A stretch of 64,000 nucleotides of DNA from a virus, in IMG/VR virus record IMGVR_UViG_3300023239_000322, positions 1-64,000 of that record. One strand, 5' to 3'. Under the pieces are notes generated by a model, which saw only the letters and a list, made by a program, of their open reading frames with translations, did no database searches and was not told the DNA's origin. Each line of letters begins with the position of its first letter. Positions within the stretch are counted from its first letter, which is position 1. The translations under genes were made by a program, and so were the position numbers. Shown in pieces: positions 1-64,000 of this stretch.

Positions 1-2
1 GT

Positions 3-938
3 AAGATGAAAGAACTGCTCGGCGATATTGACGAACTAACTAGCGACGAGTTCAGTGACAAGTACAGCATGTCCAAAGCAGAAGCAAAAGCAAAGTTCAA
101 CTTTGGAGATGAAGAAGTTAACGAAGGCGACGGTATCTATCACGACTGCGCTACAAAATTTGAACACAAAGTTTACGGTGAATGCACAGTACTTCCGGGA
201 GAGCATACTCTACTAGAAGATGGAACTGTAACACACTATGATGCTACTTTTATTAAAGAAGGTAAAACCCGTATTGTACGCAATGTAGCAGTTAAGAATA
301 TGCACAATGTCGTTTCAGAAGGACACACACATGCCTCTAAATCAACACGTGACAAGAAGATGAAAGAGTCTGCTATTGCTGAAGGTGCTGACGGCAAAAT
401 GCCATCAAAGAAGCATGTCATGGACATGTGCAAAGATGGAAAGTCTGAAAAAGAAATGTTAGAAATGCATGCTGATGCAGACAAAGATAAACTAAAAGAT
501 TTAATCAAGACTTGCAAGGAAGAAATGAAAGACTCTAAACAGTCTGCTATTGCTGAAGGTGTTGCTAGAATTGAAGAAAAACTGTTAAAAGAATTTACAG
601 AGTTTAAAGAAGGAAAAGCGTTTGCCGCCAGTGGTGTACGTGCTGACAAACGTGGCAAGTATAATACTGCCCCACAGACATTTTATCATGTTAAGCTAGA
701 AAAAGACAACGTTACAAAAGCAGAACGTATCCTTGCAAGCGACGGTGATTCAGAGTCAGATGTTAAAAGCAATGCAAAACGTGATAACCCAGGTTGGAAA
801 GTAGTAAGCGTTCGTAAACTTGATGAAACTGCCAAGCAAAAAGCAAAGCCAGATTATTTAGATTTAGATGGTGACGGTGACAAAAAAGAGCCAATGAAGA
901 AAGCCGCCAAAGACAAAAAAGCAAAAGAAAACAAGTAG
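3..938 (+). CDS. Virion-associated-like acidic protein, 5' end outside window
   Basis: This gene very probably continues from upstream. The residues just before the first ATG (position 6) read Lys, after a partial Gly codon, and the same Gly-Lys-Met occurs inside the related module at 3946-3954. The first ~32 residues are a small acidic/basic module (KELLGDI, DEFS.KY.MSK.EA) repeated twice in the protein at 3640-5055. The rest is Lys/Glu-rich, with two copies of SAIAEG (near residues 120 and 180) and a C-terminal DLDGDGDKKE loop near residue 285 that resembles a calcium-binding EF-hand/dockerin loop. Such low-complexity proteins are common in marine T4-like phages next to virion genes. No enzymatic function is recognised. 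It lies 9 nt before the transglycosylase gene. Confidence 0.75.
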   Translation, partial: KMKELLGDIDELTSDEFSDKYSMSKAEAKAKFNFGDEEVNEGDGIYHDCATKFEHKVYGECTVLPGEHTLLEDGTVTHYDATFIKEGKTRIVRNVAVKNMHNVVSEGHTHASKSTRDKKMKESAIAEGADGKMPSKKHVMDMCKDGKSEKEMLEMHADADKDKLKDLIKTCKEEMKDSKQSAIAEGVARIEEKLLKEFTEFKEGKAFAASGVRADKRGKYNTAPQTFYHVKLEKDNVTKAERILASDGDSESDVKSNAKRDNPGWKVVSVRKLDETAKQKAKPDYLDLDGDGDKKEPMKKAAKDKKAKENK

Positions 939-947
939 GCTAGTCGA

Positions 948-2849
948 ATGCGTCTAAGGGAGTTTAAAGGACCAGAGAAAAAGGGTATAAATTGGGACAG
1001 GATAATAAAAGACAATCCAATTCTTAAAGATATACTAAAAAAAATTACGCCTGGCACTGTGGCAAAAATCCTTAACCCTAACAAGGTTATGCAACTTATC
1101 ACCACAATATTTAGTTCCGGCCAATTAAACAAAGGTGAGCAAGCAGAATTAGATAGAATAAAGGATTTGGCAAAGAGCTATGCAGATTTAGAAGATGCGT
1201 TTGGTACAGAGGTAGCTCCCAAAACTCTACCAAAGAGATCAAAAACAAAGATCGAACCAGGTGATACTCCGTTGCCACAAAGGCAAGCAGAGCCGAAGCC
1301 AGGTAAGATAGACGTTCCAGAGCCAGTTATACCTAAGGTTGAACCACAGCCTCTTATTAAACCAGGACTGCTACCAAAGAGATCAAAAACAAAGATCGAA
1401 CCAGGTGATACTCCGTTGCCACAAAGGCAAACAACACCAACACCAACACCTGGTAAGATAGACGTTCCAGAGCCAGTTATACCTAAGGTTGAACCACAGC
1501 CTCTTATTAAACCAGGACTGCTACCAAAGAGATCAAAAACAAAGATCGACCCAGGTACTAACGCACCGCCGGTGCGTTCTCAGACGAAGACCTCACAATC
1601 AACAACAATAAAAGCACCAACAGTATCAATACCAAAAACAGGTGAACCAAGTATACGTAATCGTAATCGTAATCGTAATAAATTGACCCCGGTCCTAACA
1701 CCAGTTGGTGACACGGATACGGGAGTTGATCTCTATGGATGGATGGCTAATCGAGGTTCGTATTATGATTGGGATAAACCCGGAGTGCCTCTTAAAGAAC
1801 AACAAAGTTACACCAAAGAACAGTATGCAGATCTCGTGCGCAAATACTCTAAACAATATGGTGTGCCAGAATCATTAGCTCTACATGTCCTTAATCGAGA
1901 AACAGGAATATACGACCCAAACAAAGCGGCCACGATTAAGAGCAGAGCGGGGGCAGTAGGACCCATGCAACTACTTCCCCGGTACGCAAAAGACTTTGGT
2001 ATTAAAAAGCGAGATCTCACTAACCCAGTAAAAAACATTGAAGCAGGTGTTAGGTATCTTGCAAAGAACTATAATAGGTTTAGTGAGAATCCTCAGCATG
2101 CACTTATGGCATATAATTGGGGACCAACAGCAACAGCCAACTGGCTAGCAAAAGGCGGCAAAGGGAATATACCACAAGAAACACGTGATTACATTTACGG
2201 CAGTGAAGAAAAAGGTTGGGCTCCTTATAACGATGATTTTACCCAACAGATCAATGCTTATTTAGGAACAAATGCACAATCATATCTAGAAAAACAGACA
2301 CTCGCTCCACAGCTAGATACAAGAAAACTTGATCCGCAACAAATGGCAACTGGCGCCGCGCAAGGATTCGATACAATAGCACAGACTGCACAAGATTATG
2401 CTAAAAAAGGGTATGATTATGTTGCTCCTATAGCAAAAGATTTAGGTAAGGCAGCTGGCACCATTGGCAAAGAAGTATACAAAAAAGATATAGAGCCTGT
2501 GTTTAAAAAAACTTCAGATTATTTGAATAAAAAATGGCAAGACTTTAAAACGGACGCAATGGCAACAAGTGCCGGAACAGACACAGCCACTATTGCAGGA
2601 GCAGGCGATACAGGTGAGTTGCCAGATGTTATAGAACCACGTTCACCAGCGCCTCGACCACAAACACAGGGTGGTCCTATTAGGGATAAAGCAAAAGAAT
2701 CTGCGCCACCAGGCGACAAGTATGAGCGCATGGTTAAAGATATTAAAAAAGGCTATACCAAAGACGGCAAGTTAACCGACACAGAACGGGGTATAGCCTA
2801 CGCTACAGCATGGAATTTGTACAATAAGCGTAAAGGCAAAAAGAGCTAA
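948..2849 (+). CDS. Large virion-associated protein with lytic transglycosylase (SLT) domain
   Basis: 633 aa. The N terminus (MRLREF) is basic and looks like that of other virion-associated proteins of marine T4-like phages. Residues ~90-205 are Pro/Lys-rich tandem repeats, followed by a short Arg-Asn repeat (RNRNRNRN). A soluble lytic transglycosylase fold spans ~289-430: the catalytic Glu is E318 in NRETG, followed by AVGPMQLLP and the AYNWGP segment typical of the SLT family. The C-terminal ~200 residues are Ala/Lys-rich and end in a basic tail. The likely role is cutting peptidoglycan glycan strands during DNA entry, as a tail- or capsid-borne enzyme. A separate endolysin exists at 60118-60582, so host lysis is not the expected job. 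Confidence 0.85.
   Translation: MRLREFKGPEKKGINWDRIIKDNPILKDILKKITPGTVAKILNPNKVMQLITTIFSSGQLNKGEQAELDRIKDLAKSYADLEDAFGTEVAPKTLPKRSKTKIEPGDTPLPQRQAEPKPGKIDVPEPVIPKVEPQPLIKPGLLPKRSKTKIEPGDTPLPQRQTTPTPTPGKIDVPEPVIPKVEPQPLIKPGLLPKRSKTKIDPGTNAPPVRSQTKTSQSTTIKAPTVSIPKTGEPSIRNRNRNRNKLTPVLTPVGDTDTGVDLYGWMANRGSYYDWDKPGVPLKEQQSYTKEQYADLVRKYSKQYGVPESLALHVLNRETGIYDPNKAATIKSRAGAVGPMQLLPRYAKDFGIKKRDLTNPVKNIEAGVRYLAKNYNRFSENPQHALMAYNWGPTATANWLAKGGKGNIPQETRDYIYGSEEKGWAPYNDDFTQQINAYLGTNAQSYLEKQTLAPQLDTRKLDPQQMATGAAQGFDTIAQTAQDYAKKGYDYVAPIAKDLGKAAGTIGKEVYKKDIEPVFKKTSDYLNKKWQDFKTDAMATSAGTDTATIAGAGDTGELPDVIEPRSPAPRPQTQGGPIRDKAKESAPPGDKYERMVKDIKKGYTKDGKLTDTERGIAYATAWNLYNKRKGKKS
1227..1553 (+). repeat. Tandem in-frame repeat in transglycosylase linker (144 + 150 bp + partial)
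   Basis: Copies begin at 1227, 1371 and 1521, each with ctaccaaagagatcaaaaac. Unit 1 is 144 bp and unit 2 is 150 bp; they differ mainly by a 6-bp insertion of ACACCA-type triplets. The third copy is a partial unit of ~33 bp. The units are almost identical at DNA level, so the duplication is recent or kept uniform by recombination. All lengths are multiples of three, so the linker length can change without breaking the frame. Confidence 0.9.
1656..1679 (+). repeat. Hexanucleotide repeat (cgtaat)x4
   Basis: Four perfect copies of cgtaat encode alternating Arg-Asn in the transglycosylase linker. This simple repeat could expand or contract in frame by slippage. Confidence 0.85.
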
Positions 2850-2852
2850 ATA
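2845..2852 (+). promoter_or_regulatory. T4-late-type promoter box (GCTAAATA)
   Basis: Six of eight bases match the T4 late consensus TATAAATA. The box contains the TAA stop of the transglycosylase gene and is followed by cactat, as are the boxes at 21133 and 45093. It lies 20 nt before the next ATG, which has its own AGGGGA ribosome-binding site. Confidence 0.5.
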
Positions 2853-2872
2853 CACTATCCTAGGGGAAACAA

Positions 2873-3634
2873 ATGAAAGATTTAAACGATTTATTAAAAT
2901 TATCTGGTATGACCCAGCTCAACGAAAGTGTTGAAGTTGAGGAAGCATACGCTAACGAACCAGATGAAGAGTATCAAACAGTTGACACTATTATACGTCA
3001 AGGTACAGACCTAAACAGAGAAAAGCGACAGCACCCAGTTGCTGGGTTTACAGGTGACAATCCGCTTGCTGAAGAAGAAAGCGATGAAGATGAAGTACGT
3101 GAACTTGTGCTTTTTATTGACAACGATAGTCAACTATACCAACAACAAGGCGAGCCTATCATGCGTAACCTTTCACGCAAGTGGGACAAAGGCATTTATG
3201 ATCATGACCTAGCACAAAAGCTATGGTACTACCTAGCAGTTAACGGTGCTAAGAAGTATGGACAAGAACATGGCACAGGCAACGGTCTAAAAATGTTTAG
3301 TCCTGCTGTGCGTAGAGCAGCCGCTAAAGAGATGGCTGACAACTGGATGGAAGAGCTAAAAGCTGGCAACAAGATGGATGAAGCTGAAGAAGATTTAGAA
3401 GCAATGTTGGCTGAAATCTTAATTGGTGAAGAATCTGATGAAGAAGTCAACAGCAGACCTACCAGAGGTTATGTTAGTAACAAACTAGAAAAGACAGTTG
3501 CTGACATGGAAAATAGGGCTGATGGCGGTGCACATGCAGGTTTTGAACCAGTGAGCATAACAGTCCCATCTCCAGTTAAAGGACAAGAAAACGATCCAGT
3601 AACAGCTAAATTTTACCAGCACAGAGACAAGTAA
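2873..3634 (+). CDS. Acidic virion-associated-like protein, function unknown
   Basis: 253 aa, strongly acidic at both ends. The start is supported by AGGGGA 6 nt upstream. A central hydrophobic/aromatic part (~residues 75-155: LFIDND, WDKGIYDH, LWYYLAVNGAKKYG) looks folded; the remainder is Glu/Asp-rich and probably disordered. The region before the C terminus contains a Thr/Pro-rich stretch. It sits between two proteins of the same low-complexity kind and shares their codon use, suggesting one late transcription unit for virion or scaffold-like proteins. I do not recognise a family with a known activity. Confidence 0.7.
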   Translation: MKDLNDLLKLSGMTQLNESVEVEEAYANEPDEEYQTVDTIIRQGTDLNREKRQHPVAGFTGDNPLAEEESDEDEVRELVLFIDNDSQLYQQQGEPIMRNLSRKWDKGIYDHDLAQKLWYYLAVNGAKKYGQEHGTGNGLKMFSPAVRRAAAKEMADNWMEELKAGNKMDEAEEDLEAMLAEILIGEESDEEVNSRPTRGYVSNKLEKTVADMENRADGGAHAGFEPVSITVPSPVKGQENDPVTAKFYQHRDK

Positions 3635-3639
3635 ACACA

Positions 3640-5055
3640 ATGAAAACATTTAACGATTATCTAATAGCAGAAGAACACGCCAACGAAACCCCTAGCGTTG
3701 GTGATGTTTTTGAAATTGAAATGGCTCGTGACGAGACTTTAATTGAAACCACTGTAGTAGAAGTTTTAGAAGATGGTATTGTAATCAACGCAGATGACGC
3801 TGTTATGAAAATGTTTGAAGACGCTGGATACTTGCAAGAGTACAATACTGGCATGCCAGCACCAAGCGGTGGTAGTAAGAGTGCCATGGGCAGTGCTTAT
3901 AAAAAAGCAAACACCCAGCAGTCTAAGCCAGGCGAGTTGGCAGAAGGCAAGATGAAAGAATTACTTGGCGATATTAACGAACTCACACACGATGAGTTCA
4001 GCGGCAAGTACAACATGTCCAAAGACGAAGCAAGAGAAAAGTTTGACATCAAAGATGAAGAAGAACTTGATGAAATGTCAGCCATGCGTCGATTGGCCGG
4101 TATGATGCAAGACAAAGAAAACATTAAGAATACACGTATTCCCGGTCATGACGAACGCAGAATACAAGTTGATCTAATAGACCTTACTGATGAAGAATTT
4201 GAAGCCAAGCATAAAATGTCAAAGGCAGAAGCAGGTGAAAGGTTCAACGAAGCAAGTGATGCTAGTGCAGAAGAGGAAGATGATTTCCATACTGAACTAG
4301 ATGATCTTGTACATAAAACATTTGGACACAGCTCAGACGAAAAGAAAAAGAAAAAGAAAAGCAACAAACCATATGACTTGTACCACAAAACATTCTCTGA
4401 TGCTATGCAACATGCTTATGCATACGCAATGGAAAATCTTGGTATTGAGATTGATCCAAATGAGATTGATAACGAAGTTGCAATGGGTCCCCCAAAACCA
4501 GCCACTGGTAAAACAAACTCTTACCGCCTATTAGGAAAAGATGGAAAGAAGGCTATTCAAGTACAGGTTTACAACACAGGTAACTCGTACGAATTGAACA
4601 TGTACAAAGAACAAATTAACGAAGCAGATGTTGATAAAGGGTACATCAATATTGGTGGTGCTAGAGTAAAAGCTGATAAGGCTTCTATACTACAACATTT
4701 TAAGAAAACATTTCCTAATGTAACTAAAATTAAAAAAGATCCACAGCATGGTTGGGTTCCAGTTTTTGATAATGAGCTAGACGAAGCAGAATACCAAGGT
4801 CGTGAAGTTACACTTAACAAGCCAACACGTGGTGATGTTAAAAAGTCTAAGGTATATGTTAAAGATCCAAAGACAGGCAACGTAAAAAAAGTCAACTTTG
4901 GACACGGCGGTACAAGTGCTAAACGTGCCGGCCAAAAAACAATGAGTATTAAAAAGAGTGATCCAGCAAGAAGAAAGAGTTTTAGAGCAAGACACAATTG
5001 TGATAATCCGGGACCAAAGACCAAGGCTCGCTATTGGAGTTGTAGGGCTTGGTAG
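3640..5055 (+). CDS. Repeat-module virion-like protein with conserved Cys/Trp C-terminal domain
   Basis: 471 aa, starting MKTFNDYL, a common N terminus among marine T4-like virion proteins. Two copies of the ~33-residue LGDI/DLID...DEF..K..MSK.EA..(K/R)F module lie near residues 103-137 and 168-199; the protein at 3-938 begins with a third. A poly-Lys stretch follows near residue 235. The C-terminal ~80 residues form a basic domain ending with RARHNCDNPGPKTKARYWSC, a highly recognisable tail in marine myovirus proteins (I recall it as DUF6321, not checked); its Cys/His/Trp content suggests a small metal-binding or compact fold. Function unknown. Confidence 0.75.
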   Translation: MKTFNDYLIAEEHANETPSVGDVFEIEMARDETLIETTVVEVLEDGIVINADDAVMKMFEDAGYLQEYNTGMPAPSGGSKSAMGSAYKKANTQQSKPGELAEGKMKELLGDINELTHDEFSGKYNMSKDEAREKFDIKDEEELDEMSAMRRLAGMMQDKENIKNTRIPGHDERRIQVDLIDLTDEEFEAKHKMSKAEAGERFNEASDASAEEEDDFHTELDDLVHKTFGHSSDEKKKKKKSNKPYDLYHKTFSDAMQHAYAYAMENLGIEIDPNEIDNEVAMGPPKPATGKTNSYRLLGKDGKKAIQVQVYNTGNSYELNMYKEQINEADVDKGYINIGGARVKADKASILQHFKKTFPNVTKIKKDPQHGWVPVFDNELDEAEYQGREVTLNKPTRGDVKKSKVYVKDPKTGNVKKVNFGHGGTSAKRAGQKTMSIKKSDPARRKSFRARHNCDNPGPKTKARYWSCRAW

Positions 5056-5116
5056 TGTAGTACATTTAGTAATATAAAATAATAATAATTACAGTAATTC
5101 AAAAGGAGCAATCAAG

Positions 5117-5599
5117 ATGCAACACAATGAGTATGACGTAGTCGTCATTAAAGTAGTTGATGGCGATACCGTAGACGTAGATATCGATTTAGGATTTGGC
5201 GTTTGTCTTAAGGACGAGCGTGTACGTATTATGGGTATTGATACCCCGGAGTCAAGAACAAGTGACCGAGTAGAGGACTTGTTTGGTGAAGCAGCCAAAG
5301 CAAGACTAAAAGAACTTATGAAACACGGTGGTAAACTTATTACCACAGAAGACAAAAGTGGCGAGGATATGAAAGGCAAGTTTGGACGTATCCTAGGCGA
5401 CTTCAAAGTAGAACACAACGGCGAAATGAAACGTGTAACTGAAATCATGGAAGCAGAAGGACATTGTGTTCCTTACTTTGGCGGAAGCAAAGAAGATACA
5501 CAAGCCGCACATGAAGTAAACAGAGTGCGTCTACTAGCAGAAGGCATTGTTACTCAAGAAGCGTATGAAAAAGCAGTCAAACAAATGGAAAAGAAATAA
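5117..5599 (+). CDS. Staphylococcal-nuclease-like (SNase/thermonuclease) endonuclease
   Basis: 160 aa with a clear SNase OB-fold. VVDGDTVDVDIDLGFG carries the first metal ligand Asp, RVRIMGIDTPESR supplies the Arg/Asp/Glu active-site motif, and GKFGRILGDF supplies the second catalytic Arg. The family hydrolyses DNA or RNA in a Ca2+-dependent way. There is no signal peptide, so the enzyme should act in the host cytoplasm, for example in host DNA breakdown or phage DNA processing. The start has a good AAAGGAG site. The 3' end overlaps the next gene by 35 nt, indicating coupling. The upstream gap (5056-5116) contains an AT-rich TATAAAATA sequence that may be a promoter. Confidence 0.88.
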   Translation: MQHNEYDVVVIKVVDGDTVDVDIDLGFGVCLKDERVRIMGIDTPESRTSDRVEDLFGEAAKARLKELMKHGGKLITTEDKSGEDMKGKFGRILGDFKVEHNGEMKRVTEIMEAEGHCVPYFGGSKEDTQAAHEVNRVRLLAEGIVTQEAYEKAVKQMEKK

Positions 5600-6215
5600 C
5601 TTAGAAATTGTAGTCTGTGGCGACAGTTTCTGTTCACGTGATGAGAATGCACCAGGCAAACACTTCAGTGAACAACTTGAAGGCACAGTAACCAACCTAG
5701 CACGTGGCGGGATATCCAATTCCGCCATTTTTATGCAACTACACAAAGCATTAACACTAGATCCAGATGTAATCATCTATTCTGTTACAGACCCTGCCAG
5801 GATGACAGTACCAGCAAAACCAAATTGGAATGCACAGTTTTCCACGGGCGATCCACTAGCAAACATCAGATACAAAGTAGACGGACCAGAACCTTTTGTG
5901 AGCCATACTATCCCTTGTATAATGGGAGAAATGGATTTAGGCTTAGACCCTGCTGTAATTGACGCTGTTAAAAGTTATTTTAATGTATTGTATGATGCAA
6001 TGTTGCAGGACTTTTTGGATAGAGAAATGTTTGCAGGGTACAAGAGTCGTGCCAAACAGCAAAACATACAGGTAATCAACCTTAACAATCAAGTCACTGA
6101 AGTGTACGATGAAGCAAGAGATCTAAACGACGATCCTGTGCCTGAAGTGTTTCACACTACCTACCCTACCCAAACGGTAGCCGCTGAGAAGATTATGAAC
6201 TTGATCAACACATAA
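5565..6215 (+). CDS. SGNH/GDSL-type hydrolase-like protein
   Basis: ~216 aa. Block I (VVCGDSFCSRDE) gives the nucleophilic Ser, and NLARGGISNSAIF resembles the block II Gly and following segment of SGNH esterases; a C-terminal FHTTYPTQTVA segment could hold the late His. The family removes acyl groups from sugars or lipids, so a role in modifying host surface polysaccharide or virion glycans is plausible. I chose the ATG at 5565 (AAGAAG upstream) over the TTG at 5547. The stop codon at 6213-6215 lies inside a late-promoter-like box that serves the next gene. Confidence 0.7.
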   Translation: MKKQSNKWKRNNLEIVVCGDSFCSRDENAPGKHFSEQLEGTVTNLARGGISNSAIFMQLHKALTLDPDVIIYSVTDPARMTVPAKPNWNAQFSTGDPLANIRYKVDGPEPFVSHTIPCIMGEMDLGLDPAVIDAVKSYFNVLYDAMLQDFLDREMFAGYKSRAKQQNIQVINLNNQVTEVYDEARDLNDDPVPEVFHTTYPTQTVAAEKIMNLINT

Positions 6216-6218
6216 ATA
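6211..6218 (+). promoter_or_regulatory. Late-type promoter box CATAAATA, leaderless geometry
   Basis: Seven of eight bases match TATAAATA. The TAA stop of the SGNH gene (6213-6215) is inside the box, and the next ATG (6224) follows after 5 nt, where a T4 late transcript would be expected to start. Confidence 0.55.
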
Positions 6219-6223
6219 ATAAT

Positions 6224-6415
6224 ATGACTATAGCAGAACTACAACGGTTAGCAGGCATTACTGAGAAGAAGAAATCAAAGTCTTTCAGTAACATCAGTTA
6301 TACTGCGGCCGAAAAAGCTAAAATAATGAAAAAAAGAAAAATTAAACCAGGCACGCCTGAATGGTTTAAGTTGTGGTTTTCGAGACCCTATCTCACAGGC
6401 GAAAAACCTTACTAA
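6224..6415 (+). CDS. Small basic protein, unknown
   Basis: 63 aa, Lys-rich. The N terminus (MTIAELQRLAGI) resembles the start of the acidic virion protein at 2873 (LNDLLKLSGM), and the C-terminal half has an aromatic PGTPEWFKLWFSRPY motif that looks conserved rather than random. There is no Shine-Dalgarno sequence; the ATG lies 5 nt after a late-type promoter box. It overlaps the stop of the minus-strand HNH gene by 4 nt. Function unknown. Confidence 0.6.
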   Translation: MTIAELQRLAGITEKKKSKSFSNISYTAAEKAKIMKKRKIKPGTPEWFKLWFSRPYLTGEKPY

Positions 6416-6939
6416 GCAACCTTTGCTTTTATACCTAAATACTGTTCCCACTTAGGGTCTTTGATTTCTACATGACTGTTGCGCCATGCTGATGCTAGTC
6501 CCCAATAGTCTGGTTTAAACGGTTTGCGTATCGGCTTTCTCAGTTTATCAGCCTTGCGACTATTGCAACTCTTACATGAAGTTACACAGTTCTCCCACGA
6601 CGTTTTGCCATTTAGGCTACGTGGGATAACATGATCTATGGATAAATCTTTGAAGTCAAACGTATCTGCACAGTACTGACACTGATATAAATCACGCAAA
6701 TAAACATTTGTTCTACTGAAACGTACATAACGTTTAGGATTAAAGTATTCCTTGGTAACTGCTACACTAGGCACATTTAAGGTAAGTTTTTCGCTGTTTA
6801 TGTGCCAATCAGGATAGGTTTCCAGCACTTGTATGCGGCCTAAGAACATCAATTTAACTGAGTGGTGCCAATGTATTACAGACAGCGGCAGTACTGAAAT
6901 GGGGGTGTAATCTTTGTTTAGTAGCAGAGTATCTGACAT
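6412..6939 (-). CDS. HNH endonuclease
   Basis: 175 aa from the ATG at 6939; the longer frame adds 16 residues with no support. Cys87/Cys90 and Cys122/Cys125 form a zinc knuckle around the HNH core (SIDHVIPRSLNG, then WENCVTSCKSCN). The N-terminal LLLNKDYTPISVLPLSVIHW segment is typical of stand-alone HNH proteins in phages and proteobacteria, often encoded near packaging genes, where HNH proteins can assist terminase cleavage. It is transcribed away from the terminase gene, from a TTGACA-N17-TATACA promoter ending 6 nt before its ATG, so the mRNA should be leaderless. Confidence 0.85.
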   Translation of the reverse strand: MSDTLLLNKDYTPISVLPLSVIHWHHSVKLMFLGRIQVLETYPDWHINSEKLTLNVPSVAVTKEYFNPKRYVRFSRTNVYLRDLYQCQYCADTFDFKDLSIDHVIPRSLNGKTSWENCVTSCKSCNSRKADKLRKPIRKPFKPDYWGLASAWRNSHVEIKDPKWEQYLGIKAKVA

Positions 6940-6974
6940 AAGTACTGTATATAAAGTATATATCATTATGTCAA
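6940..6974 (-). promoter_or_regulatory. Sigma70-type promoter for the HNH gene, leaderless geometry
   Basis: On the minus strand TTGACA (6969-6974) is followed by a 17-nt spacer, TATACA (6946-6951), six nucleotides and the ATG at 6939. The -35 box lies inside the first codons of the divergent terminase gene. Confidence 0.75.
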
Positions 6975-7615
6975 ACGAAGCAAACATTATTAAGTCTCCT
7001 TACCAGAAGGTAAGCTTCACAGAGGAGCAAATACAGGAATTCATGAAGTGTGCAGACCCAGACACCGGGCCGACCTTCTTTATGAGTAACTTCTTTAATA
7101 TACAGCACCCCACAAGAGGTAAGATGCTGTATAAGCCATTTGAGTACCAGGATAGACTGATCAACGCTTACCATACAAACCGATTCAGCATTAGTCTTAT
7201 GCCCAGGCAGACTGGTAAAACAACCACTGCCGCTGGGTACCTGCTATGGCGGGCCATGTTTAACCCAGATAGCACAATTCTTATTGCCGCACACAAGTAC
7301 ACAGGTGCGCAAGAGATTATGCAACGTGTTAGGTATGCATACGAACTTTGCCCGGACTATATACGTGCTGGTGTTGTTAGTTACAACAAAGGCAGTATAG
7401 ACTTTGAAAACGGATCACGTATTGTTTCACAAACAACCACCGAAACAACTGGACGAGGTATGAGTATTACACTGCTATATTGTTTAGGTGGAGACACTAT
7501 TGTTCGTATTCGAAACAAACAAACGTTGGCAGAAGAAGATATTACATTAAAGGATTTATGTATTAAACTTTATAGTCCAGATGAATATTCAGGTGATGAA
7601 TTTGCATTCGTATAA
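6968..7615 (+). CDS. terL: Terminase large subunit, N-terminal fragment fused to N-intein
   Basis: 215 aa. Residues 1-171 are the N-extein: the gp17 ATPase with Walker A LMPRQTGKTT near 78-87 and the segment leading to Walker B (ITLLY, 167-171). Cys172 (7481) begins an intein N-fragment with the block A pattern CLGGDTIV. The gene stops after only 44 further residues, so the ATPase cannot be completed without trans-splicing to the C-fragment at 8494. The last six residues, DEFAFV, copy the first extein residues that follow the splice junction (Cys-DEFAFV). Start at 6968 rather than 6914: the homologous region begins MSNEA and the extra residues overlap the divergent promoter. Confidence 0.9.
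   Translation: MSNEANIIKSPYQKVSFTEEQIQEFMKCADPDTGPTFFMSNFFNIQHPTRGKMLYKPFEYQDRLINAYHTNRFSISLMPRQTGKTTTAAGYLLWRAMFNPDSTILIAAHKYTGAQEIMQRVRYAYELCPDYIRAGVVSYNKGSIDFENGSRIVSQTTTETTGRGMSITLLYCLGGDTIVRIRNKQTLAEEDITLKDLCIKLYSPDEYSGDEFAFV
7481..7612 (+). other. Split intein, N-terminal part (IntN)
   Basis: 44 codons from Cys1 to the stop, of which only ~32 align with intein block A and the following strand (CLGGDTIV, then a short amphipathic ITLKDLCIKLYS). This split point is far earlier than in classic split inteins such as DnaE or gp41-1 (~90-120 residues) and matches the atypical class described for terminase inteins (for example AceL-TerL, IntN ~25 residues). The tail GDEFAFV is not intein-like. 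Confidence 0.85.
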
Positions 7616-7618
7616 ATA
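7611..7618 (+). promoter_or_regulatory. Exact T4-late promoter box TATAAATA before the intein-nested HNH gene
   Basis: All eight bases match the consensus. The box includes the TAA stop of the terminase N-fragment and is followed after 4 nt by the ATG at 7623. No Shine-Dalgarno sequence is present, so a leaderless late transcript is predicted. Confidence 0.65.
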
Positions 7619-7622
7619 CAGT

Positions 7623-8516
7623 ATGAACAAACTAGAGCAATTTAAACGTAGAAATCAAAAAAGAAACTCGCAACTATATTCAGATTACTTAACAGAAAAT
7701 ATAGATTATATACTTTGTCCAGTAAGTAACGAGCGATTAAGTATGATAAAAACAACATACATTGAACGTGTACTAGAGATGACCGTAGCAGAATATGACA
7801 AATTGTTCCCTGGTGTTAGAGGTGTAACGCCCGCCCGCCGAAAAAATATCAAAGATGGCTTAAAAGAAATAGATAAGACTAGTGGATTAACGAAGCACCA
7901 GCTGGCATGTGTTAAATCAAAACAGACATTATCCAGTCTGGATTCAGACGGTGTATCAGGATACGCCAAACTAGGCAAAAAGACCCGTGCTACTCATATG
8001 AACAATATAGACCAATTTGGCAGAAACGGTTATTCACAATTAGCAACACATGCTATTGTAAAAGGCAATAACACTAAGGTTAAGAAAGGAATTATATTAG
8101 ATCCTGCACTACGAAACGAATTTTACCGTTATAAGTCAATAGTATTATATCTTACCGAAAAACAGCGATCAGCTATAACAACTGGATACAAAACAGGAGT
8201 TGCTGGAGTTGCTGGGGCCTACCATATAGACCATATATATTCTATACTACAAGGATATAAAGATAATGTTAGTCCATTATTGATAGGTAGTAAAAGTAAT
8301 TTACAAATGTTGCCTTGGCATGATAATTTATCAAAACATGGTAAGTGTACTATAACCTTGGATACTTTATTCAACCGTGCTAGTTATAATATAGATAGAT
8401 CAAAAAGTGAATTTGATGTTTTTTTAAATATGATTCGTTATGACATAAAAGAATCTGCATTGGTTAGTGGTGCAATGCTAATAGAGAGGTTTAATGAAAC
8501 AAACTTACGCACCTAA
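7623..8516 (+). CDS. Free-standing HNH homing endonuclease between the intein halves
   Basis: 297 aa, strongly basic. An HNH-type core lies near residues 200-240: YHIDHIYS, an IGSKSNLQMLPW stretch, and the final Asn/His segment HDNLSKHGK. Upstream are Lys/Arg-rich and AAY-type segments that would bind DNA. A frame from 7581 is longer but overlaps the intein; 7623 follows the late box directly. The last 23 nt overlap the start of the terminase C-fragment. A homing endonuclease gene sitting between split-intein halves is the 'fractured gene' arrangement reported from marine metagenomes; it should cut intein-free terminase genes and spread the whole segment. Confidence 0.8.
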   Translation: MNKLEQFKRRNQKRNSQLYSDYLTENIDYILCPVSNERLSMIKTTYIERVLEMTVAEYDKLFPGVRGVTPARRKNIKDGLKEIDKTSGLTKHQLACVKSKQTLSSLDSDGVSGYAKLGKKTRATHMNNIDQFGRNGYSQLATHAIVKGNNTKVKKGIILDPALRNEFYRYKSIVLYLTEKQRSAITTGYKTGVAGVAGAYHIDHIYSILQGYKDNVSPLLIGSKSNLQMLPWHDNLSKHGKCTITLDTLFNRASYNIDRSKSEFDVFLNMIRYDIKESALVSGAMLIERFNETNLRT

Positions 8517-8829
8517 TACAGAATACCAAATTTTTACACCCAACGGTTGGGAAGATTTTGAAGGCATTTTTGTAAATGAAACTGCAAATAAAGACTCTCG
8601 AAAAATAACATTTAATGATGAGTCGTTTATTATTGCTACCCTTGAGCATCGATTTTTTATCAGTAATACTGAAATTAAAGTAAAAGATATTGTACTAGGT
8701 GATAAATTAGATTCTGAAAATACTATTAAAATAGTAACAGCATTAGAAGATATGGTATTAGAAGACACATACGAAATATTTAATGCAGAGAATCATGTCA
8801 TACTAGCAAATAAGATTAATTCTCATCAA
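8494..8829 (+). other. Split intein, C-terminal part (IntC)
   Basis: 112 residues, starting just before TPNGWEDFEGI and containing the block B-like THR/LEHRFF region (EHRFFIS), the block F segment (DTYEIFNAENHVILANKI) and the terminal block G SHQ. The first extein residue is Cys (8830-8832). The intein ends in Gln instead of the usual Asn, a rare but known variant. The start has an AGAGAGG ribosome-binding site inside the upstream HNH gene. Confidence 0.88.
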
Positions 8830-9882
8830 TGCGACGAGTTCGCATTTGTTCGACCCACCATTGCTAGAGAGTTTTGGACATCCATATCACCCACACTTAG
8901 TACTGGTGGTCAAGCAATCATTACATCAACACCAAACAGTGACGAAGATCAGTTTGCGTTTATATGGAAACAAGCCAACAAGAGTGTAGACGAGTATGGT
9001 AACCCAACCAAAAACGGGTTAGGTATTAATGGTTTCTATGCGTACAAGTCAGACTGGTGGGAACATCCTGACAGGGATGACAAGTGGAAAGAAGAGGAAA
9101 TGGGGCGTATCGGTGAAGAACGCTTCAGACGAGAACACGGATGTGAGTTCTTAATTTACGACGAAACACTGATTAACAGCACCACACTGATTGACATGGA
9201 AGGGAAAGGTCCCATAGAGAAACAAGGACAAGTGCGTTGGTATAAAAAACCTCAAAAAGGCAAAACATACGTAATTGGGTTGGATCCAAGTCTTGGCACA
9301 GGTGGTGATCCCGCGGCTATACAAGTATTTGAATTGCCTACAATGATACAATGTGGCGAATGGCAACACAACAAAACACCAATACAAAGACAAATTGGTA
9401 TCCTAAAGGAAATTTGTGACTACATTGCGGAAATGACACAAACACCCAATAACATTTATTATAGTATAGAAAACAACACACTTGGCGAAGCAGGACTGGT
9501 AGTGATCAGTGATATGGGTGAAGAGAACATCAAAGGCACATTTTTAAGTCAGCCTGTTACCCCGGGTTCGTCTAGACTACACAGAAAAGGGTTTACTACT
9601 ACAAATAGGTCTAAGCTAACAGTGTGTGCAAAGTTTAAAAGTTTGATCGAAAGTAAGAAAATGATTATCAACAGTCAAAACTTAATTAGTGAACTTAAAA
9701 CATTTGTGGCGCACGGTGCTAGTTTTAGCGCAAAACAAGGCGAACGTGATGATTTGGTCATGGCCAGTTTATTGGCATTAAGAATGACACAGGCACTACA
9801 GAGTTTTGACAGTGAACTAGATAGTCACATGCGTGATGGTGCAGATGATTTCCAAGCGCCGATGCCCTTTATAATGATATGA
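8494..9882 (+). CDS. terL: Terminase large subunit, C-terminal fragment preceded by C-intein
   Basis: 462 aa. Residues 1-112 are IntC; the extein runs from Cys113. CDEFAFVRP holds the Walker B Asp-Glu, so splicing joins ITLLY to CDEFAFV and rebuilds the ATPase motif. The RNase H-like headful nuclease follows: GLDPSLGTGGD, YSIENNTLGEAG and ERDDLVMA carry the three acidic metal ligands expected for gp17. In the cell the product should power DNA packaging into the prohead and cut the concatemer. The insertion is directly before the catalytic Walker B carboxylates, the most conserved point of the ATPase, as expected for an intein. No separate small terminase gene is seen here. Confidence 0.92.
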   Translation: MKQTYAPNTEYQIFTPNGWEDFEGIFVNETANKDSRKITFNDESFIIATLEHRFFISNTEIKVKDIVLGDKLDSENTIKIVTALEDMVLEDTYEIFNAENHVILANKINSHQCDEFAFVRPTIAREFWTSISPTLSTGGQAIITSTPNSDEDQFAFIWKQANKSVDEYGNPTKNGLGINGFYAYKSDWWEHPDRDDKWKEEEMGRIGEERFRREHGCEFLIYDETLINSTTLIDMEGKGPIEKQGQVRWYKKPQKGKTYVIGLDPSLGTGGDPAAIQVFELPTMIQCGEWQHNKTPIQRQIGILKEICDYIAEMTQTPNNIYYSIENNTLGEAGLVVISDMGEENIKGTFLSQPVTPGSSRLHRKGFTTTNRSKLTVCAKFKSLIESKKMIINSQNLISELKTFVAHGASFSAKQGERDDLVMASLLALRMTQALQSFDSELDSHMRDGADDFQAPMPFIMI

Positions 9883-10424
9883 AAATTACTCCGGTTGACA
9901 GTCAACATAATCTATTTCTAGTAGAAGACATTTATCCGCAAGATTTGATCGACCAAATTAGTCAAGTAGACTTTATGGAATATGATTGGGAGTTGCAAGA
10001 AGGGCAATTGGATTGGCCTAGACGAAAATTATTACCACCCCAAGACAGCATATTGTTTGAATTGGATAAGCATCTCAATACCGTGCGTCTTGATATTGCA
10101 GATTCAATGAATGGACACTTTCCGGAATATGATTGCTGGAGTAGTTTTTGGCTTGATTACTCTCCATATACTTGTAAAATGCACACAGATGGTGACATAC
10201 CAACAGCAATGCAGATATATCTATTAGATAATGCAGGGTCAGAACATGGTACAGTGTTTTATAACCCAGACAAAACAATACGTTATACGTTCCATTACAA
10301 GGTTAATACAGGTTACTTCATGTTGAATGGCTCAGACCAATATCACGGAGTTCCTAACGTACTCCCTAAGGACCAATTGCGCCTAAGCAGTTACACCTAC
10401 TTCGGCTCTTTTACGCATAAATAA
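9879..10424 (+). CDS. 2OG-Fe(II) oxygenase
   Basis: 181 aa. The double-stranded beta-helix signature is complete: His102-x-Asp104 (KMHTDGD), distal His156 (DQYHGVPN) and the 2-oxoglutarate-binding Arg168 (LRLSSYTYFG). Length and motif spacing fit small prolyl-hydroxylase-like oxygenases carried by cyanophages and other marine phages. Its substrate is unknown. It overlaps the terminase stop by 4 nt and so is probably translated with it. It is the first of four such oxygenases in the window; they are not close copies of each other. Confidence 0.85.
   Translation: MKITPVDSQHNLFLVEDIYPQDLIDQISQVDFMEYDWELQEGQLDWPRRKLLPPQDSILFELDKHLNTVRLDIADSMNGHFPEYDCWSSFWLDYSPYTCKMHTDGDIPTAMQIYLLDNAGSEHGTVFYNPDKTIRYTFHYKVNTGYFMLNGSDQYHGVPNVLPKDQLRLSSYTYFGSFTHK
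10416..10423 (+). promoter_or_regulatory. Late-type promoter box CATAAATA, leaderless geometry
   Basis: Seven of eight bases match TATAAATA. The box overlaps the TAA stop of the oxygenase gene (10422-10424), and the next ATG (10429) follows 5 nt later without a Shine-Dalgarno sequence. Confidence 0.55.
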
Positions 10425-10428
10425 TGTA

Positions 10429-11862
10429 ATGCGTGAATTAGACAACATATCAGCTTCTTTATTTGAAAAAATCCGTGCTCGTTTTGACAACATTAGTCTT
10501 GGGAACAACAAGGCTAACCGTACTAGCGACCCCGAACTTGCAAGATTTTTTAACTTTGACTACGTAGGAGAAGATGGAGAGAATTACGGAAATGTTACTA
10601 TTAGTATCATTGATGAACAATCACTTAAAGTTTATTATGGTATGAACATAACAGAAGAAATGTCCGATCTCGACACAAAAAAATGGTTTATGTTCTTAAA
10701 GGATTTGCGCATGTTTGCAAAAAGAAACATGTTAAACTTTGATGTCCGTGATATCAATCGTAGTAACCTTGATTTAAGAAATATAAAACAACAAAGTGTA
10801 GCAGATGGTACTTTGGACTCAGACGAGGTAGTATCAGAAGCAAAGTTGTATGGTGACAATAGAGACAAGCATACCAGTTATGCAAACTTAGGTGAGCATA
10901 AAATTATTATTAAACACGTAGAATCAATTGACCCAGACAAACATGGTGCTCGTGCCAGAAACATCAGCAAGGTTTTTATTGAAACACCAGTAGGAGAACG
11001 CTTCTTACTTGATCACAAAAACCTACATGGTGCTAGGGCATTAGCGAATCACCTAAATCGTGGTGGCGAAATTAACGATAGCGGTAGCGAAGTTATCGCT
11101 GAGATGGTTAAAGAGATGAGTGCTATGCGACACTTTGCTCGTAACATGAACAACAGAACATTTGAAGACACAGAAACAACACGCATGGTCGAAGCGGCAC
11201 TTGCTCGCTATCAAGAAGTTAAAAAGAATTTGGAAAGTTTCAAAGGATCCAAAGGACACGGGATATTGTTATCCATGGCAGAAAACTATGCCAAACCAGA
11301 AGACGACGTCGATATAGATGATTTGCGTGAGCGTTTTGTTAAGAAAATATACGACGATAGATTCAATGACGCACTACCGTATGTACAACGTGCGTACACA
11401 AGTCAATTTGAAGACTGGGCAACAGACGTAACAGAAGAAACATTTGGTCCAGCCGCAACCGATAAACTTTTAGAACTGTTTGACGATCCAATCACAACTG
11501 GTGTAGACGGACAAGACGCCATGGCCGCAATACAAGGTATTAGTATCGTGGATAACGATGATGTATCAGCTCAGTTACAAGAATTAAGCAAGCAAGGACC
11601 AGATGTAGATGCAAGACCAATGATTTCTGCCTGGCTAGCCCAAAACGGTGAATCAGACCTAGCAGAAGAACTTGAAGCAATACTGCAATCACAAGCAATA
11701 AACACAACCGCTCCTGCACCACGCCCACAAGAACCAGACAATGACACATATGCGGCATCAACAATGCCAGCTGGTAATGGCGATCCAGTAATACCTAATG
11801 CCATGAACGAAGATGAAGATTTAGACATGATTCGTTGGTTAAGTGGTTTGGATAAAAAATAA
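10429..11862 (+). CDS. Conserved virion-like protein, unknown function
   Basis: 477 aa, acidic. The N-terminal 130 residues look globular with mixed alpha/beta character (LKVYYGMNI, WFMFLKDLRMFAKRNMLNFDVRDINRSNLDLRN). Residues ~150-230 contain a KHTSYANLGEHKIIIKH segment followed by RFLLDHKNLHGARALANHL, which recurs in other marine T4-like virion proteins. The C-terminal part is Ala/Glu/Asp-rich and ends MIRWLSGLDKK. The gene lies between a late-type promoter box and the gp32 promoter. It is probably structural or assembly-related, but nothing in the sequence proves it. Confidence 0.65.
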   Translation: MRELDNISASLFEKIRARFDNISLGNNKANRTSDPELARFFNFDYVGEDGENYGNVTISIIDEQSLKVYYGMNITEEMSDLDTKKWFMFLKDLRMFAKRNMLNFDVRDINRSNLDLRNIKQQSVADGTLDSDEVVSEAKLYGDNRDKHTSYANLGEHKIIIKHVESIDPDKHGARARNISKVFIETPVGERFLLDHKNLHGARALANHLNRGGEINDSGSEVIAEMVKEMSAMRHFARNMNNRTFEDTETTRMVEAALARYQEVKKNLESFKGSKGHGILLSMAENYAKPEDDVDIDDLRERFVKKIYDDRFNDALPYVQRAYTSQFEDWATDVTEETFGPAATDKLLELFDDPITTGVDGQDAMAAIQGISIVDNDDVSAQLQELSKQGPDVDARPMISAWLAQNGESDLAEELEAILQSQAINTTAPAPRPQEPDNDTYAASTMPAGNGDPVIPNAMNEDEDLDMIRWLSGLDKK

Positions 11863-11873
11863 TAAATTTCTCT

Positions 11874-11901
11874 TTGACAAGATAAATAAAACTGTTATAA
11901 T
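11874..11901 (+). promoter_or_regulatory. Sigma70-type promoter for gp32
   Basis: TTGACA (11874-11879), 16-nt spacer, TATAAT (11896-11901). Transcription should start near 11908, giving a ~59-nt leader before the gp32 ATG. Confidence 0.8.
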
Positions 11902-11932
11902 ATTGCACAGTGCAGTGTTATATCTAGGCACA

Positions 11933-11955
11933 TTTATTAAGGCATTTTATTAAGG
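11933..11955 (+). promoter_or_regulatory. Duplicated TTTATTAAGG in gp32 leader
   Basis: TTTATTAAGG occurs at 11933-11942 and again at 11946-11955; the second runs into the AAGGAG ribosome-binding site. T4 gp32 represses its own translation by binding an AU-rich leader, so this duplicated AU-rich stretch is a reasonable candidate operator. Confidence 0.45.
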
Positions 11956-11966
11956 AGAAATACATT

Positions 11967-12968
11967 ATGGCAACATCATTGGCTGAAATCAGAGCAAAAC
12001 TACAAGCGCAAGACACACGCAGTGCAGGCGGAGGAAGATCACCGGGCGACAACGCCATTTATCCGCATTGGAACATATCAGAAGGTTCCAGCACTAGAAT
12101 TAGATTCCTACCAGACGGCAACTCAAACAACGACTTCTTTTGGGCAGAACGCCTAATGATTAGACTTCCATTTGCAGGAGTTAAAGGGCAAGCAGACAGC
12201 AGGCCTGTTATTGTACAAGTACCTTGTGTAGAAATGTACAAAGAAGCATGCCCCATTCTAGCAGAAGTACGTGGATGGTTTAAAGACGCAAGTTTGGAAG
12301 ACATGGGTCGTAAGTACTGGAAGAAGAAAAGTTACTTGTTCCAAGGCTTTGTGCGAGAAAATGCTCTTGCTGATGACAAGGCTCCAGATAATCCTATTCG
12401 TAGGCTTGTGATTAGTCCGCAGATCTTTAACTTGATCAAATCGGCACTAATGGATCCAGAACTAGAAAATCTTCCAACTGATATTACAGCAGGATTAGAT
12501 TTTACAGTTACAAAAACCAGCAAAGGCGGCTATGCAGACTATAGCACCAGCAAGTGGAGTAGACGTGAGTCAGCATTAACAGCAGACGAACAAGCGGCTA
12601 TTGACACACACGGTTTGTTTAATCTTAGTGACTTCTTACCAAAACAACCTGGCGAAGTTGAACTTAAAGTAATTAAAGAAATGTTTGAAGCCAGCGTTGA
12701 CGGACAAGCATATGACGCAGAACGCTGGGGGCAGTATTATAGACCACCAGGCATGATGGTAACAAATGCGGCACCAGCAACCAAGAGCGAAGAATCATCA
12801 CCTTCTGTAGCACAACCTACGCCTAGTGCGGAGCCTGCTACACCCGCTCCTGTTGTTGAAGCCGCACCCGCTCCTGTTGCTGAAACTGTAACAGCAGAAG
12901 CACCAGCAAACGATTCGAGCAAACGTGCCGAAGACATATTGGCAATGATTCGAAATCGTAGTAAGTAA
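11967..12968 (+). CDS. g32: Single-stranded DNA-binding protein gp32
   Basis: 333 aa. The N-terminal MATSLAEIRAKLQAQ segment is the basic self-association arm, and the ssDNA-binding OB-fold follows with SSTRIRFLPDG, VPCVEMYKEACPI, YWKKKSYLFQGFV and DPELENLPTDITAGLDF blocks characteristic of marine gp32. The Cys/His zinc ligands of T4 gp32 are only partly visible (C73/C81-type cysteines), so zinc binding is uncertain. A Pro/Ala-rich linker (~265-315) leads to an AEDILAMIRNR tail, which here is less acidic than in T4. It coats ssDNA in replication and recombination with UvsX/UvsY encoded at 17885-19636. It has its own strong promoter and a terminator, so it is expressed as a single gene. Confidence 0.9.
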   Translation: MATSLAEIRAKLQAQDTRSAGGGRSPGDNAIYPHWNISEGSSTRIRFLPDGNSNNDFFWAERLMIRLPFAGVKGQADSRPVIVQVPCVEMYKEACPILAEVRGWFKDASLEDMGRKYWKKKSYLFQGFVRENALADDKAPDNPIRRLVISPQIFNLIKSALMDPELENLPTDITAGLDFTVTKTSKGGYADYSTSKWSRRESALTADEQAAIDTHGLFNLSDFLPKQPGEVELKVIKEMFEASVDGQAYDAERWGQYYRPPGMMVTNAAPATKSEESSPSVAQPTPSAEPATPAPVVEAAPAPVAETVTAEAPANDSSKRAEDILAMIRNRSK

Positions 12969-13037
12969 TACTATTAATTATAATAGTACTTGTGTTAAAT
13001 ATGTTGGGGTGTTCTTTGCCCCAACATATTACTTTTT
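12969..13037 (+). terminator. gp32 terminator: two hairpins then T-tract
   Basis: A first hairpin (TACTATTA, 12969-12976, with TAATAGTA, 12981-12988) follows the stop codon directly. The main terminator has 12-nt perfect arms AATATGTTGGGG (12998-13009) and CCCCAACATATT (13019-13030) followed by ACTTTTT. The fold is symmetrical enough to act in either direction only weakly because the T-tract is on the + strand side. Confidence 0.9.
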
Positions 13038-13044
13038 GTAAAAA

Positions 13045-14181
13045 ATGAATCCAGTTAAATCTATTACATTTGGTCTTGATCCTTCAGCACCACCTGCTTT
13101 CTTGTTGGATTGGGAACTAACTAAAAAATGCAATTTAGATTGTTCTTATTGCGGCATCGGCGAGTTTGGCGGACACGACAATAGCACACAGCACCCACCA
13201 CTGGAAGAGTGCGTAAAGTCAATTGACTTTATGTATGCGTATGTGGACCTGTACATGCAGTACAGAAAAGAAAGTAATAGAAAAGTTGTATTAAATGTTT
13301 ACGGTGGCGAAAGTTTAGTACATCCACAAATTCTAAGAATCTTAGAACTTGTCAGAGAAAAATATCAACAGTATAAAGATCGATGGGAACTAACTGTTAC
13401 CTGTACAACAAATGGTATTGTAGGTACACGGATGTGGAGTAAGATTATTCCACATATAGATGAGTTTATTGTAAGTTATCATCCAGAGAACATACCCAAG
13501 CAAAAAGAGCAGTATAAGAAAAACATCCTGCAACTGAAAAAGATAAACAAACGTTTCAAGTGTGTGATGCTAATGCACAACGATAAAGAAATGTTTGATG
13601 ACGTAGAACGTATGGTACAGTATTGCAAGGACAATAACCTACCATTCTTTCTTAAACGGCTAGACAACACAGAAGAACAATGGGCCTATACCGGCAAGCA
13701 GTTTCAAAAAATACAAGCAAACTTCACAAGTAACGAAGTTGAAGGATCCGACGAAAAAGTATTAAGCATAGCAAAAGGTAGAGCTTGCTGTGGCGGACGT
13801 AAGATGTGTGTAAATGGCAACTATAAAGAAAACTTGCTGTATATTAACAAGCAAGGATTCAAAGACTGGAACTGTAGTGTTAATTGGTACTTTTTGTTTC
13901 TAAGACAGTATAACGGTAAAGTTTATTCTAGCACAAAAGATTGTTTAACGAATGTAACTACTAACCGTGTTGAGCCGTTGGGTAATATTGATAATTACCA
14001 GGTAATGTTAGACACACTTAGAAAACAACTAGAAACTAAAAGCATGCCAGTAATCAAATGCGTAAAAAGCATTTGTGTTTGTGGATATTGTGCGCCAAAA
14101 GCTACTACAGAGTCTGAACTAAACGAACTTTTGAAATATAGAATAGACATTAATGTGTTAAAGTATGCTAAGTCAGATTGA
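13045..14181 (+). CDS. Radical SAM protein with C-terminal cysteine-rich (SPASM-like) region
   Basis: 378 aa. The [4Fe-4S]-SAM motif is Cys29-x3-Cys33-x2-Cys36 (KKCNLDCSYCG), followed by VYGGESLVHP, the GGE motif that binds the SAM amino group. The C-terminal third has further Cys groups (RACCGGRKMC, then CVKSICVCGYC) that could bind auxiliary Fe-S clusters. Such enzymes make radical modifications of peptides or sugars. It is the first gene of a cassette in which each gene overlaps the next by 2-22 nt, so products are probably made in fixed ratio. There is no clear ribosome-binding site, as the gene begins directly behind the gp32 terminator. Confidence 0.85.
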   Translation: MNPVKSITFGLDPSAPPAFLLDWELTKKCNLDCSYCGIGEFGGHDNSTQHPPLEECVKSIDFMYAYVDLYMQYRKESNRKVVLNVYGGESLVHPQILRILELVREKYQQYKDRWELTVTCTTNGIVGTRMWSKIIPHIDEFIVSYHPENIPKQKEQYKKNILQLKKINKRFKCVMLMHNDKEMFDDVERMVQYCKDNNLPFFLKRLDNTEEQWAYTGKQFQKIQANFTSNEVEGSDEKVLSIAKGRACCGGRKMCVNGNYKENLLYINKQGFKDWNCSVNWYFLFLRQYNGKVYSSTKDCLTNVTTNRVEPLGNIDNYQVMLDTLRKQLETKSMPVIKCVKSICVCGYCAPKATTESELNELLKYRIDINVLKYAKSD

Positions 14182-14761
14182 TACAATATTGTTTCCAGAC
14201 TCATGCGAAGTATTGGAAGTTGCTCCAAGAAGATTTGTGTATCCTATACACAAAAACGGATCAACTAGTCTACACAACTCCGGGTTTAGGAAACTAGAAC
14301 TAGAAGAAATAAAACAACTGGACATGATTGAAGTATTTGTTCGTGATCCTGTTGACCGTTATGTAAGTGGTGTAACCAAGTTTGTCGAAGACACTGAATT
14401 AGATGACTATACAGTTTTGCATTTTGTTGATAACTATCTGTTCCTCAATAATCACTATGCTCCACAATTTTATTGGCTACTTAATTTACAGCGTTTCACT
14501 GATGCTAAACTTATATTGCGTCCGCTGGATCAACTAAACACCATTACCAAATTACACCACAATATAAGTGATAAGAATAAATTAGTAAGGGTAAGCAATA
14601 AAGTACAATTTTACCTAAAACTTGATCAAGTATTAGTTGGTGAACTGTTAGGTAAAACTGTTACATTTAAACAGATAGTACAAACAATCAAACACCGTTA
14701 TCCGGAAGTATACAAAGAAGTTATACAGAGATCAATAGACTTATGCAATGTCCTCGTTTAG
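14165..14761 (+). CDS. Sulfotransferase-like protein (PAPS-dependent family)
   Basis: 198 aa. YPIHKNGSTSL (27-36) fits the 5'-phosphosulfate loop, and VFVRDPVDRYVSG (57-69) fits the 3'-phosphate-binding RDPxxRxxS motif of Golgi-type sulfotransferases. The family transfers sulfate from PAPS to sugars or peptides. It overlaps the first radical SAM gene by 17 nt and the second by 19 nt. The neighbouring oxidising enzymes suggest one shared substrate that is oxidised and sulfated, but this is inferred from context only. Confidence 0.75.
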   Translation: MLSQIDTILFPDSCEVLEVAPRRFVYPIHKNGSTSLHNSGFRKLELEEIKQLDMIEVFVRDPVDRYVSGVTKFVEDTELDDYTVLHFVDNYLFLNNHYAPQFYWLLNLQRFTDAKLILRPLDQLNTITKLHHNISDKNKLVRVSNKVQFYLKLDQVLVGELLGKTVTFKQIVQTIKHRYPEVYKEVIQRSIDLCNVLV

Positions 14762-15684
14762 ACCATTTTGTAAGATTTAATCCAGGCGGGACCGTAAGCC
14801 GTTGTGGTCACATGGTTGATCCACCTAAGTTTGCTGGTCTTGACGCAATGGAGCAGAGTGATTGGTTGTATAACTTACGAAACCAAGAATGGCCTGCGGA
14901 GTGTGTGCGGTGCTATGACACTGAGAGCGTTAACGGTAAAAGCATTAGACAAAATGCTATAGAATTTGATCAACAGCAAGATAAACACAACTATCTCACA
15001 GTAGGTGGCATACTGGATAATGTGTGTAACAGTGCCTGTTTTACGTGTGATGCATCCTACAGCACAAAGATTGGTAGTTTAACCAACAAGATATATCCTG
15101 TAGTAGACAACAGCAACGCATACTGGAACTTACCACTTGATCGTGTGGTACACTTGGATATAAACGGTGGTGAACCAAGTGCAAGTAAAAATTACAAACG
15201 GATACTGCAAAACTTACCGCCTAACTTAAAATCATTACGATTAAACACAAATTGTAGTTTGGTCATAGAAGAACTTGAAGACATTGTAGCAAAGGGTATT
15301 GATGTAACTGTTACAGTGAGTTTGGATGGTATAGGAGATGTGCATGATTATGTACGCTGGCCTATCAAATGGGATAAGTTTTATAGTAACCTAATGATAT
15401 ACAAAAGCATGAATGTTAAACTCAACACCTGGACAACAGTTAGCGCACTAAACATACGGGACTTTAAGAACATAATTAAGTTTGTTAAACAAAACAAGTT
15501 AGAACACAGTTATGCATTTTTAGAAAAGCCAGATGTACTGAGTGTTAAGTACAGAAACAAGTTTACCAGTGCATGTGCTGGACAGTTTGATTTAGTAGCA
15601 ACCCAAAGAAACAATAACTTTGAATTAGAAGCATTTTTAGAAGAACAAGATAAAGTTAGAGGGATTGATGAAGCCTTACGCTGA
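14743..15684 (+). CDS. Radical SAM protein, twitch type
   Basis: 313 aa. An N-terminal cysteine set (C3, C21, C54, C57) that looks like an auxiliary-cluster half-domain precedes the radical SAM core with Cys95-x3-Cys99-x2-Cys102 (VCNSACFTC) and LDINGGEPSAS as the GGE motif. This order, auxiliary cysteines first, is the one seen in 'twitch domain' radical SAM proteins abundant in marine phages. The VTVSLDG strand follows. Substrate unknown. The start codon lies inside the sulfotransferase gene. Confidence 0.85.
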   Translation: MQCPRLDHFVRFNPGGTVSRCGHMVDPPKFAGLDAMEQSDWLYNLRNQEWPAECVRCYDTESVNGKSIRQNAIEFDQQQDKHNYLTVGGILDNVCNSACFTCDASYSTKIGSLTNKIYPVVDNSNAYWNLPLDRVVHLDINGGEPSASKNYKRILQNLPPNLKSLRLNTNCSLVIEELEDIVAKGIDVTVTVSLDGIGDVHDYVRWPIKWDKFYSNLMIYKSMNVKLNTWTTVSALNIRDFKNIIKFVKQNKLEHSYAFLEKPDVLSVKYRNKFTSACAGQFDLVATQRNNNFELEAFLEEQDKVRGIDEALR

Positions 15685-16213
15685 AATACCAGTAGACGTA
15701 ACAGACATTGCCAATCAAATAGTTGATTATATATCAACCAACGACAGTATAAGTTTATACGAAGGTAGTCCGTGGAAGTTTTTAGACACACGTGACCTGT
15801 TAGTCAGTTGCCCTGCACTACTCTATTTCTTTAAACAGCATAAATTAGTAGTCAAGGATAGTGCAATAACATACATAACAGATAGCAATGATTTACCTAT
15901 GCATGTAGATGAAAAGCCTGTTGTAGCAAAAATGAACTTTCCTGTGCTTAATGCCAAGGGCTGGACAAACAAATGGTTTACGGTAGACAATCTAGAAAAC
16001 TATCCAAAGATTAAAAACCAATTTGGCAGTGAAGTATATGATTTATCCACAGCGGCAGGAGTGTTGTTAGCAGAATATCGTGACATGCCCTATCCTATAG
16101 TGTTCAACAGCAGTATTGCCCACAGTGTCGAACAATACTCAGACAATGCAAGGATACCAAGGATTGTAGCAAGTTTCACATTTCACAAGGAACCAATTGA
16201 ATGGCTAGAATAG
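15668..16213 (+). CDS. 2OG-Fe(II)/cupin-type oxygenase-like protein
   Basis: 181 aa from the ATG at 15668; the preceding TTG is less likely. His79-x-Asp81 (MHVDEKPVVAKMNFP), a distal His in NSSIAHSVEQ and an Arg in PRIVASFTFH fit an Fe(II)-binding double-stranded beta-helix such as aspartyl/asparaginyl hydroxylases. It is overlapped by the radical SAM gene upstream and the SDR gene downstream, so its job is probably part of the same modification pathway. The Fe-site residues are convincing; the co-substrate site is less so. Confidence 0.7.
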   Translation: MKPYAEIPVDVTDIANQIVDYISTNDSISLYEGSPWKFLDTRDLLVSCPALLYFFKQHKLVVKDSAITYITDSNDLPMHVDEKPVVAKMNFPVLNAKGWTNKWFTVDNLENYPKIKNQFGSEVYDLSTAAGVLLAEYRDMPYPIVFNSSIAHSVEQYSDNARIPRIVASFTFHKEPIEWLE

Positions 16214-16752
16214 CAATAACAGGACACAGTGCTGGCATTGGCCGAGCATTTGCAAAAATTTACAAAGAACAAGGACATGAAGTTGTTGGACTTAGTCGTC
16301 GTGATGGTAATAACATTAGAAACACAATGAAAATGTTAAAATATATAGAGCCTTGCGACTTGTTTATTAATAATGCACAAGCTGGGTTTGCACAAACAGA
16401 ACTATTGTTTGCTGTGTTTGGAGCATGGCAAGGAAAACTACACAAGAAGATCGTTAATATTAGTACACTTATGACAAGTGAACCAGTCAGTTGTTTGCCT
16501 GGGTTTGATATGTTAAAGTATCACGTGGAAAAAACAACACTAGAAGAAGCCATCCGCCAACTACGTGGACTGCATACTCTGCCTAAACTTTGCTTAGTCA
16601 AACCAGGAAAGGTAAACACACAAGGAGACAGTGGTGTAAACCCCGATGCATGGGCTAAACGTATTGTTGACATATTAGATTCAGGTAATGATATGCAAGT
16701 AGAAGAAATTGCCATTGGAGAATATTGGGAATGGAACCCAAAGATTACTTAA
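16201..16752 (+). CDS. Short-chain dehydrogenase/reductase (SDR)
   Basis: 183 aa. The N-terminal Rossmann motif ITGHSAGIGRAFA (TGxxxGIG), the NNAQAG strand, a Ser in NISTL and the YHVEK catalytic Tyr-x3-Lys pair are all present. The protein is short compared with the usual ~250 aa, mostly from a shortened substrate-binding end. It would use NAD(P)H to reduce or oxidise an alcohol or ketone. Overlaps of 13 nt upstream and 22 nt downstream tie it to the cassette. Confidence 0.85.
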   Translation: MARIAITGHSAGIGRAFAKIYKEQGHEVVGLSRRDGNNIRNTMKMLKYIEPCDLFINNAQAGFAQTELLFAVFGAWQGKLHKKIVNISTLMTSEPVSCLPGFDMLKYHVEKTTLEEAIRQLRGLHTLPKLCLVKPGKVNTQGDSGVNPDAWAKRIVDILDSGNDMQVEEIAIGEYWEWNPKIT

Positions 16753-17882
16753 CTAATCGTAACTTTTGTCCTATCCCGTGGACTGGGTTAATGTATAACT
16801 TTGACGGTAATGTTAAAACCTGTATCAGATCCAGTGCGCCCATTGGCAATATACGTGAACAAGGTATAGAACAGATATTAAACGGCGAAAACAATCAAGC
16901 AACACGGGTCAACATGTTAAACAATAAGCCAGGTGAACGCTGTGATCCTTGTTATGAACTAGAGCAAGGGGGAAATAAGTTTGATATTATTAGTGATAGA
17001 GTTTTTTACCTGCGCGAACTCAAGCAGGTGCCACTAGACACGTACGATAAGGTAGATGCGCATAGATTAGAAAAAATAGATGTGCGTTGGACCAATCTCT
17101 GCAACTTTAGTTGTGTGTATTGTAACGCAGACTTTAGCAGTCAATGGGCAAACGAGTTGGGTGTAAAAATAGACACACCCAACAAACAACAGCGAGACGA
17201 CTTCAAAGCATATATCTTCAAACATGTGGATACACTAAAACATGTTTACATGGCTGGCGGCGAGCCCTTGTTAATGAAGGAAAATGAAGAACTACTAGAA
17301 AAACTATTATTAGTCAATCCAGATGTTAATTTGCGCATCAACACCAATTTAAGTCATACAAATACTCGTGTGTTTGATTTAGCGTGTAAGTTTAAGAACG
17401 TACACTGGACAGTTAGCGCAGAAACAATGGGCGACGAGTACGACTATATACGACACGGGGGACAGTGGGCAACATTTTGTCGCAATCTAAGAAAAATAAA
17501 AGATTCGGATCATAAAATTACATTCAACATGTTGTATTTTGTACTTAATCCCTTCAGTGTATTTAAATTTGTGGACAAGTTTATGAACGATTGGAACTTC
17601 CACCCAAACGCTTTTGTAATTGGCCCATTATTGTTTCCTGACTACCTAAATATTAGACATTTACCAGATAAGATGTTACAATTAGTCAAGCAAGAGTTAG
17701 AACAACGCATTGCAGAACATCCAGGATTTTTATTGGAAAATAGTTATCAAAATTTGTTGCGTTATATCGAGCAACCAATTGAAAAGAATTTAGCAGGAAC
17801 ATTTGAACAGTTAGCAGTAATGGACGCCAGACGTGGTGTTGATAGTAGTAAAATATTCATAGATCTATATAAGGAAAAATAA
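16731..17882 (+). CDS. Radical SAM protein, twitch type
   Basis: 383 aa from the ATG at 16731. An N-terminal auxiliary cysteine set (FCPIPWTGLMYN, TCIRS, ERCDPCYE) precedes the radical SAM core Cys-x3-Cys-x2-Cys (LCNFSCVYCN, near residues 124-131) and the YMAGGEPLLM motif. It has the same domain order as the protein at 14743 but is not a close copy, so the cassette carries at least two distinct radical steps. It ends 2 nt before the uvsX start. The last ~100 residues are helical and lack cysteines. Confidence 0.87.
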   Translation: MEPKDYLTNRNFCPIPWTGLMYNFDGNVKTCIRSSAPIGNIREQGIEQILNGENNQATRVNMLNNKPGERCDPCYELEQGGNKFDIISDRVFYLRELKQVPLDTYDKVDAHRLEKIDVRWTNLCNFSCVYCNADFSSQWANELGVKIDTPNKQQRDDFKAYIFKHVDTLKHVYMAGGEPLLMKENEELLEKLLLVNPDVNLRINTNLSHTNTRVFDLACKFKNVHWTVSAETMGDEYDYIRHGGQWATFCRNLRKIKDSDHKITFNMLYFVLNPFSVFKFVDKFMNDWNFHPNAFVIGPLLFPDYLNIRHLPDKMLQLVKQELEQRIAEHPGFLLENSYQNLLRYIEQPIEKNLAGTFEQLAVMDARRGVDSSKIFIDLYKEK

Positions 17883-17884
17883 AC

Positions 17885-18976
17885 ATGGCAAAACCGTTTG
17901 ATATAAGTAAATTTCGCAAGGGACTGACCAAGAGTATTGAAGGAATCAGTTTTGGGTTCAATGATCCAACAGACTGGGTAAGCACAGGAAACTATGCATT
18001 AAACTATCTTATCTCAGGAGACTTTTACAAAGGTGTTCCACTAGGTAAAGTTACAGTGTTTGCCGGAGAGTCAGGCGCAGGTAAAAGTTATATCTGTTCA
18101 GGTAATATCATAAAGTCAGCACAAGAGCAGGGTATTTTTGTAGTGCTGATTGACTCAGAAAATGCACTAGACGAAGCATGGCTAAAAGCACTTAATGTAG
18201 ACACATCAGAAGACAAACTGTTAAAACTTAACATGGCTATGATTGATGATGTTGCTAAAACTGTTAGTGACTTTATGATAGAGTACAAAACACTAGCAGA
18301 GGAAGACAGACCCAAGGTGCTGTTTGTAATTGATAGTTTGGGTATGTTGCTAACACCCACTGACGTAGCACAGTTTGAAAAAGGTGATATGAAAGGTGAT
18401 ATGGGTCGTAAGCCCAAGGCACTAACATCACTTGTACGTAACACAGTTAACATGATTGGTTCGCTCAATGTGGGACTTGTGGCAACTAACCACACATACG
18501 CAAGTCAGGACATGTTTGATCCAGATGATAAGATCAGCGGTGGACAAGGCTTTATCTATGCAAGCAGTATTGTTGTTGCAATGAAGAAGATGAAACTTAA
18601 AGAAGATGAAGACGGTAACAAGATATCAGAAGTAAAAGGTATCAGAGCAGGCTGTAAGATAATGAAGACTCGTTACGCAAAACCATTTGAAGGCATACAA
18701 GTTAAAATACCGTATGAAACCGGTATGAACCCTTACAGCGGACTTGTGGATCTGTGTGAGAAAAAGAGTTTATTGGTGAGAGAAGGCAACAGCCTTAAAT
18801 ACACAACTTCATCAGGTGATGAAATCAAACAGTTCCGCAAGGCTTGGGAACGTAACGAAGGCGGGTCTTTAGACATCATTATGAATGACTGGGAAAATAA
18901 AGCCGCAGGCAAGGAAGTCGAAATTGTAGTAGAATCGGATGTTGATAACTTAGGAGAAGAGAACTATGTCGATTGA
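17885..18976 (+). CDS. uvsX: RecA-like recombinase UvsX
   Basis: 363 aa. Walker A is GESGAGKS (61-68), Walker B lies in VLFVIDSLGML, and loop segments SLVRNTVNMIGSLNVGLVATNHTYAS and GGQGFIYASSIVVAM match T4 UvsX/marine homologues. It forms filaments on ssDNA and drives strand exchange in recombination-dependent replication, helped by gp32 and UvsY. The start has an AAGGA site. The 3' end overlaps the next small gene by 11 nt. The acidic C-terminal tail is typical. Confidence 0.93.
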   Translation: MAKPFDISKFRKGLTKSIEGISFGFNDPTDWVSTGNYALNYLISGDFYKGVPLGKVTVFAGESGAGKSYICSGNIIKSAQEQGIFVVLIDSENALDEAWLKALNVDTSEDKLLKLNMAMIDDVAKTVSDFMIEYKTLAEEDRPKVLFVIDSLGMLLTPTDVAQFEKGDMKGDMGRKPKALTSLVRNTVNMIGSLNVGLVATNHTYASQDMFDPDDKISGGQGFIYASSIVVAMKKMKLKEDEDGNKISEVKGIRAGCKIMKTRYAKPFEGIQVKIPYETGMNPYSGLVDLCEKKSLLVREGNSLKYTTSSGDEIKQFRKAWERNEGGSLDIIMNDWENKAAGKEVEIVVESDVDNLGEENYVD

Positions 18977-19184
18977 TGTAGAAGTCCTAGTAGAAGCGTA
19001 TACCATACTAAAGCAATATATTCCAGCGAAGGAGCGGCAAGAAGCCGCAGATAACCTAGTAAGTATGTTAAACGATGCTATTAACGATAAGGAGTTTAGG
19101 GAGTTTGGTCTTGCTGATAATTATACTAGCTCAGCAGTAACTGAGTTTGTTGATGATGAAGATAACGATTATTACGAAGAATAA
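18966..19184 (+). CDS. Small acidic protein between uvsX and uvsY
   Basis: 72 aa. It is helical and ends in an acidic tail (VDDEDNDYYEE). The motif EAYTILKQYIPAKERQEAAD looks conserved: such an ORF is commonly seen at this place in marine T4-like phages. It overlaps uvsX and shares one nucleotide with the uvsY start, so the three products are coupled. It may be a recombination accessory factor; this is inferred from position only. Confidence 0.75.
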   Translation: MSIDVEVLVEAYTILKQYIPAKERQEAADNLVSMLNDAINDKEFREFGLADNYTSSAVTEFVDDEDNDYYEE

Positions 19185-19636
19185 TGTGGTATAATAAAGT
19201 TGTAGCAGACCTTGCCAAGATACCAGACTTTATACGCCATTACGAGAAAGAACTGGATGAAGCTAAAAAGGAAACCTATATCAGTGGCAGCCTTGAACGT
19301 GCCGCGGCAAACCTTCCAGGCATAACAGAGCACCGTTTTAATCAATTGCAAGAGATTGAAGCAGTGCTAAACTTTTTGAATATTGAACTGCGCAAAATAC
19401 GCAGGACATATTTTCAAAAATACTTAGAAGGATATCAACGAGCATTAAGCAGTCGAGATGCAGAAAAGTATGTAGATGGCGAGGATGATGTTATACACTT
19501 TGAGACATTCATCAACGAAGTAGCACTATTGCGTAACAAATGGTTAGGGCTAATGAAAGGCCTAGAAAGCAAAAACTTCATGATAGGTCATGTGGTTAGA
19601 TTGCGTACAGCAGGAATGGAAGACATAGTATTATGA
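19184..19636 (+). CDS. uvsY: Recombination mediator UvsY-like protein
   Basis: 150 aa, all-helical and charged. The C-terminal MKGLESKNFMIGHVVRLRTAG parallels the conserved end of T4 UvsY, and length (T4: 137 aa), coiled-coil character and location behind uvsX support the call. UvsY loads UvsX on gp32-covered ssDNA. No catalytic motif is expected. The gene overlaps the methyltransferase gene by 4 nt. Confidence 0.78.
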   Translation: MWYNKVVADLAKIPDFIRHYEKELDEAKKETYISGSLERAAANLPGITEHRFNQLQEIEAVLNFLNIELRKIRRTYFQKYLEGYQRALSSRDAEKYVDGEDDVIHFETFINEVALLRNKWLGLMKGLESKNFMIGHVVRLRTAGMEDIVL

Positions 19637-20397
19637 TAACATTTAAGAATGAATTTGAATCACACGAACACAGTTTAATCACACTAGATCAACTATACGA
19701 ATACGATAGTTTCTTGGATAGCCTTACTACTATTGCAGATTTTGGATGTGGCACAGGTAGGGATGTGCAATGGTGGGCAAACTTAATGACACGCGATGAT
19801 CCCCCAAGACCACGTAACTATAAAGTGTATGCGTGTGACCGAGCAGTTGACAAGGTATTAGATGCCGAAGTGCGTGAATATGCAAATGTACACCCAGCAA
19901 ATATTGATATTGACTCAGACGATCCACCGTTGAGCGTTGAAGTTGACTTTATATGGAGTCACGACACGTTTCAATACGTAATTAATCCTATGCGTACACT
20001 GGCTGCCTGGAATCGGCAATTGGTAGTAAACGGTATGCTGATGATGGTATTCCCACAGTCAACCTACACGAAATATGGGCATGAAGAAGTAATATACAGT
20101 GCTTCGCAAATGTACTACAATCACAATCTAATACACATGGTTTACATGTTAGCAGTGAACGGATTTGACTGCAAAGATGCATACATGAAAAAAGATGCAG
20201 ATGATCCGTGGTTACACGTTGCAGTATATAAATCTTGTGAGCCGATGGATCCAAAAACAACAACTTGGTTTGATCTCGCTGACAAAGATTTGATAAACAA
20301 GACTTTTGTAGAATGTTTAAACAAGCACAGTTACATAAGGCAAGACAAGATACTTACCCAGTGGATCGACAAGGGACTTTACTTTAATAAACGATGA
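19633..20397 (+). CDS. Class I SAM-dependent methyltransferase
   Basis: 254 aa. Motif I is IADFGCGTGRD (near residue 35), with an acidic loop CDRAV ending strand 2, and VDFIWSHDTFQYV as motif IV with the post-I aspartate. The C-terminal half is not diagnostic for DNA, RNA or small-molecule substrates; no DPPY-type motif of DNA amino-methylases is present. It overlaps both neighbours by 4 nt. Its neighbour is a sugar-nucleotide-type enzyme, so a small-molecule or glycan substrate is a fair guess. Confidence 0.8.
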   Translation: MITFKNEFESHEHSLITLDQLYEYDSFLDSLTTIADFGCGTGRDVQWWANLMTRDDPPRPRNYKVYACDRAVDKVLDAEVREYANVHPANIDIDSDDPPLSVEVDFIWSHDTFQYVINPMRTLAAWNRQLVVNGMLMMVFPQSTYTKYGHEEVIYSASQMYYNHNLIHMVYMLAVNGFDCKDAYMKKDADDPWLHVAVYKSCEPMDPKTTTWFDLADKDLINKTFVECLNKHSYIRQDKILTQWIDKGLYFNKR

Positions 20398-21137
20398 ACA
20401 AAGTTGTACTATGTACCGGTGGCTACGATCCTTTGCACAGTGGCCACATAGCTTACTTTCGTGCCGCAAAAGAACTAGGCGACTACTTGGTAGTGGGCAT
20501 AAACTCAGATGCTTGGCTTGAACGCAAAAAAGATCGTGCATTTATGAATTGGAATGAACGTGCTACTATTGTAAAGAATTTAGAAATGGTAGACTATGTT
20601 GTTGAATTTGACGATGCAGACGGCAGTGCGAGAGATGCTATACAAACAGTAAAACAAACTTGGGCAGGGCACGAGATTGTTGTTGCCAACGGTGGCGATC
20701 GTACAGCACAAAATGTTTTAGAAATGGATGTCGACGGTGTTACATACGAATGGGGTGTAGGCGGGACATACAAGATGAACAGCAGTAGTGACCTACTCAC
20801 AGATTGGACAGCGTTCTGGGAAAAAACAGACAGTAGAACAGATCGCCCATGGGGACATTATGATGTGCTGTACAGTGTACCTGGAACCAAAGTAAAAACG
20901 CTTACAATAGAACCAGGACAAAGTCTAAGTCTCCAGCGTCACCGCAAGCGCACAGAGCTTTGGTTAATAGCACAAGGTCGTTGTTGTGTTGGGAATGTTG
21001 AGCTTAATACACACGATTACTATAAAATAAATCCAACAGTGTGGCACCAATTACGCAATCCATACAACGAGCCTTGCGTACTTGTAGAAATACAGTACGG
21101 TAGCGAATGCGTAGAAGAAGATATAGATCGGCACTAA
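20394..21137 (+). CDS. Fusion: cytidylyltransferase-like (RfaE/HldE C-domain type) + phosphomannose-isomerase-type cupin
   Basis: 247 aa. Residues 1-~140 are an adenylyl/cytidylyltransferase: TGGYDPLHSGHIAYF holds the HxGH catalytic motif, and VVGINSDAWLERKK is characteristic of the ADP-heptose synthase branch. From ~150 a mannose-6-phosphate isomerase type II cupin begins (RPWGHYDVLY, SLQRHRKRTELWLI, WHQLRNP, EIQYGSECVEEDI). The two activities would activate a sugar phosphate and possibly isomerise it. A second fusion with the same architecture lies on the minus strand at 35943. This domain pairing differs from the usual GMP-PMI fusion, where the nucleotidyltransferase is of another family. 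Confidence 0.85.
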   Translation: MNKVVLCTGGYDPLHSGHIAYFRAAKELGDYLVVGINSDAWLERKKDRAFMNWNERATIVKNLEMVDYVVEFDDADGSARDAIQTVKQTWAGHEIVVANGGDRTAQNVLEMDVDGVTYEWGVGGTYKMNSSSDLLTDWTAFWEKTDSRTDRPWGHYDVLYSVPGTKVKTLTIEPGQSLSLQRHRKRTELWLIAQGRCCVGNVELNTHDYYKINPTVWHQLRNPYNEPCVLVEIQYGSECVEEDIDRH

Positions 21138-21140
21138 ATA
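21133..21140 (+). promoter_or_regulatory. Late-type promoter box ACTAAATA
   Basis: Six of eight bases match TATAAATA. The TAA stop of the upstream fusion gene is inside it, and it is followed by CACTAT; the ATG at 21148 comes 7 nt later without a ribosome-binding site. Confidence 0.5.
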
Positions 21141-21147
21141 CACTATT

Positions 21148-22494
21148 ATGCGAGCAAAAGAATTTATTATTGAAGCAAAAGGTGTGTTTGGCCGTAACCA
21201 AGGTGACCCTTTTGTACACGCAAACGGAGAAATAGCAGAGTTTGTAGACGTTGGTGCTTTTCCTGATTTACAAACACAAGGAAAACAGTACGACAGTCCT
21301 GAATCACGAGATAGTAGCATCTCTAATATTGAAAAAGAATATAACACAGTTATACAATGGGTTAATGCGCCTAACGCTACTAGTTTAGCATTTGCAGTTG
21401 CAAGAGTGCAAACTTCAGACGGCAAGGTTCTATTGTGGGGCAGGTACTTTAAACAAGTATCGCCGGACATGATGGGTAAATGGAGCAACAAAGAAGTCCC
21501 TGCAGGATGGTCATTACAAACCAAAGGTGCAAAGAAAGTTGCTAGTGGATTAGATCCGCAAACACTAATAGGATCAGAACAACAGTTTAAAGGGCCAGGA
21601 TCTGTAATCCAACAAGTTGCTAGATCCGGCGACGAAGTTTTAACAAATGCACTAGAGCAAACAGCACAAGGCAAACTTGCTGTATTCCCGGGAATGGTAG
21701 ATCAATTAGAAACTATCAGAGACTACTTTGGTGAGATAATGGGACCTGTTGCCATGATGGGCGGTATAGTTGGCGGCCAAGCAGATGAAGCAAAAGTTGC
21801 GTTAGCAGGCGGAACAGACTGGGCGAACATGCCTATCTTTTGGCCACAAAGTAAAAATCATAATCTAGTAGACAGTGTATTTGTAGCGCCAGACGGTGTA
21901 GAAATTGGTGTAAGTAGCAAAGGTGGCAAAGGCGCTGCCGCAAGTGTAAAGAACTTATACGATAGTGTACAGAAAAACAAAGATAACGCAGAGCTTATGC
22001 GTACAGTAGCGTATGCTAGAAAAATAGTTACTGCTATTGCAGAAAACACAGCAATGCAAGGACCGTTTGTATTGGGAGAAATGTTAGGTATAAGTACTCC
22101 TGCACTGCGTGACGAAGTAAACAGTTGTATAGAATCAGGTAAACGTGATTTTGACGGACTGAGTGAAGAAGCAACAAAGTTTGCAAGCACAATCAAGTCA
22201 GACCCCAGCAAGCCTGGTTTCAACACAGGATACGCTATACTAGCAGGATTAGCAAAAGCAGTTGCAGGCGTTGTCAACAGCAATCCAGAATTCACAAAAG
22301 GTGCGTTAGCACTCCTAAACACAGCCAGCATTGTTCAGCTATATACAAAAGTCGGCAAGAAAGGCGATGATGTTGCAGTTACATCATACGAAGCAGTTTA
22401 TCCGCCTAACTTTAAAGGCACTATACTATTAGACAACGGTAAAACATACTACGGCGGAGTTCCTAAGGGTAAGTTCGCTTTTAAATTCAATTAA
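21148..22494 (+). CDS. Unknown protein with possible PD-(D/E)xK nuclease motif
   Basis: 448 aa. The N terminus MRAKEFIIEAKG resembles virion proteins of this group. In the middle, LVDSVFVAPDGVEIGVSSKG (about residues 241-260) has the Asp...Glu-x-x-x-x-Lys spacing of a degenerate PD-(D/E)xK nuclease strand pair, followed by a Gly/Lys-rich loop and helices. The C-terminal third is Ala-rich and helical, ending in a small beta region (TYYGGVPKGKFAFKFN). It is preceded by a late-type box, so it may be a virion-packaged protein; a nuclease role is a hypothesis only. No close family with known function is recognised. Confidence 0.7.
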   Translation: MRAKEFIIEAKGVFGRNQGDPFVHANGEIAEFVDVGAFPDLQTQGKQYDSPESRDSSISNIEKEYNTVIQWVNAPNATSLAFAVARVQTSDGKVLLWGRYFKQVSPDMMGKWSNKEVPAGWSLQTKGAKKVASGLDPQTLIGSEQQFKGPGSVIQQVARSGDEVLTNALEQTAQGKLAVFPGMVDQLETIRDYFGEIMGPVAMMGGIVGGQADEAKVALAGGTDWANMPIFWPQSKNHNLVDSVFVAPDGVEIGVSSKGGKGAAASVKNLYDSVQKNKDNAELMRTVAYARKIVTAIAENTAMQGPFVLGEMLGISTPALRDEVNSCIESGKRDFDGLSEEATKFASTIKSDPSKPGFNTGYAILAGLAKAVAGVVNSNPEFTKGALALLNTASIVQLYTKVGKKGDDVAVTSYEAVYPPNFKGTILLDNGKTYYGGVPKGKFAFKFN

Positions 22495-22497
22495 TTT

Positions 22498-23379
22498 ATG
22501 AAAACAATGCCCACACTGGAAATTACAACCATGATTGGCTGTCCACTCATGTGTAATTTTTGTCCACAAGAAAACTTACGAGACAAGTACGGTGAAGACA
22601 CCAAGTACATGAGCTTGGATACATTTAAAACAGCACTTAGTAAAGTACCAAGCGACACACGTATAGACTTCAGTGGCATGGCAGAAGCCTGGGTTAACCC
22701 AGAAGCAACCAACATGTTGCGCTATGCACTAGAGTCCAATCATCGTGTTGCTATATACACAACACTGTATAACTGGACAACAGACACTGCTAACGAAGTA
22801 TTAGAATTGTTGACATCACACAAACCGTTAGTAGACACGTTTAGTATACACTTTCCAGATGAGTACGGTAACATGAAAGGCTGGAAGTATACCAAAGAGT
22901 GGGAAGATGTTTACAACATCATGACCGGTGGTGTCCAGAGTGCAGGCATTAAACTAGAAGCAATGACCATGAGCGATCATGGCAAGATACACGAAGATCT
23001 ACAACACCTGGGTGTGCAGTTGTACAACTGGTTTGGACACGATCGTGCAGGTAGTTTAAACAAACAACAAGTAGAAACAGATCAAGAAATCAAGTTTGTT
23101 GAACGACACGAAACACCAATACGCTGTAGCAAGACGGTAAACTACGATCAACATGTGCTTATGCCCAATGGCGATGTTGCAATATGTTGTATGGATTACG
23201 ATCTAAAACATGTGATCGGCAACCTAAACAAGGACAGTTATTGGGACTTGTTTACCGGGCCGGGCATGACCAATCTAATAAGAGAAAATACCAAAACTTG
23301 TTTCTCAGACAAGAGCTTGTGCAAAAGTTGCACAGACGCATTACCGGACAAACTTACCTATCTAGTTGACATAGTATAA
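22498..23379 (+). CDS. Radical SAM/SPASM protein
   Basis: 293 aa. Cys15-x3-Cys19-x2-Cys22 (GCPLMCNFCP) is the radical SAM motif. The GGE motif is replaced by FSGMAEAWVNP, a variant seen in this branch. A SPASM-type region near the C terminus (RCSKTVNYDQ, PNGDVAICCMDYD, GNLNKDSYWDLF, SLCKSC) would bind auxiliary clusters. The closest functional analogues are peptide- or glycan-modifying SPASM enzymes. It lies outside the 13045-17882 cassette. The gene has no clear ribosome-binding site, and its 3' end contains the -35 box for the next gene. Confidence 0.85.
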   Translation: MKTMPTLEITTMIGCPLMCNFCPQENLRDKYGEDTKYMSLDTFKTALSKVPSDTRIDFSGMAEAWVNPEATNMLRYALESNHRVAIYTTLYNWTTDTANEVLELLTSHKPLVDTFSIHFPDEYGNMKGWKYTKEWEDVYNIMTGGVQSAGIKLEAMTMSDHGKIHEDLQHLGVQLYNWFGHDRAGSLNKQQVETDQEIKFVERHETPIRCSKTVNYDQHVLMPNGDVAICCMDYDLKHVIGNLNKDSYWDLFTGPGMTNLIRENTKTCFSDKSLCKSCTDALPDKLTYLVDIV

Positions 23380-23394
23380 GCAATCGCTTATAAT
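23366..23394 (+). promoter_or_regulatory. Consensus sigma70 promoter, leaderless geometry (mazG-like gene)
   Basis: TTGACA (23366-23371), 17-nt spacer, TATAAT (23389-23394): all 12 consensus bases. The ATG at 23401 follows after 6 nt, where the transcript should begin. The -35 box lies in the last codons of the radical SAM gene. Confidence 0.85.
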
Positions 23395-23400
23395 AGTGCT

Positions 23401-23670
23401 ATGACTGAAAAAGAACGAGAGATATTGGGTATCACCCAAGAAGAGTGTGCTGAGGTTATACAAGCAATCAGCAAGTGTGTGCGTTTCGGAATAGACAATA
23501 GTCATAAGTCTGGTGCCACACAACGTGAAAATTTAAGCATGGAAGTCGGCGACTTAGTTTGCATGATTGGCCTAATGGTAGAGTCTGGGTTGGTTAAAGA
23601 AGAAGATATTAACCGTGCCCATGGTGAAAAGATTGAAAAATTAAAAGTTTACAGCAATATTTTTAAATGA
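23401..23670 (+). CDS. MazG-like nucleotide pyrophosphohydrolase, small form
   Basis: 89 aa. QEECAEVIQAISKCVRFG supplies the ExxE part and ENLSMEVGDLVCMI the ExxD part of the all-alpha NTP-PPase site. It is shorter than the second MazG-like protein (48410) and nearer to the phosphoribosyl-ATP pyrophosphohydrolase-like branch. Phage MazG proteins hydrolyse NTPs/dNTPs and have been proposed to lower ppGpp or clear modified nucleotides. The promoter geometry predicts a leaderless mRNA, and the coding region has no Shine-Dalgarno sequence ahead of it. It overlaps the next gene by 4 nt. Confidence 0.82.
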   Translation: MTEKEREILGITQEECAEVIQAISKCVRFGIDNSHKSGATQRENLSMEVGDLVCMIGLMVESGLVKEEDINRAHGEKIEKLKVYSNIFK

Positions 23671-24446
23671 TCACACGTATAATGATGATTGGTCCCGGGC
23701 GTTTAAATGATGCCTGTTGTGCGCTTAGTTTTGATGAGTTCTTATCCCCTGGTATAGATCAAACTGTAATAGTCAGTCCGATAAGCAGTACTAATATTAT
23801 AGACAAATTTGCACAGTTTCCTCACATTGATCAGACCAAACTGATTTTCAAAAAAGACAGTGAATTTAATTTGCCTGGATGGGATGACCACTGGTACAAA
23901 CAGCAAGGTCTAAAATTCAGTCTATTGGATAGCTTAGACTCGGACATTGTGATACAGGATTGCGATGTGTTCTATATCAAACCGTGGCAGTACATACAGA
24001 ATGGACATCCTGTATTTAGAACAGAAGATGTGTGGAACGACCATCACGCTGTGTACGAACAAGCAGTAATAAAACTAATCGGAGCAGGACGAACAAGCAA
24101 CGAAAGTTATGTAACAGAATTTATGCCTTATCTTAAACAAGACTGGGTTGCACTTAAACAGAAACTAGGTGGTGATTGGAAAACAGCAATCGAAAGTGTT
24201 GGGCCGTTTGATGACACCAAATGGTTAAGCGAGTATGAGTTACTGGGAATTTACAAGAGTGTGTTTGATCCAGATAACTATCATTATATAAAAGATAAAA
24301 TGCCTATAATACATCATATCAACGAGCTAGAAGGGTTGGATTGGGCAGAAGCAAATGTAGTAAAGTTTAAAGCAAGACCCCTTAAAGGGATGAACGAGGA
24401 AGATGCACACAGAATAGTAGATTATTTTAAGAGGATAACAGCATGA
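23667..24446 (+). CDS. Glycosyltransferase-like protein (DUF6492-type)
   Basis: 259 aa. A Rossmann-like N terminus ([20 protein letters not shown]) is followed by [15 protein letters not shown], a DxD-type motif typical of GT-A enzymes that bind a nucleotide-sugar through a metal ion. [12 protein letters not shown] near the C terminus could hold another metal-binding His. I recall such proteins as the DUF6492 family, not verified. It overlaps its neighbours by 4 nt on each side. It could belong functionally with the sugar cassette at 25266-30371. Confidence 0.65.
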
Positions 24447-24769
24447 CATTTTTAGTAACAGAAGCCTGCGTAAAATGCAAATATACAGATTGTGTAAACG
24501 TCTGTCCAGTGGATTGTTTTTATGAAGGTCCAAACTTTTTAGTAATCAATCCAGATGAGTGCATTGACTGTGCAGTGTGTGTTCCTGAGTGTCCTGTGGA
24601 TGCAATTGTTGCTGATAACGAACTCGACGGTGCAGAACTTGATTACTGGTTAAAAATAAACACAGAACTCAGTGAAAAGTGGCCTAACATTGACAAAGCA
24701 AAAGACCCACTCCCAGAAGCAGAAGAATACAAAGACATTAAGGATAAAAGAGACCTAATAGAAAAGTAG
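24443..24769 (+). CDS. fdxA: FdxA-type ferredoxin (7Fe/8Fe)
   Basis: 108 aa. Two Cys clusters, [18 protein letters not shown] and [16 protein letters not shown], match the Azotobacter-type ferredoxin of proteobacteria ([3Fe-4S] + [4Fe-4S]). The acidic C-terminal extension ([17 protein letters not shown]) is also family-typical, so the gene is full length. It could supply electrons to the many radical SAM and 2OG/Fe enzymes of this phage, an inference from content. A second ferredoxin gene at 41937 carries an amber codon. It overlaps the upstream gene by 4 nt. Confidence 0.92.
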
Positions 24770-24772
24770 TAG

Positions 24773-25306
24773 ATGACCAAAAAGAAAAACTCCAATGAGG
24801 CAAAAGGAAGGTACAGCTACGACAGTGAACTAGGTGGTAGTTTAGTTACTTTCCTGAACAAAAGCGTAACTCCTTATCCAACAGAAGCAGGCAGTCCCAA
24901 GTTTGAACTGGTTAAAGTAGAAGAACAAAAGGATTTGATGCTGAACGTTGCTCGTATGCATGCAGAGCAGGAGTACAAACGCATTATGGATCTTGTTGCT
25001 GTACTGCAAGGACAAGCAGAAGAAATAAAGCGTAGACTATATGTTACAGATGCAGTGCATGCCGCACACTATGAATTTCAACCATATCCTGGACAGATTT
25101 ATAATTTAGTTTGGGACAACATCAAAGAACGAACTATACTAGAAATAATGGACAAGGACCAGTGGACCAGTGGTATACCAGATAACTACGAGTATCTAGC
25201 TAGAGTTAAATGGTTAGGTGATTTTACTTGGATTGAAGTTGATGATCAAGGTAACCTTAAAGGTTCTACCATACAAACTTCTGCTGGTAGTGACGAACAA
25301 TCGTAG
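24773..25306 (+). CDS. DUF2452-like conserved protein
   Basis: 177 aa. The central helix DLMLNVARMHAEQEYKRIM and the segment GQAEEIKRRLYVTDAVHAA, followed by FQPYPGQIYNLVWD, match what I remember of DUF2452, a small family in bacteria and marine phages with no known activity. No catalytic motif is visible. The ATG is weakly placed behind the ferredoxin stop. The 3' end overlaps the convergent RmlB-like gene by 41 nt, so read-through of either gene would make antisense RNA. Confidence 0.65.
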   Translation: MTKKKNSNEAKGRYSYDSELGGSLVTFLNKSVTPYPTEAGSPKFELVKVEEQKDLMLNVARMHAEQEYKRIMDLVAVLQGQAEEIKRRLYVTDAVHAAHYEFQPYPGQIYNLVWDNIKERTILEIMDKDQWTSGIPDNYEYLARVKWLGDFTWIEVDDQGNLKGSTIQTSAGSDEQS

Positions 25307-26219
25307 CAAGCTCAGTATTAAAATTAGCAACAGCATCCCAATTTAAATTCCTTAACTTACTATCGTCGATACTGTAGCGCACATCCTGCCCTTGTCTTGT
25401 TACTGATAAGTCAAGATGGCGGTCTGTGTCTTGTTCTTTGCCTTTAAAAAAGTCATTAATAATCTTACGTGCAACCACAATGTTTTGTTCTTCGTAGTTG
25501 CCTGCAATGTTGAAGATTTCGTTTTGCACACCACTTTCTATTAGAGTAGTTACTGCTTCAGCAGTGTCGCTAACGTGCAACCATGTGCGTGTTGGTGTAC
25601 CAGCATCGTGCAGTGGAATAGTCCTGCCTAGTTGTAGGCTCTTGATGCTTTTGGGTATAAATTTTTCTGTGTATTGTCCTACGCCGTAGTTGTTTGTAGG
25701 GCGTACAATAATGTAAGGCACGTTAAATGTTCTAGCCCATGCTAGTATTAACTGATCAGCGGCAGCTTTTGTGGCACTGTAAGGATTGCTGGGTTTCAGC
25801 AAATCTGTTTCCACATGACTACCTTCTACGATATCACCGTAAACCTCGTCAGTACTAAAGTGTAGCAGTGTAGGCATCTTAAACCGGTGTTTTTCTTTAA
25901 TTAGGTTCAATAAATGATGCACTCCGTTAACATTACTGCGCAAAAATACATCACTGCTTACTATGCTATTATCTACATGTGTTTCCGCGGCAGTATTAAT
26001 AATATAGTCACAATCGTATAAAAAGTCTATATCGTTTATGTCTTTGCGTTCAAACACAAAGCGAGTATTTGTCTCGAGCTCTGCAAGTAAGTCTTCATTT
26101 GCGGCATACGTACCTTTGTCAATGCCACGCACATACCAACCTTTGCTTAGGCAGTGCTGTGCAACATGATATCCAATAAAGCCTAAACAGCCTGTAACAT
26201 AAACAACTTTTGTACTCAT
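25266..26219 (-). CDS. dTDP-glucose 4,6-dehydratase-like (RmlB/extended SDR)
   Basis: 317 aa. The NAD-binding TGCLGFIGYHVA, HFSTDEVYGDI with the catalytic Asp-Glu pair, and NPYSATKAAADQ with the Tyr-x3-Lys pair match the RmlB type. RPTNNYGVGQY and GTPTRTWLHVSD are also characteristic. It converts an NDP-glucose to the 4-keto-6-deoxy sugar, the entry to many surface-sugar pathways. It is the last gene of a five- or six-gene minus-strand unit in which neighbours overlap by 4-20 nt, so it probably feeds the glycosyltransferases encoded upstream. Confidence 0.88.
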   Translation of the reverse strand: MSTKVVYVTGCLGFIGYHVAQHCLSKGWYVRGIDKGTYAANEDLLAELETNTRFVFERKDINDIDFLYDCDYIINTAAETHVDNSIVSSDVFLRSNVNGVHHLLNLIKEKHRFKMPTLLHFSTDEVYGDIVEGSHVETDLLKPSNPYSATKAAADQLILAWARTFNVPYIIVRPTNNYGVGQYTEKFIPKSIKSLQLGRTIPLHDAGTPTRTWLHVSDTAEAVTTLIESGVQNEIFNIAGNYEEQNIVVARKIINDFFKGKEQDTDRHLDLSVTRQGQDVRYSIDDSKLRNLNWDAVANFNTELATIVRHYQQKFVW

Positions 26220-26698
26220 ATTTTTCTTCTTAAATTCAAGTATGCAGGTTCTGTACTAAACAAGAACTCCTGCCATATGTTTTCTAAATCTTCTACTGTG
26301 TTTGGTTTGTACAGTTTGATATTAGGCAATGCTGCCAACACCTGTTCGTCGTCGTGTGCCCAATGACTTATGCCATCGTGATTGTAATCGTAGTCACGTC
26401 CGCTACCAATTAACTTAACAGGGATACGTTCGTGATTAACATAGTTGCGCAACAACTCAAATGGTCTGTACAACAAGAAACTGCTCATGCTGTAGCACAC
26501 AGGTATTACACCTTCGTTGGCCATCCCAACTGCTATACCAGCCATGGTAAACTCTGCGGCTCCGACATTGTAAAAACGTTCTGGAAATGCCGCACGTACT
26601 TGATCCAATACACCAAATCCCAAATCAGCAGTAACAACACGCACATGATCAGAGTCAACCATACTGCCTAACAACAAGTCTGCCGCTTCACGCCTCAT
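26216..26698 (-). CDS. Transketolase-like, C-terminal (pyrimidine-binding) subunit
   Basis: 160 aa. AAEFTMAGIAVGMA contains the Glu that activates thiamine diphosphate, and the YNVGAAEF, CYSMSSFLLYRPFE and SHWAHDDEQVLAALPNI segments match the PYR domain of transketolase. It lacks the C-terminal transketolase domain. The start overlaps the N-subunit gene by 11 nt. Two-gene transketolases are known from sugar-biosynthesis clusters, where they make branched or chain-modified sugars. Confidence 0.85.
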   Translation of the reverse strand: MRREAADLLLGSMVDSDHVRVVTADLGFGVLDQVRAAFPERFYNVGAAEFTMAGIAVGMANEGVIPVCYSMSSFLLYRPFELLRNYVNHERIPVKLIGSGRDYDYNHDGISHWAHDDEQVLAALPNIKLYKPNTVEDLENIWQEFLFSTEPAYLNLRRKI

Positions 26699-27308
26699 TG
26701 ATCAACTCCTTGTAGTCCTGTTCTTTGAGAACGTAGTAATGTGTAAGTAAATCTTTAGCAAATGACCAATTGGGTAATTCACTTTGTCTTATTCTAATAC
26801 GTGGCATAAAAGCTCTTAGTCTTTTAATCAGTGTTGCAGAGTCAACAGGATCATATGCACCCATACCGTTTATGTTTGCATAAACTTCTATGTTGTTGAC
26901 CTTGTTGTCTGTGATATAACGTAGACTTTCCCATATGCTGCCTTCGGCGGCTTCACCGTCGCTGATCATGCACCAAACACGCTTTTCAGGTGTTGCTAGT
27001 GCATGCCCAATGGCAATAGGGAGACCACTGCCGAGACTGCCTGTACTACAGTACAAATGATTTTCAAGATCTCTACCCGGATGGATACCATGTTTATGCA
27101 ACATGGCTACGGGATCAACTCCGTAGTATTTCTCGAGAACTACGTACAGTGCAAGTCCGGCGTGGCCATTGCTCAGTATAAAAACTTCGTCGTTATTGCG
27201 ATGATGATATATTTCTTCAATAATCGGCAACGCACTAAGCGTACTGCTCAGATGACTAAGTTTTTCTTGATAGGTGACGTCTAAGAGTCTACGTTCTAGT
27301 TCGTTCAT
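26688..27308 (-). CDS. Transketolase-like, N-terminal (TPP/Mg-binding) subunit
   Basis: 206 aa. The ThDP-binding segment SDGEAAEGSIWESLRYI differs from the classic GDGE start by Gly to Ser, and the Asn of the metal site lies in YANINGMG. SNGHAGLALY and STGSLGSGLPIAIGHALAT match transketolase. Together with 26216 it would form the heterodimeric enzyme. Start: MNELERR; it overlaps FkbM by 4 nt. Confidence 0.87.
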   Translation of the reverse strand: MNELERRLLDVTYQEKLSHLSSTLSALPIIEEIYHHRNNDEVFILSNGHAGLALYVVLEKYYGVDPVAMLHKHGIHPGRDLENHLYCSTGSLGSGLPIAIGHALATPEKRVWCMISDGEAAEGSIWESLRYITDNKVNNIEVYANINGMGAYDPVDSATLIKRLRAFMPRIRIRQSELPNWSFAKDLLTHYYVLKEQDYKELINEA

Positions 27309-28015
27309 GCTTTGAATGCGTATAATTGATCATGTATAACTGGTTCCACTGTGTAGCCACAGTTTTCAAACACAGTCTTTAGTTGTTGTCTGTTCGTTTC
27401 CAGGTTACCTGGCCATTGATGACTTTCATTATTGGTCTGATGTATTTCAATGAACCAAAAGTCAATCTTGTCTGCTACTGCTCCTACCGTTTCTTCTGTT
27501 AGTGCAATCACTTCTGATCCTTCAATGTCGCATTTAACAAAGTCAACATGGTCAATTTCTAATGTTTCTAGCAAACCTGCAATGGTAATACCGGGTACAG
27601 TAATCTCATCCCCTTTGTGGCCTACTAAACTGTTGGTAGTTGAATTTTCGTTAAGATAAAAACTAACATCTCCATTATAGTTATTGATTGCATATGGTCG
27701 CATTTCTATGTTGTGATGCTTTGCTGTAAGCTCTTGGGCAATCTTATAGGTGCTAGGCACTGCTTCCACAGCAACAACACGGTCGCAACTGTCCGCGGCA
27801 TATAAACTAAACAGTCCTATGTTAGCACCCAAGTCTAACACAGTCATATCTTTTTTGTCTAGGAAAATAGGATCGTACATGCGTTCTTCGTTAATCTGTT
27901 TTAGTATGGTGTCTACATGGTTTTCTGGCTCGTCAAAATGTAATTTTGCTTCTGCAGATTCTGCAACCACGTTAATTTTGTTACCTTTGCTTGTTCTAAG
28001 TATTTTTGCTCTCAT
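27305..28015 (-). CDS. FkbM-type methyltransferase
   Basis: 236 aa. VLDLGANIGLFSLYAAD is motif I, VVAVEAVPSTYKIAQEL gives the acidic ribose-binding residue, and VDFVKCDIEGSE plus DFWFIEIH are FkbM-family signatures. FkbM proteins O-methylate sugars or polyketides; here a sugar hydroxyl in the surface-glycan pathway is the likely target. It overlaps the genes on both sides (4 and 20 nt). Confidence 0.85.
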   Translation of the reverse strand: MRAKILRTSKGNKINVVAESAEAKLHFDEPENHVDTILKQINEERMYDPIFLDKKDMTVLDLGANIGLFSLYAADSCDRVVAVEAVPSTYKIAQELTAKHHNIEMRPYAINNYNGDVSFYLNENSTTNSLVGHKGDEITVPGITIAGLLETLEIDHVDFVKCDIEGSEVIALTEETVGAVADKIDFWFIEIHQTNNESHQWPGNLETNRQQLKTVFENCGYTVEPVIHDQLYAFKA

Positions 28016-28844
28016 AATGTGCCTTGGTTAAAAAATATATTATACCTTCTTCTAATGAATAGTTACATTCAAAACCTAACTGTTTTGATTTTGTTGTGTC
28101 GCACACCCACAGTTTACTTTCGAATGCTTTTCTAATTTCAAATACTTCTGTTACTGGTGCTGTTTTCTTTGTTATTTTTTCGAATATTTGCAGTACTTCT
28201 TTGTTGCTTACCTGCACTCCGCTACCAAAGTTATAAATTTCACCTGGTGCAATGTTGTCCTGTGTTAGCATTTCTATACCACGACAAAAATCATGTATGT
28301 AGATAAAGTCATGATAGCCTTCGTACAGTGTCATAGGTTCATTGTACTTGAATGCTCTCCACAAGTGTGGAAATAGTCTATGTGGTCTTTCTCCTGGACC
28401 ATACACACTGTAAGGTCTTGCTATGTAAATTTTTAAATCGTGCGCCCTTGCCCAACCTTGGCACATGAGCGTAGCCGCGGCCTTTGTGCCTTGATAAAAG
28501 TCCACTGGCTTCAGCAGTGTGTCTTCTGCTGTTGCGTATTCTGTTGGGCCATATTCACTGCTACTGCCAATTTGTATCATACGACATTTAGCGTCTCTTA
28601 CATATTCGAGTAACTTGTATGTGAGCAGTATGTTTGGTTCAAACATTTTATTAGCATCGTATATCTCTGCCGCACAGTTTATTATAACATCTGGCTGGAA
28701 ACTTTGCAACTGTGCTGTGAGTTGCCGATGTGCTGTGACGTCGTCAGTACGCACGTGTAGTATAACCGCATGTCCTCTTGTACGAAAGTAATCGGCTAGA
28801 TTGAGTCCTACAAACCCAGTTGCGCCTGTGATGTAAACCTTCAT
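27996..28844 (-). CDS. NAD-dependent sugar epimerase/dehydratase
   Basis: 282 aa. TGATGFVGLNLADYF binds NAD(P), IQIGSSSEYGPT supplies Ser/Tyr context and FYQGTKAAATLM the Tyr-x3-Lys pair. RPYSVYGPGERPHRLFP matches WcaG/GalE-type sugar enzymes. It should act on a nucleotide-sugar made in the same unit. Overlaps of 20 nt with FkbM and 4 nt with the glycosyltransferase gene indicate one operon. Confidence 0.87.
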   Translation of the reverse strand: MKVYITGATGFVGLNLADYFRTRGHAVILHVRTDDVTAHRQLTAQLQSFQPDVIINCAAEIYDANKMFEPNILLTYKLLEYVRDAKCRMIQIGSSSEYGPTEYATAEDTLLKPVDFYQGTKAAATLMCQGWARAHDLKIYIARPYSVYGPGERPHRLFPHLWRAFKYNEPMTLYEGYHDFIYIHDFCRGIEMLTQDNIAPGEIYNFGSGVQVSNKEVLQIFEKITKKTAPVTEVFEIRKAFESKLWVCDTTKSKQLGFECNYSLEEGIIYFLTKAHYESKNT

Positions 28845-29485
28845 CTGATTATTTGTCTACCAACTCGCTCTGCTCTTTTGAGCCTAACGTTTTTGTAAGT
28901 GCCGGGCCAGTGTACTATCCAATCTCCTTGTGCCCATGCGCCTGAGTTGCCCATAATATCTTTGCTGGCATCACAGTAATCATAAATTTGTGGCTCGTAA
29001 CTGTTCATGTACCTTTGCGGAACAATCTTAACAATGTCTTGGTATTCTTCAATAGTGTCAATAACAACTTGTTGTTCAGCCCACTCTATTAATATGTAGT
29101 CTGGCTCTTTGTCTATTATCATTTGTAGCCAAGCTCTGCCTTGCTCTGTGTTGCGCACCAAGAAGTTTCCTGTGTTTATGTTTAGTCTGTCCACTGGCAC
29201 TATTACATGGTAGTCGTTGTCTATCTTCTCATCGATGGGAATAGTGAGATTAGTAATCATAGCATCGCACTCTGAAAACAACAACCAATCAATATCAGGA
29301 TGCAGTTTAAAAAGTTCTAGTGTATAATGTATTTTATTGAAGCCTGTGATCTTGCTGTACTTCATTTCGGTTAGTTCAAAGAACTTGTAACCGTAGCGTT
29401 CACAGTATTCTATTTTGGGTTCATTTGTTAGTTCAGCGAGGTCGCGATAGTTGTCATCATATAGCGTCGCTACGGCATGTGGCAT
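28841..29485 (-). CDS. Glycosyltransferase, GMA12/MNN10 (GT34)-like
   Basis: 214 aa from the ATG at 29485, which has AAGGA 7 nt upstream; the 242-aa frame adds 28 hydrophobic residues with no start signal. LLFSECDAMI holds the DxD-type motif, and NTGNFLVRNT, EWAEQQVV and DWIVHWPGT fit the galactosyl/mannosyltransferase family GT34. It is the first gene of the minus-strand unit and probably finishes the glycan made by the downstream enzymes. Confidence 0.78.
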   Translation of the reverse strand: MPHAVATLYDDNYRDLAELTNEPKIEYCERYGYKFFELTEMKYSKITGFNKIHYTLELFKLHPDIDWLLFSECDAMITNLTIPIDEKIDNDYHVIVPVDRLNINTGNFLVRNTEQGRAWLQMIIDKEPDYILIEWAEQQVVIDTIEEYQDIVKIVPQRYMNSYEPQIYDYCDASKDIMGNSGAWAQGDWIVHWPGTYKNVRLKRAERVGRQIIR

Positions 29486-29514
29486 ATATTGTCCTTGAAA
29501 ATCATTTGTAAGAA

Positions 29515-29522
29515 TATTTATT
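29515..29522 (-). promoter_or_regulatory. Late-type promoter box AATAAATA for minus-strand sugar operon
   Basis: On the minus strand TATAATAAATATT occurs in the 52-nt space between the divergent glycosyltransferase genes; AATAAATA matches the late consensus in seven of eight bases, 29 nt before the minus-strand ATG (29485). The reverse orientation contains TATACT 10 nt before the plus-strand ATG, so both genes may be served from here. Confidence 0.45.
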
Positions 29523-29537
29523 ATACTAAGTATTGCT

Positions 29538-30371
29538 ATGAAAATATACGACAGTTTCCCCTTTTTCAATGAGTTTGGGCTTCTTGAGCTCAGACTGCGT
29601 GAACTATATGATCATGTGGATTATTTTGTATTAGTAGAAGCCAATAGAACATTCCAAGACAATCCCAAAGACCTGCTGTACTACAACAATAGAGAACGTT
29701 TTGCACAATGGGCAGATAAAATTATCTACTATCCTGTTACAGACATGCCCAAAGACACAGATACATGGGGCAGGGAAAGACATCAGCGCAATGCTATATT
29801 AAACGGTGTGCGGGATGCAGACGACAATGATATAATCATAGTAAGCGATATAGATGAAATACCCAGAACAGAAACCATTGAGAAACTTAGAGCAAGTAGT
29901 GCAAGTATATGGCCATTCAGAATGCCCTTGTTTAACTTTAAGTTTAATTACATGCTAATTAACCAAGACAACTATGTTGTGTGGAGCAGTGCATGTAGGA
30001 AGAAACTGCTGGACAATCCAGAAGACTTTAGACGAGCAAGGCATCAACTACAAGGCTTTCCGTATAACCACAAAGATGACACTGTGGAAATGATTGAACA
30101 TGCTGGGTGGCACTTTACGTATTTTGGCAACGAAGAGTTTGCTAAACAAAAAATTGGTAGTTTTGCACACGACGAAACCAACGATCCGTGGATACTAGAA
30201 CAGTTGAACGTTGAAGAAAGCATACGCAAAGGGCATGGCATAATACAAACAGATGAACGCTACAAGTTTGCACCTGTTGCCCTAGATGATTACTTCCCAG
30301 AATCCATACGCAACAGCACCAGTGTTATCACAGGCGATTATCCTTCCGCACGTACATATCTTCCGCAGTAA
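29538..30371 (+). CDS. Glycosyltransferase family 17-like protein
   Basis: 277 aa. MKIYDSFPFFNEFGLLELRL and DYFVLVEANRTFQ are the typical start of GT17-like bacterial/phage proteins; IIVSDIDEIPR is the acidic DxD-type motif; IEHAGWHFTYFGNEE and KIGSFAHDE complete the pattern. GT17 enzymes add N-acetylglucosamine in eukaryotes; the phage substrate is unknown. It is transcribed away from the sugar operon and lies before the Pho-regulated region. Confidence 0.8.
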   Translation: MKIYDSFPFFNEFGLLELRLRELYDHVDYFVLVEANRTFQDNPKDLLYYNNRERFAQWADKIIYYPVTDMPKDTDTWGRERHQRNAILNGVRDADDNDIIIVSDIDEIPRTETIEKLRASSASIWPFRMPLFNFKFNYMLINQDNYVVWSSACRKKLLDNPEDFRRARHQLQGFPYNHKDDTVEMIEHAGWHFTYFGNEEFAKQKIGSFAHDETNDPWILEQLNVEESIRKGHGIIQTDERYKFAPVALDDYFPESIRNSTSVITGDYPSARTYLPQ

Positions 30372-30387
30372 CAAAAATTTAATATAA

Positions 30388-30405
30388 TTGTAACGTTACT
30401 GTAAC
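30388..30405 (+). promoter_or_regulatory. Putative Pho box upstream of pstS
   Basis: Two 7-nt half-sites, TTGTAAC (30388-30394) and CTGTAAC (30399-30405), lie 11 nt apart as in PhoB boxes (CTGTCAT repeats with 4-nt spacing). A weak -10 candidate (TTTAAAT) lies ~10 nt downstream; the pstS ATG is at 30452 with a GGAGG site. Confidence 0.6.
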
Positions 30406-30451
30406 ACTATTATGTTTAAATAATAGCGAGTAAACCAAGGAGGATATATCA

Positions 30452-31459
30452 ATGAAATTATTACTCGCTGTGTTAGTATTAGCATTTAGTTCATCAATCC
30501 ATGCAAGAGATTACGTTAGTATTGCTGGATCTTCAACCGTATTTCCGTTCGCAACAATTGTGGCAGAACAACTAGGAAAAAATCCAAACTTAAAAACCCC
30601 AGTAGTAGAATCGGGTGGCTCTAGCGTTGGTAAGAAAGGCGTGTGTGATGGGATTGGCACACAGTTTATTGATATTGGCAATGCAAGCTCAAGAATGAAG
30701 GTGAAAGAACTTGCCTATTGCGATAAAAATAAAGTTACTGTTACTGAAATTAAAGTTGGGTATGATGGTATAGTATTAGCAAACTCAAAAGATGTACCAC
30801 AACTTAAAATTTCATTAAGCGATCTTGGCAAGGCACTAACTGCCAAGGTTCCAGTAAATGGCAAGATGGTGGAGAATCCTTATAAGACATGGCAGGATGT
30901 TAATTCAGAACTTCCTGACATAGAAATACGTGTGTATGGCCCACCAACAACATCAGGCACAAGAGCAAGTTTTGCTGAGATTGTTAATGAAAAAGCATAC
31001 TGTAAAAAAGACCCTGAAGTAAAAGCAATTGGGTATAAAGCAAAGAACTGTCGTGCAATGCGCACTGACGGAGCTTACATAGAGGCGGGCGAACAGGACA
31101 ACCTGATTGTCCAAAAGCTGAATGAGGATTTAACTGCATTTGGTATATTTGGGTTTTCGTATTTGGATCAGAACAGTGACACGGTACAGGGTGCAGAACT
31201 ATCTGGTGTTATACCAACCTTTGATGCTATTGCTGAAGGCAAGTATAAAGCATCACGTGCTCTTTACTTCTATGTCAAGCATGCACATGTTAATGTTGTT
31301 CCGGGTATTGTGGAATACATGACTGAGTGGACAAAGCACTGGAGTGATGATGGTATCCTTGCTGATTCTGGTATGATCCCAATGAGTAAAGCAGAACGTA
31401 AAGAAATGATGGATAGAATGAACAGTCTGCCAGTATTACAAGCAAGCGATTTAGAATAA
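30452..31459 (+). CDS. pstS: Periplasmic phosphate-binding protein PstS
   Basis: 335 aa. A signal peptide (MKLLLAVLVLAFSSSIHA) precedes the mature start RDYVSIAGSSTVFPFA, the phosphate-binding P-loop segment of PstS. ESGGSSVGKKG, YDGIVLAN and GTRASFAEIV supply further ligands. The protein would capture phosphate in the host periplasm for the host Pst transporter, a common auxiliary gene in marine phages; cyanophage pstS is known to be driven by the host PhoBR system. The upstream tandem half-sites suggest the same here. The outer-membrane barrel gene that follows may be its partner. Confidence 0.93.
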   Translation: MKLLLAVLVLAFSSSIHARDYVSIAGSSTVFPFATIVAEQLGKNPNLKTPVVESGGSSVGKKGVCDGIGTQFIDIGNASSRMKVKELAYCDKNKVTVTEIKVGYDGIVLANSKDVPQLKISLSDLGKALTAKVPVNGKMVENPYKTWQDVNSELPDIEIRVYGPPTTSGTRASFAEIVNEKAYCKKDPEVKAIGYKAKNCRAMRTDGAYIEAGEQDNLIVQKLNEDLTAFGIFGFSYLDQNSDTVQGAELSGVIPTFDAIAEGKYKASRALYFYVKHAHVNVVPGIVEYMTEWTKHWSDDGILADSGMIPMSKAERKEMMDRMNSLPVLQASDLE

Positions 31460-31474
31460 AGATATTAAAACGGA

Positions 31475-31492
31475 CTGTAACATTTTTGTCCA
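31475..31492 (+). promoter_or_regulatory. Putative Pho box between pstS and the barrel gene (first)
   Basis: CTGTAAC (31475-31481) and TTGTCCA (31486-31492) are spaced 11 nt apart. The 152-nt space (31460-31611) also holds a weak hairpin (31506-31525) without a T-tract, so no clear terminator separates the two genes. Confidence 0.45.
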
Positions 31493-31552
31493 AAAATAGT
31501 TAAGTGTGTTGTTTATTGGCAACACCCACCTATAAGTAATTGCTAGAGTTAT

Positions 31553-31576
31553 TTGTAGAAATACCGTAACTGTAAC
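31553..31576 (+). promoter_or_regulatory. Putative Pho box upstream of the barrel gene (second)
   Basis: TTGTAGA (31553-31559) and CCGTAAC (31564-31570) have 11-nt spacing, and an exact CTGTAAC half-site follows at 31570-31576. The barrel gene starts 36 nt further on with a GGAG site. Confidence 0.4.
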
Positions 31577-31611
31577 ATTTATACAACAAAATTTAAATTG
31601 GAGATATACAA

Positions 31612-32223
31612 ATGAAAAAAATCGTAGCAATAGTATCAGCAGTTGCACTTGCAACAATTATTGGATGTGGTAAAGAAGCAGAAGCCGCAGATGATAACTG
31701 GAATACATCTGAACACAACTACAACCTCAACAGTGGTAACTGGGGTGTAGAAGTTAGAACCATGGGCAACGATGATTACGATCACGTTGAAGGAAAGTAC
31801 AAGTTATCTGACAGCTTAGAGCTTGCACTTCGTTATGCTGAAGATGGTGTAGTCACAGAGATTCGTCCAAAGTTAACACACAAGATTCTTAAAGCAGGTC
31901 CATTGAGTCTTGCACACCGAATTGAGTATCGTTATTTTGAAGGCACAAAAGACGACAGCGCAAGATACCGTGGTATTATCGGACTTAAGGCAGGTAGCGC
32001 ATGGGTTAAACTGCAACCACGTTGGACATTTGGTGCTGGCAAGACTGGTGACGCAAAAATTGATGATGTTAAATGGCAAGCTGGTTACGACTGGACATTA
32101 GATTCAGACGAAAACAGTTCAGTTAAACTTACACCATATGTTGAGTACTTAACAGCAGGTGAAGATGGTGACTGGGCTAAAACACACATGATTCTTGGTA
32201 CTAGATTAGCGGTTAAATTCTAA
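31612..32223 (+). CDS. Outer-membrane beta-barrel (porin-like) protein
   Basis: 203 aa. The N terminus is a signal peptide ending either at a lipobox-like IIGC (residue ~20) or at an AEA-A signal peptidase I site. The mature part alternates polar and hydrophobic residues in ~10 short strands (WGVEVRTMG, LELALRYAEDG, IEYRYFEG, AWVKLQPRWTFGAG, KLTPYVEYLTAGED) and ends GTRLAVKF with a terminal Phe, the classic outer-membrane barrel targeting signature. It resembles small oligogalacturonate-type porins. A role in phosphate or nutrient entry, or in receptor masking, is inferred from its place behind pstS and the Pho-like sites. Confidence 0.75.
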   Translation: MKKIVAIVSAVALATIIGCGKEAEAADDNWNTSEHNYNLNSGNWGVEVRTMGNDDYDHVEGKYKLSDSLELALRYAEDGVVTEIRPKLTHKILKAGPLSLAHRIEYRYFEGTKDDSARYRGIIGLKAGSAWVKLQPRWTFGAGKTGDAKIDDVKWQAGYDWTLDSDENSSVKLTPYVEYLTAGEDGDWAKTHMILGTRLAVKF

Positions 32224-32252
32224 TTGACATTTAACAGTTAATCAACTATAAT
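32224..32252 (+). promoter_or_regulatory. Consensus sigma70 promoter for UGDH-like/prs operon
   Basis: TTGACA (32224-32229), 17-nt spacer, TATAAT (32247-32252): all 12 consensus bases, starting directly after the barrel gene stop. The predicted start (~32259) lies inside the left arm of the terminator hairpin. Confidence 0.85.
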
Positions 32253-32253
32253 A

Positions 32254-32289
32254 AAGGGGTGGTAATTGTTACTACCCCTTTTATTTTGG
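32254..32289 (+). terminator. Terminator of the barrel gene, overlapping the next transcription start
   Basis: A 12-bp stem (AAGGGGTGGTAA, 32254-32265, with TTACTACCCCTT, 32269-32280; one G-U pair) with a 3-nt loop is followed by TTATTTT. Because the next promoter's start is at ~32259, only transcripts coming from upstream contain the complete stem. Confidence 0.8.
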
Positions 32290-32296
32290 AGTTTTT

Positions 32297-33112
32297 ATGC
32301 ACTTTCATTTACACGGATATGGATACGTTGGCAGAGCTGTAGTCAACAAGTTTGCTGAACGAGATAGTTTTACTATTTTTGATCCACTACACCCCGAACT
32401 AGAAACTGGTTTTAAAGATCCAGATGGTGTTATTGTGTGCGTACCAACACCAGAAAACGTTACGTTTAACGTAGAAGGCAGTTGCGACTTCTCAATAGTC
32501 AGCAGTGTAGTCAAACAGTACGACAGACAAATACCCATACTGATCAAAAGCACAATAGATCAAACTGGCCTGGATCAATTGGTAGACTGGAACGTTACAT
32601 TTAATCCAGAGTTCTTACGTGCTGAAACAGCAGATGCAGACTATGCTAACCAAACACACATTTATATAGGTGGTGGCAGTGTTGACTTTTGGGAAATGAT
32701 ATTCTTCAGACACTTTGCCAAGGCATACATTGTCAAAAGTGATATACCCACACTGGTACTGACCAAATACTTTAAAAATGCTTTCCTAGCAACCAAAGTT
32801 GCATTCTTTAATCAAGTGTATGATATATGCCAAAAGCAGGGTGTTAAGTTTGAAGATGTTAGAAAGTTTGTAACACAAGATGCAAGGATTGGTGACAGTC
32901 ACAGTTGGGTTACAGAAGAACGTGGCTTTGGCGGAGCCTGTTTCCCAAAAGATACACGGGCATTAGTGTATGAGCATCCAGAAGCAACTATAGTAGCAGA
33001 CGCAGTACGTTACAACAATGAAGTTGAAGTACGCATGATAAATAACAACATTCAACAAACGAAAGAGTTCAATGAAATTAATTTCAGGCAATTCCAATCC
33101 AGGCCTCTCTGA
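32297..33112 (+). CDS. UDP-glucose/GDP-mannose dehydrogenase-like protein, short form
   Basis: 271 aa. A Rossmann N terminus ([14 protein letters not shown]), [28 protein letters not shown] and the catalytic Cys in [15 protein letters not shown] are present. Full-length family members are ~400-450 aa; the C-terminal nucleotide-sugar-binding domain is missing, and the N-terminal motif GxGYVG has changed to GYGYVG. It may act on another sugar, or as a single-domain oxidoreductase. It ends 41 nt inside the prs gene, in another frame, so the two are co-translated from the promoter at 32224. Confidence 0.85.
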
Positions 33113-34001
33113 AGCAATTGCTACTCACAGTCTTAAATCACTTGTTGGTGCCAAGATAGGCACATTCTCAGACGGTGAAACAAAAGTAGAATATCTAGAA
33201 AACCTGCGTGGAGAAGATGTATTTGTAATACAATCCACTTCAACTCCTGTTAACCAAAACTTTATGGAATTATGCGTCATGGTAGACGCCGTTAAACGAA
33301 GTAGTAGTAAACGTGTTACTGCCGTTTTACCCTACTTTGGTTACGCAAGACAGGACAGAAAGAGTGCATCAAGGACTCCTATTAGTGCAAAACTAGTAGC
33401 CAACTTGCTTAGTATTGCCGGGGCGGACCGTGTACTTACATTGGACTTACATGCAGGACAAATACAGGGCTTTTTTGATATTCCAGTAGATGACTTAAGC
33501 AGTAGACCAATCTTTGTTAAAGATATTCAGGACCAAGAATTAACAGACACTATAATTGTATCACCAGATGCAGGCGGTGTTGTACGAGCTCGTAAGTTTG
33601 CTGATGCTGTGAATGGTGGCTTAATTGCTATTGTGGATAAACGCAGACCAGAAGCAGGTAACTCAGAAGTAATGAACTTAATTGGCACTGTTAAAGGCAA
33701 GCATGCAATACTTGTTGATGACATTGTTGATTCAGGTGGTACACTATGTAATGCCGCACAGGCTATTATGGACGCTGGCGCAAAATCAGTAAGGGCGTAC
33801 ATTACACATGGGGTACTAAGTGGCAAGGCTTGTGAAAAAATACAAGACTCTGTCCTGACAGAATTAGTTATAACAGACAGCATACAATTCCATTGTCCAA
33901 AATCAGTAGATAAAATCAGAGTAGTAAGTGTTGATGCACTATTTGGTGAGGCAATAAGGCGTGTGCATAACGAAGAATCTGTAAGCAGTCTGTTTGGCTA
34001 A
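33072..34001 (+). CDS. prs: Ribose-phosphate pyrophosphokinase (PRPP synthetase)
   Basis: 309 aa, close to the bacterial length (~315). [43 protein letters not shown] (ATP-binding flexible loop region) and [19 protein letters not shown] are conserved class I Prs blocks, and [10 protein letters not shown] is the PRPP-binding loop. The enzyme makes PRPP for nucleotide and NAD synthesis; phages carry it to raise DNA precursor supply. No mutation of catalytic residues is visible. Start at 33072 (inside UGDH) has a GAG-rich region only; internal starts are less likely as they would cut the first strand. Confidence 0.93.
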
Positions 34002-34015
34002 CAAATAGTATACAC

Positions 34016-34032
34016 AACATCAGAGTGATGTT
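34016..34032 (+). other. Short hairpin after prs
   Basis: AACATCA (34016-34022) and TGATGTT (34026-34032) form a 7-bp stem with a 3-nt loop, without a T-tract. It may stabilise the prs 3' end or act as a weak terminator. Confidence 0.35.
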
Positions 34033-34063
34033 AATATAGTAGTATCTTAATAAGGAAAACACA

Positions 34064-34252
34064 ATGAGTACAATTATTCAATTAGAAGAAGCAGTAGCGG
34101 CATGGAAAGACGAAGACGACAAATTTGAAGGTGGAAATAATGCCGCTGGAACAAGAGCTCGTAAGGCTTTACAAGACGTCGCAAAATTAGTAAAGAACAG
34201 ACGTAATGAAATCACTGCTACCAAAAACGCAAGAAAAGAAGCAAAACAGTAA
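34064..34252 (+). CDS. Histone-H1-like (Hc1-type) small DNA-binding protein
   Basis: 62 aa. GNNAAGTRARKALQDVAKLVKNRR matches the conserved segment of bacterial Hc1-type proteins (GNKAAGTRARKALQ). The C terminus is Lys/Arg-rich. Short Hc1-like proteins of this length occur in many marine phages and could bind phage or host DNA. The start has an AAGG site. A late-type promoter box is not obvious upstream. Confidence 0.75.
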   Translation: MSTIIQLEEAVAAWKDEDDKFEGGNNAAGTRARKALQDVAKLVKNRRNEITATKNARKEAKQ

Positions 34253-34282
34253 TATACAGTTGTTTTAAATGACGCCCATGTT

Positions 34283-34290
34283 CTTAAATA
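34283..34290 (+). promoter_or_regulatory. Late-type box CTTAAATA, leaderless geometry
   Basis: Six of eight bases match TATAAATA; the ATG at 34295 follows after 4 nt and has no Shine-Dalgarno sequence. Confidence 0.4.
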
Positions 34291-34294
34291 CTAT

Positions 34295-34513
34295 ATGTTG
34301 GTTCAAAAGAACAGAGGGCTTCGACCCAATTATCACATTTATCCTTGGCAAGTACATACGCCTTGGATTAGGTTAGCTGGCTGGAAAGATGCAGAGTACT
34401 GGTGCATACACACATTTGATTGTACGTGGTGCAGGTATGGTGCTTTTTTCTATTTTGATCAACACGACTACGCAACAACATTCTGCTTAAGATGGTTAGA
34501 CGAATTAACTTAA
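34295..34513 (+). CDS. Small aromatic/Cys protein, unknown
   Basis: 72 aa, with many Trp/Tyr/His and three Cys (CIHTFDCTWCRYG). The ending FDQHDYATTFCLRWLDEL resembles the ends of two neighbouring small proteins, FEDEQEALMFALKFS (34492) and TNEQLLSYMALRWYG (36763), suggesting a family of small single-domain proteins in this area. Its 3' end overlaps the next small gene. Function unknown. Confidence 0.5.
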   Translation: MLVQKNRGLRPNYHIYPWQVHTPWIRLAGWKDAEYWCIHTFDCTWCRYGAFFYFDQHDYATTFCLRWLDELT

Positions 34514-34695
34514 CTGAACTTCAACTCAACTATTCAGTTGAAATGCGCAACGCAAGTTTGGTACACGATGCACGGGAATATTGCTGGTCCTGTCAAGGTA
34601 CTACACTAATAATGCAAAAGAATGATTACTCAAACAATAATGTATTGTTTGAAGACGAACAGGAAGCATTGATGTTTGCACTAAAATTCTCATAA
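34492..34695 (+). CDS. Small protein, unknown
   Basis: 67 aa. The coding start overlaps the upstream gene by 22 nt and its stop shares one base with the next start (TAATGG), so it sits in a coupled run. A single YCWSCQG pair of Cys and the acidic FEDEQEALMFALKF end are its only features. Resembles the other small ORFs at 34295 and 36763 in its C-terminal helix. Function unknown. Confidence 0.5.
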   Translation: MVRRINLTELQLNYSVEMRNASLVHDAREYCWSCQGTTLIMQKNDYSNNNVLFEDEQEALMFALKFS

Positions 34696-35354
34696 TGGAC
34701 ATAACAAATACTAAGTTTTTACAGTACTTTGATCTGCCAGATTTGCCAGAAGACATGTATGATGAGCTGGTATTAATTGGTGACAATATGTGTCACTACC
34801 TACTTGAGGCAAGATTCCAAGATAAACAAATTGTCGACAAGGAACTATGGCACGAGAAGCAACCTGTGCATAATCAAACTAGTGCCAAATACGATTGGTC
34901 GCTCAATGATCCAGACATATGTAAGCCAGGCACTAGGTTATGGGATATTAGACATCACGTAGAAGAATTAGTAAAACCTTTCGGCGTTAAAGCACAATGG
35001 ATATCACCTGTTGTACAAGTTAATATGAAGCAGTCAACTGAAAAGTTTGCTACCACAGCGGCACATGTAGATATAGAACGCCAAGCGAGCATTAATTATC
35101 TCATTACAAAAGGTGGTAGTGACATAGTTACTCGTTGGTATAACGTTGTACAGGATAAGCCAGTGGATTATCCACACTGTTACCCAGCAGATGAACTGAT
35201 AGGACCAGTGCATGAGGAAAGAATAGACCTGAGACGTTGGCATTACTTTAACGCTGGGATGCCACATAGCATACACAACATAGAGGACTACAGAGTTATG
35301 TTAGGTATACAAACAAACTGTAGTCACAATGAACTTTTAGAGAGGTTAACATAA
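34695..35354 (+). CDS. 2OG-Fe(II) oxygenase-like protein A
   Basis: 219 aa. The iron site is His-x-Asp in TAAHVDIERQASINYL, a distal His in AGMPHSIHN and the 2OG Arg in YRVMLGIQ. An inserted segment (GGSDIVTRWYNVVQDKPVDY) is shared with the following gene. No substrate is evident. The pair at 34695/35354 is a tandem duplication that has diverged beyond easy recognition at DNA level. Confidence 0.72.
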   Translation: MDITNTKFLQYFDLPDLPEDMYDELVLIGDNMCHYLLEARFQDKQIVDKELWHEKQPVHNQTSAKYDWSLNDPDICKPGTRLWDIRHHVEELVKPFGVKAQWISPVVQVNMKQSTEKFATTAAHVDIERQASINYLITKGGSDIVTRWYNVVQDKPVDYPHCYPADELIGPVHEERIDLRRWHYFNAGMPHSIHNIEDYRVMLGIQTNCSHNELLERLT

Positions 35355-35950
35355 TGTCTGGCATACCTGGGTGTATTGAATACTTAGACTTGCCTCCTAT
35401 CCCCAAGGATGTTCAAGATAAATTGATACGTGATGCCCATTATTTTATTAATATACCTGTTACCGAAGGAGATCAGACATATTACTTCGAACAGATTCCG
35501 GCGAGGTATGGCACAGATACCGTATACTTTAAGTACTATATGTATCCTCCTGTAGAGTTCGTACAGGATGTAATACAACCTTTGTTTAAAAATCCACTTG
35601 TCTATGTGTTATCCATTATTAAAAGCCACACAGGCAACCCCAGTATGTTCTGGCCTCACACAGACCATGACAGATGGAGTGGGATACAAATTAATTTAGA
35701 TAATGGTGGTGATAATGTGTTAACTAGGTTTTATAAGAAGTTCAATAAAAAACCTAACATGTATGATAACTTATATGATTTCGATCAGTTAGGTGATATG
35801 CACGAAACACGAACAGAAGAAAATAAGTGGGTAGTTTTTAATCCTACTGTAGTACATAGTGTTCATAACGTTACTGATATCAGGATTACATTGGCTATTG
35901 ACACAGGAGAACTACTACACTACGATGAAATGCATTCACACTTTAAGTAG
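35354..35950 (+). CDS. 2OG-Fe(II) oxygenase-like protein B
   Basis: 198 aa. FWPHTDHDRWSGIQIN supplies His-x-Asp, WVVFNPTVVHSVHNV the distal His, and IRITLAID the Arg. The GGDNVLTRFYKKFNKKP insertion parallels the insertion in protein A, so these two arose by duplication. It overlaps the A gene by 1 nt and the convergent fusion gene by 8 nt. Confidence 0.72.
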   Translation: MSGIPGCIEYLDLPPIPKDVQDKLIRDAHYFINIPVTEGDQTYYFEQIPARYGTDTVYFKYYMYPPVEFVQDVIQPLFKNPLVYVLSIIKSHTGNPSMFWPHTDHDRWSGIQINLDNGGDNVLTRFYKKFNKKPNMYDNLYDFDQLGDMHETRTEENKWVVFNPTVVHSVHNVTDIRITLAIDTGELLHYDEMHSHFK

Positions 35951-36710
35951 ATTCTCGTTGGATGTCATCCTCAATACAACTATCACCGTATTGAATTTCA
36001 ATTACACGACACTCCATGGCAGACTTATTACAAAGTTGATGCCAGTCTCCTACAGGGACTCTGTATTCATCATGCCGTTTAAGTAGTTGTGGGGGATGAA
36101 GGTTGCCAACCGGTGTTTTACTGTTAACAACACACTCACCAAATTGTACAATCCAGTACTCGTTACGCTGTTTATGCCGTTGCATGCTCAAACTTTTTCC
36201 TGGCATCACAACCAGTTCTTTAACTTTCATTTGTATTGCATTGTGCAACACTCTGTAATACCCCCAGGGCCTTAGTACTTTTTCCGTTTCCATTTTCTTT
36301 AGTATCCATGAACTACTGTTCTTTTTATTGTCACCACCTACGCCAAATTCAAATTTAAGTTTATGATCTATTATTCCCTGCTCGGGAATATTATTAGCGG
36401 TACGATCACCGCCATTGGCAAAGATAATATTGTCATCTGGAAATAGTTCACGAGTACGTACTATTGCATCACTGGCTGAGCCATCGTCATCGTTAAAATT
36501 TAAAACTGCATCAACATCTTTAAGTTCTGATATTATACTGGAACGTTCATCTTGACTCTGGTAACTTGCACCTTTCTTACGTTCAAGCCAGGCATCACTG
36601 TTAACACCAACAACTAGTATATCACCTAATGCTTTGGCTTCTTTAATGTACGCTAGATGTCCTGCATGCAATGGGTCGAATCCACCTGATATCACAACTA
36701 TTTTTCTCAT
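35943..36710 (-). CDS. Fusion: cytidylyltransferase-like + phosphomannose-isomerase-type cupin (second copy)
   Basis: 255 aa, with the same order as the protein at 20394: SGGFDPLHAGHLAYI (HxGH), VVGVNSDAWLERKK, then RPWGYYRVLHNAIQMKVKEL and MQRHKQRNEYWIVQFGECVV in the cupin and EIQYGDSCIEDDIQRE at the end. The first ~140 residues are clearly paralogous to the other copy; the cupins differ more. A late-type box (AATAAATA, minus strand) ends 5 nt before its ATG. The two copies may activate different sugars. Confidence 0.85.
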   Translation of the reverse strand: MRKIVVISGGFDPLHAGHLAYIKEAKALGDILVVGVNSDAWLERKKGASYQSQDERSSIISELKDVDAVLNFNDDDGSASDAIVRTRELFPDDNIIFANGGDRTANNIPEQGIIDHKLKFEFGVGGDNKKNSSSWILKKMETEKVLRPWGYYRVLHNAIQMKVKELVVMPGKSLSMQRHKQRNEYWIVQFGECVVNSKTPVGNLHPPQLLKRHDEYRVPVGDWHQLCNKSAMECRVIEIQYGDSCIEDDIQREST

Positions 36711-36715
36711 AGTGG

Positions 36716-36723
36716 TATTTATT
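36716..36723 (-). promoter_or_regulatory. Late-type promoter box AATAAATA on minus strand, leaderless geometry
   Basis: Seven of eight bases match; five nucleotides (CCACT on the minus strand) separate it from the ATG at 36710. Confidence 0.5.
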
Positions 36724-36762
36724 TGGCTGTGTTTTAGATTAAATATTATTGGGGGACAAGTT

Positions 36763-36969
36763 ATGCAATTTCATATGGAGCACTTTTGGCAGATTCAGGA
36801 CTGGGTATCTGAATTACCAGACGAAGAGTCTCAGCAGTTTACCATATACATACTGACCAGAGACTCTTGTTTTACAGTGGAGTGTACGAACGAACAACTC
36901 TTAAGTTATATGGCTCTTCGATGGTATGGAGTAGTTGACAATCCGACGGATTCACTATATAATATATAG
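36763..36969 (+). CDS. Small protein, unknown
   Basis: 68 aa from the ATG at 36763, which has a GGGGGA site; the longer frame starting at 36634 overlaps the minus-strand gene and has no signal. The protein is rich in Trp/aromatic residues and acidic near the N terminus. The -35 and -10 boxes of the next gene lie in its last codons. Function unknown. Confidence 0.55.
   Translation: MQFHMEHFWQIQDWVSELPDEESQQFTIYILTRDSCFTVECTNEQLLSYMALRWYGVVDNPTDSLYNI
36935..36963 (+). promoter_or_regulatory. Consensus sigma70 promoter for the IF-1 gene cluster
   Basis: TTGACA (36935-36940), 17-nt spacer, TATAAT (36958-36963). Transcription should start near 36970; the next ATG (36997) has a GGGTGAG site. A second TATAAT follows at 36975-36980. 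Confidence 0.85.
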
Positions 36970-36996
36970 TATTGTATAATAATTTAGGGTGAGTAA

Positions 36997-37308
36997 ATGT
37001 CATTATTTGATTTGTTTATAATTGTTACAGCAGGTTACTTTTTTATAGGTATATACCAGAAAGCTAAGTTACAGCAAAGAGCAATAGAAATAAAAAAAAC
37101 ATTATTATCCCAGCCTTATTATTATTATGAACTGGTCAAGATTTCAGATGGTGATAAACAATACCTACTATATGCGGTAAGAGACGACAGTTATCAGGGA
37201 CAGTCCAATACACTGAACGGCATTAAAAAACTAGCAAAAAACTTACACCCAGAATACAATAATATATTCATTAAGAATCCAGTAACAAACAAAATTTCGG
37301 TAGTTTAA
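36997..37308 (+). CDS. Small membrane-anchored protein, unknown
   Basis: 103 aa. An N-terminal transmembrane helix (SLFDLFIIVTAGYFFIGIY) is followed by a Lys-rich, mostly soluble part that would lie in the cytoplasm if the N terminus is outside. YYYYELVKISDGDKQYLLYAV forms a likely beta-hairpin. It is the first gene of the run ending with the fifth radical SAM gene. Function unknown. Confidence 0.6.
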   Translation: MSLFDLFIIVTAGYFFIGIYQKAKLQQRAIEIKKTLLSQPYYYYELVKISDGDKQYLLYAVRDDSYQGQSNTLNGIKKLAKNLHPEYNNIFIKNPVTNKISVV

Positions 37309-37309
37309 T

Positions 37310-37732
37310 ATGACAATGCATTTAGTAGGTCCTTATCTGACCACCACTTCATATAAGAAACGTAAAACTAAGATAACAAAAACAGCACTGACAAACTTTC
37401 AGACTGAACATCTGGCATATAATAAACAACTTAAGCGCCAGGGCAGACACAGCGAGCAACTTACACTAGAACAATACATTGATTACAAGTGTGGCACACT
37501 TAAAGTAAATACGGACAAGCCTGTGTTTACTGCTTACGGGCCACCTAAGATATATCGACGACAGACCCCACATATACCAAGTCACAGTGGAGGTGTAGGA
37601 ATAGCAGTAAAAGCACCAGATAAGGTTTACACAGGCAACAAAATTATTGGTATAGGTACGATGCATAAATCAAATGCTGTACCTATTTTTAGCAACGAAC
37701 AAGCAGTCGAAATTAGCAAAATGAGGAGATAG
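37310..37732 (+). CDS. Conserved marine-phage protein of unknown function
   Basis: 140 aa, basic. The C-terminal half has the segment [21 protein letters not shown], which I recognise as highly conserved among marine T4-like phages, preceded by a [10 protein letters not shown] stretch. No catalytic motif is clear. It lies directly in front of the infA-like gene, whose ribosome-binding site (GAGGAG) falls in its last codons. Confidence 0.65.
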
Positions 37733-37733
37733 T

Positions 37734-37955
37734 TTGGCAAAAAAAGATGATGTAATTAAAATGGATTGTGAAGTATTAGATGTACTACCTAATACTTTGT
37801 TTAGAGTTAAGAATCCAGACAATGGCCATGAGCTTATTGCTTATCTAGGTGGCAAGATGCGTAAAAGAAGAATTAGAATTACACTAGGCGATACTGTAGA
37901 AGTAGAAATGAGTCTATATGACCTTAACAAAGGCAGGATAACATATAGAAGATAA
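37734..37955 (+). CDS. infA: Translation initiation factor IF-1
   Basis: 73 aa, the normal length of bacterial IF-1 (72). The S1-like OB-fold is complete: [34 protein letters not shown] and [20 protein letters not shown] correspond to the bacterial VLETLPNTMFRVEL, ISGKMRKNYIRI and [20 protein letters not shown] blocks. IF-1 binds the A site of the 30S subunit with IF-2 and IF-3. The start is TTG with GAGGAG 7 nt upstream, and the gene overlaps the radical SAM gene by 1 nt. It is transcribed from a consensus sigma70 promoter, so it should be made early. Confidence 0.92.
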
Positions 37956-38983
37956 TGTACAACATCAAGGACATCAAGGAAGTCCATTTAGAGATTTCAA
38001 GTCTATGCAACGCTCGTTGTCCAGAGTGTCCTAGAAACTATCGTGGATACCCTTTTAACGATGGTTACCCAGAAACAAGTTTAACATTAGCACAAGCACA
38101 ACAGATATTTGAACCACTGTTTCTTAATCAGTTACAGACTATACTGATTAACGGCAACTATGGCGACATAGTTATGAACGAAGAAGCAACTGATATTATC
38201 AGATTCTTTAGACAACACAACAAGCATTGTGACATATATATCAGCACCAACGGTAGTGCAAGACGAGAAGAATTCTGGCAAGAACTGGCAGAGCTTAACT
38301 GTAAGATAGAATTTGACCTAGACGGTATGGCAGACACACATACCTTATATAGGCAGAACACAAACTGGAACACAGTAATAAAAAATGCCAAGACATTTAT
38401 AAATGCAGGTGGCCACGCTGTGTGGAAGTTTATTAAGTTTAAACATAACCAACACCAAGTACATGAGTGTGAAGAACTCAGCAAGCAGTTAGGGTTTAGT
38501 GTTTTTAAAGTGGTGGAAGAAGGCAGAGATCAAGGACCTGTATACGACAAACAAGGCAACCTAGTACATGTACTGGGAGACTGGACTAACCACTGGGACG
38601 GAGTAGCACACGATACTGTAGAGCCCTACATCACAAAACGTAAAGGTGAGATGTTGTTATTTGATGACATTGCTCAGTACTTTACTCCTGCCAAACAGAT
38701 AAACTGTGAAGTGAAGAAAACTAAAAGTGTTTATATCACAGCAAACGGTGAAGTCTACCCTTGTTGTTATTTGGGGTTTTATCCTAAAACTAATGTTGGT
38801 TTTGGTGAACAACTTGAAGTTTTAAACAAACAACTACAACCACTTATCTCAGACAACAATGCATTAGAACATCCATTGTCGGAATGCATAGCATGGTTTA
38901 ACGAAATAGAAAAATCCTGGCAGTGTGATTCCTACAAAGAAGGCAGATTAATGAAGTGTGATCAACAATGTGGCGCTAAATAG
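37955..38983 (+). CDS. Radical SAM/SPASM protein (fifth)
   Basis: 342 aa. Cys18-x3-Cys22-x2-Cys25 (LCNARCPECPR) is the radical SAM motif; the usual GGE position reads INGNYGD. The C-terminal region has YITANGEVYPCCYLGFYP and MKCDQQCG, SPASM-like cysteines for auxiliary clusters. It is closest in style to the protein at 22498. Its stop codon (TAG, 38981-38983) overlaps a late-type box. Substrate unknown. Confidence 0.85.
   Translation: MYNIKDIKEVHLEISSLCNARCPECPRNYRGYPFNDGYPETSLTLAQAQQIFEPLFLNQLQTILINGNYGDIVMNEEATDIIRFFRQHNKHCDIYISTNGSARREEFWQELAELNCKIEFDLDGMADTHTLYRQNTNWNTVIKNAKTFINAGGHAVWKFIKFKHNQHQVHECEELSKQLGFSVFKVVEEGRDQGPVYDKQGNLVHVLGDWTNHWDGVAHDTVEPYITKRKGEMLLFDDIAQYFTPAKQINCEVKKTKSVYITANGEVYPCCYLGFYPKTNVGFGEQLEVLNKQLQPLISDNNALEHPLSECIAWFNEIEKSWQCDSYKEGRLMKCDQQCGAK
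38975..38982 (+). promoter_or_regulatory. Late-type box GCTAAATA, leaderless geometry
   Basis: Six of eight bases match; the box contains the radical SAM stop codon start and lies 5 nt before an ATG (38988). Confidence 0.35.
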
Positions 38984-38987
38984 TGGT

Positions 38988-39041
38988 ATGAACACTTCTA
39001 GAGAACTCCAAAAGCACCTAGACATAACGGAGAATAGATAA
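38988..39041 (+). CDS. Possible 17-residue leader ORF
   Basis: An ATG 5 nt behind a late-type box opens a 17-codon frame (MNTSRELQKHLDITENR) whose stop overlaps the start of the next gene (TAATG); its last codons hold the CGGAG ribosome-binding site of that gene. It might be a coupled leader peptide. It is too short for support from composition. Confidence 0.25.
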   Translation: MNTSRELQKHLDITENR

Positions 39042-39757
39042 TGCGTGTGAAAATTGGAAATTATATAAATGATTTTGGCCCATACCAACTAGCAGAACTA
39101 CTTTGCTTTTGGACAAAAGACGTAGAAGACGAATGCGGAATGAAAGGTAAACCTGTCTGGGTTCGCAATTTTGGTGAATGGCTTGCTCACGGTAGTGTAG
39201 AACCTGCTGCAGAGGTTGGTGATATTACCAGTTGGGATCGAGGTCGACACAACACTTTGCTATCTAAGTTCTTAGCTTGGATTCACAGCAAAAAAGAGCA
39301 AACAGTCCAAGTACACATTGATCGGTGGGATACCTGGAGTATGGATCACACACTGGCGCATATTGTGCTACCTATGCTCAAGCAACTTAAAGAAACCAAA
39401 CACGGCGGCCCTTGTGTTGACCTAAAGGATGTGCCAAAAGAACTGCACGGTAAGAAACTAACCAAGAAGCAACGTGCAAGTGGTGAAGTTGACGACAAGT
39501 ATTTTGAACGGTGGGACTGGGTATTAAATGAAATGATCTTTGCGTTTGATAGCAAGATCAATGACGACTGGGGAGAACAGTTTCAATCTGGGGTAAGTGA
39601 CATACAGTGGAAGAAACTAGAAGGCGGCGCCAGTGAATTGATGAACGGACCCAATCATACTATGGTTTATGACCACGACGGAATGAAATTACACGAAGCT
39701 CGTATACAAAATGGATTCCGCCTGTTTGGAGTCTACCTCCAGAACTTGTGGGATTAG
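39041..39757 (+). CDS. Conserved marine-phage protein of unknown function
   Basis: 238 aa, Trp-rich (about a dozen). The opening RVKIGNYINDFGPYQLAELLCFW and the central HIDRWDTWSMDHTLAHIVLPML and YFERWDWVLNEMIFAF segments look strongly conserved; I recognise the type from marine T4-like phages but no activity is known. It is cytoplasmic (no signal peptide). The start has a CGGAG site within the short ORF upstream. Confidence 0.7.
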   Translation: MRVKIGNYINDFGPYQLAELLCFWTKDVEDECGMKGKPVWVRNFGEWLAHGSVEPAAEVGDITSWDRGRHNTLLSKFLAWIHSKKEQTVQVHIDRWDTWSMDHTLAHIVLPMLKQLKETKHGGPCVDLKDVPKELHGKKLTKKQRASGEVDDKYFERWDWVLNEMIFAFDSKINDDWGEQFQSGVSDIQWKKLEGGASELMNGPNHTMVYDHDGMKLHEARIQNGFRLFGVYLQNLWD

Positions 39758-39759
39758 AG

Positions 39760-40122
39760 ATGAAGAAAATACTAGTCACAGTTCTTGTTGTCATTTGCTT
39801 TGTAATTGGAGTTGGCCTTGCAGATGACAATTTGGAAAAGGAGGAATCCGACCAGTACATAGAAGCAGACAAACAGGTTAAGCCGGTGAACTGTTGGTCC
39901 TTGATGTATGTATTAGAAGGCATCAAAGCACAAGGCTTAAACGTCGTATGGCAAGCACAAAATAAAGATGACGAATTCCAGAATAATCAAGTTCTTTTTA
40001 CCAATGATTCAAATGTGTGGGTGCTATTAGAGTTAAATGACACCATAGCATGTGTACTTGGAGCAGGCGACAGCTTTATTCTATTAGACAACAGATATAA
40101 CCAAGGAGAGAACGAATTATGA
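39760..40122 (+). CDS. Secreted/periplasmic small protein, unknown
   Basis: 120 aa. The start is the ATG at 39760 (MKKILVTVLVVICFVIGVGL), an obvious signal peptide ending near ADD; the earlier GTG at 39748 is less likely. The mature part is acidic with a single Cys pair and a WVLLELND beta segment. It overlaps the next small gene by 4 nt. Possible periplasmic role; function unknown. Confidence 0.6.
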   Translation: MKKILVTVLVVICFVIGVGLADDNLEKEESDQYIEADKQVKPVNCWSLMYVLEGIKAQGLNVVWQAQNKDDEFQNNQVLFTNDSNVWVLLELNDTIACVLGAGDSFILLDNRYNQGENEL

Positions 40123-40286
40123 TTACTAAATGGGTAACAACACGATTAACAGAGCGCACAAGTTGGGACGGTATTGTTCTAGTAGGTGCTGGTGTGGTAT
40201 TTCTAATATTTAAACCTATTGCAAGTATAGTAGCATACGGTGCTATTGCATACGGCGCTTGGACTCTTTGGAAAAAAGAAGACTAA
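40119..40286 (+). CDS. Short membrane protein (55 aa), not picked up by length filters
   Basis: 55 codons: MITKWVTTRLTERTSWDG, then a hydrophobic hairpin (IVLVGAGVVFLIF, ASIVAYGAIAYGAWTLW) and a KKED tail. The ATG overlaps the upstream stop (ATGA). An N-terminal basic amphipathic segment plus two short transmembrane helices resembles small phage envelope or holin-like proteins. Similar short ORFs are common in marine T4-like phages next to structural-assembly genes. Confidence 0.65.
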   Translation: MITKWVTTRLTERTSWDGIVLVGAGVVFLIFKPIASIVAYGAIAYGAWTLWKKED

Positions 40287-40311
40287 CTTAGGCTTAGTTT
40301 TTGTACCCAAT

Positions 40312-40347
40312 ACAATAAGTACTGGTGTTAACCTAGGAACTTATTGT
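40312..40347 (+). promoter_or_regulatory. Inverted repeat enclosing the GTG start of the next gene
   Basis: ACAATAAGT (40312-40320) pairs perfectly with ACTTATTGT (40339-40347), nine bp with an 18-nt loop holding the AGGA ribosome-binding site. The GTG start (40346) lies in the right arm, so translation may be regulated by folding. Confidence 0.45.
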
Positions 40348-40825
40348 GAATAATATCTGGAAGTATGTATTAATGATTCCTGCAATTGCGGCAGTGATCA
40401 GTTCGGTGTATGTTGGATTAAGTTATATCCACACATTGCAGGCAACGGTGGGATTTAACGAAAAACATATTGCCGAACTGCAACAGGCACTGAACGTTAC
40501 CGAAAAAGATACAAACGTTCAGACCGAAAAACTAGACAGTCGAGTACAAAGTGCAATCGAAAAGTTACAGATTCGATTAGCAGGTGTTGAAACCCTGTAC
40601 AAAGATGGCAGTGAACGTATGCTGATTGAAATGACCAACATGGCGTCTGGGATTGCCGAAGTTAGAGTAAGGGGACAAGCCCTACAAGATAACCAACACA
40701 TGTTAGCATCGGAAGCAGAGTTTCGTTCACTAGAGCAGTCGTACTATCAACTTAAAGATGCTTACTACCAACAACAAAATGCTATCCAGCAATTAAGACA
40801 AAAAATAGACTTTGGTGGGTACTGA
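40346..40825 (+). CDS. Membrane-anchored coiled-coil protein (possible inner-membrane spanin-like)
   Basis: 159 aa. One N-terminal transmembrane helix (YVLMIPAIAAVISSVYVGLSY), then a long, charged coiled-coil (FNEKHIAELQQALN and EKLDSRVQSAIEKL, to the end). The GTG start has an AGGA site. Inner-membrane anchor plus periplasmic coiled coil is the plan of an i-spanin; the following gene encodes a secreted protein and overlaps it. No lysis cassette is next to it, however, so a cell-envelope structural role is equally possible. Confidence 0.55.
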   Translation: MNNIWKYVLMIPAIAAVISSVYVGLSYIHTLQATVGFNEKHIAELQQALNVTEKDTNVQTEKLDSRVQSAIEKLQIRLAGVETLYKDGSERMLIEMTNMASGIAEVRVRGQALQDNQHMLASEAEFRSLEQSYYQLKDAYYQQQNAIQQLRQKIDFGGY

Positions 40826-40826
40826 T

Positions 40827-41339
40827 ATGAAAAAACTTACTTTACTATTATTTTTATTATTCTCAACATCAGCATACTCACAACAGACGCAATATTTAGG
40901 GATGAGTCCGGGGCATTGTGCGTTAGCAGATCTTGAACCCTATGTTGAATATTCACAAAACACCAATACAGGCACAGGTCAAAATCTGAGTGGATATCTT
41001 GATGATCGTGCAACTGTAGGTATTAGATTGCGGATCCCGCTTTTTGGAACCTGTACTACACGGTATCAAAAAATCATGTTGGAAAATGAATTACTAAAAC
41101 AACAGATGGAATTGCTTAAACAGTGTGCAAAATATCAAAACTTAGAACTAGGACCTCAGTTTTCAGAAGTTAGTAGAATGTGTGCAGGGGTTAACGTGAA
41201 GCCAGGCTATGAGGAAGTTCATACTACACTTGACATGCTACCACCAAGAGAAGTTATTACTAACGGCCCCCTTGGTGAGGAACCACCTGACATGGAAGAA
41301 TTCCAGTTCATGCGTGAAGAAGAAGAACTGTTTGAATAA
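40827..41339 (+). CDS. Secreted envelope protein with coiled-coil segment, unknown
   Basis: 170 aa from the ATG at 40827 (MKKLTLLLFLLFSTSAYSQ, signal peptide, cut near YSQ). Mature part: DDRATVGIRLRIPLFGTCTT resembles the first strand of TolC-type outer-membrane efflux proteins, followed by a helical RYQKIMLENELLKQQMELLK coiled coil and a Pro/Glu-rich tail. It overlaps the upstream gene, so they are probably partners across the periplasm. Function unknown. Confidence 0.55.
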   Translation: MKKLTLLLFLLFSTSAYSQQTQYLGMSPGHCALADLEPYVEYSQNTNTGTGQNLSGYLDDRATVGIRLRIPLFGTCTTRYQKIMLENELLKQQMELLKQCAKYQNLELGPQFSEVSRMCAGVNVKPGYEEVHTTLDMLPPREVITNGPLGEEPPDMEEFQFMREEEELFE

Positions 41340-41347
41340 CAAATAGA

Positions 41348-41376
41348 GTGACATCAACCTGAATTAAGCGTATAAT
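41348..41376 (+). promoter_or_regulatory. Sigma70-type promoter
   Basis: GTGACA (41348-41353), 17-nt spacer, TATAAT (41371-41376): 11 of 12 bases. Transcription would begin near 41383, 15 nt before the ATG at 41398 with its AAAGGAG site. Confidence 0.75.
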
Positions 41377-41397
41377 ACTATGCTTAAAGGAGATATC

Positions 41398-41601
41398 ATG
41401 TTATACGAACTTATTTTAGTAACCGCAATGGGTGTTAGCAACGTAGCCACATTCAGTAACGAGTACGAGTGTTTGACCTACGCTGATGAATGGCGGCTCC
41501 AGAACGTAAAAGCAGGATGCGTTCCAGTGCAAGATCCAGAAATGCAACTTGGGAAAATACTTGACATGATGAACAGGCTAACCGCAGAGGACTACGAGTA
41601 A
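41398..41601 (+). CDS. Small protein with hydrophobic N terminus, unknown
   Basis: 67 aa from the ATG at 41398, chosen for its AAAGGAG site; a start at 41380 is 18 nt upstream inside the promoter region. It begins with a weak signal-like segment (LYELILVTAMGVSNVAT) and has two Cys (YECLTY, AGCVPV), so it may be a periplasmic disulfide-bonded peptide. The stop overlaps the next start (TAATG). Confidence 0.55.
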   Translation: MLYELILVTAMGVSNVATFSNEYECLTYADEWRLQNVKAGCVPVQDPEMQLGKILDMMNRLTAEDYE

Positions 41602-41816
41602 TGGGAATAACCGTCACAGCACAGACACTAGAAAGAATAAAAGCCAACCCACAGGCACATGCAGTATTACTGGAACTGTGGGAACGCAGTTTTGGTGGCA
41701 ATATATCAGTTACTCAAGTACAGGAAAAACTTGTTGAGTCTAACCTAATCGATACTGGTAACGAGGATATTGAGTTTGTTATATCTTCTATTAGGCTTAA
41801 TATTGGCAGTCAGTAG
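41601..41816 (+). CDS. Small helical protein, unknown
   Basis: 71 aa, no Cys, helix-rich (AQTLERIKANPQAHAVLLELW). Overlaps the upstream gene by 1 nt. No motif is recognised; it belongs to the short run leading to the ferredoxin/IscA area. Confidence 0.5.
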   Translation: MGITVTAQTLERIKANPQAHAVLLELWERSFGGNISVTQVQEKLVESNLIDTGNEDIEFVISSIRLNIGSQ

Positions 41817-41856
41817 TACCCCATAAACCTAAAATCAGATTTGGAGGTTATTCAGA

Positions 41857-41940
41857 ATGTATAGAACACATTATAGACATACGCAAGTATGTTCCGATCA
41901 GGGTCGGCAATCCCTACAGGGAGGGCTAGGCGGACTATGA
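41857..41940 (+). CDS. Possible 27-codon leader ORF upstream of the ferredoxin gene
   Basis: An ATG at 41857 with a GGAGG site 7 nt upstream opens a 27-residue frame whose TGA stop overlaps the ferredoxin ATG (ATGA, 41937-41940). The peptide ([10 protein letters not shown]...) is basic and unlike the neighbouring proteins. The same stretch folds well as RNA, so either a coupled leader peptide or a non-coding leader is possible. Confidence 0.35.
41877..41922 (+). ncRNA. Candidate structured leader RNA with alternative pairings over the ferredoxin Shine-Dalgarno
   Basis: Three hairpins follow each other: ACATAC-GCAA-GTATGT (41877-41892, GNRA tetraloop), CCGA-TCAGGG-TCGG (41894-41907) and TCCC-TACA-GGGA (41911-41922). 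CCCT (41912-41915) can pair either with AGGG at 41918-41921, covering the GGAGG before the ferredoxin start, or with AGGG at 41900-41903, which would free it. The stretch is richer in GC than its surroundings. No known riboswitch class is recognised. Confidence 0.4.
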
Positions 41941-42275
41941 CATATATCGTGAACGACGCTTGTATTAAATGCAAGTATACAGATTGTGTTGAAGTCTGCC
42001 CTTAGCTAGTAGACTGTTTTTACGATGCAGGAACAATGCTGGTAATTAATCCTGAAGAGTGCATTGACTGTGGTGTGTGTGAGCCAGAGTGCCCAGCAGG
42101 AGCGATTAAAGCAGACACAAATATGTCTGAAGAACTAGAGTTCTTCCTACAGTATTCTATAGAACAAAGCAAGGACAAGGAACCTGTTACTAAAACGTCT
42201 GAGCCTTACCCAGATGCTGATGATCTAAATCCTGTGTTAAATACTAGTATAGGAAACAAGAGGCACTTACTATGA
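41937..42275 (+). pseudogene. Second FdxA-type ferredoxin, interrupted by an in-frame amber codon
   Basis: Reading from 41937 gives [22 protein letters not shown], then TAG CTA (42003-42008), then VDCFYDAG, INPEECIDCGVCEPECPAGA and an acidic tail. The intact copy at 24443 runs CP-VDCF without the six bases, so TAGCTA (a palindrome) is an in-frame insertion. The rest of the frame is open and typical, including the acidic C-terminal helix. Either the gene is freshly broken, or the amber codon is read through. TAG is a normal stop elsewhere in this window, so a reassigned code is unlikely. The next in-frame ATG (42036) would lack cluster-1 cysteines. Confidence 0.8.
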
Positions 42276-42595
42276 TTGAAATAACTGAATCAGCTTTAAC
42301 TAAATTAACTACTATTTTAAATGAGGAAAACCCTGGATCAAAGTTACGTATCTTTATTCAGGGCGGTGGATGCTCAGGCTTCCAGTACGGCTTTGCTATT
42401 GAGCAAACTCAGGAAGAAGACGACTTCGTTATAACGGAAGGTGATGTTAGTGTACTGGTGGACTCAATGAGTAGCGCATACCTCCAGGGAGTTACAATAG
42501 GTTACGAACAAGATATCAATGGTGATAACTTTACTATAAAAAATCCCAATGCCGCATCTACTTGCGGATGCGGATCATCATTTACTCCAAGCTAA
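42272..42595 (+). CDS. A-type Fe-S carrier (IscA/ErpA-like)
   Basis: 107 aa. The three family cysteines are in GGGCSGFQYGF and STCGCGSSF. The length (107-110) and fold segments (KLRIFIQGGG, VLVDSMSSAYLQGVTIGY) match IscA/HesB proteins, which receive Fe-S clusters and pass them to target enzymes. It overlaps the ferredoxin frame by 4 nt, and a phage with five radical SAM proteins may need it. Start ATG at 42272. Confidence 0.92.
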   Translation: MIEITESALTKLTTILNEENPGSKLRIFIQGGGCSGFQYGFAIEQTQEEDDFVITEGDVSVLVDSMSSAYLQGVTIGYEQDINGDNFTIKNPNAASTCGCGSSFTPS

Positions 42596-42601
42596 ACTTA
42601 G

Positions 42602-42647
42602 TCCTTGATTACTGAAACTAATAAATAACAGTAACAGTAATCAAGGA
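42602..42647 (+). repeat. 13-bp inverted repeat with a late-type promoter box in its loop
   Basis: TCCTTGATTACTG (42602-42614) and CAGTAATCAAGGA (42635-42647) are perfect complements around a 20-nt loop that contains AATAAATA (42620-42627). The fibre gene begins 9 nt after the right arm. The fold could act as terminator for the IscA operon, as a binding site for a regulator, or both; there is no T-tract. Confidence 0.6.
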
Positions 42648-42656
42648 TACTTTAAT

Positions 42657-43043
42657 ATGGCAAGACAACTTATTAATATTGGATCTAGTGCCAACGATGG
42701 CACAGGCGACCCTATAAGATCAGCATTTGATAAAATAAACGATAACTTCCAGGAAGTTTATGGCGCATCAGCCGTTGGAACAAACATAGACATTAGTAGC
42801 AATACCATCGCAAGCACTAATACTAACGGCAACATCACACTAGATCCTAACGGTACAGGACTGGTTGTTATAGATGATGACCAGTTTAAAATTAGTACAA
42901 GTAAGACGCCAGCCGCAAGCATAGGCGCAAGTGGTGATGTTGCAGGACTGGTAGCATGGGACAGCAGTTACATCTATGTTTGTACAGGAACCTACGACGG
43001 ATCAACAGCAATTTGGGCAAGAACCGCTATAAGCACTTGGTAA
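42657..43043 (+). CDS. Short tail-fibre-like protein
   Basis: 128 aa. It begins with the phage fibre N-terminal motif INIGSSANDGTGDPIRSAFD, which recurs in the next protein and in many marine T4-like fibres, followed by a beta-repeat SNTIASTNTNGNITLDPNGT and a C-terminal module (GDVAGLVAWDSSYIYVCTG) also found in 47567. Probably a baseplate-attached minor fibre or a trimming product used for diversification. Confidence 0.8.
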   Translation: MARQLINIGSSANDGTGDPIRSAFDKINDNFQEVYGASAVGTNIDISSNTIASTNTNGNITLDPNGTGLVVIDDDQFKISTSKTPAASIGASGDVAGLVAWDSSYIYVCTGTYDGSTAIWARTAISTW

Positions 43044-43052
43044 GGATAAACA

Positions 43053-45068
43053 ATGGCAAGACAGACAATTAACATAGGTACCATTCAGAATGACGGCACG
43101 GGAGATAAACTCCGTGATGCTATGGACAAAGTCAATGATAACTTCCTAGAGCTCTATACTGAACTAGGGGGCGAATCATTAAGCAACCTAGACATTAGTG
43201 GTAATACTTTAAGTTCAGCGAACTCTAATGGGGACATTATCTTAGACCCCAATGGCACTGGAAAAGTTAAGATAGATAATCTTGCTATCTCAGGTAACAC
43301 GCTCTCAAGTACAGATACTAACGGCAATATAACACTGGATCCAGCTGGTACGGGTAGTGTTGTATTGGATAGTCCAGTCAGTATTACAGGTACTCTAACA
43401 CTAAGCACATCATTAAGTGCCAATGTCATTGGAAATTTAACAGGTGATGTTACTGGCACAGTTAGTAGTATCAGCAACCACACAACAACTAATCTTATTG
43501 AAGGCACAAATTTATATTACACTAATACTAGAGCAAGAGCCGCATTAAGTGCGACAGGCAGTATTAGTTACGATAGCGGAAGTGGTGTAATTAGTTACAC
43601 AGAATCAGTAACTAGTGTTAATGGTGAAACAGGCGCAGTTGTATTGACTCTGAGCGATATAGCGGTAGATGGTCAACTTGATGGAGACCTAGTAGGTAGT
43701 GTGTTTGGCAACGACAGTACTATTCTAGTAGATGGTGGTGCTAACGAAATAGTTGGTACTATTAATTCCACAAGTGGCACAATTACAACACTAAATGCAA
43801 CAACAATTACGGGATTTACAACATTAACTGGTGCAGGCGATGCAATTATTACTGCTGGTGTGTTCTATGGTGATGAAACACAAGTAGACAGATACTTGAT
43901 GAAAGATTCATCTATTGTTATAGATGAAACAGGAACACTACTTGCTGATATAAACAACAGCACATCAGCAACCTTCTCTGGCACAGTAAATTTAAACGGC
44001 GCCACAGTATCCAACGCCTCATTTAACTTAACTGGTAACTTAACTGGTGTTGTAGACGGTGACTTAATTGGTAGTGTATTTGGTGATGACAGTACAACAA
44101 TTATTGATGGTATTAATAAAACAGGAACACTTACTGAATTAGATGTAGATGATATAAACATCGATGGTAATACAATTAGTGCCGCTGGTGCCGCATCCAA
44201 TCAGAATCTTATCTTAAATGTTAAGGGTGTTGCCGCATTAGAGACAAACTCAGATACAATTTCGTTTCAACCAAGAACAGACTTTGGACTTGATGGTATT
44301 GGTGCGGTTGGTGATGCAGACAACTTATTCAGTCAGAACGATGACTATCTATACAAATCAACAGTTGCATATGACGGCAGTACACTAATTTGGAAACGTG
44401 CAAAGTTACGTTATTTTAACGAACCACTATTTTATGTTGGGGCAGATGACAGCACAATGCGTGGTGTTGGTGACCTAGAAGGTATTAAGATTATAGGTGG
44501 TACCAATGTAAGCACATCAAGTGACGCTGAAGGTAACATTACAATCGACGCAACTGATACAGGTATTACAGATGTAGTCAGTGATACGACGCCTCAACTA
44601 GGTGGCGACTTAGATGTAAACGGATTTAAGATTACTACAGCACGTAGCAACGAAGACCTACAACTAGAACCGAACGGCACTGGTACAGTTGTAATTAACA
44701 GTGGCCTAAGACTAGAAGAAGGCACACAAGACAGATTTAGCACACTAACTGGGGCCACTGGCACAGTAGCACATGATTGCGCAAACGGAAACATATTTTA
44801 CCACACAAGTATTAGTGCTAACTTCACTGCAAACTTTACAAACTTACAATTAGACACAAGTTATGCTACAGCAGTCACATTGGTATTGGTGCAGGGCGGC
44901 ACAGCATATATTCCAAACGTAGTACAGATAGGTGGTGCGGGCCAAACTATTAATTGGCAAGGCAATTCAGAACCTACTGGAACTACAAGTCGTGTAGATA
45001 CTGTTTCGTTAACTATTCTCAATAACAGCGGAAGTTATACTGTGCTTGGACAACTAACGGACTTTTAA
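43053..45068 (+). CDS. Tail fibre/adhesin
   Basis: 671 aa. The same N-terminal INIGTIQNDGTGDKLRDAMD motif anchors the fibre; then repeats of TNGNITLDPAGTGSV and DGDLIGSVFGDDST type (beta-helix-like), with a receptor-binding C terminus (residues ~550-671: ALVLVQGGTAYIP, NSEPTGTTSRVDT). The DQDDYLYKSTVAYDGSTLIWKRA segment near residue 430 echoes the C-terminal module of the two short fibre proteins, so that module has moved inside this one. Start has an AAGG site. Confidence 0.85.
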   Translation: MARQTINIGTIQNDGTGDKLRDAMDKVNDNFLELYTELGGESLSNLDISGNTLSSANSNGDIILDPNGTGKVKIDNLAISGNTLSSTDTNGNITLDPAGTGSVVLDSPVSITGTLTLSTSLSANVIGNLTGDVTGTVSSISNHTTTNLIEGTNLYYTNTRARAALSATGSISYDSGSGVISYTESVTSVNGETGAVVLTLSDIAVDGQLDGDLVGSVFGNDSTILVDGGANEIVGTINSTSGTITTLNATTITGFTTLTGAGDAIITAGVFYGDETQVDRYLMKDSSIVIDETGTLLADINNSTSATFSGTVNLNGATVSNASFNLTGNLTGVVDGDLIGSVFGDDSTTIIDGINKTGTLTELDVDDINIDGNTISAAGAASNQNLILNVKGVAALETNSDTISFQPRTDFGLDGIGAVGDADNLFSQNDDYLYKSTVAYDGSTLIWKRAKLRYFNEPLFYVGADDSTMRGVGDLEGIKIIGGTNVSTSSDAEGNITIDATDTGITDVVSDTTPQLGGDLDVNGFKITTARSNEDLQLEPNGTGTVVINSGLRLEEGTQDRFSTLTGATGTVAHDCANGNIFYHTSISANFTANFTNLQLDTSYATAVTLVLVQGGTAYIPNVVQIGGAGQTINWQGNSEPTGTTSRVDTVSLTILNNSGSYTVLGQLTDF

Positions 45069-45092
45069 CCCATACTGCACCAGCACCGTAAG

Positions 45093-45100
45093 TATAAATA
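45093..45100 (+). promoter_or_regulatory. Exact T4-late promoter box TATAAATA
   Basis: All eight bases match the T4 late consensus, followed by CACTAT. It lies 20 nt before the GTG start of the next fibre gene, which has an AAGGAG site. Confidence 0.75.
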
Positions 45101-45120
45101 CACTATAAGGAGTTTTTATA

Positions 45121-47556
45121 GTGGCAAAACCAGTTTGGCAAACACCTGAAGGTGATTTGGGTATCATTGCAGAACGTCAATTTTACAATCTACGTTTTGA
45201 TGTCAATGACTCGGATCAGCCTATTAGTCCCTCGTTAACGTACACTATTACAGCAGGAGCGTTGCCACGTGGCCTCAGTCTTAAAGACGATGGGTTTATT
45301 GAAGGTACTCCTACAAAAAATAAAGTATTCTTAAGAGGTGTTCCGTTAGATGTTGGACAGAACGAGACCAGCAGATTTGCGGTTAGAGTATCCACTCCAA
45401 GCGGTCATATTGCAGACAGAACTTTTCAGTTAACCGTTACAGGTCAAAACCCGCCTAATATTACTACTTTATCGCAACGCCTGGGTATTGTATATGACGG
45501 CACTTTCTTTAGTTTCCAACTACTTGCTGTTGACTTAGATATTGATGACATAATTACGTGGTCATTTTCTACTGGTGAACTTCCGCCAGGACTAACAGTT
45601 AGTACAACAGGATTAATATCTGGTTATACAACACCACAAGCACTTATTGCTAATCCTAATCCTGGATTTGATTTCCAAGAGTGGGACGAATTTCCCTGGG
45701 ATAATTCAAGTCCCAGTGTTAATAAAACATATAGTTTTGAAATTAGTGCAACAGACGGCAAGGACTTTGACGTAGCCACTTATACTATTGAAGTATTAAG
45801 TAAAGATACATTGACTGCTGACGCAGAAGATTTTACAGCAGATCACCAAGACTTACTTACAACAGACACTGACAACAAACGACTGCCAGTATTACGGTAT
45901 GCGCCGACCACACTGGGTACGATATTGCATGATAATTACTTTGCATATAAATTTGATGGCTTTGATTTTGATGGTGACCGCATAACATATGCGTTATCCT
46001 TGGGTTCAGGCTCCCTATATGACGACGGTGGCTTTGATTCTCAGAGATATTCTGGCGGAGACTTTATTGCTCCCCCTGGACTAACCCTAAATGCCGACAC
46101 CGGTTGGCTACATGGATACATACCTATCCAGGCACTTACGCAACAAGAATTTACATTTGGTATTCAGGTAGAAAAGGCAGAGTTTAACGATTACCAGAGC
46201 GACGTTGAAATCGTTACCTTAACACTAGTTACTGATTTGCTAAGATTAGTTACATGGGCAACTCCTGCGGCACTGGGATCAATAGAAAATGGTGCAGTAA
46301 GTGAATTATACGTGGAAGCGACTAATCCATTGGATAGAACGTTATACTACAGATTAAAAAGAGGCGAGTTAAATAGACTACCTCAAGGTCTTAAATTATT
46401 AGACAACGGGCTTATTGTAGGTCGATGTAGTTTTAATGTTTTCCAACTAGATAGTGGTGATATTTCTTTTGACACAGATACGTTATCGTTCGATACTACC
46501 TTTACAAGTACTATAGAGGCATATGACTTAGAAGGGGAAATTACTGTAACCAGAGACTTTACTATTACTATTACCGTTGCTAATACCAAACCGTATGAAG
46601 ATTTATACTTTGTAAGCAGAACTAAGAATACTGATAGGTCAAGTTTTACATCATTATTAAACAATGCTAATATTTTCCCTGCAACTAAGATTTATAGATC
46701 GTCAGATCCGTATTTTGGTAAGCAGACAGATTTAAGATTTATGGTTGCTACCGGGTTAGAGCCCAAGTCAGTAAATCAATACGTAGCAGGAATGAGTAAA
46801 AACCACTACAACAAGAAATTAAAGTTTGGAGGTATAGGGTCCGCCAGAGCACTAAACACTGATGGAACTACCAGATACGAAGTTGTCTATGTGGAAATAA
46901 CAGACGATCAGGAAAATACCCTGGGAAAAAGCACGAGTAGTTCATTAAATCTTTCTAACAAAATAGATAATACACTTAGTGTAGACAAAGGTTACATAGA
47001 TGTGTCGTCAGGGCACTGGCAAGCAAGTGCAACTAATGAGTACCTGGTGTACCCAAATAGTATATTAAACATGCAACAAGCAATGGTTACTGGTGTTGGC
47101 CAATCTAACGTTGGCACATTACCAGACTGGCAAACAAGTAAACAAAAAAATGATCAGACTCTAAACTACAAGCACTATGCTATACTAGCATATGTTACAT
47201 CAGGCAATGCGGAACAAATAGCATTCCTGTTAACTAGACACATTGCCAATAATAATTTTGATTTTAAAGACATAAAATGGGAAACAGACAGATACGTTCA
47301 TGATCTTAACTTGAGCAAGAATTACGATAAATCTCTGGGCGTGTTTACTTCTGCTGGAGAAACATCATTTGATGAGGATGGGGTTAAATACGGAGCAGAG
47401 ACAACTTTTGACGGTGCAGGCACTAAGTTTGTTAAATATAAAGATGTATACGAAGAGCCCGATCAGAACGATAAATACTTGGTATTTCCGAGAAGAGGCA
47501 TATTCGGACGAGAACCAAACGTAGACTACGAACTAATACAGTATCAGACAGATTAA
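45121..47556 (+). CDS. Large fibre protein with Ig/He_PIG-like modules
   Basis: 811 aa. Four modules carry the He_PIG-type pattern: AGALPRGLSLKDDGFIEGTP (45-64), GELPPGLTVSTTGLISG, PPGLTLNADTGWLHG and LPQGLKLLDNGLIVGRC. These Ig-like folds act as elongating or sugar-binding parts of surface proteins. The C-terminal ~300 residues have another composition (YKHYAILAYV, VHDLNLSKNYDKSL) and may be the receptor-binding head. The GTG start has AAGGAG. Likely long tail fibre or spike in the host-recognition set. Confidence 0.8.
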   Translation: MAKPVWQTPEGDLGIIAERQFYNLRFDVNDSDQPISPSLTYTITAGALPRGLSLKDDGFIEGTPTKNKVFLRGVPLDVGQNETSRFAVRVSTPSGHIADRTFQLTVTGQNPPNITTLSQRLGIVYDGTFFSFQLLAVDLDIDDIITWSFSTGELPPGLTVSTTGLISGYTTPQALIANPNPGFDFQEWDEFPWDNSSPSVNKTYSFEISATDGKDFDVATYTIEVLSKDTLTADAEDFTADHQDLLTTDTDNKRLPVLRYAPTTLGTILHDNYFAYKFDGFDFDGDRITYALSLGSGSLYDDGGFDSQRYSGGDFIAPPGLTLNADTGWLHGYIPIQALTQQEFTFGIQVEKAEFNDYQSDVEIVTLTLVTDLLRLVTWATPAALGSIENGAVSELYVEATNPLDRTLYYRLKRGELNRLPQGLKLLDNGLIVGRCSFNVFQLDSGDISFDTDTLSFDTTFTSTIEAYDLEGEITVTRDFTITITVANTKPYEDLYFVSRTKNTDRSSFTSLLNNANIFPATKIYRSSDPYFGKQTDLRFMVATGLEPKSVNQYVAGMSKNHYNKKLKFGGIGSARALNTDGTTRYEVVYVEITDDQENTLGKSTSSSLNLSNKIDNTLSVDKGYIDVSSGHWQASATNEYLVYPNSILNMQQAMVTGVGQSNVGTLPDWQTSKQKNDQTLNYKHYAILAYVTSGNAEQIAFLLTRHIANNNFDFKDIKWETDRYVHDLNLSKNYDKSLGVFTSAGETSFDEDGVKYGAETTFDGAGTKFVKYKDVYEEPDQNDKYLVFPRRGIFGREPNVDYELIQYQTD

Positions 47557-47566
47557 GGAACTATAA

Positions 47567-48313
47567 ATGGCCAGTAATATTAATCCAAATACCATTGACG
47601 GCTTGTATCCAGTAGCTGGACAAGACAATGACAGTCAAGGTTTTAGAGACAATTTCACAAATTCTAAAAATAACTTTACGTATGCTAAGACAGAACTTGA
47701 AGACTTGCAAAGTAAAGTTATTCTTAAGTCCGCATTGTCGGGTGGTTCACTTGACAATGACATGAACGATGCGCTTATTAAAGCGGCTAAGATACAAGAC
47801 TTTTCAGAAGCAAGGCTTGACAAAGGCTCAACCTCAGGCACAATGACTTTCAGCCATACTGAGGGACATTACCAAACTGTAACAGCAACGGGTTCATTAA
47901 CGTTTGCGTTTAGTAATTTCCCCCCAGCAGGACAGTTGGGACGAATCAAAGTAGAGGTTACAATTAGCAACGTGGGCCACACAGTAACATTACCCACAGC
48001 AGTAAGTATCGGACACGAAAACATCGCAGGTATTAGCTCAAGAGTTATTACTTTTGATGAAGTAGGCACCTATATTTTTGAATTTACCACAGAAGACAAT
48101 GGCTCAGCAATTGCAGTAAACGATATTACACGAAATTTAACAAGAATACATGCAAACAGACTTAGATTAAACACCGTAACGCCAGCAAACATTGGACAGG
48201 CAGGCGACGTGGCAGGGTTGCTCGCTATTGATGCTTCCTATGTGTATGTATGTACAGGCATTTACGATGGCTCCACAGTAATTTGGAAGAGGGCGGGAGT
48301 TAGCGCATACTAA
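47567..48313 (+). CDS. Tail fibre-like protein
   Basis: 248 aa. Opens NINPNTIDGLYPVAGQDNDS and FRDNFTNSKNNFTYAK, the typical start of phage fibre proteins. The last ~35 residues (QAGDVAGLLAIDASYVYVCTG, YDGSTVIWKRAG) match the end of the 128-aa fibre protein at 42657, indicating exchange of a C-terminal cassette. The middle part is a small beta domain. Last gene of the fibre set; a strong terminator follows. Confidence 0.8.
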   Translation: MASNINPNTIDGLYPVAGQDNDSQGFRDNFTNSKNNFTYAKTELEDLQSKVILKSALSGGSLDNDMNDALIKAAKIQDFSEARLDKGSTSGTMTFSHTEGHYQTVTATGSLTFAFSNFPPAGQLGRIKVEVTISNVGHTVTLPTAVSIGHENIAGISSRVITFDEVGTYIFEFTTEDNGSAIAVNDITRNLTRIHANRLRLNTVTPANIGQAGDVAGLLAIDASYVYVCTGIYDGSTVIWKRAGVSAY

Positions 48314-48339
48314 CCTAAGTTAAAATAAACGGGGAAACG

Positions 48340-48360
48340 GGCTAGTAAACTAGCCTTTTT
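48340..48360 (+). terminator. Fibre-set terminator
   Basis: GGCTAGT (48340-48346) and ACTAGCC (48349-48355) flank AA, followed by TTTTT. It is only a few nucleotides before the next promoter. Confidence 0.85.
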
Positions 48361-48362
48361 CT

Positions 48363-48391
48363 TTGACTTTATCATCGGCTTTAGTTATAAT
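48363..48391 (+). promoter_or_regulatory. Sigma70-type promoter for mazG
   Basis: TTGACT (48363-48368), 17-nt spacer, TATAAT (48386-48391): 11 of 12 bases. Start near 48398; a GGAG site precedes the ATG at 48410. Confidence 0.8.
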
Positions 48392-48409
48392 AACATACAA
48401 GGAGAGCAC

Positions 48410-48814
48410 ATGATAGACTTAAACAAGTACAAGGATTTTGTTGCAGAAGTAACAAGCGAACAATCCAATATTACAGGAAGACTGGTAGAAACCCTCGCTA
48501 GTCTCAACATACACACAGACATTAATCCAGCACTGTTACTTACAGCCGCTCTTGGATTGGCCGCAGAGTCAGGTGAGTTTGCAGAGATACCTAAAAAGAT
48601 TATATTCCAAGGCAAACCGTGTGACGAAGATGCTATATTCCATATGAAACGTGAACTTGGTGATGTTGCGTGGTACTGGATAAATGCTTGTAGAGCACTT
48701 AACCTAGATCCAAACGACGTAATAGAAGAAAACATTAAGAAGTTGGAGTCACGTTATCCAGGTGGCAAGTTTGATGCACACTATAGTGAAAACAGGCATG
48801 AAGGCGACTTATAA
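48410..48814 (+). CDS. mazG: MazG-like nucleotide pyrophosphohydrolase
   Basis: 134 aa. The active-site pairs are in AAESGEFAEIPKKI (ExxE...) and MKRELGDVAWYWINAC (ExxD). The ESRYPGGKFDAHYSEN tail and the length are typical of marine-phage MazG. The substrate range of these enzymes is debated; they may remove dGTP/dCTP or ppGpp-type nucleotides. The gene starts a new transcription unit, and its TAA stop (48812-48814) is part of an exact TATAAATA box. Confidence 0.88.
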   Translation: MIDLNKYKDFVAEVTSEQSNITGRLVETLASLNIHTDINPALLLTAALGLAAESGEFAEIPKKIIFQGKPCDEDAIFHMKRELGDVAWYWINACRALNLDPNDVIEENIKKLESRYPGGKFDAHYSENRHEGDL

Positions 48815-48817
48815 ATA
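48810..48817 (+). promoter_or_regulatory. Exact T4-late promoter box TATAAATA, leaderless geometry
   Basis: All eight bases match. The box contains the mazG stop codon, and the ATG at 48823 follows after 5 nt with no ribosome-binding site. Confidence 0.65.
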
Positions 48818-48822
48818 ACAAT

Positions 48823-49068
48823 ATGTTTCATCCTTTACTAAACGACTTATCAGAACTTAATGATCAGGAACTTAATGATCGGGCACAGGATATTTCTCGA
48901 AAATTATCTTCAGTGTATAGAGTAGGCGCAAATTCCGGTCTCATACAGCAAATGCAACTGGTTAACGCACAACTTCAAGACGAAGTTATGTTCAGACAGC
49001 GCAAAGAACTTGAGAAATTAATGGATAAGAACGGTAAAGATTTCAAAAATATTATCGATATAAAGTAA
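48823..49068 (+). CDS. Small conserved marine-phage protein, unknown
   Basis: 81 aa. FHPLLNDLSELNDQELNDRA and ELEKLMDKNGKDFKNIIDI look conserved; proteins of this pattern are common in marine T4-like genomes close to baseplate/neck genes. It is alpha-helical and charged, without Cys. The start relies on the late-type promoter described above. Function unknown. Confidence 0.6.
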   Translation: MFHPLLNDLSELNDQELNDRAQDISRKLSSVYRVGANSGLIQQMQLVNAQLQDEVMFRQRKELEKLMDKNGKDFKNIIDIK

Positions 49069-49072
49069 TTTT

Positions 49073-49699
49073 ATGGAAGCAAGCATAAGAATATCAAAGC
49101 AGTTCACTGCAACTGCTGTAATCAATGATCGTATACTGTCAAATAAGTACGACATAAGTTATGCAATCTCATTGGTGTCAGCAGATCAACACGAACAAAA
49201 AATAGCATACGATCGAGTTAAGTTTTTAACTGAGAGTATATTTGAGTCTACAATTTTTATAAAGTACAATAACCCTTTACTTAAAAAACTAAAAGGAAGT
49301 GTTAATAACTTGTATAGTCAGTTTTACGCAGAACCTTACGATAGTATAATGGTAGACTATCTGTTTCTTAAAGGTCAGGCTATTCTTGAAGACAAAGCGA
49401 ACATCGATCAGATAAGTCTAAGTAGTTGGCAAGGAAGAGACATAGAGTTCTATGCTGATTGTGAACATGATTACAGTGCTTACAGTAAAGCACCATGGAT
49501 CAAGGCAAAAGACGGTATTCCCTGGTACATGAGATCAGATATCTACGTAGGTGACTACAAAGAGAATGAGATGTTAGAATTTCCAGTCTGGGACGACTTA
49601 TATCTAGGATGGAAAGAACCACAAGAGGAAGAAGCAGAGATAATAGATTTTAGAAAGTTTACCGGCAAAGTAGTTAAGGGCGGAAAACGTGGTAAGTAA
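49073..49699 (+). CDS. Conserved marine-phage protein, unknown
   Basis: 208 aa, with a mixed alpha/beta pattern (YDISYAISLVSAD, VKFLTESIFESTIFIKYNNPL) and a C-terminal region with DIEFYADCEHDYSAYSKAPW and MLEFPVWDDLYLGWKEP. TATAAAGT (6 of 8 late-box bases) lies 6 nt before the ATG. Its 3' end overlaps the DnaE-like gene by 11 nt, and the two are often neighbours in marine phages as I remember. Function unknown. Confidence 0.6.
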   Translation: MEASIRISKQFTATAVINDRILSNKYDISYAISLVSADQHEQKIAYDRVKFLTESIFESTIFIKYNNPLLKKLKGSVNNLYSQFYAEPYDSIMVDYLFLKGQAILEDKANIDQISLSSWQGRDIEFYADCEHDYSAYSKAPWIKAKDGIPWYMRSDIYVGDYKENEMLEFPVWDDLYLGWKEPQEEEAEIIDFRKFTGKVVKGGKRGK

Positions 49700-50216
49700 C
49701 CAGTTTGGACAGACATTTTTAGAATCAGATGATCTAGTCACTATGCTTTACCGTGATCCTGACATGGATGTTACAGATTACGAAATTAATGATCCAGACG
49801 AATACAATAATGCTGTTAAGCAATTACATTTAAAGATTCCAGAGCTTAAACAGCCTAGATTAGACACAACTAAATGGCTCACACAAGAGCAATTTGATCT
49901 AGCACACCAAGCAGAGTACTTTATTCCCAAAGAGTATGAACAAATAGACGTCATGGATTACCTCAGTAAACAGTTAACTGACAAACCACAAAGCATTATA
50001 GATAGAGTTATAACGGAATATCAAGCATTTGCAGATTTAAACATGATACCTATGCTACGCTATCTCATATATCTAGTTGACGTAATGAGAGAAAACAATG
50101 TGGTATGGGGAGTAGGTCGTGGATCAAGTGTGGCTAGTTATATACTGTATCTGATAGGCATACACAAAGTAGACAGCGTTAAACATAATTTAGATTACAC
50201 AGAATTTTTGCGGTAA
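49689..50216 (+). CDS. Small protein with DNA polymerase III alpha (DnaE)-type GRGS motif
   Basis: 175 aa, GTG start inside the upstream gene. The last ~40 residues read VVWGVGRGSSVASYILYLIG then the acidic end LDYTEFLR. They fit the first motif of the DnaE/C-family polymerase palm (GPGRGSGAGSLVAYALGI, then FLNPER). The protein ends there, so the catalytic Asp-x-Asp of a polymerase is absent. The N-terminal ~130 residues are helical and acidic and lack PHP or exonuclease motifs. It cannot be a polymerase on its own; it may bind nucleotides or DNA, or be an antagonist of DnaE. Confidence 0.7.
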   Translation: MVSNQFGQTFLESDDLVTMLYRDPDMDVTDYEINDPDEYNNAVKQLHLKIPELKQPRLDTTKWLTQEQFDLAHQAEYFIPKEYEQIDVMDYLSKQLTDKPQSIIDRVITEYQAFADLNMIPMLRYLIYLVDVMRENNVVWGVGRGSSVASYILYLIGIHKVDSVKHNLDYTEFLR

Positions 50217-50251
50217 ATATAATATATACGTATATAAAGGAGTTTTCAATT

Positions 50252-50677
50252 ATGGCTAGAAAAATACATAGAACAGCAAGAGGTGCGACTATTGATATGG
50301 AACGTCTGCGACTCGCCAACGAAGATACCATTGCTGTTGGTAATATGAAAGTAAATGCTCGGGGCGACGAGTTGGGATTTGGTGGTAGTATTGTAAAGAC
50401 CAGAAAAGAAGTAATAGATGCAACTTATAAAGTTCATACTATGGTGCCACAAGATGACCGTGTATACACCGACGCAATGCATAGTGAAGCCGCAATGGCT
50501 GAGCCAGCGCCGGGTGTTAGCGCAGAGCCCAAACCAAAAGTTGAAGAAGTTGCAACACCAACCGAAGAATCTAAAACAATGCGTGGTGGTTTGGCAGCGG
50601 CACTTGCTAGAAAAGTAGAAGTATCAGAGCCTGAAATTAAACTTAATAGTCTATCAACCGGCGTTAAAAGAATTTAG
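50252..50677 (+). CDS. Conserved marine-phage protein of unknown function
   Basis: 141 aa. The first half (ARKIHRTARGATIDMERLRL, NMKVNARGDELGFGGSIV) looks conserved, the middle has VYTDAMHSEAAMAEP, then a Pro/Ala/Glu-rich linker and MRGGLAAALARKVEVSE. I recognise this MRGGLAAA-type protein from cyanophage-like myoviruses, but not a function. An AAAGGAG site supports the start. The 35-nt gap upstream contains GGTAAATA, TATAAT and TATATACG, but no clear promoter. Confidence 0.65.
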   Translation: MARKIHRTARGATIDMERLRLANEDTIAVGNMKVNARGDELGFGGSIVKTRKEVIDATYKVHTMVPQDDRVYTDAMHSEAAMAEPAPGVSAEPKPKVEEVATPTEESKTMRGGLAAALARKVEVSEPEIKLNSLSTGVKRI

Positions 50678-50689
50678 AAAGGGTATAAT

Positions 50690-51109
50690 ATGCAAGAGAA
50701 TCCATACGGAAAAAATATAGGATATCAATTTCGCCTTGACTTTGAAGGCAAAACAATTAAACCACTACACAACAATGTAGTTGTGCGTGACATGAACTTT
50801 GCAGGACGTACACTGGACAGCGGTATCGTGTTGTTGGCTGACGACGGCAAGACAGATGGTATACGTCCACGTTGGGCACAAGTATATGCTGTTGGTCCTG
50901 AGCAAACAGATGTTACTGTGGGACAGTGGGTACTGTTAGAACACGGACGTTGGAGTCGTGGAATTAACATTACCCAAGATGGCGAAGAACTTACTATACG
51001 CAGAGCTGATCCAGACGCTATCTTAATGGTAAGTGACGATGAGCCCAATGCAGAAACAATTGCAGATTCTGTGCATGCCGAACGTAAAACCAGAGAACTT
51101 GCAGACTAG
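50690..51109 (+). CDS. GroES-like co-chaperonin (gp31-type)
   Basis: 139 aa. KPLHNNVVVRDMNFAGRTLDSGIVLLAD matches the GroES start (RPLHDRVIV..., mobile loop with GGIVL). RWAQVYAVGPEQTDVTVGQWVLLEHG and DPDAILMVSD also fit the Cpn10 fold. The C-terminal ~20 residues are a basic/acidic extension. In T4, gp31 replaces GroES to fold the major capsid protein gp23; this protein is a good candidate for the same role. The start has GAAAGG. It lies just upstream of the gp44 promoter. Confidence 0.82.
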   Translation: MQENPYGKNIGYQFRLDFEGKTIKPLHNNVVVRDMNFAGRTLDSGIVLLADDGKTDGIRPRWAQVYAVGPEQTDVTVGQWVLLEHGRWSRGINITQDGEELTIRRADPDAILMVSDDEPNAETIADSVHAERKTRELAD

Positions 51110-51135
51110 ACATTTTTCAATAACTACTGTATAAT
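51107..51135 (+). promoter_or_regulatory. Sigma70-type promoter for gp44, near-leaderless geometry
   Basis: TAGACA (51107-51112), 17-nt spacer, TATAAT (51130-51135): 11 of 12 bases. The ATG at 51143 follows after 7 nt. The -35 box includes the stop codon of the GroES-like gene. Confidence 0.8.
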
Positions 51136-51142
51136 ACTCTAT

Positions 51143-52066
51143 ATGAACCAATTATGGACTGAACTATATAGACCCAAGACTGTTGCTGACTATGTTTTTA
51201 CAGACAACACACAACGCCAACAAGTAGAATCCTGGGTTAAAGAAAAGAGTATCCCACACTTACTACTAAGTGGTAGCCCGGGTACTGGTAAAACAACCCT
51301 TGCTAAGATGTTAATGCATGAACTAGAAGTTGATGACATGGACGTCTTAGAAATTAATGCTAGTCGTGAACGTGGCATTGATCTTGTAAGAGACAAGATT
51401 GTAAACTTCTCAAGCACTATGCCTTTCGGTGAGTTTAAAATTATCCTCTTAGATGAGGCAGACTACTTAACTCCAGAAGCACAAGCATGTATGCGTGGAG
51501 TTATGGAAGCCAATCATCAGACAGCAAGATTTATACTAACCTGTAACTATCCACATAAGATTATTCCTGCAATACATTCTAGATGTCAAGGCTTTCACAT
51601 TGCTAAGACTGACCAAATAGAGTTTACTGCTCGTATTGCTAAGGTGATGATTGAGGAAGGCATTGAGTTTGAACTTGATGTGTTAGACAACTATGTTAAA
51701 GCAACATACCCAGACTTGCGTAAGTGTTTAAACATGACACAGATGAATAGCAGTTCTGGCATACTTGTAGAAACACAAGCAAGTCAACAAGGTGGTGGTG
51801 AGTTTAAGTTAGACGTTGTTAAGTTGTTTAAGGCAGGTGAACTTAAACAGGCAAGACAAAAACTCGTTGACAGTGTGCGCCCAGATGAGATGGAAGGTGT
51901 TTTTAGATGGATGTACGACAACATCACATTGTGGGGAGAGACTGATGAAGCACAAGATGAAGCAATTATAACTATTAGGCGTGGTCTTGTACAACATATT
52001 AGTTGTGCTGATCCTGAAATAAACTTATCAGCAACATTTACAGAGTTATGCAGATTAAATGGCTAA
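51143..52066 (+). CDS. g44: Sliding clamp loader large subunit gp44
   Basis: 307 aa. AAA+ ATPase with Walker A GSPGTGKTTL (44-53), Walker B IILLDEADYLT, sensor 1 ILTCNYPHKI and the arginine finger SRCQGF. Matches T4 gp44 (319 aa) over its length; the last ~120 residues form the collar domain. It loads the clamp gp45 on primed DNA for the phage polymerase. A separate gp62 subunit is not recognisable; the following gene takes its place. Confidence 0.92.
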   Translation: MNQLWTELYRPKTVADYVFTDNTQRQQVESWVKEKSIPHLLLSGSPGTGKTTLAKMLMHELEVDDMDVLEINASRERGIDLVRDKIVNFSSTMPFGEFKIILLDEADYLTPEAQACMRGVMEANHQTARFILTCNYPHKIIPAIHSRCQGFHIAKTDQIEFTARIAKVMIEEGIEFELDVLDNYVKATYPDLRKCLNMTQMNSSSGILVETQASQQGGGEFKLDVVKLFKAGELKQARQKLVDSVRPDEMEGVFRWMYDNITLWGETDEAQDEAIITIRRGLVQHISCADPEINLSATFTELCRLNG

Positions 52067-52385
52067 AGATATATATCTACTGTGTCAATACATACAGAAA
52101 CCTAAACCAGGTACAAACACTGCACAGAAAGGCTTTGGTAATAATCCAGACAACTGGCAGTTTGACGAAGTCATAGCAGTAAGCCGTGGTTTAAAGAAAC
52201 GTGATATGTCAACGCAGAGCGTGATTCTTAATATGTCTACGCAGAAAGTAGAACGCTGTGGTCTTAGGCAAGGAGCAACTTGGGACGAACTATATGCGTA
52301 TTACAAAGAACACTATCCAGAATACATTAAAACTATCGAAAAAGAAATTGAAAGAAGCCAGCCATCGTTATTTACGATGATATGA
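52059..52385 (+). CDS. Conserved marine-phage protein in gp62 position, unknown
   Basis: 108 aa. MAKDIYLLCQYIQKPKPGTN and VILNMSTQKVERCGLRQGAT look conserved in marine T4-like phages, but do not resemble T4 gp62, the clamp-loader small subunit that follows gp44 in T4. TWDELYAYYKEHYPEYI is a helical end. The start overlaps gp44 by 8 nt and its last bases overlap the next gene, so it is co-expressed with the clamp loader. Whether it is a divergent gp62 is not decidable here. Confidence 0.6.
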   Translation: MAKDIYLLCQYIQKPKPGTNTAQKGFGNNPDNWQFDEVIAVSRGLKKRDMSTQSVILNMSTQKVERCGLRQGATWDELYAYYKEHYPEYIKTIEKEIERSQPSLFTMI

Positions 52386-52801
52386 TAGGAATTTCGTTTA
52401 GTAGTTTTGATTTATTCCATAGTGGTCACGTTGCTATGCTTAAAGAAGCAAGTGAGAACTGTGAATATTTAATTGTAGGATTACAAACAGATCCAACGAT
52501 TGATAGGCCTGAAAAGAATAAACCTATTCAAAGTGTGTTTGAAAGATATGTTCAGTTAAAAGGATGTAAGTATATTAATGAAATTATTCCTTACGAAACT
52601 GAACAGGACTTATTAGACATACTGCTAACTTATACAATTGATCGACGATTTATTGGCGAAGAATATAAGCAGTTAGACTTTTCTGGTAAACAAATATGTG
52701 TCGACAAAGGCATAGAATTATATTATAATAAAAGACAACACTCGTTCAGCACATCTAATTTGAGAAAACGAATAAGCGAGGCAGAACTATGGTCAAGGTA
52801 A
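52382..52801 (+). CDS. Glycerol-3-phosphate cytidylyltransferase-like nucleotidyltransferase
   Basis: 139 aa. ISFSSFDLFHSGHVAMLKEA carries the HxGH motif, and the end RQHSFSTSNLRKRI corresponds to the ISTS motif of TagD-type cytidylyltransferases. FIGEEYKQLDFSGKQICVDK links them. It would make CDP-glycerol or a related activated alditol, precursor of surface polymers. Third nucleotidyltransferase of this superfamily in the window, without the cupin domain. Overlaps on both sides indicate coupling. Confidence 0.85.
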   Translation: MIGISFSSFDLFHSGHVAMLKEASENCEYLIVGLQTDPTIDRPEKNKPIQSVFERYVQLKGCKYINEIIPYETEQDLLDILLTYTIDRRFIGEEYKQLDFSGKQICVDKGIELYYNKRQHSFSTSNLRKRISEAELWSR

Positions 52802-53367
52802 TATTAACGGACGTAGACGGAGTTTTATGCGACTGGGAGGGCGGTTTTAACTCATTTATGGAGTTAAAAGGCTTTGAAATGATAGAAAACGGGCACTTGG
52901 AGTACGCCATTGGCGATAGATTTGGTATCGACAGAGAAGTGGGTTATAGTTATGTGTGTGAGTTTAATAACAGTAAATCTATTGCTCAGTTAAAAACTCT
53001 TAAAGACTCTAATGAGTGGGTAAGGCGAATACATGACGAGCTAGGATACAAATTCCATGTATGCAGTAGCATGAGCCACTTGACAGAGTCAATGAACATG
53101 AGAACTTCCTATCTTAAAGAACAGTTTGGTGATATTTTTGTGGGATTCACTTACTTGCCCACAGGTGCTGACAAGGATGAGGCATTGGCTGCCTGGAAAG
53201 ACACGGGATATTTTTGGGTAGAAGATAATATAGCAAACTGTATAGCTGGAGAAGCCCAAGGTCTGCGACCAATATTAATCGACCACGACTATAATAGAAA
53301 TATAGACGTAGCGTACCCTAGAGTTAAGAACTGGCAGGCAATCTACCAGCTCTTATCCTCTGATTAA
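52789..53367 (+). CDS. HAD-family phosphatase (5'-nucleotidase-like)
   Basis: 192 aa. LTDVDGVLCDWEGGF is HAD motif I (nucleophile Asp-x-Asp), VCSSMSHL motif II-like, GADKDEAL the Lys, and FWVEDNIANCIAGEA motif IV. The cap is small. 5'(3')-deoxyribonucleotidases and other small-molecule phosphatases have this plan. It might dephosphorylate nucleotides or the product of the preceding nucleotidyltransferase. Convergent with phoH (4-nt overlap). Confidence 0.82.
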   Translation: MVKVILTDVDGVLCDWEGGFNSFMELKGFEMIENGHLEYAIGDRFGIDREVGYSYVCEFNNSKSIAQLKTLKDSNEWVRRIHDELGYKFHVCSSMSHLTESMNMRTSYLKEQFGDIFVGFTYLPTGADKDEALAAWKDTGYFWVEDNIANCIAGEAQGLRPILIDHDYNRNIDVAYPRVKNWQAIYQLLSSD

Positions 53368-54107
53368 ATGTCTGAATAGATTTGTAAAACTTCTATAACA
53401 GCAGGGTGTCTATGTATATCTTTGCCTAACATCTTGACTCCGCCTACGTAACTAAGTCCTTCATAACTATTGCATAAAGATTCAAAATTTAGTAGTCCGT
53501 TATCTGCCTCCTTTCTATCTGCTTGGCGAGTATCGCCTGTTATCACCATTTTACTGTTTTGACCGAGTCTGGTTAGGAGCATCTTCATCTGTCCTGGCGT
53601 GGCATTTTGCATTTCGTCTGCAATAATCCATGCATCTTTAAATGTTCGGCCTCTCATAAATGCTAGTGGAGAAATCTCAATTATACCTTCGTCTAACATT
53701 TTTGCAGTTTCTTTTGGTGAATAATATTCGTGTATAACATCAAATAGTGGTCTTGTCCACGGTTCCATTTTCTGATTGATGGTACCTGGTAAAAATCCAT
53801 GCTGTTCATCGTCTACGCCAACAGCTGGGCGGGTTAAAATAATCTTATTAACGTCTCCTTGTCTATATGCCTGTAAGCCTGCCAGCACCGCTAACATAGT
53901 TTTTCCTGTGCCTGCTGGGCCGGTTGAAAACACGATTAATTTGTCCGGATCCGTCAACAAATTAATATATGTTTCCTGTCTAAGTGATTTTGGATGCAAT
54001 CGAATGTTGCGTTGTTTGGGTGCATACTTCTGAAATTCTACTGTATTATCTTGATACGGAATGCTGTCATGGCGTTTTGAATTACTTTTGCGATGTTTTC
54101 TACTCAA
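53364..54107 (-). CDS. phoH: PhoH-like P-loop ATPase
   Basis: 247 aa from the TTG at 54107, which has a perfect AAGGAG site 6 nt upstream; the longer frame starts at an ATG at 54152 with no such site. Walker A is TGPAGTGKTML, Walker B IIADEMQNATPGQMKMLLT, and GDTRQAD is the sensor-like motif. The N-terminal ~55 residues are basic. The family includes RNA/DNA helicase-like proteins of stress response; PhoH is one of the commonest marine phage auxiliary genes, with unproven function. The region 54108-54258 has no other gene. Confidence 0.9.
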   Translation of the reverse strand: MSRKHRKSNSKRHDSIPYQDNTVEFQKYAPKQRNIRLHPKSLRQETYINLLTDPDKLIVFSTGPAGTGKTMLAVLAGLQAYRQGDVNKIILTRPAVGVDDEQHGFLPGTINQKMEPWTRPLFDVIHEYYSPKETAKMLDEGIIEISPLAFMRGRTFKDAWIIADEMQNATPGQMKMLLTRLGQNSKMVITGDTRQADRKEADNGLLNFESLCNSYEGLSYVGGVKMLGKDIHRHPAVIEVLQIYSDI

Positions 54108-54258
54108 TTTGTTCTCCTTACAATTTTTGAATATATGTACGTTAGTAGACATAGTAGTATTCTCTGTGAACTAATACTACAGTTGTCCACAAAAATACTT
54201 ACATACTCTTACAAGTAGAATTATAATGTGTTATTATTGTCTCGATGCCGACTATAAA
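54108..54258. other. Upstream region of phoH without a gene
   Basis: About 150 nt, AT-rich. It includes the SD for phoH (minus-strand AAGGAGA at 54113-54119) and a plus-strand TATAAT at 54222-54227 with no good -35. I see no strong promoter for phoH and no terminator for the methyltransferase gene. Confidence 0.5.
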
Positions 54259-54786
54259 TTACGAGTCTCTCACCCAGACTGCATAGATTCTATTCTTAGA
54301 TCCACTGTCTCGTTTGCACACTTCTACACGATAGCCCCATTGCGGTGCCATCAGATAGTGATCAACTTCACGCCAAGGATAAAACTGTATCTGGTATTGC
54401 ATTTGGTTATTGTGGTCGTAGTTGCCAGGATTACACCGCCAGTATATTCTGGACTTGGGTTTCATCAGTCGCATGATTCTGCCAATCTGATATTCTACCA
54501 CAGTTTTATCGCCAAAGTTTAAACTTCCCAAACAGAATGCAACATCAAAGCGTTGATCTGTATCAAAAAACTCTATTTGTTCTTTATGGTCAGCCGCATC
54601 GTTAGCAGGATCAATACCTACTAGGTTCTTAATCAGATCTTTGTACGGGTTATACCCACACCCTACATCAAGCACCCACTCGTCGTCTTTAACTTCATTT
54701 GCTAAGTTAAAGCCAGTCTCTCCAAATCCACTTGTACTGGGCTTCCAAACTGATGCAAAATATTCGTTAAGTAATTTTTGATTCAT
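54259..54786 (-). CDS. SAM-dependent methyltransferase
   Basis: 175 aa from the ATG at 54786 (AGGA 7 nt upstream; a TTG lies 6 nt further up). VLDVGCGYNPYKDLI is motif I, VGIDPANDAADHK motif II, FDVAFCLGSLNFGDK motif IV. RIYWRCNPGNYDH and WREVDHYLMAPQWGYRVEV complete a compact class I enzyme. No target-recognition feature for DNA is visible. Its start overlaps the -35 box of the divergent sulfotransferase gene. Confidence 0.82.
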   Translation of the reverse strand: MNQKLLNEYFASVWKPSTSGFGETGFNLANEVKDDEWVLDVGCGYNPYKDLIKNLVGIDPANDAADHKEQIEFFDTDQRFDVAFCLGSLNFGDKTVVEYQIGRIMRLMKPKSRIYWRCNPGNYDHNNQMQYQIQFYPWREVDHYLMAPQWGYRVEVCKRDSGSKNRIYAVWVRDS

Positions 54787-54814
54787 CGACAATCCTTAAT
54801 AAGTACGTTATACT
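54786..54814 (+). promoter_or_regulatory. Sigma70-type promoter, leaderless geometry (sulfotransferase-like gene)
   Basis: TCGACA (54786-54791), 17-nt spacer, TATACT (54809-54814): 10 of 12 bases. The ATG at 54821 follows after 6 nt. Confidence 0.7.
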
Positions 54815-54820
54815 TATATT

Positions 54821-55405
54821 ATGATAATACCCGAACATATATTTTTTACTGGTGTGCCTGGATCACGTTGGTCAGGTATAGCACAAACTATTGAAACCAT
54901 ACCTGGATTTAATACCAGTGACCGCACCCCAGAACGAGCATACGACCATCATGCCTATAGTGGACACAAAGGTGCATACTTTGGTTGGGGTATGGAGTTT
55001 GATCCCACACACATTTATGGGTACAAGCACTTTGACCAAGCATGGACTGAGCCTGGTGGACACAAACTAATCAAAAGTCATGATTGGGCATACAGTCCGC
55101 GACAAGTAAAAGTGTATCATCCAGACAGTTGGTTTATAATGGTATATCGACCAGACATGGCAAGTTATGCCTGGTGGCACGAAGCTGGCGGTTTTAAGAT
55201 ACAGTACCCAAACTACAGTTGGTACAAGAACAGTGCAAAGATGTTGCAGGAAATACAAACACAAAACACACGCATATTGGAATATGCATGCGAAGTGGAT
55301 GCAAAATGGGAATACTTTACTCCAGACTGGATTGAACGTGAGTTTGGATATGCTGTTGATGTTCCCACTATACACAAAGACATATTGGTAACCATAATAA
55401 AATGA
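54821..55405 (+). CDS. Sulfotransferase-like P-loop protein
   Basis: 194 aa. FFTGVPGSRWSGIAQTI at the N terminus is a P-loop-like phosphosulfate loop, and WFIMVYRPDMASYAWWHEAG a 3'-phosphate-binding RPDxxxS-like motif. HKLIKSHDWAY is typical of this phage family. Marine phages often carry such sulfotransferases near sugar genes. The putative promoter makes this gene leaderless. It overlaps the next gene by 4 nt. Confidence 0.7.
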   Translation: MIIPEHIFFTGVPGSRWSGIAQTIETIPGFNTSDRTPERAYDHHAYSGHKGAYFGWGMEFDPTHIYGYKHFDQAWTEPGGHKLIKSHDWAYSPRQVKVYHPDSWFIMVYRPDMASYAWWHEAGGFKIQYPNYSWYKNSAKMLQEIQTQNTRILEYACEVDAKWEYFTPDWIEREFGYAVDVPTIHKDILVTIIK

Positions 55406-55638
55406 AAAGAGATCACGTTTGGTACATTAAATATGCTAGTGCAATTGTAATACTGATTGCAATGGTTTTCCATGTTAACGGTTGGACACCCTGGAACAGT
55501 TACTTACAACTACTAGGTGCCAGTGGTTGGATGTACGTTGGGTACCGTTGGCGGGAGTGGTCTATGTTGTTGAACTTTATACCACAAATTTTTATTATTG
55601 TGCCTTACTTAATATACTTCTCTTATTATAAACCGTGA
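55402..55638 (+). CDS. Small membrane protein, three hydrophobic segments
   Basis: 78 aa. Segments ASAIVILIAMVFHV, YLQLLGASGWMYVGY and LLNFIPQIFIIVPYLIYF are membrane helices. The MKRDHVWYIKYA start resembles small marine-phage membrane proteins. It overlaps the P-loop genes on both sides. Function unknown. Confidence 0.6.
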   Translation: MKRDHVWYIKYASAIVILIAMVFHVNGWTPWNSYLQLLGASGWMYVGYRWREWSMLLNFIPQIFIIVPYLIYFSYYKP

Positions 55639-56441
55639 TAGAAAATTTTATATTTTACACTGCAGGCAGTTATGGTGTTTTTATAGATTGGTGTATTAAT
55701 AATTTAACCAAACACTGTACAGAAGATAAGTTGCCTTTTACATCGACAGGCAGTTCGCACAATCATATAACATGTAACATGTTGTTTGATATAAGTCCTA
55801 AGGTCAACTACTTCAGTGCTGTAGGAGACACAACACACTATGTAGAACTGTTTTACAATAAACCTAATATCGATAATCTCATTATTTTGTTAGCCAGAGA
55901 AGAAGACGAAGTTTGGCGTATATCAAACTATTTAGAAAAAGAAGAGGTAACATCGTCTATATTTTTACCCGTAAGTTATCAGGATGCGAATCCAACATTA
56001 GACTACTTAGATAGACGCACACTACAATATTTTGGTAGAACTGATCTACTAAGCATGGATAGATGGGTAGCAAGAGAGATACTTAGTTTCGGTATATTGG
56101 ATAGACTTGCAGATAACATCGTTCAACAAAAATTAATGATAGACAACTTAGCATATGATAAACTAGTAGTTTATATTGACGAACTAAGAGACAACTTTGA
56201 GACAACTATCAATAAAATATTTAACTTTTGTAATTTAAAACCTTACGACCAAACTTTCCTACACAGTGTAGGTGTTAAGTGGGCTAGTAAACAGAAATAC
56301 ATGCATGATACCCGACCACATAATCTATTAAGTGAAGCAGTAGTGCAGGCAAAACTACGTAACAACGGCATAGAGCTAGCATGTTACAATCTTAACAAAT
56401 TCCCTAACAATGAGTCAGAACTTAGAAAACTATATAAATAG
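55635..56441 (+). CDS. Sulfotransferase-like/P-loop family protein, unknown
   Basis: 268 aa. GTG start overlapping the upstream stop. ENFIFYTAGSYGVFIDWC is a possible P-loop-like opening, and VYIDELRDNFETTINKIFNFC a late segment resembling sulfotransferase-fold proteins of marine phages. No clear 3'-phosphate motif. Its TAG stop (56439-56441) overlaps an exact TATAAATA box. Function uncertain. Confidence 0.5.
   Translation: MIENFIFYTAGSYGVFIDWCINNLTKHCTEDKLPFTSTGSSHNHITCNMLFDISPKVNYFSAVGDTTHYVELFYNKPNIDNLIILLAREEDEVWRISNYLEKEEVTSSIFLPVSYQDANPTLDYLDRRTLQYFGRTDLLSMDRWVAREILSFGILDRLADNIVQQKLMIDNLAYDKLVVYIDELRDNFETTINKIFNFCNLKPYDQTFLHSVGVKWASKQKYMHDTRPHNLLSEAVVQAKLRNNGIELACYNLNKFPNNESELRKLYK
56433..56440 (+). 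promoter_or_regulatory. Exact T4-late promoter box TATAAATA
   Basis: All eight bases match, 36 nt before the ferritin-like gene ATG (56477), which has an AAGGAG site. Confidence 0.7.
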
Positions 56442-56476
56442 TATTGTATATACACACACCTTAAGGAGAAACATTA

Positions 56477-57172
56477 ATGAACGCACAACAATTTGTGAAA
56501 AATCTTGCTGACAACAATGAAGCATTGTTTAAAGCAAGTGAGATGCAGGTCGAAGCATACTTTAATTCTAAGCCATCTCAGGAAAAATTAGTTGAGCACT
56601 TTGTAGGTCGAATGGTTAACGAGCGTATGAACATGGTTGAAATCAGCCGTCAGGTTGCAGAACTAGGTGCAGACACAGATCCAGTAGAACTTGAGTTACT
56701 CACAAAACAAGCACAAGATGAAGCCAGGCACTTTAGAATGGTTAAAGAAGTAATTGAGCACATTAAAGGCGAAAAGATAGACGTATCAGAAGCCATTGCT
56801 CAGGAAGCCGCAAAGCCAACTGCTAAGGGCGCAAGCCTATTAGCCAAGTACGACGCAGACAAAGATGAAGCCGCACTAGCCGCATATCAGTTTATTGCTG
56901 AGGGTCGTGCAGAACGTGTCTGGGACAAAATGGCAGATTGCATTGAAGATAGTTTTATTAGCACTCGCTATGCTAAGATTGCTAGAGACGAAGGTTTCCA
57001 CAGCAAGATTGGTGAGAAGAAACTTTTAAAACTATGTGCAGATCCAGAAGTTCAGGCCAAAGTTGAAGCAATCGCTGACGCTATGAGAATGGACTTATAT
57101 GCTGTTTCTTGCATGAACACACAAGAAATACCAGAAGCACGTAAGATTATCGAAGACGCATACGTACACTAG
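56477..57172 (+). CDS. Ferritin-like di-iron protein
   Basis: 231 aa, all-helical. Two ExxH elements, DEARHFR (~residue 75) and DEGFHSK (~residue 178), plus Glu residues in ERMNMVE and EGRAERVWDK give the four-helix di-iron carboxylate pattern. It resembles oxygenases/oxidases of the PaaA or tRNA-hydroxylase (MiaE) type more than iron-storage ferritins, but the substrate cannot be told. It is transcribed from a late-type promoter. Confidence 0.7.
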   Translation: MNAQQFVKNLADNNEALFKASEMQVEAYFNSKPSQEKLVEHFVGRMVNERMNMVEISRQVAELGADTDPVELELLTKQAQDEARHFRMVKEVIEHIKGEKIDVSEAIAQEAAKPTAKGASLLAKYDADKDEAALAAYQFIAEGRAERVWDKMADCIEDSFISTRYAKIARDEGFHSKIGEKKLLKLCADPEVQAKVEAIADAMRMDLYAVSCMNTQEIPEARKIIEDAYVH

Positions 57173-57175
57173 TAT

Positions 57176-57709
57176 ATGCGGATTGCGATAACACAACGTG
57201 TATTGCAACACAAGGGAAGAGCTTACGATAGTTTAGATCAGAGTTGGTGGGATTTATTACAGTCCCATCAACTTATCCCGATTCCAAATACTCCAAACCA
57301 AAACTTAACACAAACACTAGACGCAGTAGATTTAATAATACTGTCTGGTGGCGACGGTGACAATACTAGAGTTAATGTCGAGTCAGAAATATTTAACTAT
57401 GTTGACGAACACAAAACACCAGTACTGGGAGTTTGTAGAGGCATGCATCTAGTTGCTAGAAAATACGGGTTAGGTACTATTCCAGTAGACAATCACATGG
57501 ACACCAAACACACTATTACAATGTCAGGCAAAGAACACATAGTGCCTAGTCATCATACCATTGCTGTACTGCAAGGTGCTAACATAGAAGTTATTGCCAC
57601 AGACAAAAGAAATTATGTTGAAGCATTTCAAGTAGATAATTATACTTGCATGCAATGGCATCCTGAACGCATGCAACAACCCTTATGGCCAAAAAACTTC
57701 TCATTATAA
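57176..57709 (+). CDS. Class I glutamine amidotransferase-like (peptidase C26 type)
   Basis: 177 aa. GVCRGMHLVARKYG holds the catalytic Cys, and CMQWHPERMQQPL the His-x-Glu pair; LIILSGGDGDN is the oxyanion region. Matches gamma-glutamyl-gamma-aminobutyrate hydrolase-like proteins, though shorter than most (~240). It might cleave gamma-glutamyl bonds, for example in small peptides or folates. The gene overlaps the following one by 25 nt. Confidence 0.82.
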   Translation: MRIAITQRVLQHKGRAYDSLDQSWWDLLQSHQLIPIPNTPNQNLTQTLDAVDLIILSGGDGDNTRVNVESEIFNYVDEHKTPVLGVCRGMHLVARKYGLGTIPVDNHMDTKHTITMSGKEHIVPSHHTIAVLQGANIEVIATDKRNYVEAFQVDNYTCMQWHPERMQQPLWPKNFSL

Positions 57710-58353
57710 CAGGACCGCAAGGATCAGGTAATCATCTTTTTAGTCGCCTATTCAGTTTACACCACGATGTGGGTGGCTGGAAAGAACTGATAGATGAGTA
57801 CTGGATACCCAGTGACCTAGAAACATTTGCACCTTATTGGGTTACCCCCAACAGCATGTCTATGGCAGACTTTGAAGGGCATGACTACTGGGTAGCGAAC
57901 GTTAGCGTACCTTTTGTATTTGATGGTGTTAAGCAAGTTCCTAAAATACACTTAATGGCTAAACAGGCACAGCAGTTGGGAATAGAAGTAGAAATAGCAA
58001 TTATTGTTAGAGACCAAAACATTAACTTAGAGCAACAACGTAGAGTACGCAGAGAAGAAACACTACCTATTGCACAAGAATACTACTACACAGAATTGTT
58101 ACCACATTTTAGTTGTCACTTCTTAGATCACGAAGCATTTTTCTTACATAAGGAACACTACTTAAAATGGACAAGCAAAATTTTAAACTTTCCCGTAGCA
58201 TGGGATTCAGAAGATATTAACAAGTTTATTAACAAGGATGCTAATCATAAATATGTAAAATATGTTGATACATATTGGTTAGACGAACATGTACATGCAG
58301 GACTTAAACCTAAACAAGAACGAGGCATAAATGCAACTGATGGAAAAAATTAA
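57685..58353 (+). CDS. P-loop protein, kinase/sulfotransferase-like
   Basis: 222 aa. LLIITGPQGSGNHLFSRLF is a P-loop (GxxGSGNH); IAIIVRDQNINLEQQRRVRRE could be the 3'-phosphate-binding segment of a sulfotransferase, while the rest gives no family. Marine phages carry related proteins next to cupin and glutamine-amidotransferase genes. The start lies 25 nt inside the upstream gene. Confidence 0.6.
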   Translation: MAKKLLIITGPQGSGNHLFSRLFSLHHDVGGWKELIDEYWIPSDLETFAPYWVTPNSMSMADFEGHDYWVANVSVPFVFDGVKQVPKIHLMAKQAQQLGIEVEIAIIVRDQNINLEQQRRVRREETLPIAQEYYYTELLPHFSCHFLDHEAFFLHKEHYLKWTSKILNFPVAWDSEDINKFINKDANHKYVKYVDTYWLDEHVHAGLKPKQERGINATDGKN

Positions 58354-58984
58354 CGAGTGTCGTGTAGTCGTTGATCGCTGGAAAATGGCAATACATAAAA
58401 TAGAACCAGGTACACAGGTAACTAGAACACCTGATGGCACTGATATTGTTTTATTGTCTGATTGTCGTCTTGATGGCCAAGACATGCTACTAAAAAAAGT
58501 CACCGCGGCATGTATGTTAACACAGACATACGAAATAGACACATTAGCCGATGGTCATGCTGTTATTATCAAACTGCCAGGTTTTAGATCATCTGAGCAA
58601 GTAGTGGGACTAGTTACACCTGGAGACTTGGGCAATCTAGTGTACATGGATGGGGCGACTAATACTAATATTGTTAATCCTGGACGTAGCGGTGATCCCT
58701 GTGTTAACTACGTAAATTTTCCAGCAGGTATGGTTCAAACTAGACACGTACACCCTAGTCATCGGGTCGGATTGGTTCTAAAAGGACATTGTACAACAGA
58801 AACAGAAAATGGACACAATGTAGACCTTAAAGCAGGTGATGCTTTTTATATGCCACGTAATACTTGGCATAATTTTGTATGTGATGATGAGGATATGATT
58901 GCATTTGTAATGCATCCAGACAGTGAAGATGGGCCCACAGATCAAAAAAATCCATTGAATACTCGTACATACCTTAAAGGCTAA
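58331..58984 (+). CDS. Cupin-domain protein
   Basis: 217 aa. The C-terminal half is a cupin: TRHVHPSHRVGLVLKGHC with His ligands, the Glu of TETENGH, GDAFYMPRNTWHNF as motif 2. The N-terminal half has no recognised motif. ENGHNVDLKAG and VMHPDSEDGPTDQ are unremarkable. Small-molecule isomerase or dioxygenase activity is possible. It overlaps the P-loop gene by 23 nt. Confidence 0.75.
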   Translation: MQLMEKINECRVVVDRWKMAIHKIEPGTQVTRTPDGTDIVLLSDCRLDGQDMLLKKVTAACMLTQTYEIDTLADGHAVIIKLPGFRSSEQVVGLVTPGDLGNLVYMDGATNTNIVNPGRSGDPCVNYVNFPAGMVQTRHVHPSHRVGLVLKGHCTTETENGHNVDLKAGDAFYMPRNTWHNFVCDDEDMIAFVMHPDSEDGPTDQKNPLNTRTYLKG

Positions 58985-58988
58985 TTCA

Positions 58989-58996
58989 ACTAAATA
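58989..58996 (+). promoter_or_regulatory. Late-type box ACTAAATA
   Basis: Six of eight late-box bases, 21 nt before the ATG at 59018. Confidence 0.4.
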
Positions 58997-59017
58997 GTTA
59001 ATAACGGATATTAAATT

Positions 59018-59548
59018 ATGGCAACTTCATTGAAAGCAGTACTAGAAAACACAAAAGACATTTATATGAGCAATAGCAGTTTGGATGCACTGCTTGACTA
59101 CGAACGTGTATTAGATGAGCTTGACTTATATGCTTTTAAAAACTGGAAAAAAGGCGAGCTAGTTAGCGGACCTACATTTGAAAAGTACTACGTAAGTGCT
59201 GTGTTTATGTGGCCCAATAAAGCAATGCCAGACCCTAGAGGTGCAGAGCGTTTACTACAATATGACTGTGAAGTAAAATATACCAAGGATACATTAGAGT
59301 ATCCCATAAAAGTTGAAAGCCCAGATGATTTTAAAGCAGGCACAAAGGTTCCCAAACTTGCTAAGATGCCAGTTTGGTTGGTTGAAATCACTTTGCCAAA
59401 AAGTTTAATGCGTGACATTGAACGTGGCGCATTAGAACTTGAGAACGAGACCATCGACTTAGAAGACATCGAGCAGGCATACGAAGAAGGGTTTGATGAA
59501 TCCCAGTTTAAAACAGATCAAGGTGAAATAAATGCAGAAGAAATTTAA
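59018..59548 (+). CDS. Conserved marine-phage protein, unknown
   Basis: 176 aa. MATSLKAVLENTKDIYMSNS, ALLDYERVLDELDLYAFKNW and MWPNKAMPDPRGAERLLQYD look very conserved in marine T4-like phages; the acidic end ENETIDLEDIEQAYEEG follows. It occurs in structural/neck neighbourhoods as I remember. No activity known. The following gene overlaps it by 17 nt. Confidence 0.7.
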   Translation: MATSLKAVLENTKDIYMSNSSLDALLDYERVLDELDLYAFKNWKKGELVSGPTFEKYYVSAVFMWPNKAMPDPRGAERLLQYDCEVKYTKDTLEYPIKVESPDDFKAGTKVPKLAKMPVWLVEITLPKSLMRDIERGALELENETIDLEDIEQAYEEGFDESQFKTDQGEINAEEI

Positions 59549-60101
59549 CGAAGGGTTAGAGTATGGCGATCTAAAAAGATCTGTTATCCCTGAAATAACC
59601 ATCGATACATTTAAAAGTAAAATGGGCGATGATAAAGATATCTGCACAATTGCGTTATTATGTAAAGAAAAGAATCCTGCAATAGACTTGATGGCGTTCC
59701 TGGAAAAAAGTTATGATTGGTTATTAGATGCTGAAGTTAGTGCAGGAGAGCGTGACGACGGCAAGTATCTGGTATTCATTGAGGCAGACAGGAATAAAGA
59801 ATTACCTACTCATATTCACCAGATGCTGGAAGACTTGCTCAACTTAACAGAAGATAAAATAGAAGACTGGAAGTTTAGGTATTACAGAAGCAAAGTCTAT
59901 CATGATGTCACAGTAGAAAATTTAGCAAGGGAGATACCATTGACTCCAAGAGAATACAGTAAAGAACACCCTAGTAAAAAAGATATAAAGCGTAAGTCAG
60001 AATTAAAACAACTTCAGGCTGTCGCCAATGTGCCTATTAAGGCAGAACGAACCGAAGACAAGGATCTACAGGCACTACAGAGTGCCGCAGGAATAATTTA
60101 A
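59532..60101 (+). CDS. Conserved marine-phage protein, unknown
   Basis: 189 aa. The core (DICTIALLCKEKNPAIDLMA, YDWLLDAEVSAGERDDGKYL, FRYYRSKVYHDVTVENLA) looks conserved and may bind its upstream neighbour. The C-terminal tail is basic and Ala/Gln-rich. The start lies inside the upstream gene. Function unknown. Confidence 0.65.
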   Translation: MQKKFNEGLEYGDLKRSVIPEITIDTFKSKMGDDKDICTIALLCKEKNPAIDLMAFLEKSYDWLLDAEVSAGERDDGKYLVFIEADRNKELPTHIHQMLEDLLNLTEDKIEDWKFRYYRSKVYHDVTVENLAREIPLTPREYSKEHPSKKDIKRKSELKQLQAVANVPIKAERTEDKDLQALQSAAGII

Positions 60102-60117
60102 TCAACCAGGAGCACAA

Positions 60118-60582
60118 ATGAAACTATCAAAGAATTTTTCACTTCAAGAATTTACAAAATCACAAACAGCATTAAGACAAGGTATTGACAACACACCACA
60201 AGGTAAGCACTTAGACGCTGCCAAGTTACTATTTGAAAACGTAGTACAAAAAGTTAGAGATAAATTTGGTATTACAGTTATCAACAGTGGCTACCGTGGA
60301 CCTAAGCTGAACGAAGCAGTTGGTGGTTCGAGCAGTTCACAACACTGCAAAGGTGAAGCCGCTGACATTGAGTGTCCTGGTGTCCCAAATGCAGAAGTTG
60401 CACAATGGATTGTTGACAACTGTGCCTTTGACCAAGTTATCTTGGAGTTTTACACACCAGGCATTCCTGACTCAGGTTGGGTACATGTAAGTTACAACTT
60501 TGATGGCGCACAGCGTAAAAGCATTCTCACAGCACTAAAAGAAAACGGCAAAACTGTGTACAAGCAAGGACTAATAAAATGA
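60118..60582 (+). CDS. Endolysin, peptidase M15 (D-alanyl-D-alanine carboxypeptidase/endopeptidase type)
   Basis: 154 aa. SQHCKGEAADIE (SxHxxxxAAD) and SGWVHVSY (the final His) are the zinc ligands of the M15 family; NSGYRGPKLNEAVGG is the start of the domain. FSLQEFTKSQTALRQGI is the usual N terminus of phage M15 endolysins. It cuts peptidoglycan cross-links. It opens the lysis module followed by a lipoprotein, two holin candidates and bL33. GGAG site at 60107. Confidence 0.9.
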   Translation: MKLSKNFSLQEFTKSQTALRQGIDNTPQGKHLDAAKLLFENVVQKVRDKFGITVINSGYRGPKLNEAVGGSSSSQHCKGEAADIECPGVPNAEVAQWIVDNCAFDQVILEFYTPGIPDSGWVHVSYNFDGAQRKSILTALKENGKTVYKQGLIK

Positions 60583-60998
60583 GATTAATCACCGCTTTAT
60601 TTGCTGTTTTAATACTTAACGGATGTGCATCGTACGATGCCGCCACAATGGCAAGGTTTGATAATAACGAATACCTACTTGCAGGTAAAGTTAGTGCCAC
60701 AGCAGAAATTGCAAAAAGTTATTGTGGTGATCCAGGCATTGCAGGATCTTATGCAACTACTATCTGGGTTGCGGCAAGAGAATTGCAGTTGTATAGTTTT
60801 AACAGAAACGAAAACAAAGACGTAATAGAACTAACTGGTGCTCTGTATGAAATTGCAGAAGGATTAGGGAAAAAGTACATGGAGCACGAAACAGCAGGCG
60901 CAGCCGCTCCTAGTGCAGACTATTGCAAACTTAAAATGAAATCATTAAGCGCCAGCGCCGCTAAGGTACAGGAAGCTATAGGAGATAAAGAACTATGA
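60579..60998 (+). CDS. Outer-membrane lipoprotein, possible lysis protein
   Basis: 139 aa. The signal ends at a lipobox LNGC (residues 13-16). The mature part is helical and rich in Ala/Ser; a second Cys pair (YCGDPGIAG, YCKLKMKS) could form a disulfide. Its position behind the endolysin suggests an o-spanin-like or other lysis lipoprotein, though its length is above most o-spanins. It overlaps the endolysin and the next gene by 4 nt. Confidence 0.7.
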   Translation: MRLITALFAVLILNGCASYDAATMARFDNNEYLLAGKVSATAEIAKSYCGDPGIAGSYATTIWVAARELQLYSFNRNENKDVIELTGALYEIAEGLGKKYMEHETAGAAAPSADYCKLKMKSLSASAAKVQEAIGDKEL

Positions 60999-61255
60999 CA
61001 TTAACTGAAATGTATGAAGTTGTAAAGAACATTAAAGCAGGTGACGATGCTATGCTCAAGGAAGTTGCTGGTAAGGTTGATGAACTCACTCACCTATTAG
61101 AAGCAAAGGACATCTCAGAATCTGAGTACAAAGAACTAATGGCTGACGTAGAACGTGAGCAGTTTATAGATGCAGAATGCAAGGATTTAGAAGGAAAAGC
61201 CGCAATAGCACAAGTCTTTAACTGGGCCAAAACAGCGGCATCATTTTTACTTTAG
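60995..61255 (+). CDS. Small helical protein in the lysis module
   Basis: 86 aa, acidic and helical (MYEVVKNIKAGDDAMLKEVA, DELTHLLEAKDISESEYKEL). The C-terminal end NWAKTAASFLL is mildly hydrophobic. It may control the endolysin or the neighbouring holins; no motif supports this directly. Confidence 0.55.
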   Translation: MTLTEMYEVVKNIKAGDDAMLKEVAGKVDELTHLLEAKDISESEYKELMADVEREQFIDAECKDLEGKAAIAQVFNWAKTAASFLL

Positions 61256-61265
61256 AGGAACGACA

Positions 61266-61598
61266 TTGTCAGAGGGAACAGAGGGTAACACCGTAAGTAG
61301 GAAGATTAATATTGAAGTGGAGATAGACCCTATAGTTAATAGGGAAAGTCAAGTAAATCCATTTCAGAAATGGATATATTTAGCAAAAGCAGTTGATAGC
61401 TGGCGTATATTTCCAAGACTATTCTTAACCATTTACATTGTGCTACTGTACAGAACAGTAAATTGGTTTATGGGACTACCTGCACCCTCCATGGAACAAT
61501 CAGGATTAATCTCAGTTGTAGTAGGTGCAGGTGCGGCATGGTTTGGTTTGTATGCAGGTACAAGCAAACAGAGTTCATCATTTAAAGGAGACAAATAA
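61266..61598 (+). CDS. Holin candidate, two-helix membrane protein
   Basis: 110 aa. The TTG start has an AGAGG site. A charged N terminus (~45 residues) leads to LFLTIYIVLLYRTVNWFMGL and GLISVVVGAGAAWFGLYAG, two membrane helices, and a KQSSSFKGDK basic tail. This topology is typical of class II holins. The position two genes behind the endolysin supports a lysis role. Confidence 0.72.
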   Translation: MSEGTEGNTVSRKINIEVEIDPIVNRESQVNPFQKWIYLAKAVDSWRIFPRLFLTIYIVLLYRTVNWFMGLPAPSMEQSGLISVVVGAGAAWFGLYAGTSKQSSSFKGDK

Positions 61599-61784
61599 AT
61601 GGCAGGACGTAAGGACATTGTATATCTAATACCAGAAGGTGAAACTCGAGATAGTCACACGTATCACTACACTTTACAAAAGACTAAGAATATAAAAAGT
61701 CAAAAAGTAAAGTTTCGTAAGTATAACCCAGTAAAACGTGTACACGAAATGTTTGTAGAAGCAAAAGCACCAGGGCATAATTAA
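61599..61784 (+). CDS. Ribosomal protein bL33-like
   Basis: 61 aa, basic. TYHYTLQKTKNIKSQKVKFR and KYNPVKRVHEMFVEAK correspond to the bL33 segments HFYTTTKNKRTKPEKLEL and KKFDPVVRQHVIYKEAK. The N-terminal IVYLIPEGETRDS is an altered beta strand and loop. No Cys pairs, so it is the zinc-free type. Bacterial bL33 is a small 50S protein near the E site. An AAAGGAG site precedes the ATG inside the holin-candidate gene. Its position between two holin candidates is odd. Confidence 0.8.
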   Translation: MAGRKDIVYLIPEGETRDSHTYHYTLQKTKNIKSQKVKFRKYNPVKRVHEMFVEAKAPGHN

Positions 61785-61792
61785 GGAAAAAA

Positions 61793-62056
61793 ATGGCTAC
61801 TATAGCAAAAAACGACTGGATGAAAAACAGGTGGCGACCGGCGATGGGCTGGACGTACATGACAGTGTGTATATTTGATTTTATTGTTGGTCCGATACTA
61901 TGGACACTTGCACAACAAGACGGGGGAGCAGTAGCACAACAATGGGCTCCACTAACTTTACAAGGTGCTGGATTCTTCCACATTGCAATGGGCGCAGTAC
62001 TTGGTATTTCAGCATTTGGTCGCACAATGGAAAAGCGTGACAGTAAAGCAGGTTAA
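61793..62056 (+). CDS. Holin candidate, 3TM-type
   Basis: 87 aa. MKNRWRPAMGWTYMTVCIFD, FIVGPILWTLAQQ and LQGAGFFHIAMGAVLGISAF are the pattern of the marine-phage/GTA-type holin family (holin_3TM), as I recall it. The C terminus FGRTMEKRDSKAG is charged. Together with 61266 it gives two holin candidates; one may be an antiholin. AAGGAAA lies before the ATG. Confidence 0.78.
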   Translation: MATIAKNDWMKNRWRPAMGWTYMTVCIFDFIVGPILWTLAQQDGGAVAQQWAPLTLQGAGFFHIAMGAVLGISAFGRTMEKRDSKAG

Positions 62057-62085
62057 TTGACAATCTGCTTTATACATAGTATAAT
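62057..62085 (+). promoter_or_regulatory. Consensus sigma70 promoter, leaderless geometry (dnaJ)
   Basis: TTGACA (62057-62062), 17-nt spacer, TATAAT (62080-62085): all 12 consensus bases. The expected start is at the ATG of dnaJ (62092), 6 nt after the -10 box. Confidence 0.85.
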
Positions 62086-62091
62086 ATGTCT

Positions 62092-62937
62092 ATGGATTAC
62101 TATAAGTCACTGGGCGTAGAACGTTCTGCCAGCGCAGACGAAATCAAAAAAGCATACCGCAAACAAGCAATGAAACACCACCCAGATAGGGGTGGTGACG
62201 AAGCTCAGTTCAGACAACTTCAGGAAGCATACGACGTACTTGGTACGCCAAACAAACGAGCAATGTATGATGCTGGTGGGCACCGTAATCGTCAAAACTT
62301 TGACCCGAATGCATTCAATAATAGATTTGACCAAGGTGGGGTCGGAGATTTATTTGACTTCTTTGGTCGTAGACAACAACCACAGCAACCACAGCAACGT
62401 CGTAACAGAGATATGAAAATCACTGTGGAGATACCGTTACCTGATCTTACTGAATCACAAACTAAAACTATAAGAGTACAAACCAGTAAGGGCGCAGATA
62501 CAGAGGTTGAGATACAAATACCTGCTGGAATACAAAACAATATGCGTATAAGGTATCCAGGGTTAGGTGATAACTTTTTTGACACCATTCCTAGAGGAGA
62601 CTTGTATGTCTACATCAGACACCAAAATACTAAAAACTTGGTTAAAGTTACAGAAGTAGATGTTATGACCAGAGTCTATTGTGATTTGGCTACAGCAATA
62701 AAAGGTGGCAAAGTTCAGGTTGCAGGATTAGATGGGCCTATGTATAATGTAACTATACCTGCTGGAACACAAAGTAAGACTAAATTTAATATCAGTAATA
62801 AAGGGTTATGGCAAGATACAAATTGTAATATTAGGGGAAGCCTTATAGCTGAATTAAATATTACTATACCAAATATTAACGACAAACCTGAAATAGAAAA
62901 ATTAAAAAAGGCTTTAAATGTTAGCACACAATCCTGA
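62092..62937 (+). CDS. dnaJ: DnaJ-family co-chaperone (CbpA-like, without zinc finger)
   Basis: 281 aa from the ATG at 62092 (MDYYKSLGVERSA); the ATG at 62086 lies directly behind the -10 box. The J domain has the HPD motif (KHHPDRGGDEAQF). A Gly/Phe region (FDQGGVGDLFDFFGRRQQP) and two C-terminal substrate-binding beta domains follow, with no CxxCxGxG zinc fingers. It would recruit DnaK to phage or host proteins. It overlaps the Clp gene by 20 nt, so both chaperones are made together. Confidence 0.9.
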   Translation: MDYYKSLGVERSASADEIKKAYRKQAMKHHPDRGGDEAQFRQLQEAYDVLGTPNKRAMYDAGGHRNRQNFDPNAFNNRFDQGGVGDLFDFFGRRQQPQQPQQRRNRDMKITVEIPLPDLTESQTKTIRVQTSKGADTEVEIQIPAGIQNNMRIRYPGLGDNFFDTIPRGDLYVYIRHQNTKNLVKVTEVDVMTRVYCDLATAIKGGKVQVAGLDGPMYNVTIPAGTQSKTKFNISNKGLWQDTNCNIRGSLIAELNITIPNINDKPEIEKLKKALNVSTQS

Positions 62938-64000
62938 GATAGACACAATTATTGCTAAAGCAACAGATTATGCCAAGGAACTAAAACATGAATATGTTAT
63001 AGCGGAACATCTGTTGCTGGCGCTTATTACTTACGAAAATTTTTCGATAATGTTAAAAAAGTTTGGTGCGGATTATGATAATCTGTCAGCGGATTTACGA
63101 CTTTACCTTGAGGGCAGAAAAGAAATTGTTAGGGAAGGTGAAATTCTTCCTAAGAAGACCTATGCGTTAGAACGTATCTTCAATAGAGCATTTACACAGG
63201 TAATGTTCAGTGGTAGAGCGCATATGCAAACCATTGACTTATTTGTAAGCATATTGCAAGAATCTAACAGTCATGCCGCATATTTCCTATTGAAGTACGG
63301 AATTAATACGCAGAGCTTGGTAACGTTCTTTAATAAAAACTACACAGACAAAATAGGAAAAAGCAAACACCACCAACATGCAGATGCAGTCTTAGATGAC
63401 TATTGTACAAATTTATCTGACTTGGCAACAAAAGAAAAAATAGATCCAGTTATCGGACGAGAATCAGAACTAGACGAGATATTTAATGTACTTGCTAAAA
63501 AGAATAAGTCAAATATCTTAATGGTAGGTGATCCTGGTGTTGGTAAGACTGCTATTGCAGAAGGATTAGCTCTAAAAATAAGTCAAGGAAATGCACCTGA
63601 ATACCTACTACCGTATACCGTATATAATTTAGAAATTGGTAGTTTGCTCGCAGGATCAAAGTACAGAGGAGAATTTGAGGATAAAGTTAAAGAAGTATTA
63701 GAAGCACTTAAGGAAAAAGGCAACTGTGTCCTGTTTATTGATGAAGCACATCAAATGCACGGTGCGGGAGCAGGTAGCAGTAGCGGAGTAACCTTCGCAG
63801 AAATGTTTAAACCAGCTCTAGCAAAAGGTGACCTTAAGGTTATCGCATCAACTACCTGGGAAGAGTATACGCAGAGTTTTGAAAAAGATCGTGCATTGAT
63901 GCGTAGGTTCCATAGACTAACAATTGAGGAGCCAAGTCCTGAGGTAGCAAAGGACATCCTATATGGATTAAGGGAAGGATTTGAAAAGTTTCACAAAGGA
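62918..64000 (+). CDS. clpA: ClpA-type AAA+ chaperone, 3' end outside window
   Basis: 361 codons shown, no stop within the window. It starts at the ATG at 62918, inside dnaJ. An N-terminal Clp repeat domain (~1-145: KELKHEYVIAEHLLLAL, AHMQTIDLFVSILQE) is followed by the D1 AAA+ module: PVIGRESELDEIFN, Walker A VGDPGVGKTAIAEGLA (~203-218), GSKYRGEFEDKVKE and Walker B NCVLFIDEAHQM. This is the pattern of ClpA/ClpB unfoldases. The presence of a ClpP-docking loop (ClpA) or M domain (ClpB) cannot be seen; I call it ClpA-type because the linker before D1 is short. Confidence 0.88.
   Translation, partial: MLAHNPEIDTIIAKATDYAKELKHEYVIAEHLLLALITYENFSIMLKKFGADYDNLSADLRLYLEGRKEIVREGEILPKKTYALERIFNRAFTQVMFSGRAHMQTIDLFVSILQESNSHAAYFLLKYGINTQSLVTFFNKNYTDKIGKSKHHQHADAVLDDYCTNLSDLATKEKIDPVIGRESELDEIFNVLAKKNKSNILMVGDPGVGKTAIAEGLALKISQGNAPEYLLPYTVYNLEIGSLLAGSKYRGEFEDKVKEVLEALKEKGNCVLFIDEAHQMHGAGAGSSSGVTFAEMFKPALAKGDLKVIASTTWEEYTQSFEKDRALMRRFHRLTIEEPSPEVAKDILYGLREGFEKFHKG

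What the first reader, a model, noticed from the sequence alone, without database searches (positions are those of the whole stretch)
6968..9882. Terminase split by a very early-split intein with a free-standing HNH gene between the halves
The N-half ends 44 residues into an intein (Cys1 at 7481) and the C-half starts with 112 intein residues before Cys+1 (8830). Joined exteins give ITLLY-CDEFAFV, the complete Walker B of gp17. Classic split inteins divide ~100 residues in; here the break is at ~32-44, as in the atypical terminase inteins (AceL-TerL). An HNH gene lies in between, the fractured-gene layout known from marine metagenomes. The intein ends in Gln instead of Asn.
Basis: partly seen in the sequence, partly recalled or inferred. 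Interest (0 to 1): 0.85.

Follow-up and report, generated by a model that had tools for sequence, protein, structure and literature searches.

The report
Split phage terminase with self-regulating endonuclease
A marine-type phage makes its essential DNA-packaging motor in two halves that a split intein should join, and the mobile endonuclease gene sitting between the halves starts at a promoter fused to a copy of half of its own predicted cutting site, which suggests that the selfish element switches itself off.

Summary
A gp17-type terminase is split inside a T4-like Walker B (ITLLY|CDEFAFV) by an atypically split intein, with an endonuclease gene between the halves. Two independent assemblies carry identical DNA. 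About 90%-identical intein-free alleles show the exact empty site. A relative whose intein is contiguous folds as HINT and matches VidaL, gp41-1 and Cat. This layout is the known fractured-gene/AceL-TerL kind.

One correction: the N-half is not 44 intein residues. It is about 38, followed by DEFAFV, which is a translated copy of the C-extein start. Across relatives this is a DNA element, TGAYRARTTYGCNTTYG-TATAAATA-N4-5-ATG. It sits just before the endonuclease gene in usually untranslated frames. It varies at all 5 wobble positions of DEFAF but at only 1 of 12 others. It is lost or decayed where the endonuclease is lost. The same design recurs at a second split-intein site with other nucleases. 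NATAAATA-N5-ATG is this phage's own enriched promoter/start arrangement.

The element follows the endonuclease's N-terminal domain even when the nuclease domain and IntC are exchanged as one cassette. Best reading: an I-TevI-like autorepression operator (homing-site half over a late promoter) in a split-intein endonuclease. Binding, repression, cleavage and splicing are untested.

The parts
6968..7480 (+). TerL (gp17-type) N-extein, 171 codons, Walker A to Walker B strand ..ITLLY
   Evidence: about 90% identical to the same part of intein-free alleles L005-L010
7481..7594 (+). IntN, about 38 residues CLGGDTIV..SPDEYSG (Cys1 at 7481)
   Evidence: alignment with IntN of relatives; contiguous relatives L017, L026; fold
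7595..7611 (+). copy of the C-extein start (half of the presumed homing target), GATGAATTTGCATTCGT; here read in frame as the N-half tail DEFAFV
7611..7618 (+). TATAAATA, T4/cyanophage late-promoter-like box, 4 nt before the endonuclease ATG
   Evidence: ATAAATA is the most enriched 7-mer upstream of ORFs in this genome; NATAAATA-N5-ATG 8 of 31
7613..7615 (+). stop codon of the N-half, inside the promoter box (in 13 of 17 distinct relatives the stop lies at the start of the element itself)
7623..8042 (+). endonuclease N-terminal domain (about 140 aa, presumed DNA-binding), conserved with the element
   Evidence: start from homologue alignment
8043..8516 (+). endonuclease C-terminal HNH-like nuclease domain (HIDH..N..N); replaced by a Vsr-like domain in some relatives; includes stop
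8483..8489 (+). Shine-Dalgarno-like AGAGAGG for the C-half, inside the endonuclease gene
   Evidence: sequence
8494..8829 (+). IntC, 112 residues with block B-like TLEH, ending SHQ
8830..9882 (+). TerL C-extein beginning CDEFAFV (Cys+1), with the RNase H-like nuclease domain; includes stop
8833..8849 (+). genuine C-extein copy of the target half, GACGAGTTCGCATTTGT

Best explanation
This is a mobile, fractured terminase intein whose endonuclease controls itself. (1) The N-half (TerL 1-171 plus a ~38-residue IntN) and the C-half (112-residue IntC plus the rest of TerL) associate and trans-splice to rebuild Walker B, ITLLY-CDEFAFV. Inferred from homology, empty site and fold; not shown by experiment. 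(2) The gene between them encodes a homing endonuclease for the intein-free TerL allele at Walker B. Inferred. (3) The gene is transcribed from a T4-like late promoter, TATAAATA, placed 4-5 nt before its ATG, so the mRNA would be nearly leaderless. Supported by promoter statistics in this genome. (4) A copy of the C-extein half of the target abuts that promoter. The enzyme's N-terminal domain binds this copy and blocks its own promoter, while the missing other half of the site prevents cutting. This would be autorepression as in T4 I-TevI. The element, its conservation pattern and its presence/absence with the endonuclease are shown; binding and repression are inferred. (5) Acquiring the endonuclease with this operator-promoter put a stop codon into the intein and so created the split. 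Inferred.
For: Intein: empty alleles, contiguous relatives, HINT model and PDB matches, profile hits. Element: in the deduplicated set it is present in 17 of 22 endonuclease-positive loci at the 18/25 cut-off; the five others are N-terminally extended endonucleases plus divergent L075, which carries a gapped version. It is absent in re-fused or endonuclease-less inteins L003, L017, L026, L053 and L065, and decayed or remnant in L014 and L052. Its frame differs between loci (N-frame 0: 3 loci, 1: 13, 2: 1), so it is conserved as DNA. 24 distinct copies vary at 5 of 5 wobble positions of GAY GAR TTY GCN TTY and at 1 of 12 others (L162 in that list is a chance hit and is excluded; hypergeometric 12/12376, about 0.001), as expected for a site read by a protein that tolerates synonymous change in its target. 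Wobble states do not follow the locus's own C-extein, against recent gene conversion. In L238/L239 the extein is CDELAFV and the element also reads L (GATAACCTGGCTTTCGTC). An unbiased scan for the element gave 41 contigs, all at this one spot. Independent recurrence at a second TerL split-intein site: L100 (33/42 nt match), L064, L063, L103 and L104 have a copy of that site's C-extein before an HNH+NUMOD3 or GIY-YIG+NUMOD3 gene, and L100, L063, L103 and L104 also have GATAAATA-N5-ATG. The element stays with the N-terminal domain when nuclease and IntC are exchanged. Promoter. Precedent: I-TevI/II/III operators resembling homing sites and overlapping promoters, with I-TevI repression measured (PMC2988022); NATAAATA late promoters in cyanomyoviruses (PMC2984593).
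Against: No experiment. Endonuclease cleavage site, DNA binding and repression are all inferred. T4 gp55 and gp45 were not found by sequence in the 141-kb contig, though the record may be incomplete and gp55 diverges fast. Five endonuclease-positive lineages (L049, L050, L051, L069, L073) lack the element. Lineages with extein CDEFAYV (L062, L176, L189) keep TTT in the element, so covariation is seen in one lineage only. The C-site copy is weak in L069/L102, and other endonucleases at that site lack it. Sequences are related, so position counts are not independent. The endonuclease model has no significant PDB match.
Confidence: 0.62

Rival explanations
1. The copy is a scar: when the endonuclease gene entered the intein it brought a piece of the terminase target with it, and the piece has no function of its own.
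For: It lies exactly at the fracture point and carries the same strand and order as the target; such a copy could arise in one illegitimate recombination event.
Against: It is kept at non-wobble bases across relatives whose endonucleases are as low as 37% identical, decays when the endonuclease is lost (L014), and recurs at a second site with other nuclease types. A scar would drift at all positions.
Confidence: 0.15
2. The DEFAFV tail acts as a peptide: it mimics the C-extein and stabilises or holds the unspliced N-half until IntC arrives.
For: In the window, L062, L070 and L231 the copy is in the N-half frame and ends the protein as DEFAFV, DEFGFVDK or DEFAFVHK.
Against: In 13 of 17 distinct loci the N-half stops at the first codon of the element and the peptide is never made. 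Endonuclease-less inteins that look splice-competent by sequence lack it.
Confidence: 0.06
3. The copy is a second nicking or cutting site by which the endonuclease opens its own donor locus and promotes recombination or cassette exchange, rather than a repressor site.
For: Cassettes downstream of the element (nuclease domain plus IntC) are exchanged between near-identical phages (L178/L198). I-TevI cuts its operator weakly, about 100-fold less than its homing site (PMC2988022).
Against: Only the right half of the target is present. Its fusion to a promoter 4-5 nt from the start codon is unexplained by a cutting role. Self-cutting in an essential gene would be costly.
Confidence: 0.12
4. The two halves do not splice but assemble non-covalently, as in the genes-in-pieces NrdA of phage Aeh1.
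For: Free-standing endonuclease insertions in phage genes can give functional two-piece enzymes (NrdA, PMC2988022). IntC ends in Gln, not Asn.
Against: The insert is a recognisable intein with Cys1, TxxH, penultimate His, Cys+1 and a HINT fold. Contiguous versions exist. The break lies between Walker B strand and catalytic Asp-Glu, where unspliced assembly is implausible.
Confidence: 0.04

Closest known systems
AceL-TerL / GOS-TerL / Cat / VidaL atypical split inteins
   Same: Same host gene type for the TerL members, short N-fragment (25-37 aa in AceL- and GOS-TerL, PMC11766414; about 38 here), HINT fold (VidaL 6vgv, Cat 6dsl).
   Different: Ends in Gln; here the natural locus with its endonuclease, promoter and target copy is described, and the same IntN occurs with two IntC families about 35% identical.
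Fractured genes (Dassa et al. 2009, gkp095; paper not held, known to me by title and memory)
   Same: Split intein with a free-standing endonuclease gene between the halves of a phage gene.
   Different: Adds a target-half copy fused to a late promoter, and modular exchange of nuclease domain plus IntC. I could not read the paper to see whether either was noted.
T4 I-TevI (also I-TevII, I-TevIII) autorepressing homing endonucleases (PMC2988022)
   Same: An operator resembling the homing site overlaps or abuts a phage promoter just upstream of the endonuclease gene.
   Different: T4 cases are group I intron enzymes; here the enzyme is free-standing between split-intein halves, and only the C-extein half of the presumed target is copied.
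MIJ3/Callisto PolB split intein with endonuclease (PMC6892783)
   Same: Isolate phages with a fractured gene.
   Different: No target copy before its endonuclease by eye.

Membership tests
Atypical TerL split intein | Intein splicing residues: Cys1, block B T..H, penultimate His, Cys+1 | tested here: met
   CLGGDT.., ATLEH, SHQ|C in window and relatives
Atypical TerL split intein | C-terminal Asn (or Gln) | tested here: met
   Gln, conserved in relatives of this IntC type; that Gln can splice is from memory (PolII inteins)
Atypical TerL split intein | HINT fold | tested here: met
   Contiguous relative L026 modelled (pLDDT 82.9, pTM 0.80) and matched to PDB inteins; the window halves were not folded together
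Atypical TerL split intein | Short IntN (about 25-40) on a separate ORF from IntC | tested here: met
   About 38 aa, separate ORFs
Atypical TerL split intein | Protein trans-splicing activity | not testable with these tools
   needs co-expression and mass spectrometry
Fractured gene | Free-standing endonuclease gene between intein halves; intein-free alleles exist | tested here: met
HNH homing endonuclease | HNH (beta-beta-alpha metal) domain | tested here: inconclusive
   HIDH..N..N-like motif; PHROG endonuclease VII 1e-3; no Pfam hit; no significant PDB fold match
HNH homing endonuclease | Site-specific cleavage of the intein-free allele | not testable with these tools
   needs enzyme assay
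I-TevI-type autorepressing endonuclease | Homing-site-like operator at the promoter of the endonuclease gene | tested here: met
   17-nt copy directly before TATAAATA
I-TevI-type autorepressing endonuclease | Promoter is a real phage promoter | tested here: inconclusive
   Strong statistical support, but no transcript data and gp55/gp45 not found
I-TevI-type autorepressing endonuclease | Endonuclease binds operator and represses | not testable with these tools
   needs binding and reporter assays
I-TevI-type autorepressing endonuclease | Encoded in a group I intron with GIY-YIG domain | tested here: not met
   Interrupted gene is split at protein level by an intein; main-site enzymes lack GIY-YIG. 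It works like I-TevI regulation but is not a member of that family

The most novel reading that the evidence does not exclude
Split-intein endonucleases of these T4-like phages form a general class with a built-in off switch: a copy of the C-extein half of the homing target, fused to a nearly leaderless late promoter (NATAAATA-N4-5-ATG), bound by a conserved N-terminal domain. Nuclease domains and whole IntC halves are exchanged as one cassette while IntN, operator and DNA-binding domain stay, so one IntN splices with two very different IntCs in nature.
Probability: 0.5. Interest if true: 0.75.

Novelty: new variant of a known kind. Interest (0 to 1): 0.62.

Why it matters
Target-like operators have been described for the three T4 group I intron endonucleases. 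Finding the same design, apparently evolved again, in split-intein endonucleases at two sites of one gene and with HNH-like, HNH+NUMOD3, GIY-YIG and Vsr-like nucleases would make homing-site self-repression a general solution to keeping a DNA-cutting gene inside an essential phage gene. It gives the likely target half of uncharacterised endonucleases straight from sequence. It suggests how inteins become split (operator and stop codon inserted with the endonuclease). It also offers naturally swapped IntN/IntC pairs for protein-engineering work on promiscuous short split inteins.

Tried and rejected
Peptide-tail function of DEFAFV: rejected because the frame differs between loci. Conservation through the endonuclease reading frame ('MTSLHLYKY..'): rejected because that frame is broken by stops in L025, L055 and L062 and because the variable bases would be middle codon positions in that frame. 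Recent gene conversion between element and C-extein: rejected, wobble states uncorrelated. Same design at the PolB fracture of Callisto/MIJ3: not seen. At the Walker A site relatives mostly have contiguous LAGLIDADG inteins, no test possible. C-site endonucleases of the DUF7487 type: no copy. T4 gp55/gp45 by phmmer: not found. Pfam and PDB sequence searches with the endonuclease family: nothing; fold search not significant. Dassa 2009 could not be read.
Full report
WHAT IS THERE. The window belongs to a 141,414-base virus record. At 6968-9882 a T4/gp17-type terminase large subunit is encoded in two ORFs with a third between them. The N-half gives Terminase_6N at 2e-9 and PHROG terminase at 4e-52; the C-half gives Terminase_6C at 7e-6 and PHROG terminase at 1e-77. 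Two contigs from other assemblies, L001 and L002, carry the same DNA at 100%. In about 90% identical relatives without any insert (L005-L011) the exteins meet exactly at ITLLY|CDEFAFV. That fixes the boundaries: N-extein 6968-7480, C-extein from 8830.

THE INTEIN. Relatives show every state: intein-free, split with endonuclease, split without endonuclease (L003, L053, L065) and contiguous (L017, L018, L026-L028). Splicing residues are conserved: Cys1, TxxH, SHQ|C. AlphaFold2 of the contiguous L026 intein, with IntN and IntC rows of relatives, gives pLDDT 82.9 and pTM 0.80; its one internal low-confidence stretch (residues 49-58) is where the others are split. Foldseek finds inteins only at the top, among them VidaL (target-length TM 0.76) and gp41-1 (0.81), with Cat also matched. 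The family profile hits CatC at 1e-8 and gp41-1 at 4e-8. Single-sequence profile hits are weak. AceL-TerL and GOS-TerL have 25 and 37 residue N-fragments (PMC11766414), so this is a further member of that kind. The Gln end is constant in this IntC type.

THE CORRECTION. The last six residues of the N-half, DEFAFV, repeat the C-extein start. The degenerate sequence GAYGARTTYGCNTTYGT occurs twice in the window, at 7595 and 8833, with none expected. In other loci the same DNA is present but mostly not translated: in 13 of 17 distinct loci the N-half stop codon sits at the first codon of the element. The element TGAYRARTTYGCNTTYG is followed by TATAAATA and, 4-5 bases on in most loci, the endonuclease ATG.

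WHY IT IS A FUNCTIONAL DNA ELEMENT. (a) Presence: 17 of 22 distinct loci with the endonuclease have it at an 18/25 cut-off. Divergent L075 has a gapped version, and L049, L050, L051 and L069, whose endonuclease is N-terminally extended, do not; L073, a partial match, also lacks it. Loci that lost the endonuclease lack it, or hold a decayed copy (L014, where an unrelated ORF replaced the gene) or a remnant (L052). Fisher's test at that cut-off, counting relics as presence, gives p = 0.03. (b) Pattern: 24 distinct copies vary at all five wobble positions of DEFAF and at one of twelve others (the chance hit L162 in that list is excluded). (c) It does not follow the wobble state of its own C-extein, so it has been kept separately. 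(d) In L238/L239 the extein codon is Leu and the element's codon is also Leu; in CDEFAYV lineages no such match is seen. (e) A scan of IMG/VR for the element gave 41 contigs, all 113-125 bases after Cys1 where IntN was detected and directly before this endonuclease. (f) A second split-intein site in the same gene (..RREYG|C..N|CEFLVFDETL) shows the same design with its own extein sequence: L100 TGAGTTCATAATATTTGACGAAATGATAAATAATATTATG against extein TGAGTTCTTAGTATTTGATGAAACTTTAATTAATAG; also L064, L063, L103 and L104 (0 of 300 shuffles at amino-acid level each), weaker in L069/L102. The nucleases there are HNH+NUMOD3 or GIY-YIG+NUMOD3; DUF7487-type endonucleases at that site lack the copy.

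THE PROMOTER. In this genome ATAAATA is the most enriched 7-mer within 60 bases upstream of ORFs (17 of 31 copies, 15-fold, p 5e-15), and TAAATA the most enriched 6-mer, ahead of Shine-Dalgarno words. NATAAATA is followed by ATG at exactly 5 bases in 8 of 31 cases (p 7e-8), unlike control words. NATAAATA is the late promoter reported for cyanomyoviruses (PMC2984593). If transcription starts about 6 bases after the box, as in T4 (from memory), these messages would be leaderless. gp55 and gp45 were not found.

MODULAR EXCHANGE. L178 and L198 are 99.4% identical over 1,946 bases upstream of the element and on to 430 bases past its start. They are unrelated from there to the first base of the C-extein, then 97.8% identical again. 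The replaced piece is the nuclease domain (HNH-like against Vsr-like) plus IntC (34.6% amino-acid identity; SHQ against TKN ends). IntN, element and the first ~134 residues of the endonuclease are unchanged. The window's own relative L214 shows the same exchange with 87% identity in the N-domain. So the element goes with the N-terminal domain, not with the nuclease, as expected if that domain binds it. The same IntN must serve two IntCs; interchange of GOS-TerL and AceL-TerL N-fragments in vitro is on record (PMC11766414).

MECHANISM. T4 I-TevI binds an operator that matches its homing site at 15 of 20 positions and overlaps its late promoter; binding represses, and cutting there is about 100-fold reduced; I-TevII and I-TevIII have similar arrangements (PMC2988022). 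The present element fits that scheme for a split-intein endonuclease: only one half of the target is copied, next to the promoter. Shown here: the element, its conservation, its partners, the promoter statistics. Inferred: binding, repression, target cleavage, trans-splicing, and that gaining the operator-promoter caused the split. I put 0.62 on the whole reading.

KNOWN AND NEW. The layout (split intein, endonuclease between) is known. The self-target operator in such a locus, its recurrence at two sites, and the nuclease-IntC cassette exchange were not found in the papers I could search; Dassa et al. 2009 itself was not readable here.

Noticed in passing
window and L077-L080 (whole 141-kb record): NATAAATA is followed by ATG exactly 5 bases downstream in 8 of 31 copies (e.g. 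6211, 10416, 36723 minus strand, 48810), suggesting leaderless late mRNAs in this phage.
   Followed up: partly
window 6412-6987 (-): A second, genuine HNH gene (Pfam HNH_5 4e-16) is divergent to the terminase N-half and overlaps its first 20 bases.
   Followed up: no
L086, L088, L089 (Salicola phage SCTP-2, MF360958): An isolate jumbo phage has its terminase in three pieces 40-210 kb apart on both strands; the endonuclease homologue sits by the C piece with no target copy.
   Followed up: partly
L052, L055, L068: Terminase carrying a contiguous LAGLIDADG intein at Walker A besides the split intein at Walker B; L052 also has a further split intein nearer the C-terminus.
   Followed up: partly
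L015, L016, L033, L051, L052 upstream of the fractured gene: An extra intein-free terminase ATPase-like paralogue (about 32-39% identical) lies directly upstream.
   Followed up: no
L014 4344-5000: The endonuclease gene is replaced by an unrelated ORF (MRPLLFYTNDNDYLQ...) while the intein halves stay and the element has decayed.
   Followed up: partly
L017, L018, L026-L028: Intein re-fused into one ORF after endonuclease loss; in L026 a palindromic scar marks the junction.
   Followed up: no
L056, L060, L106-L108, L111 C-site: Endonucleases of Pfam DUF7487 (unknown function; only L056 was scanned) lie between the halves of the second split intein, suggesting that DUF7487 is a homing endonuclease family.
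   Followed up: no
window 13045-14181 and 16725-17882: Two radical-SAM genes close to a UvsX-like recombinase.
   Followed up: no
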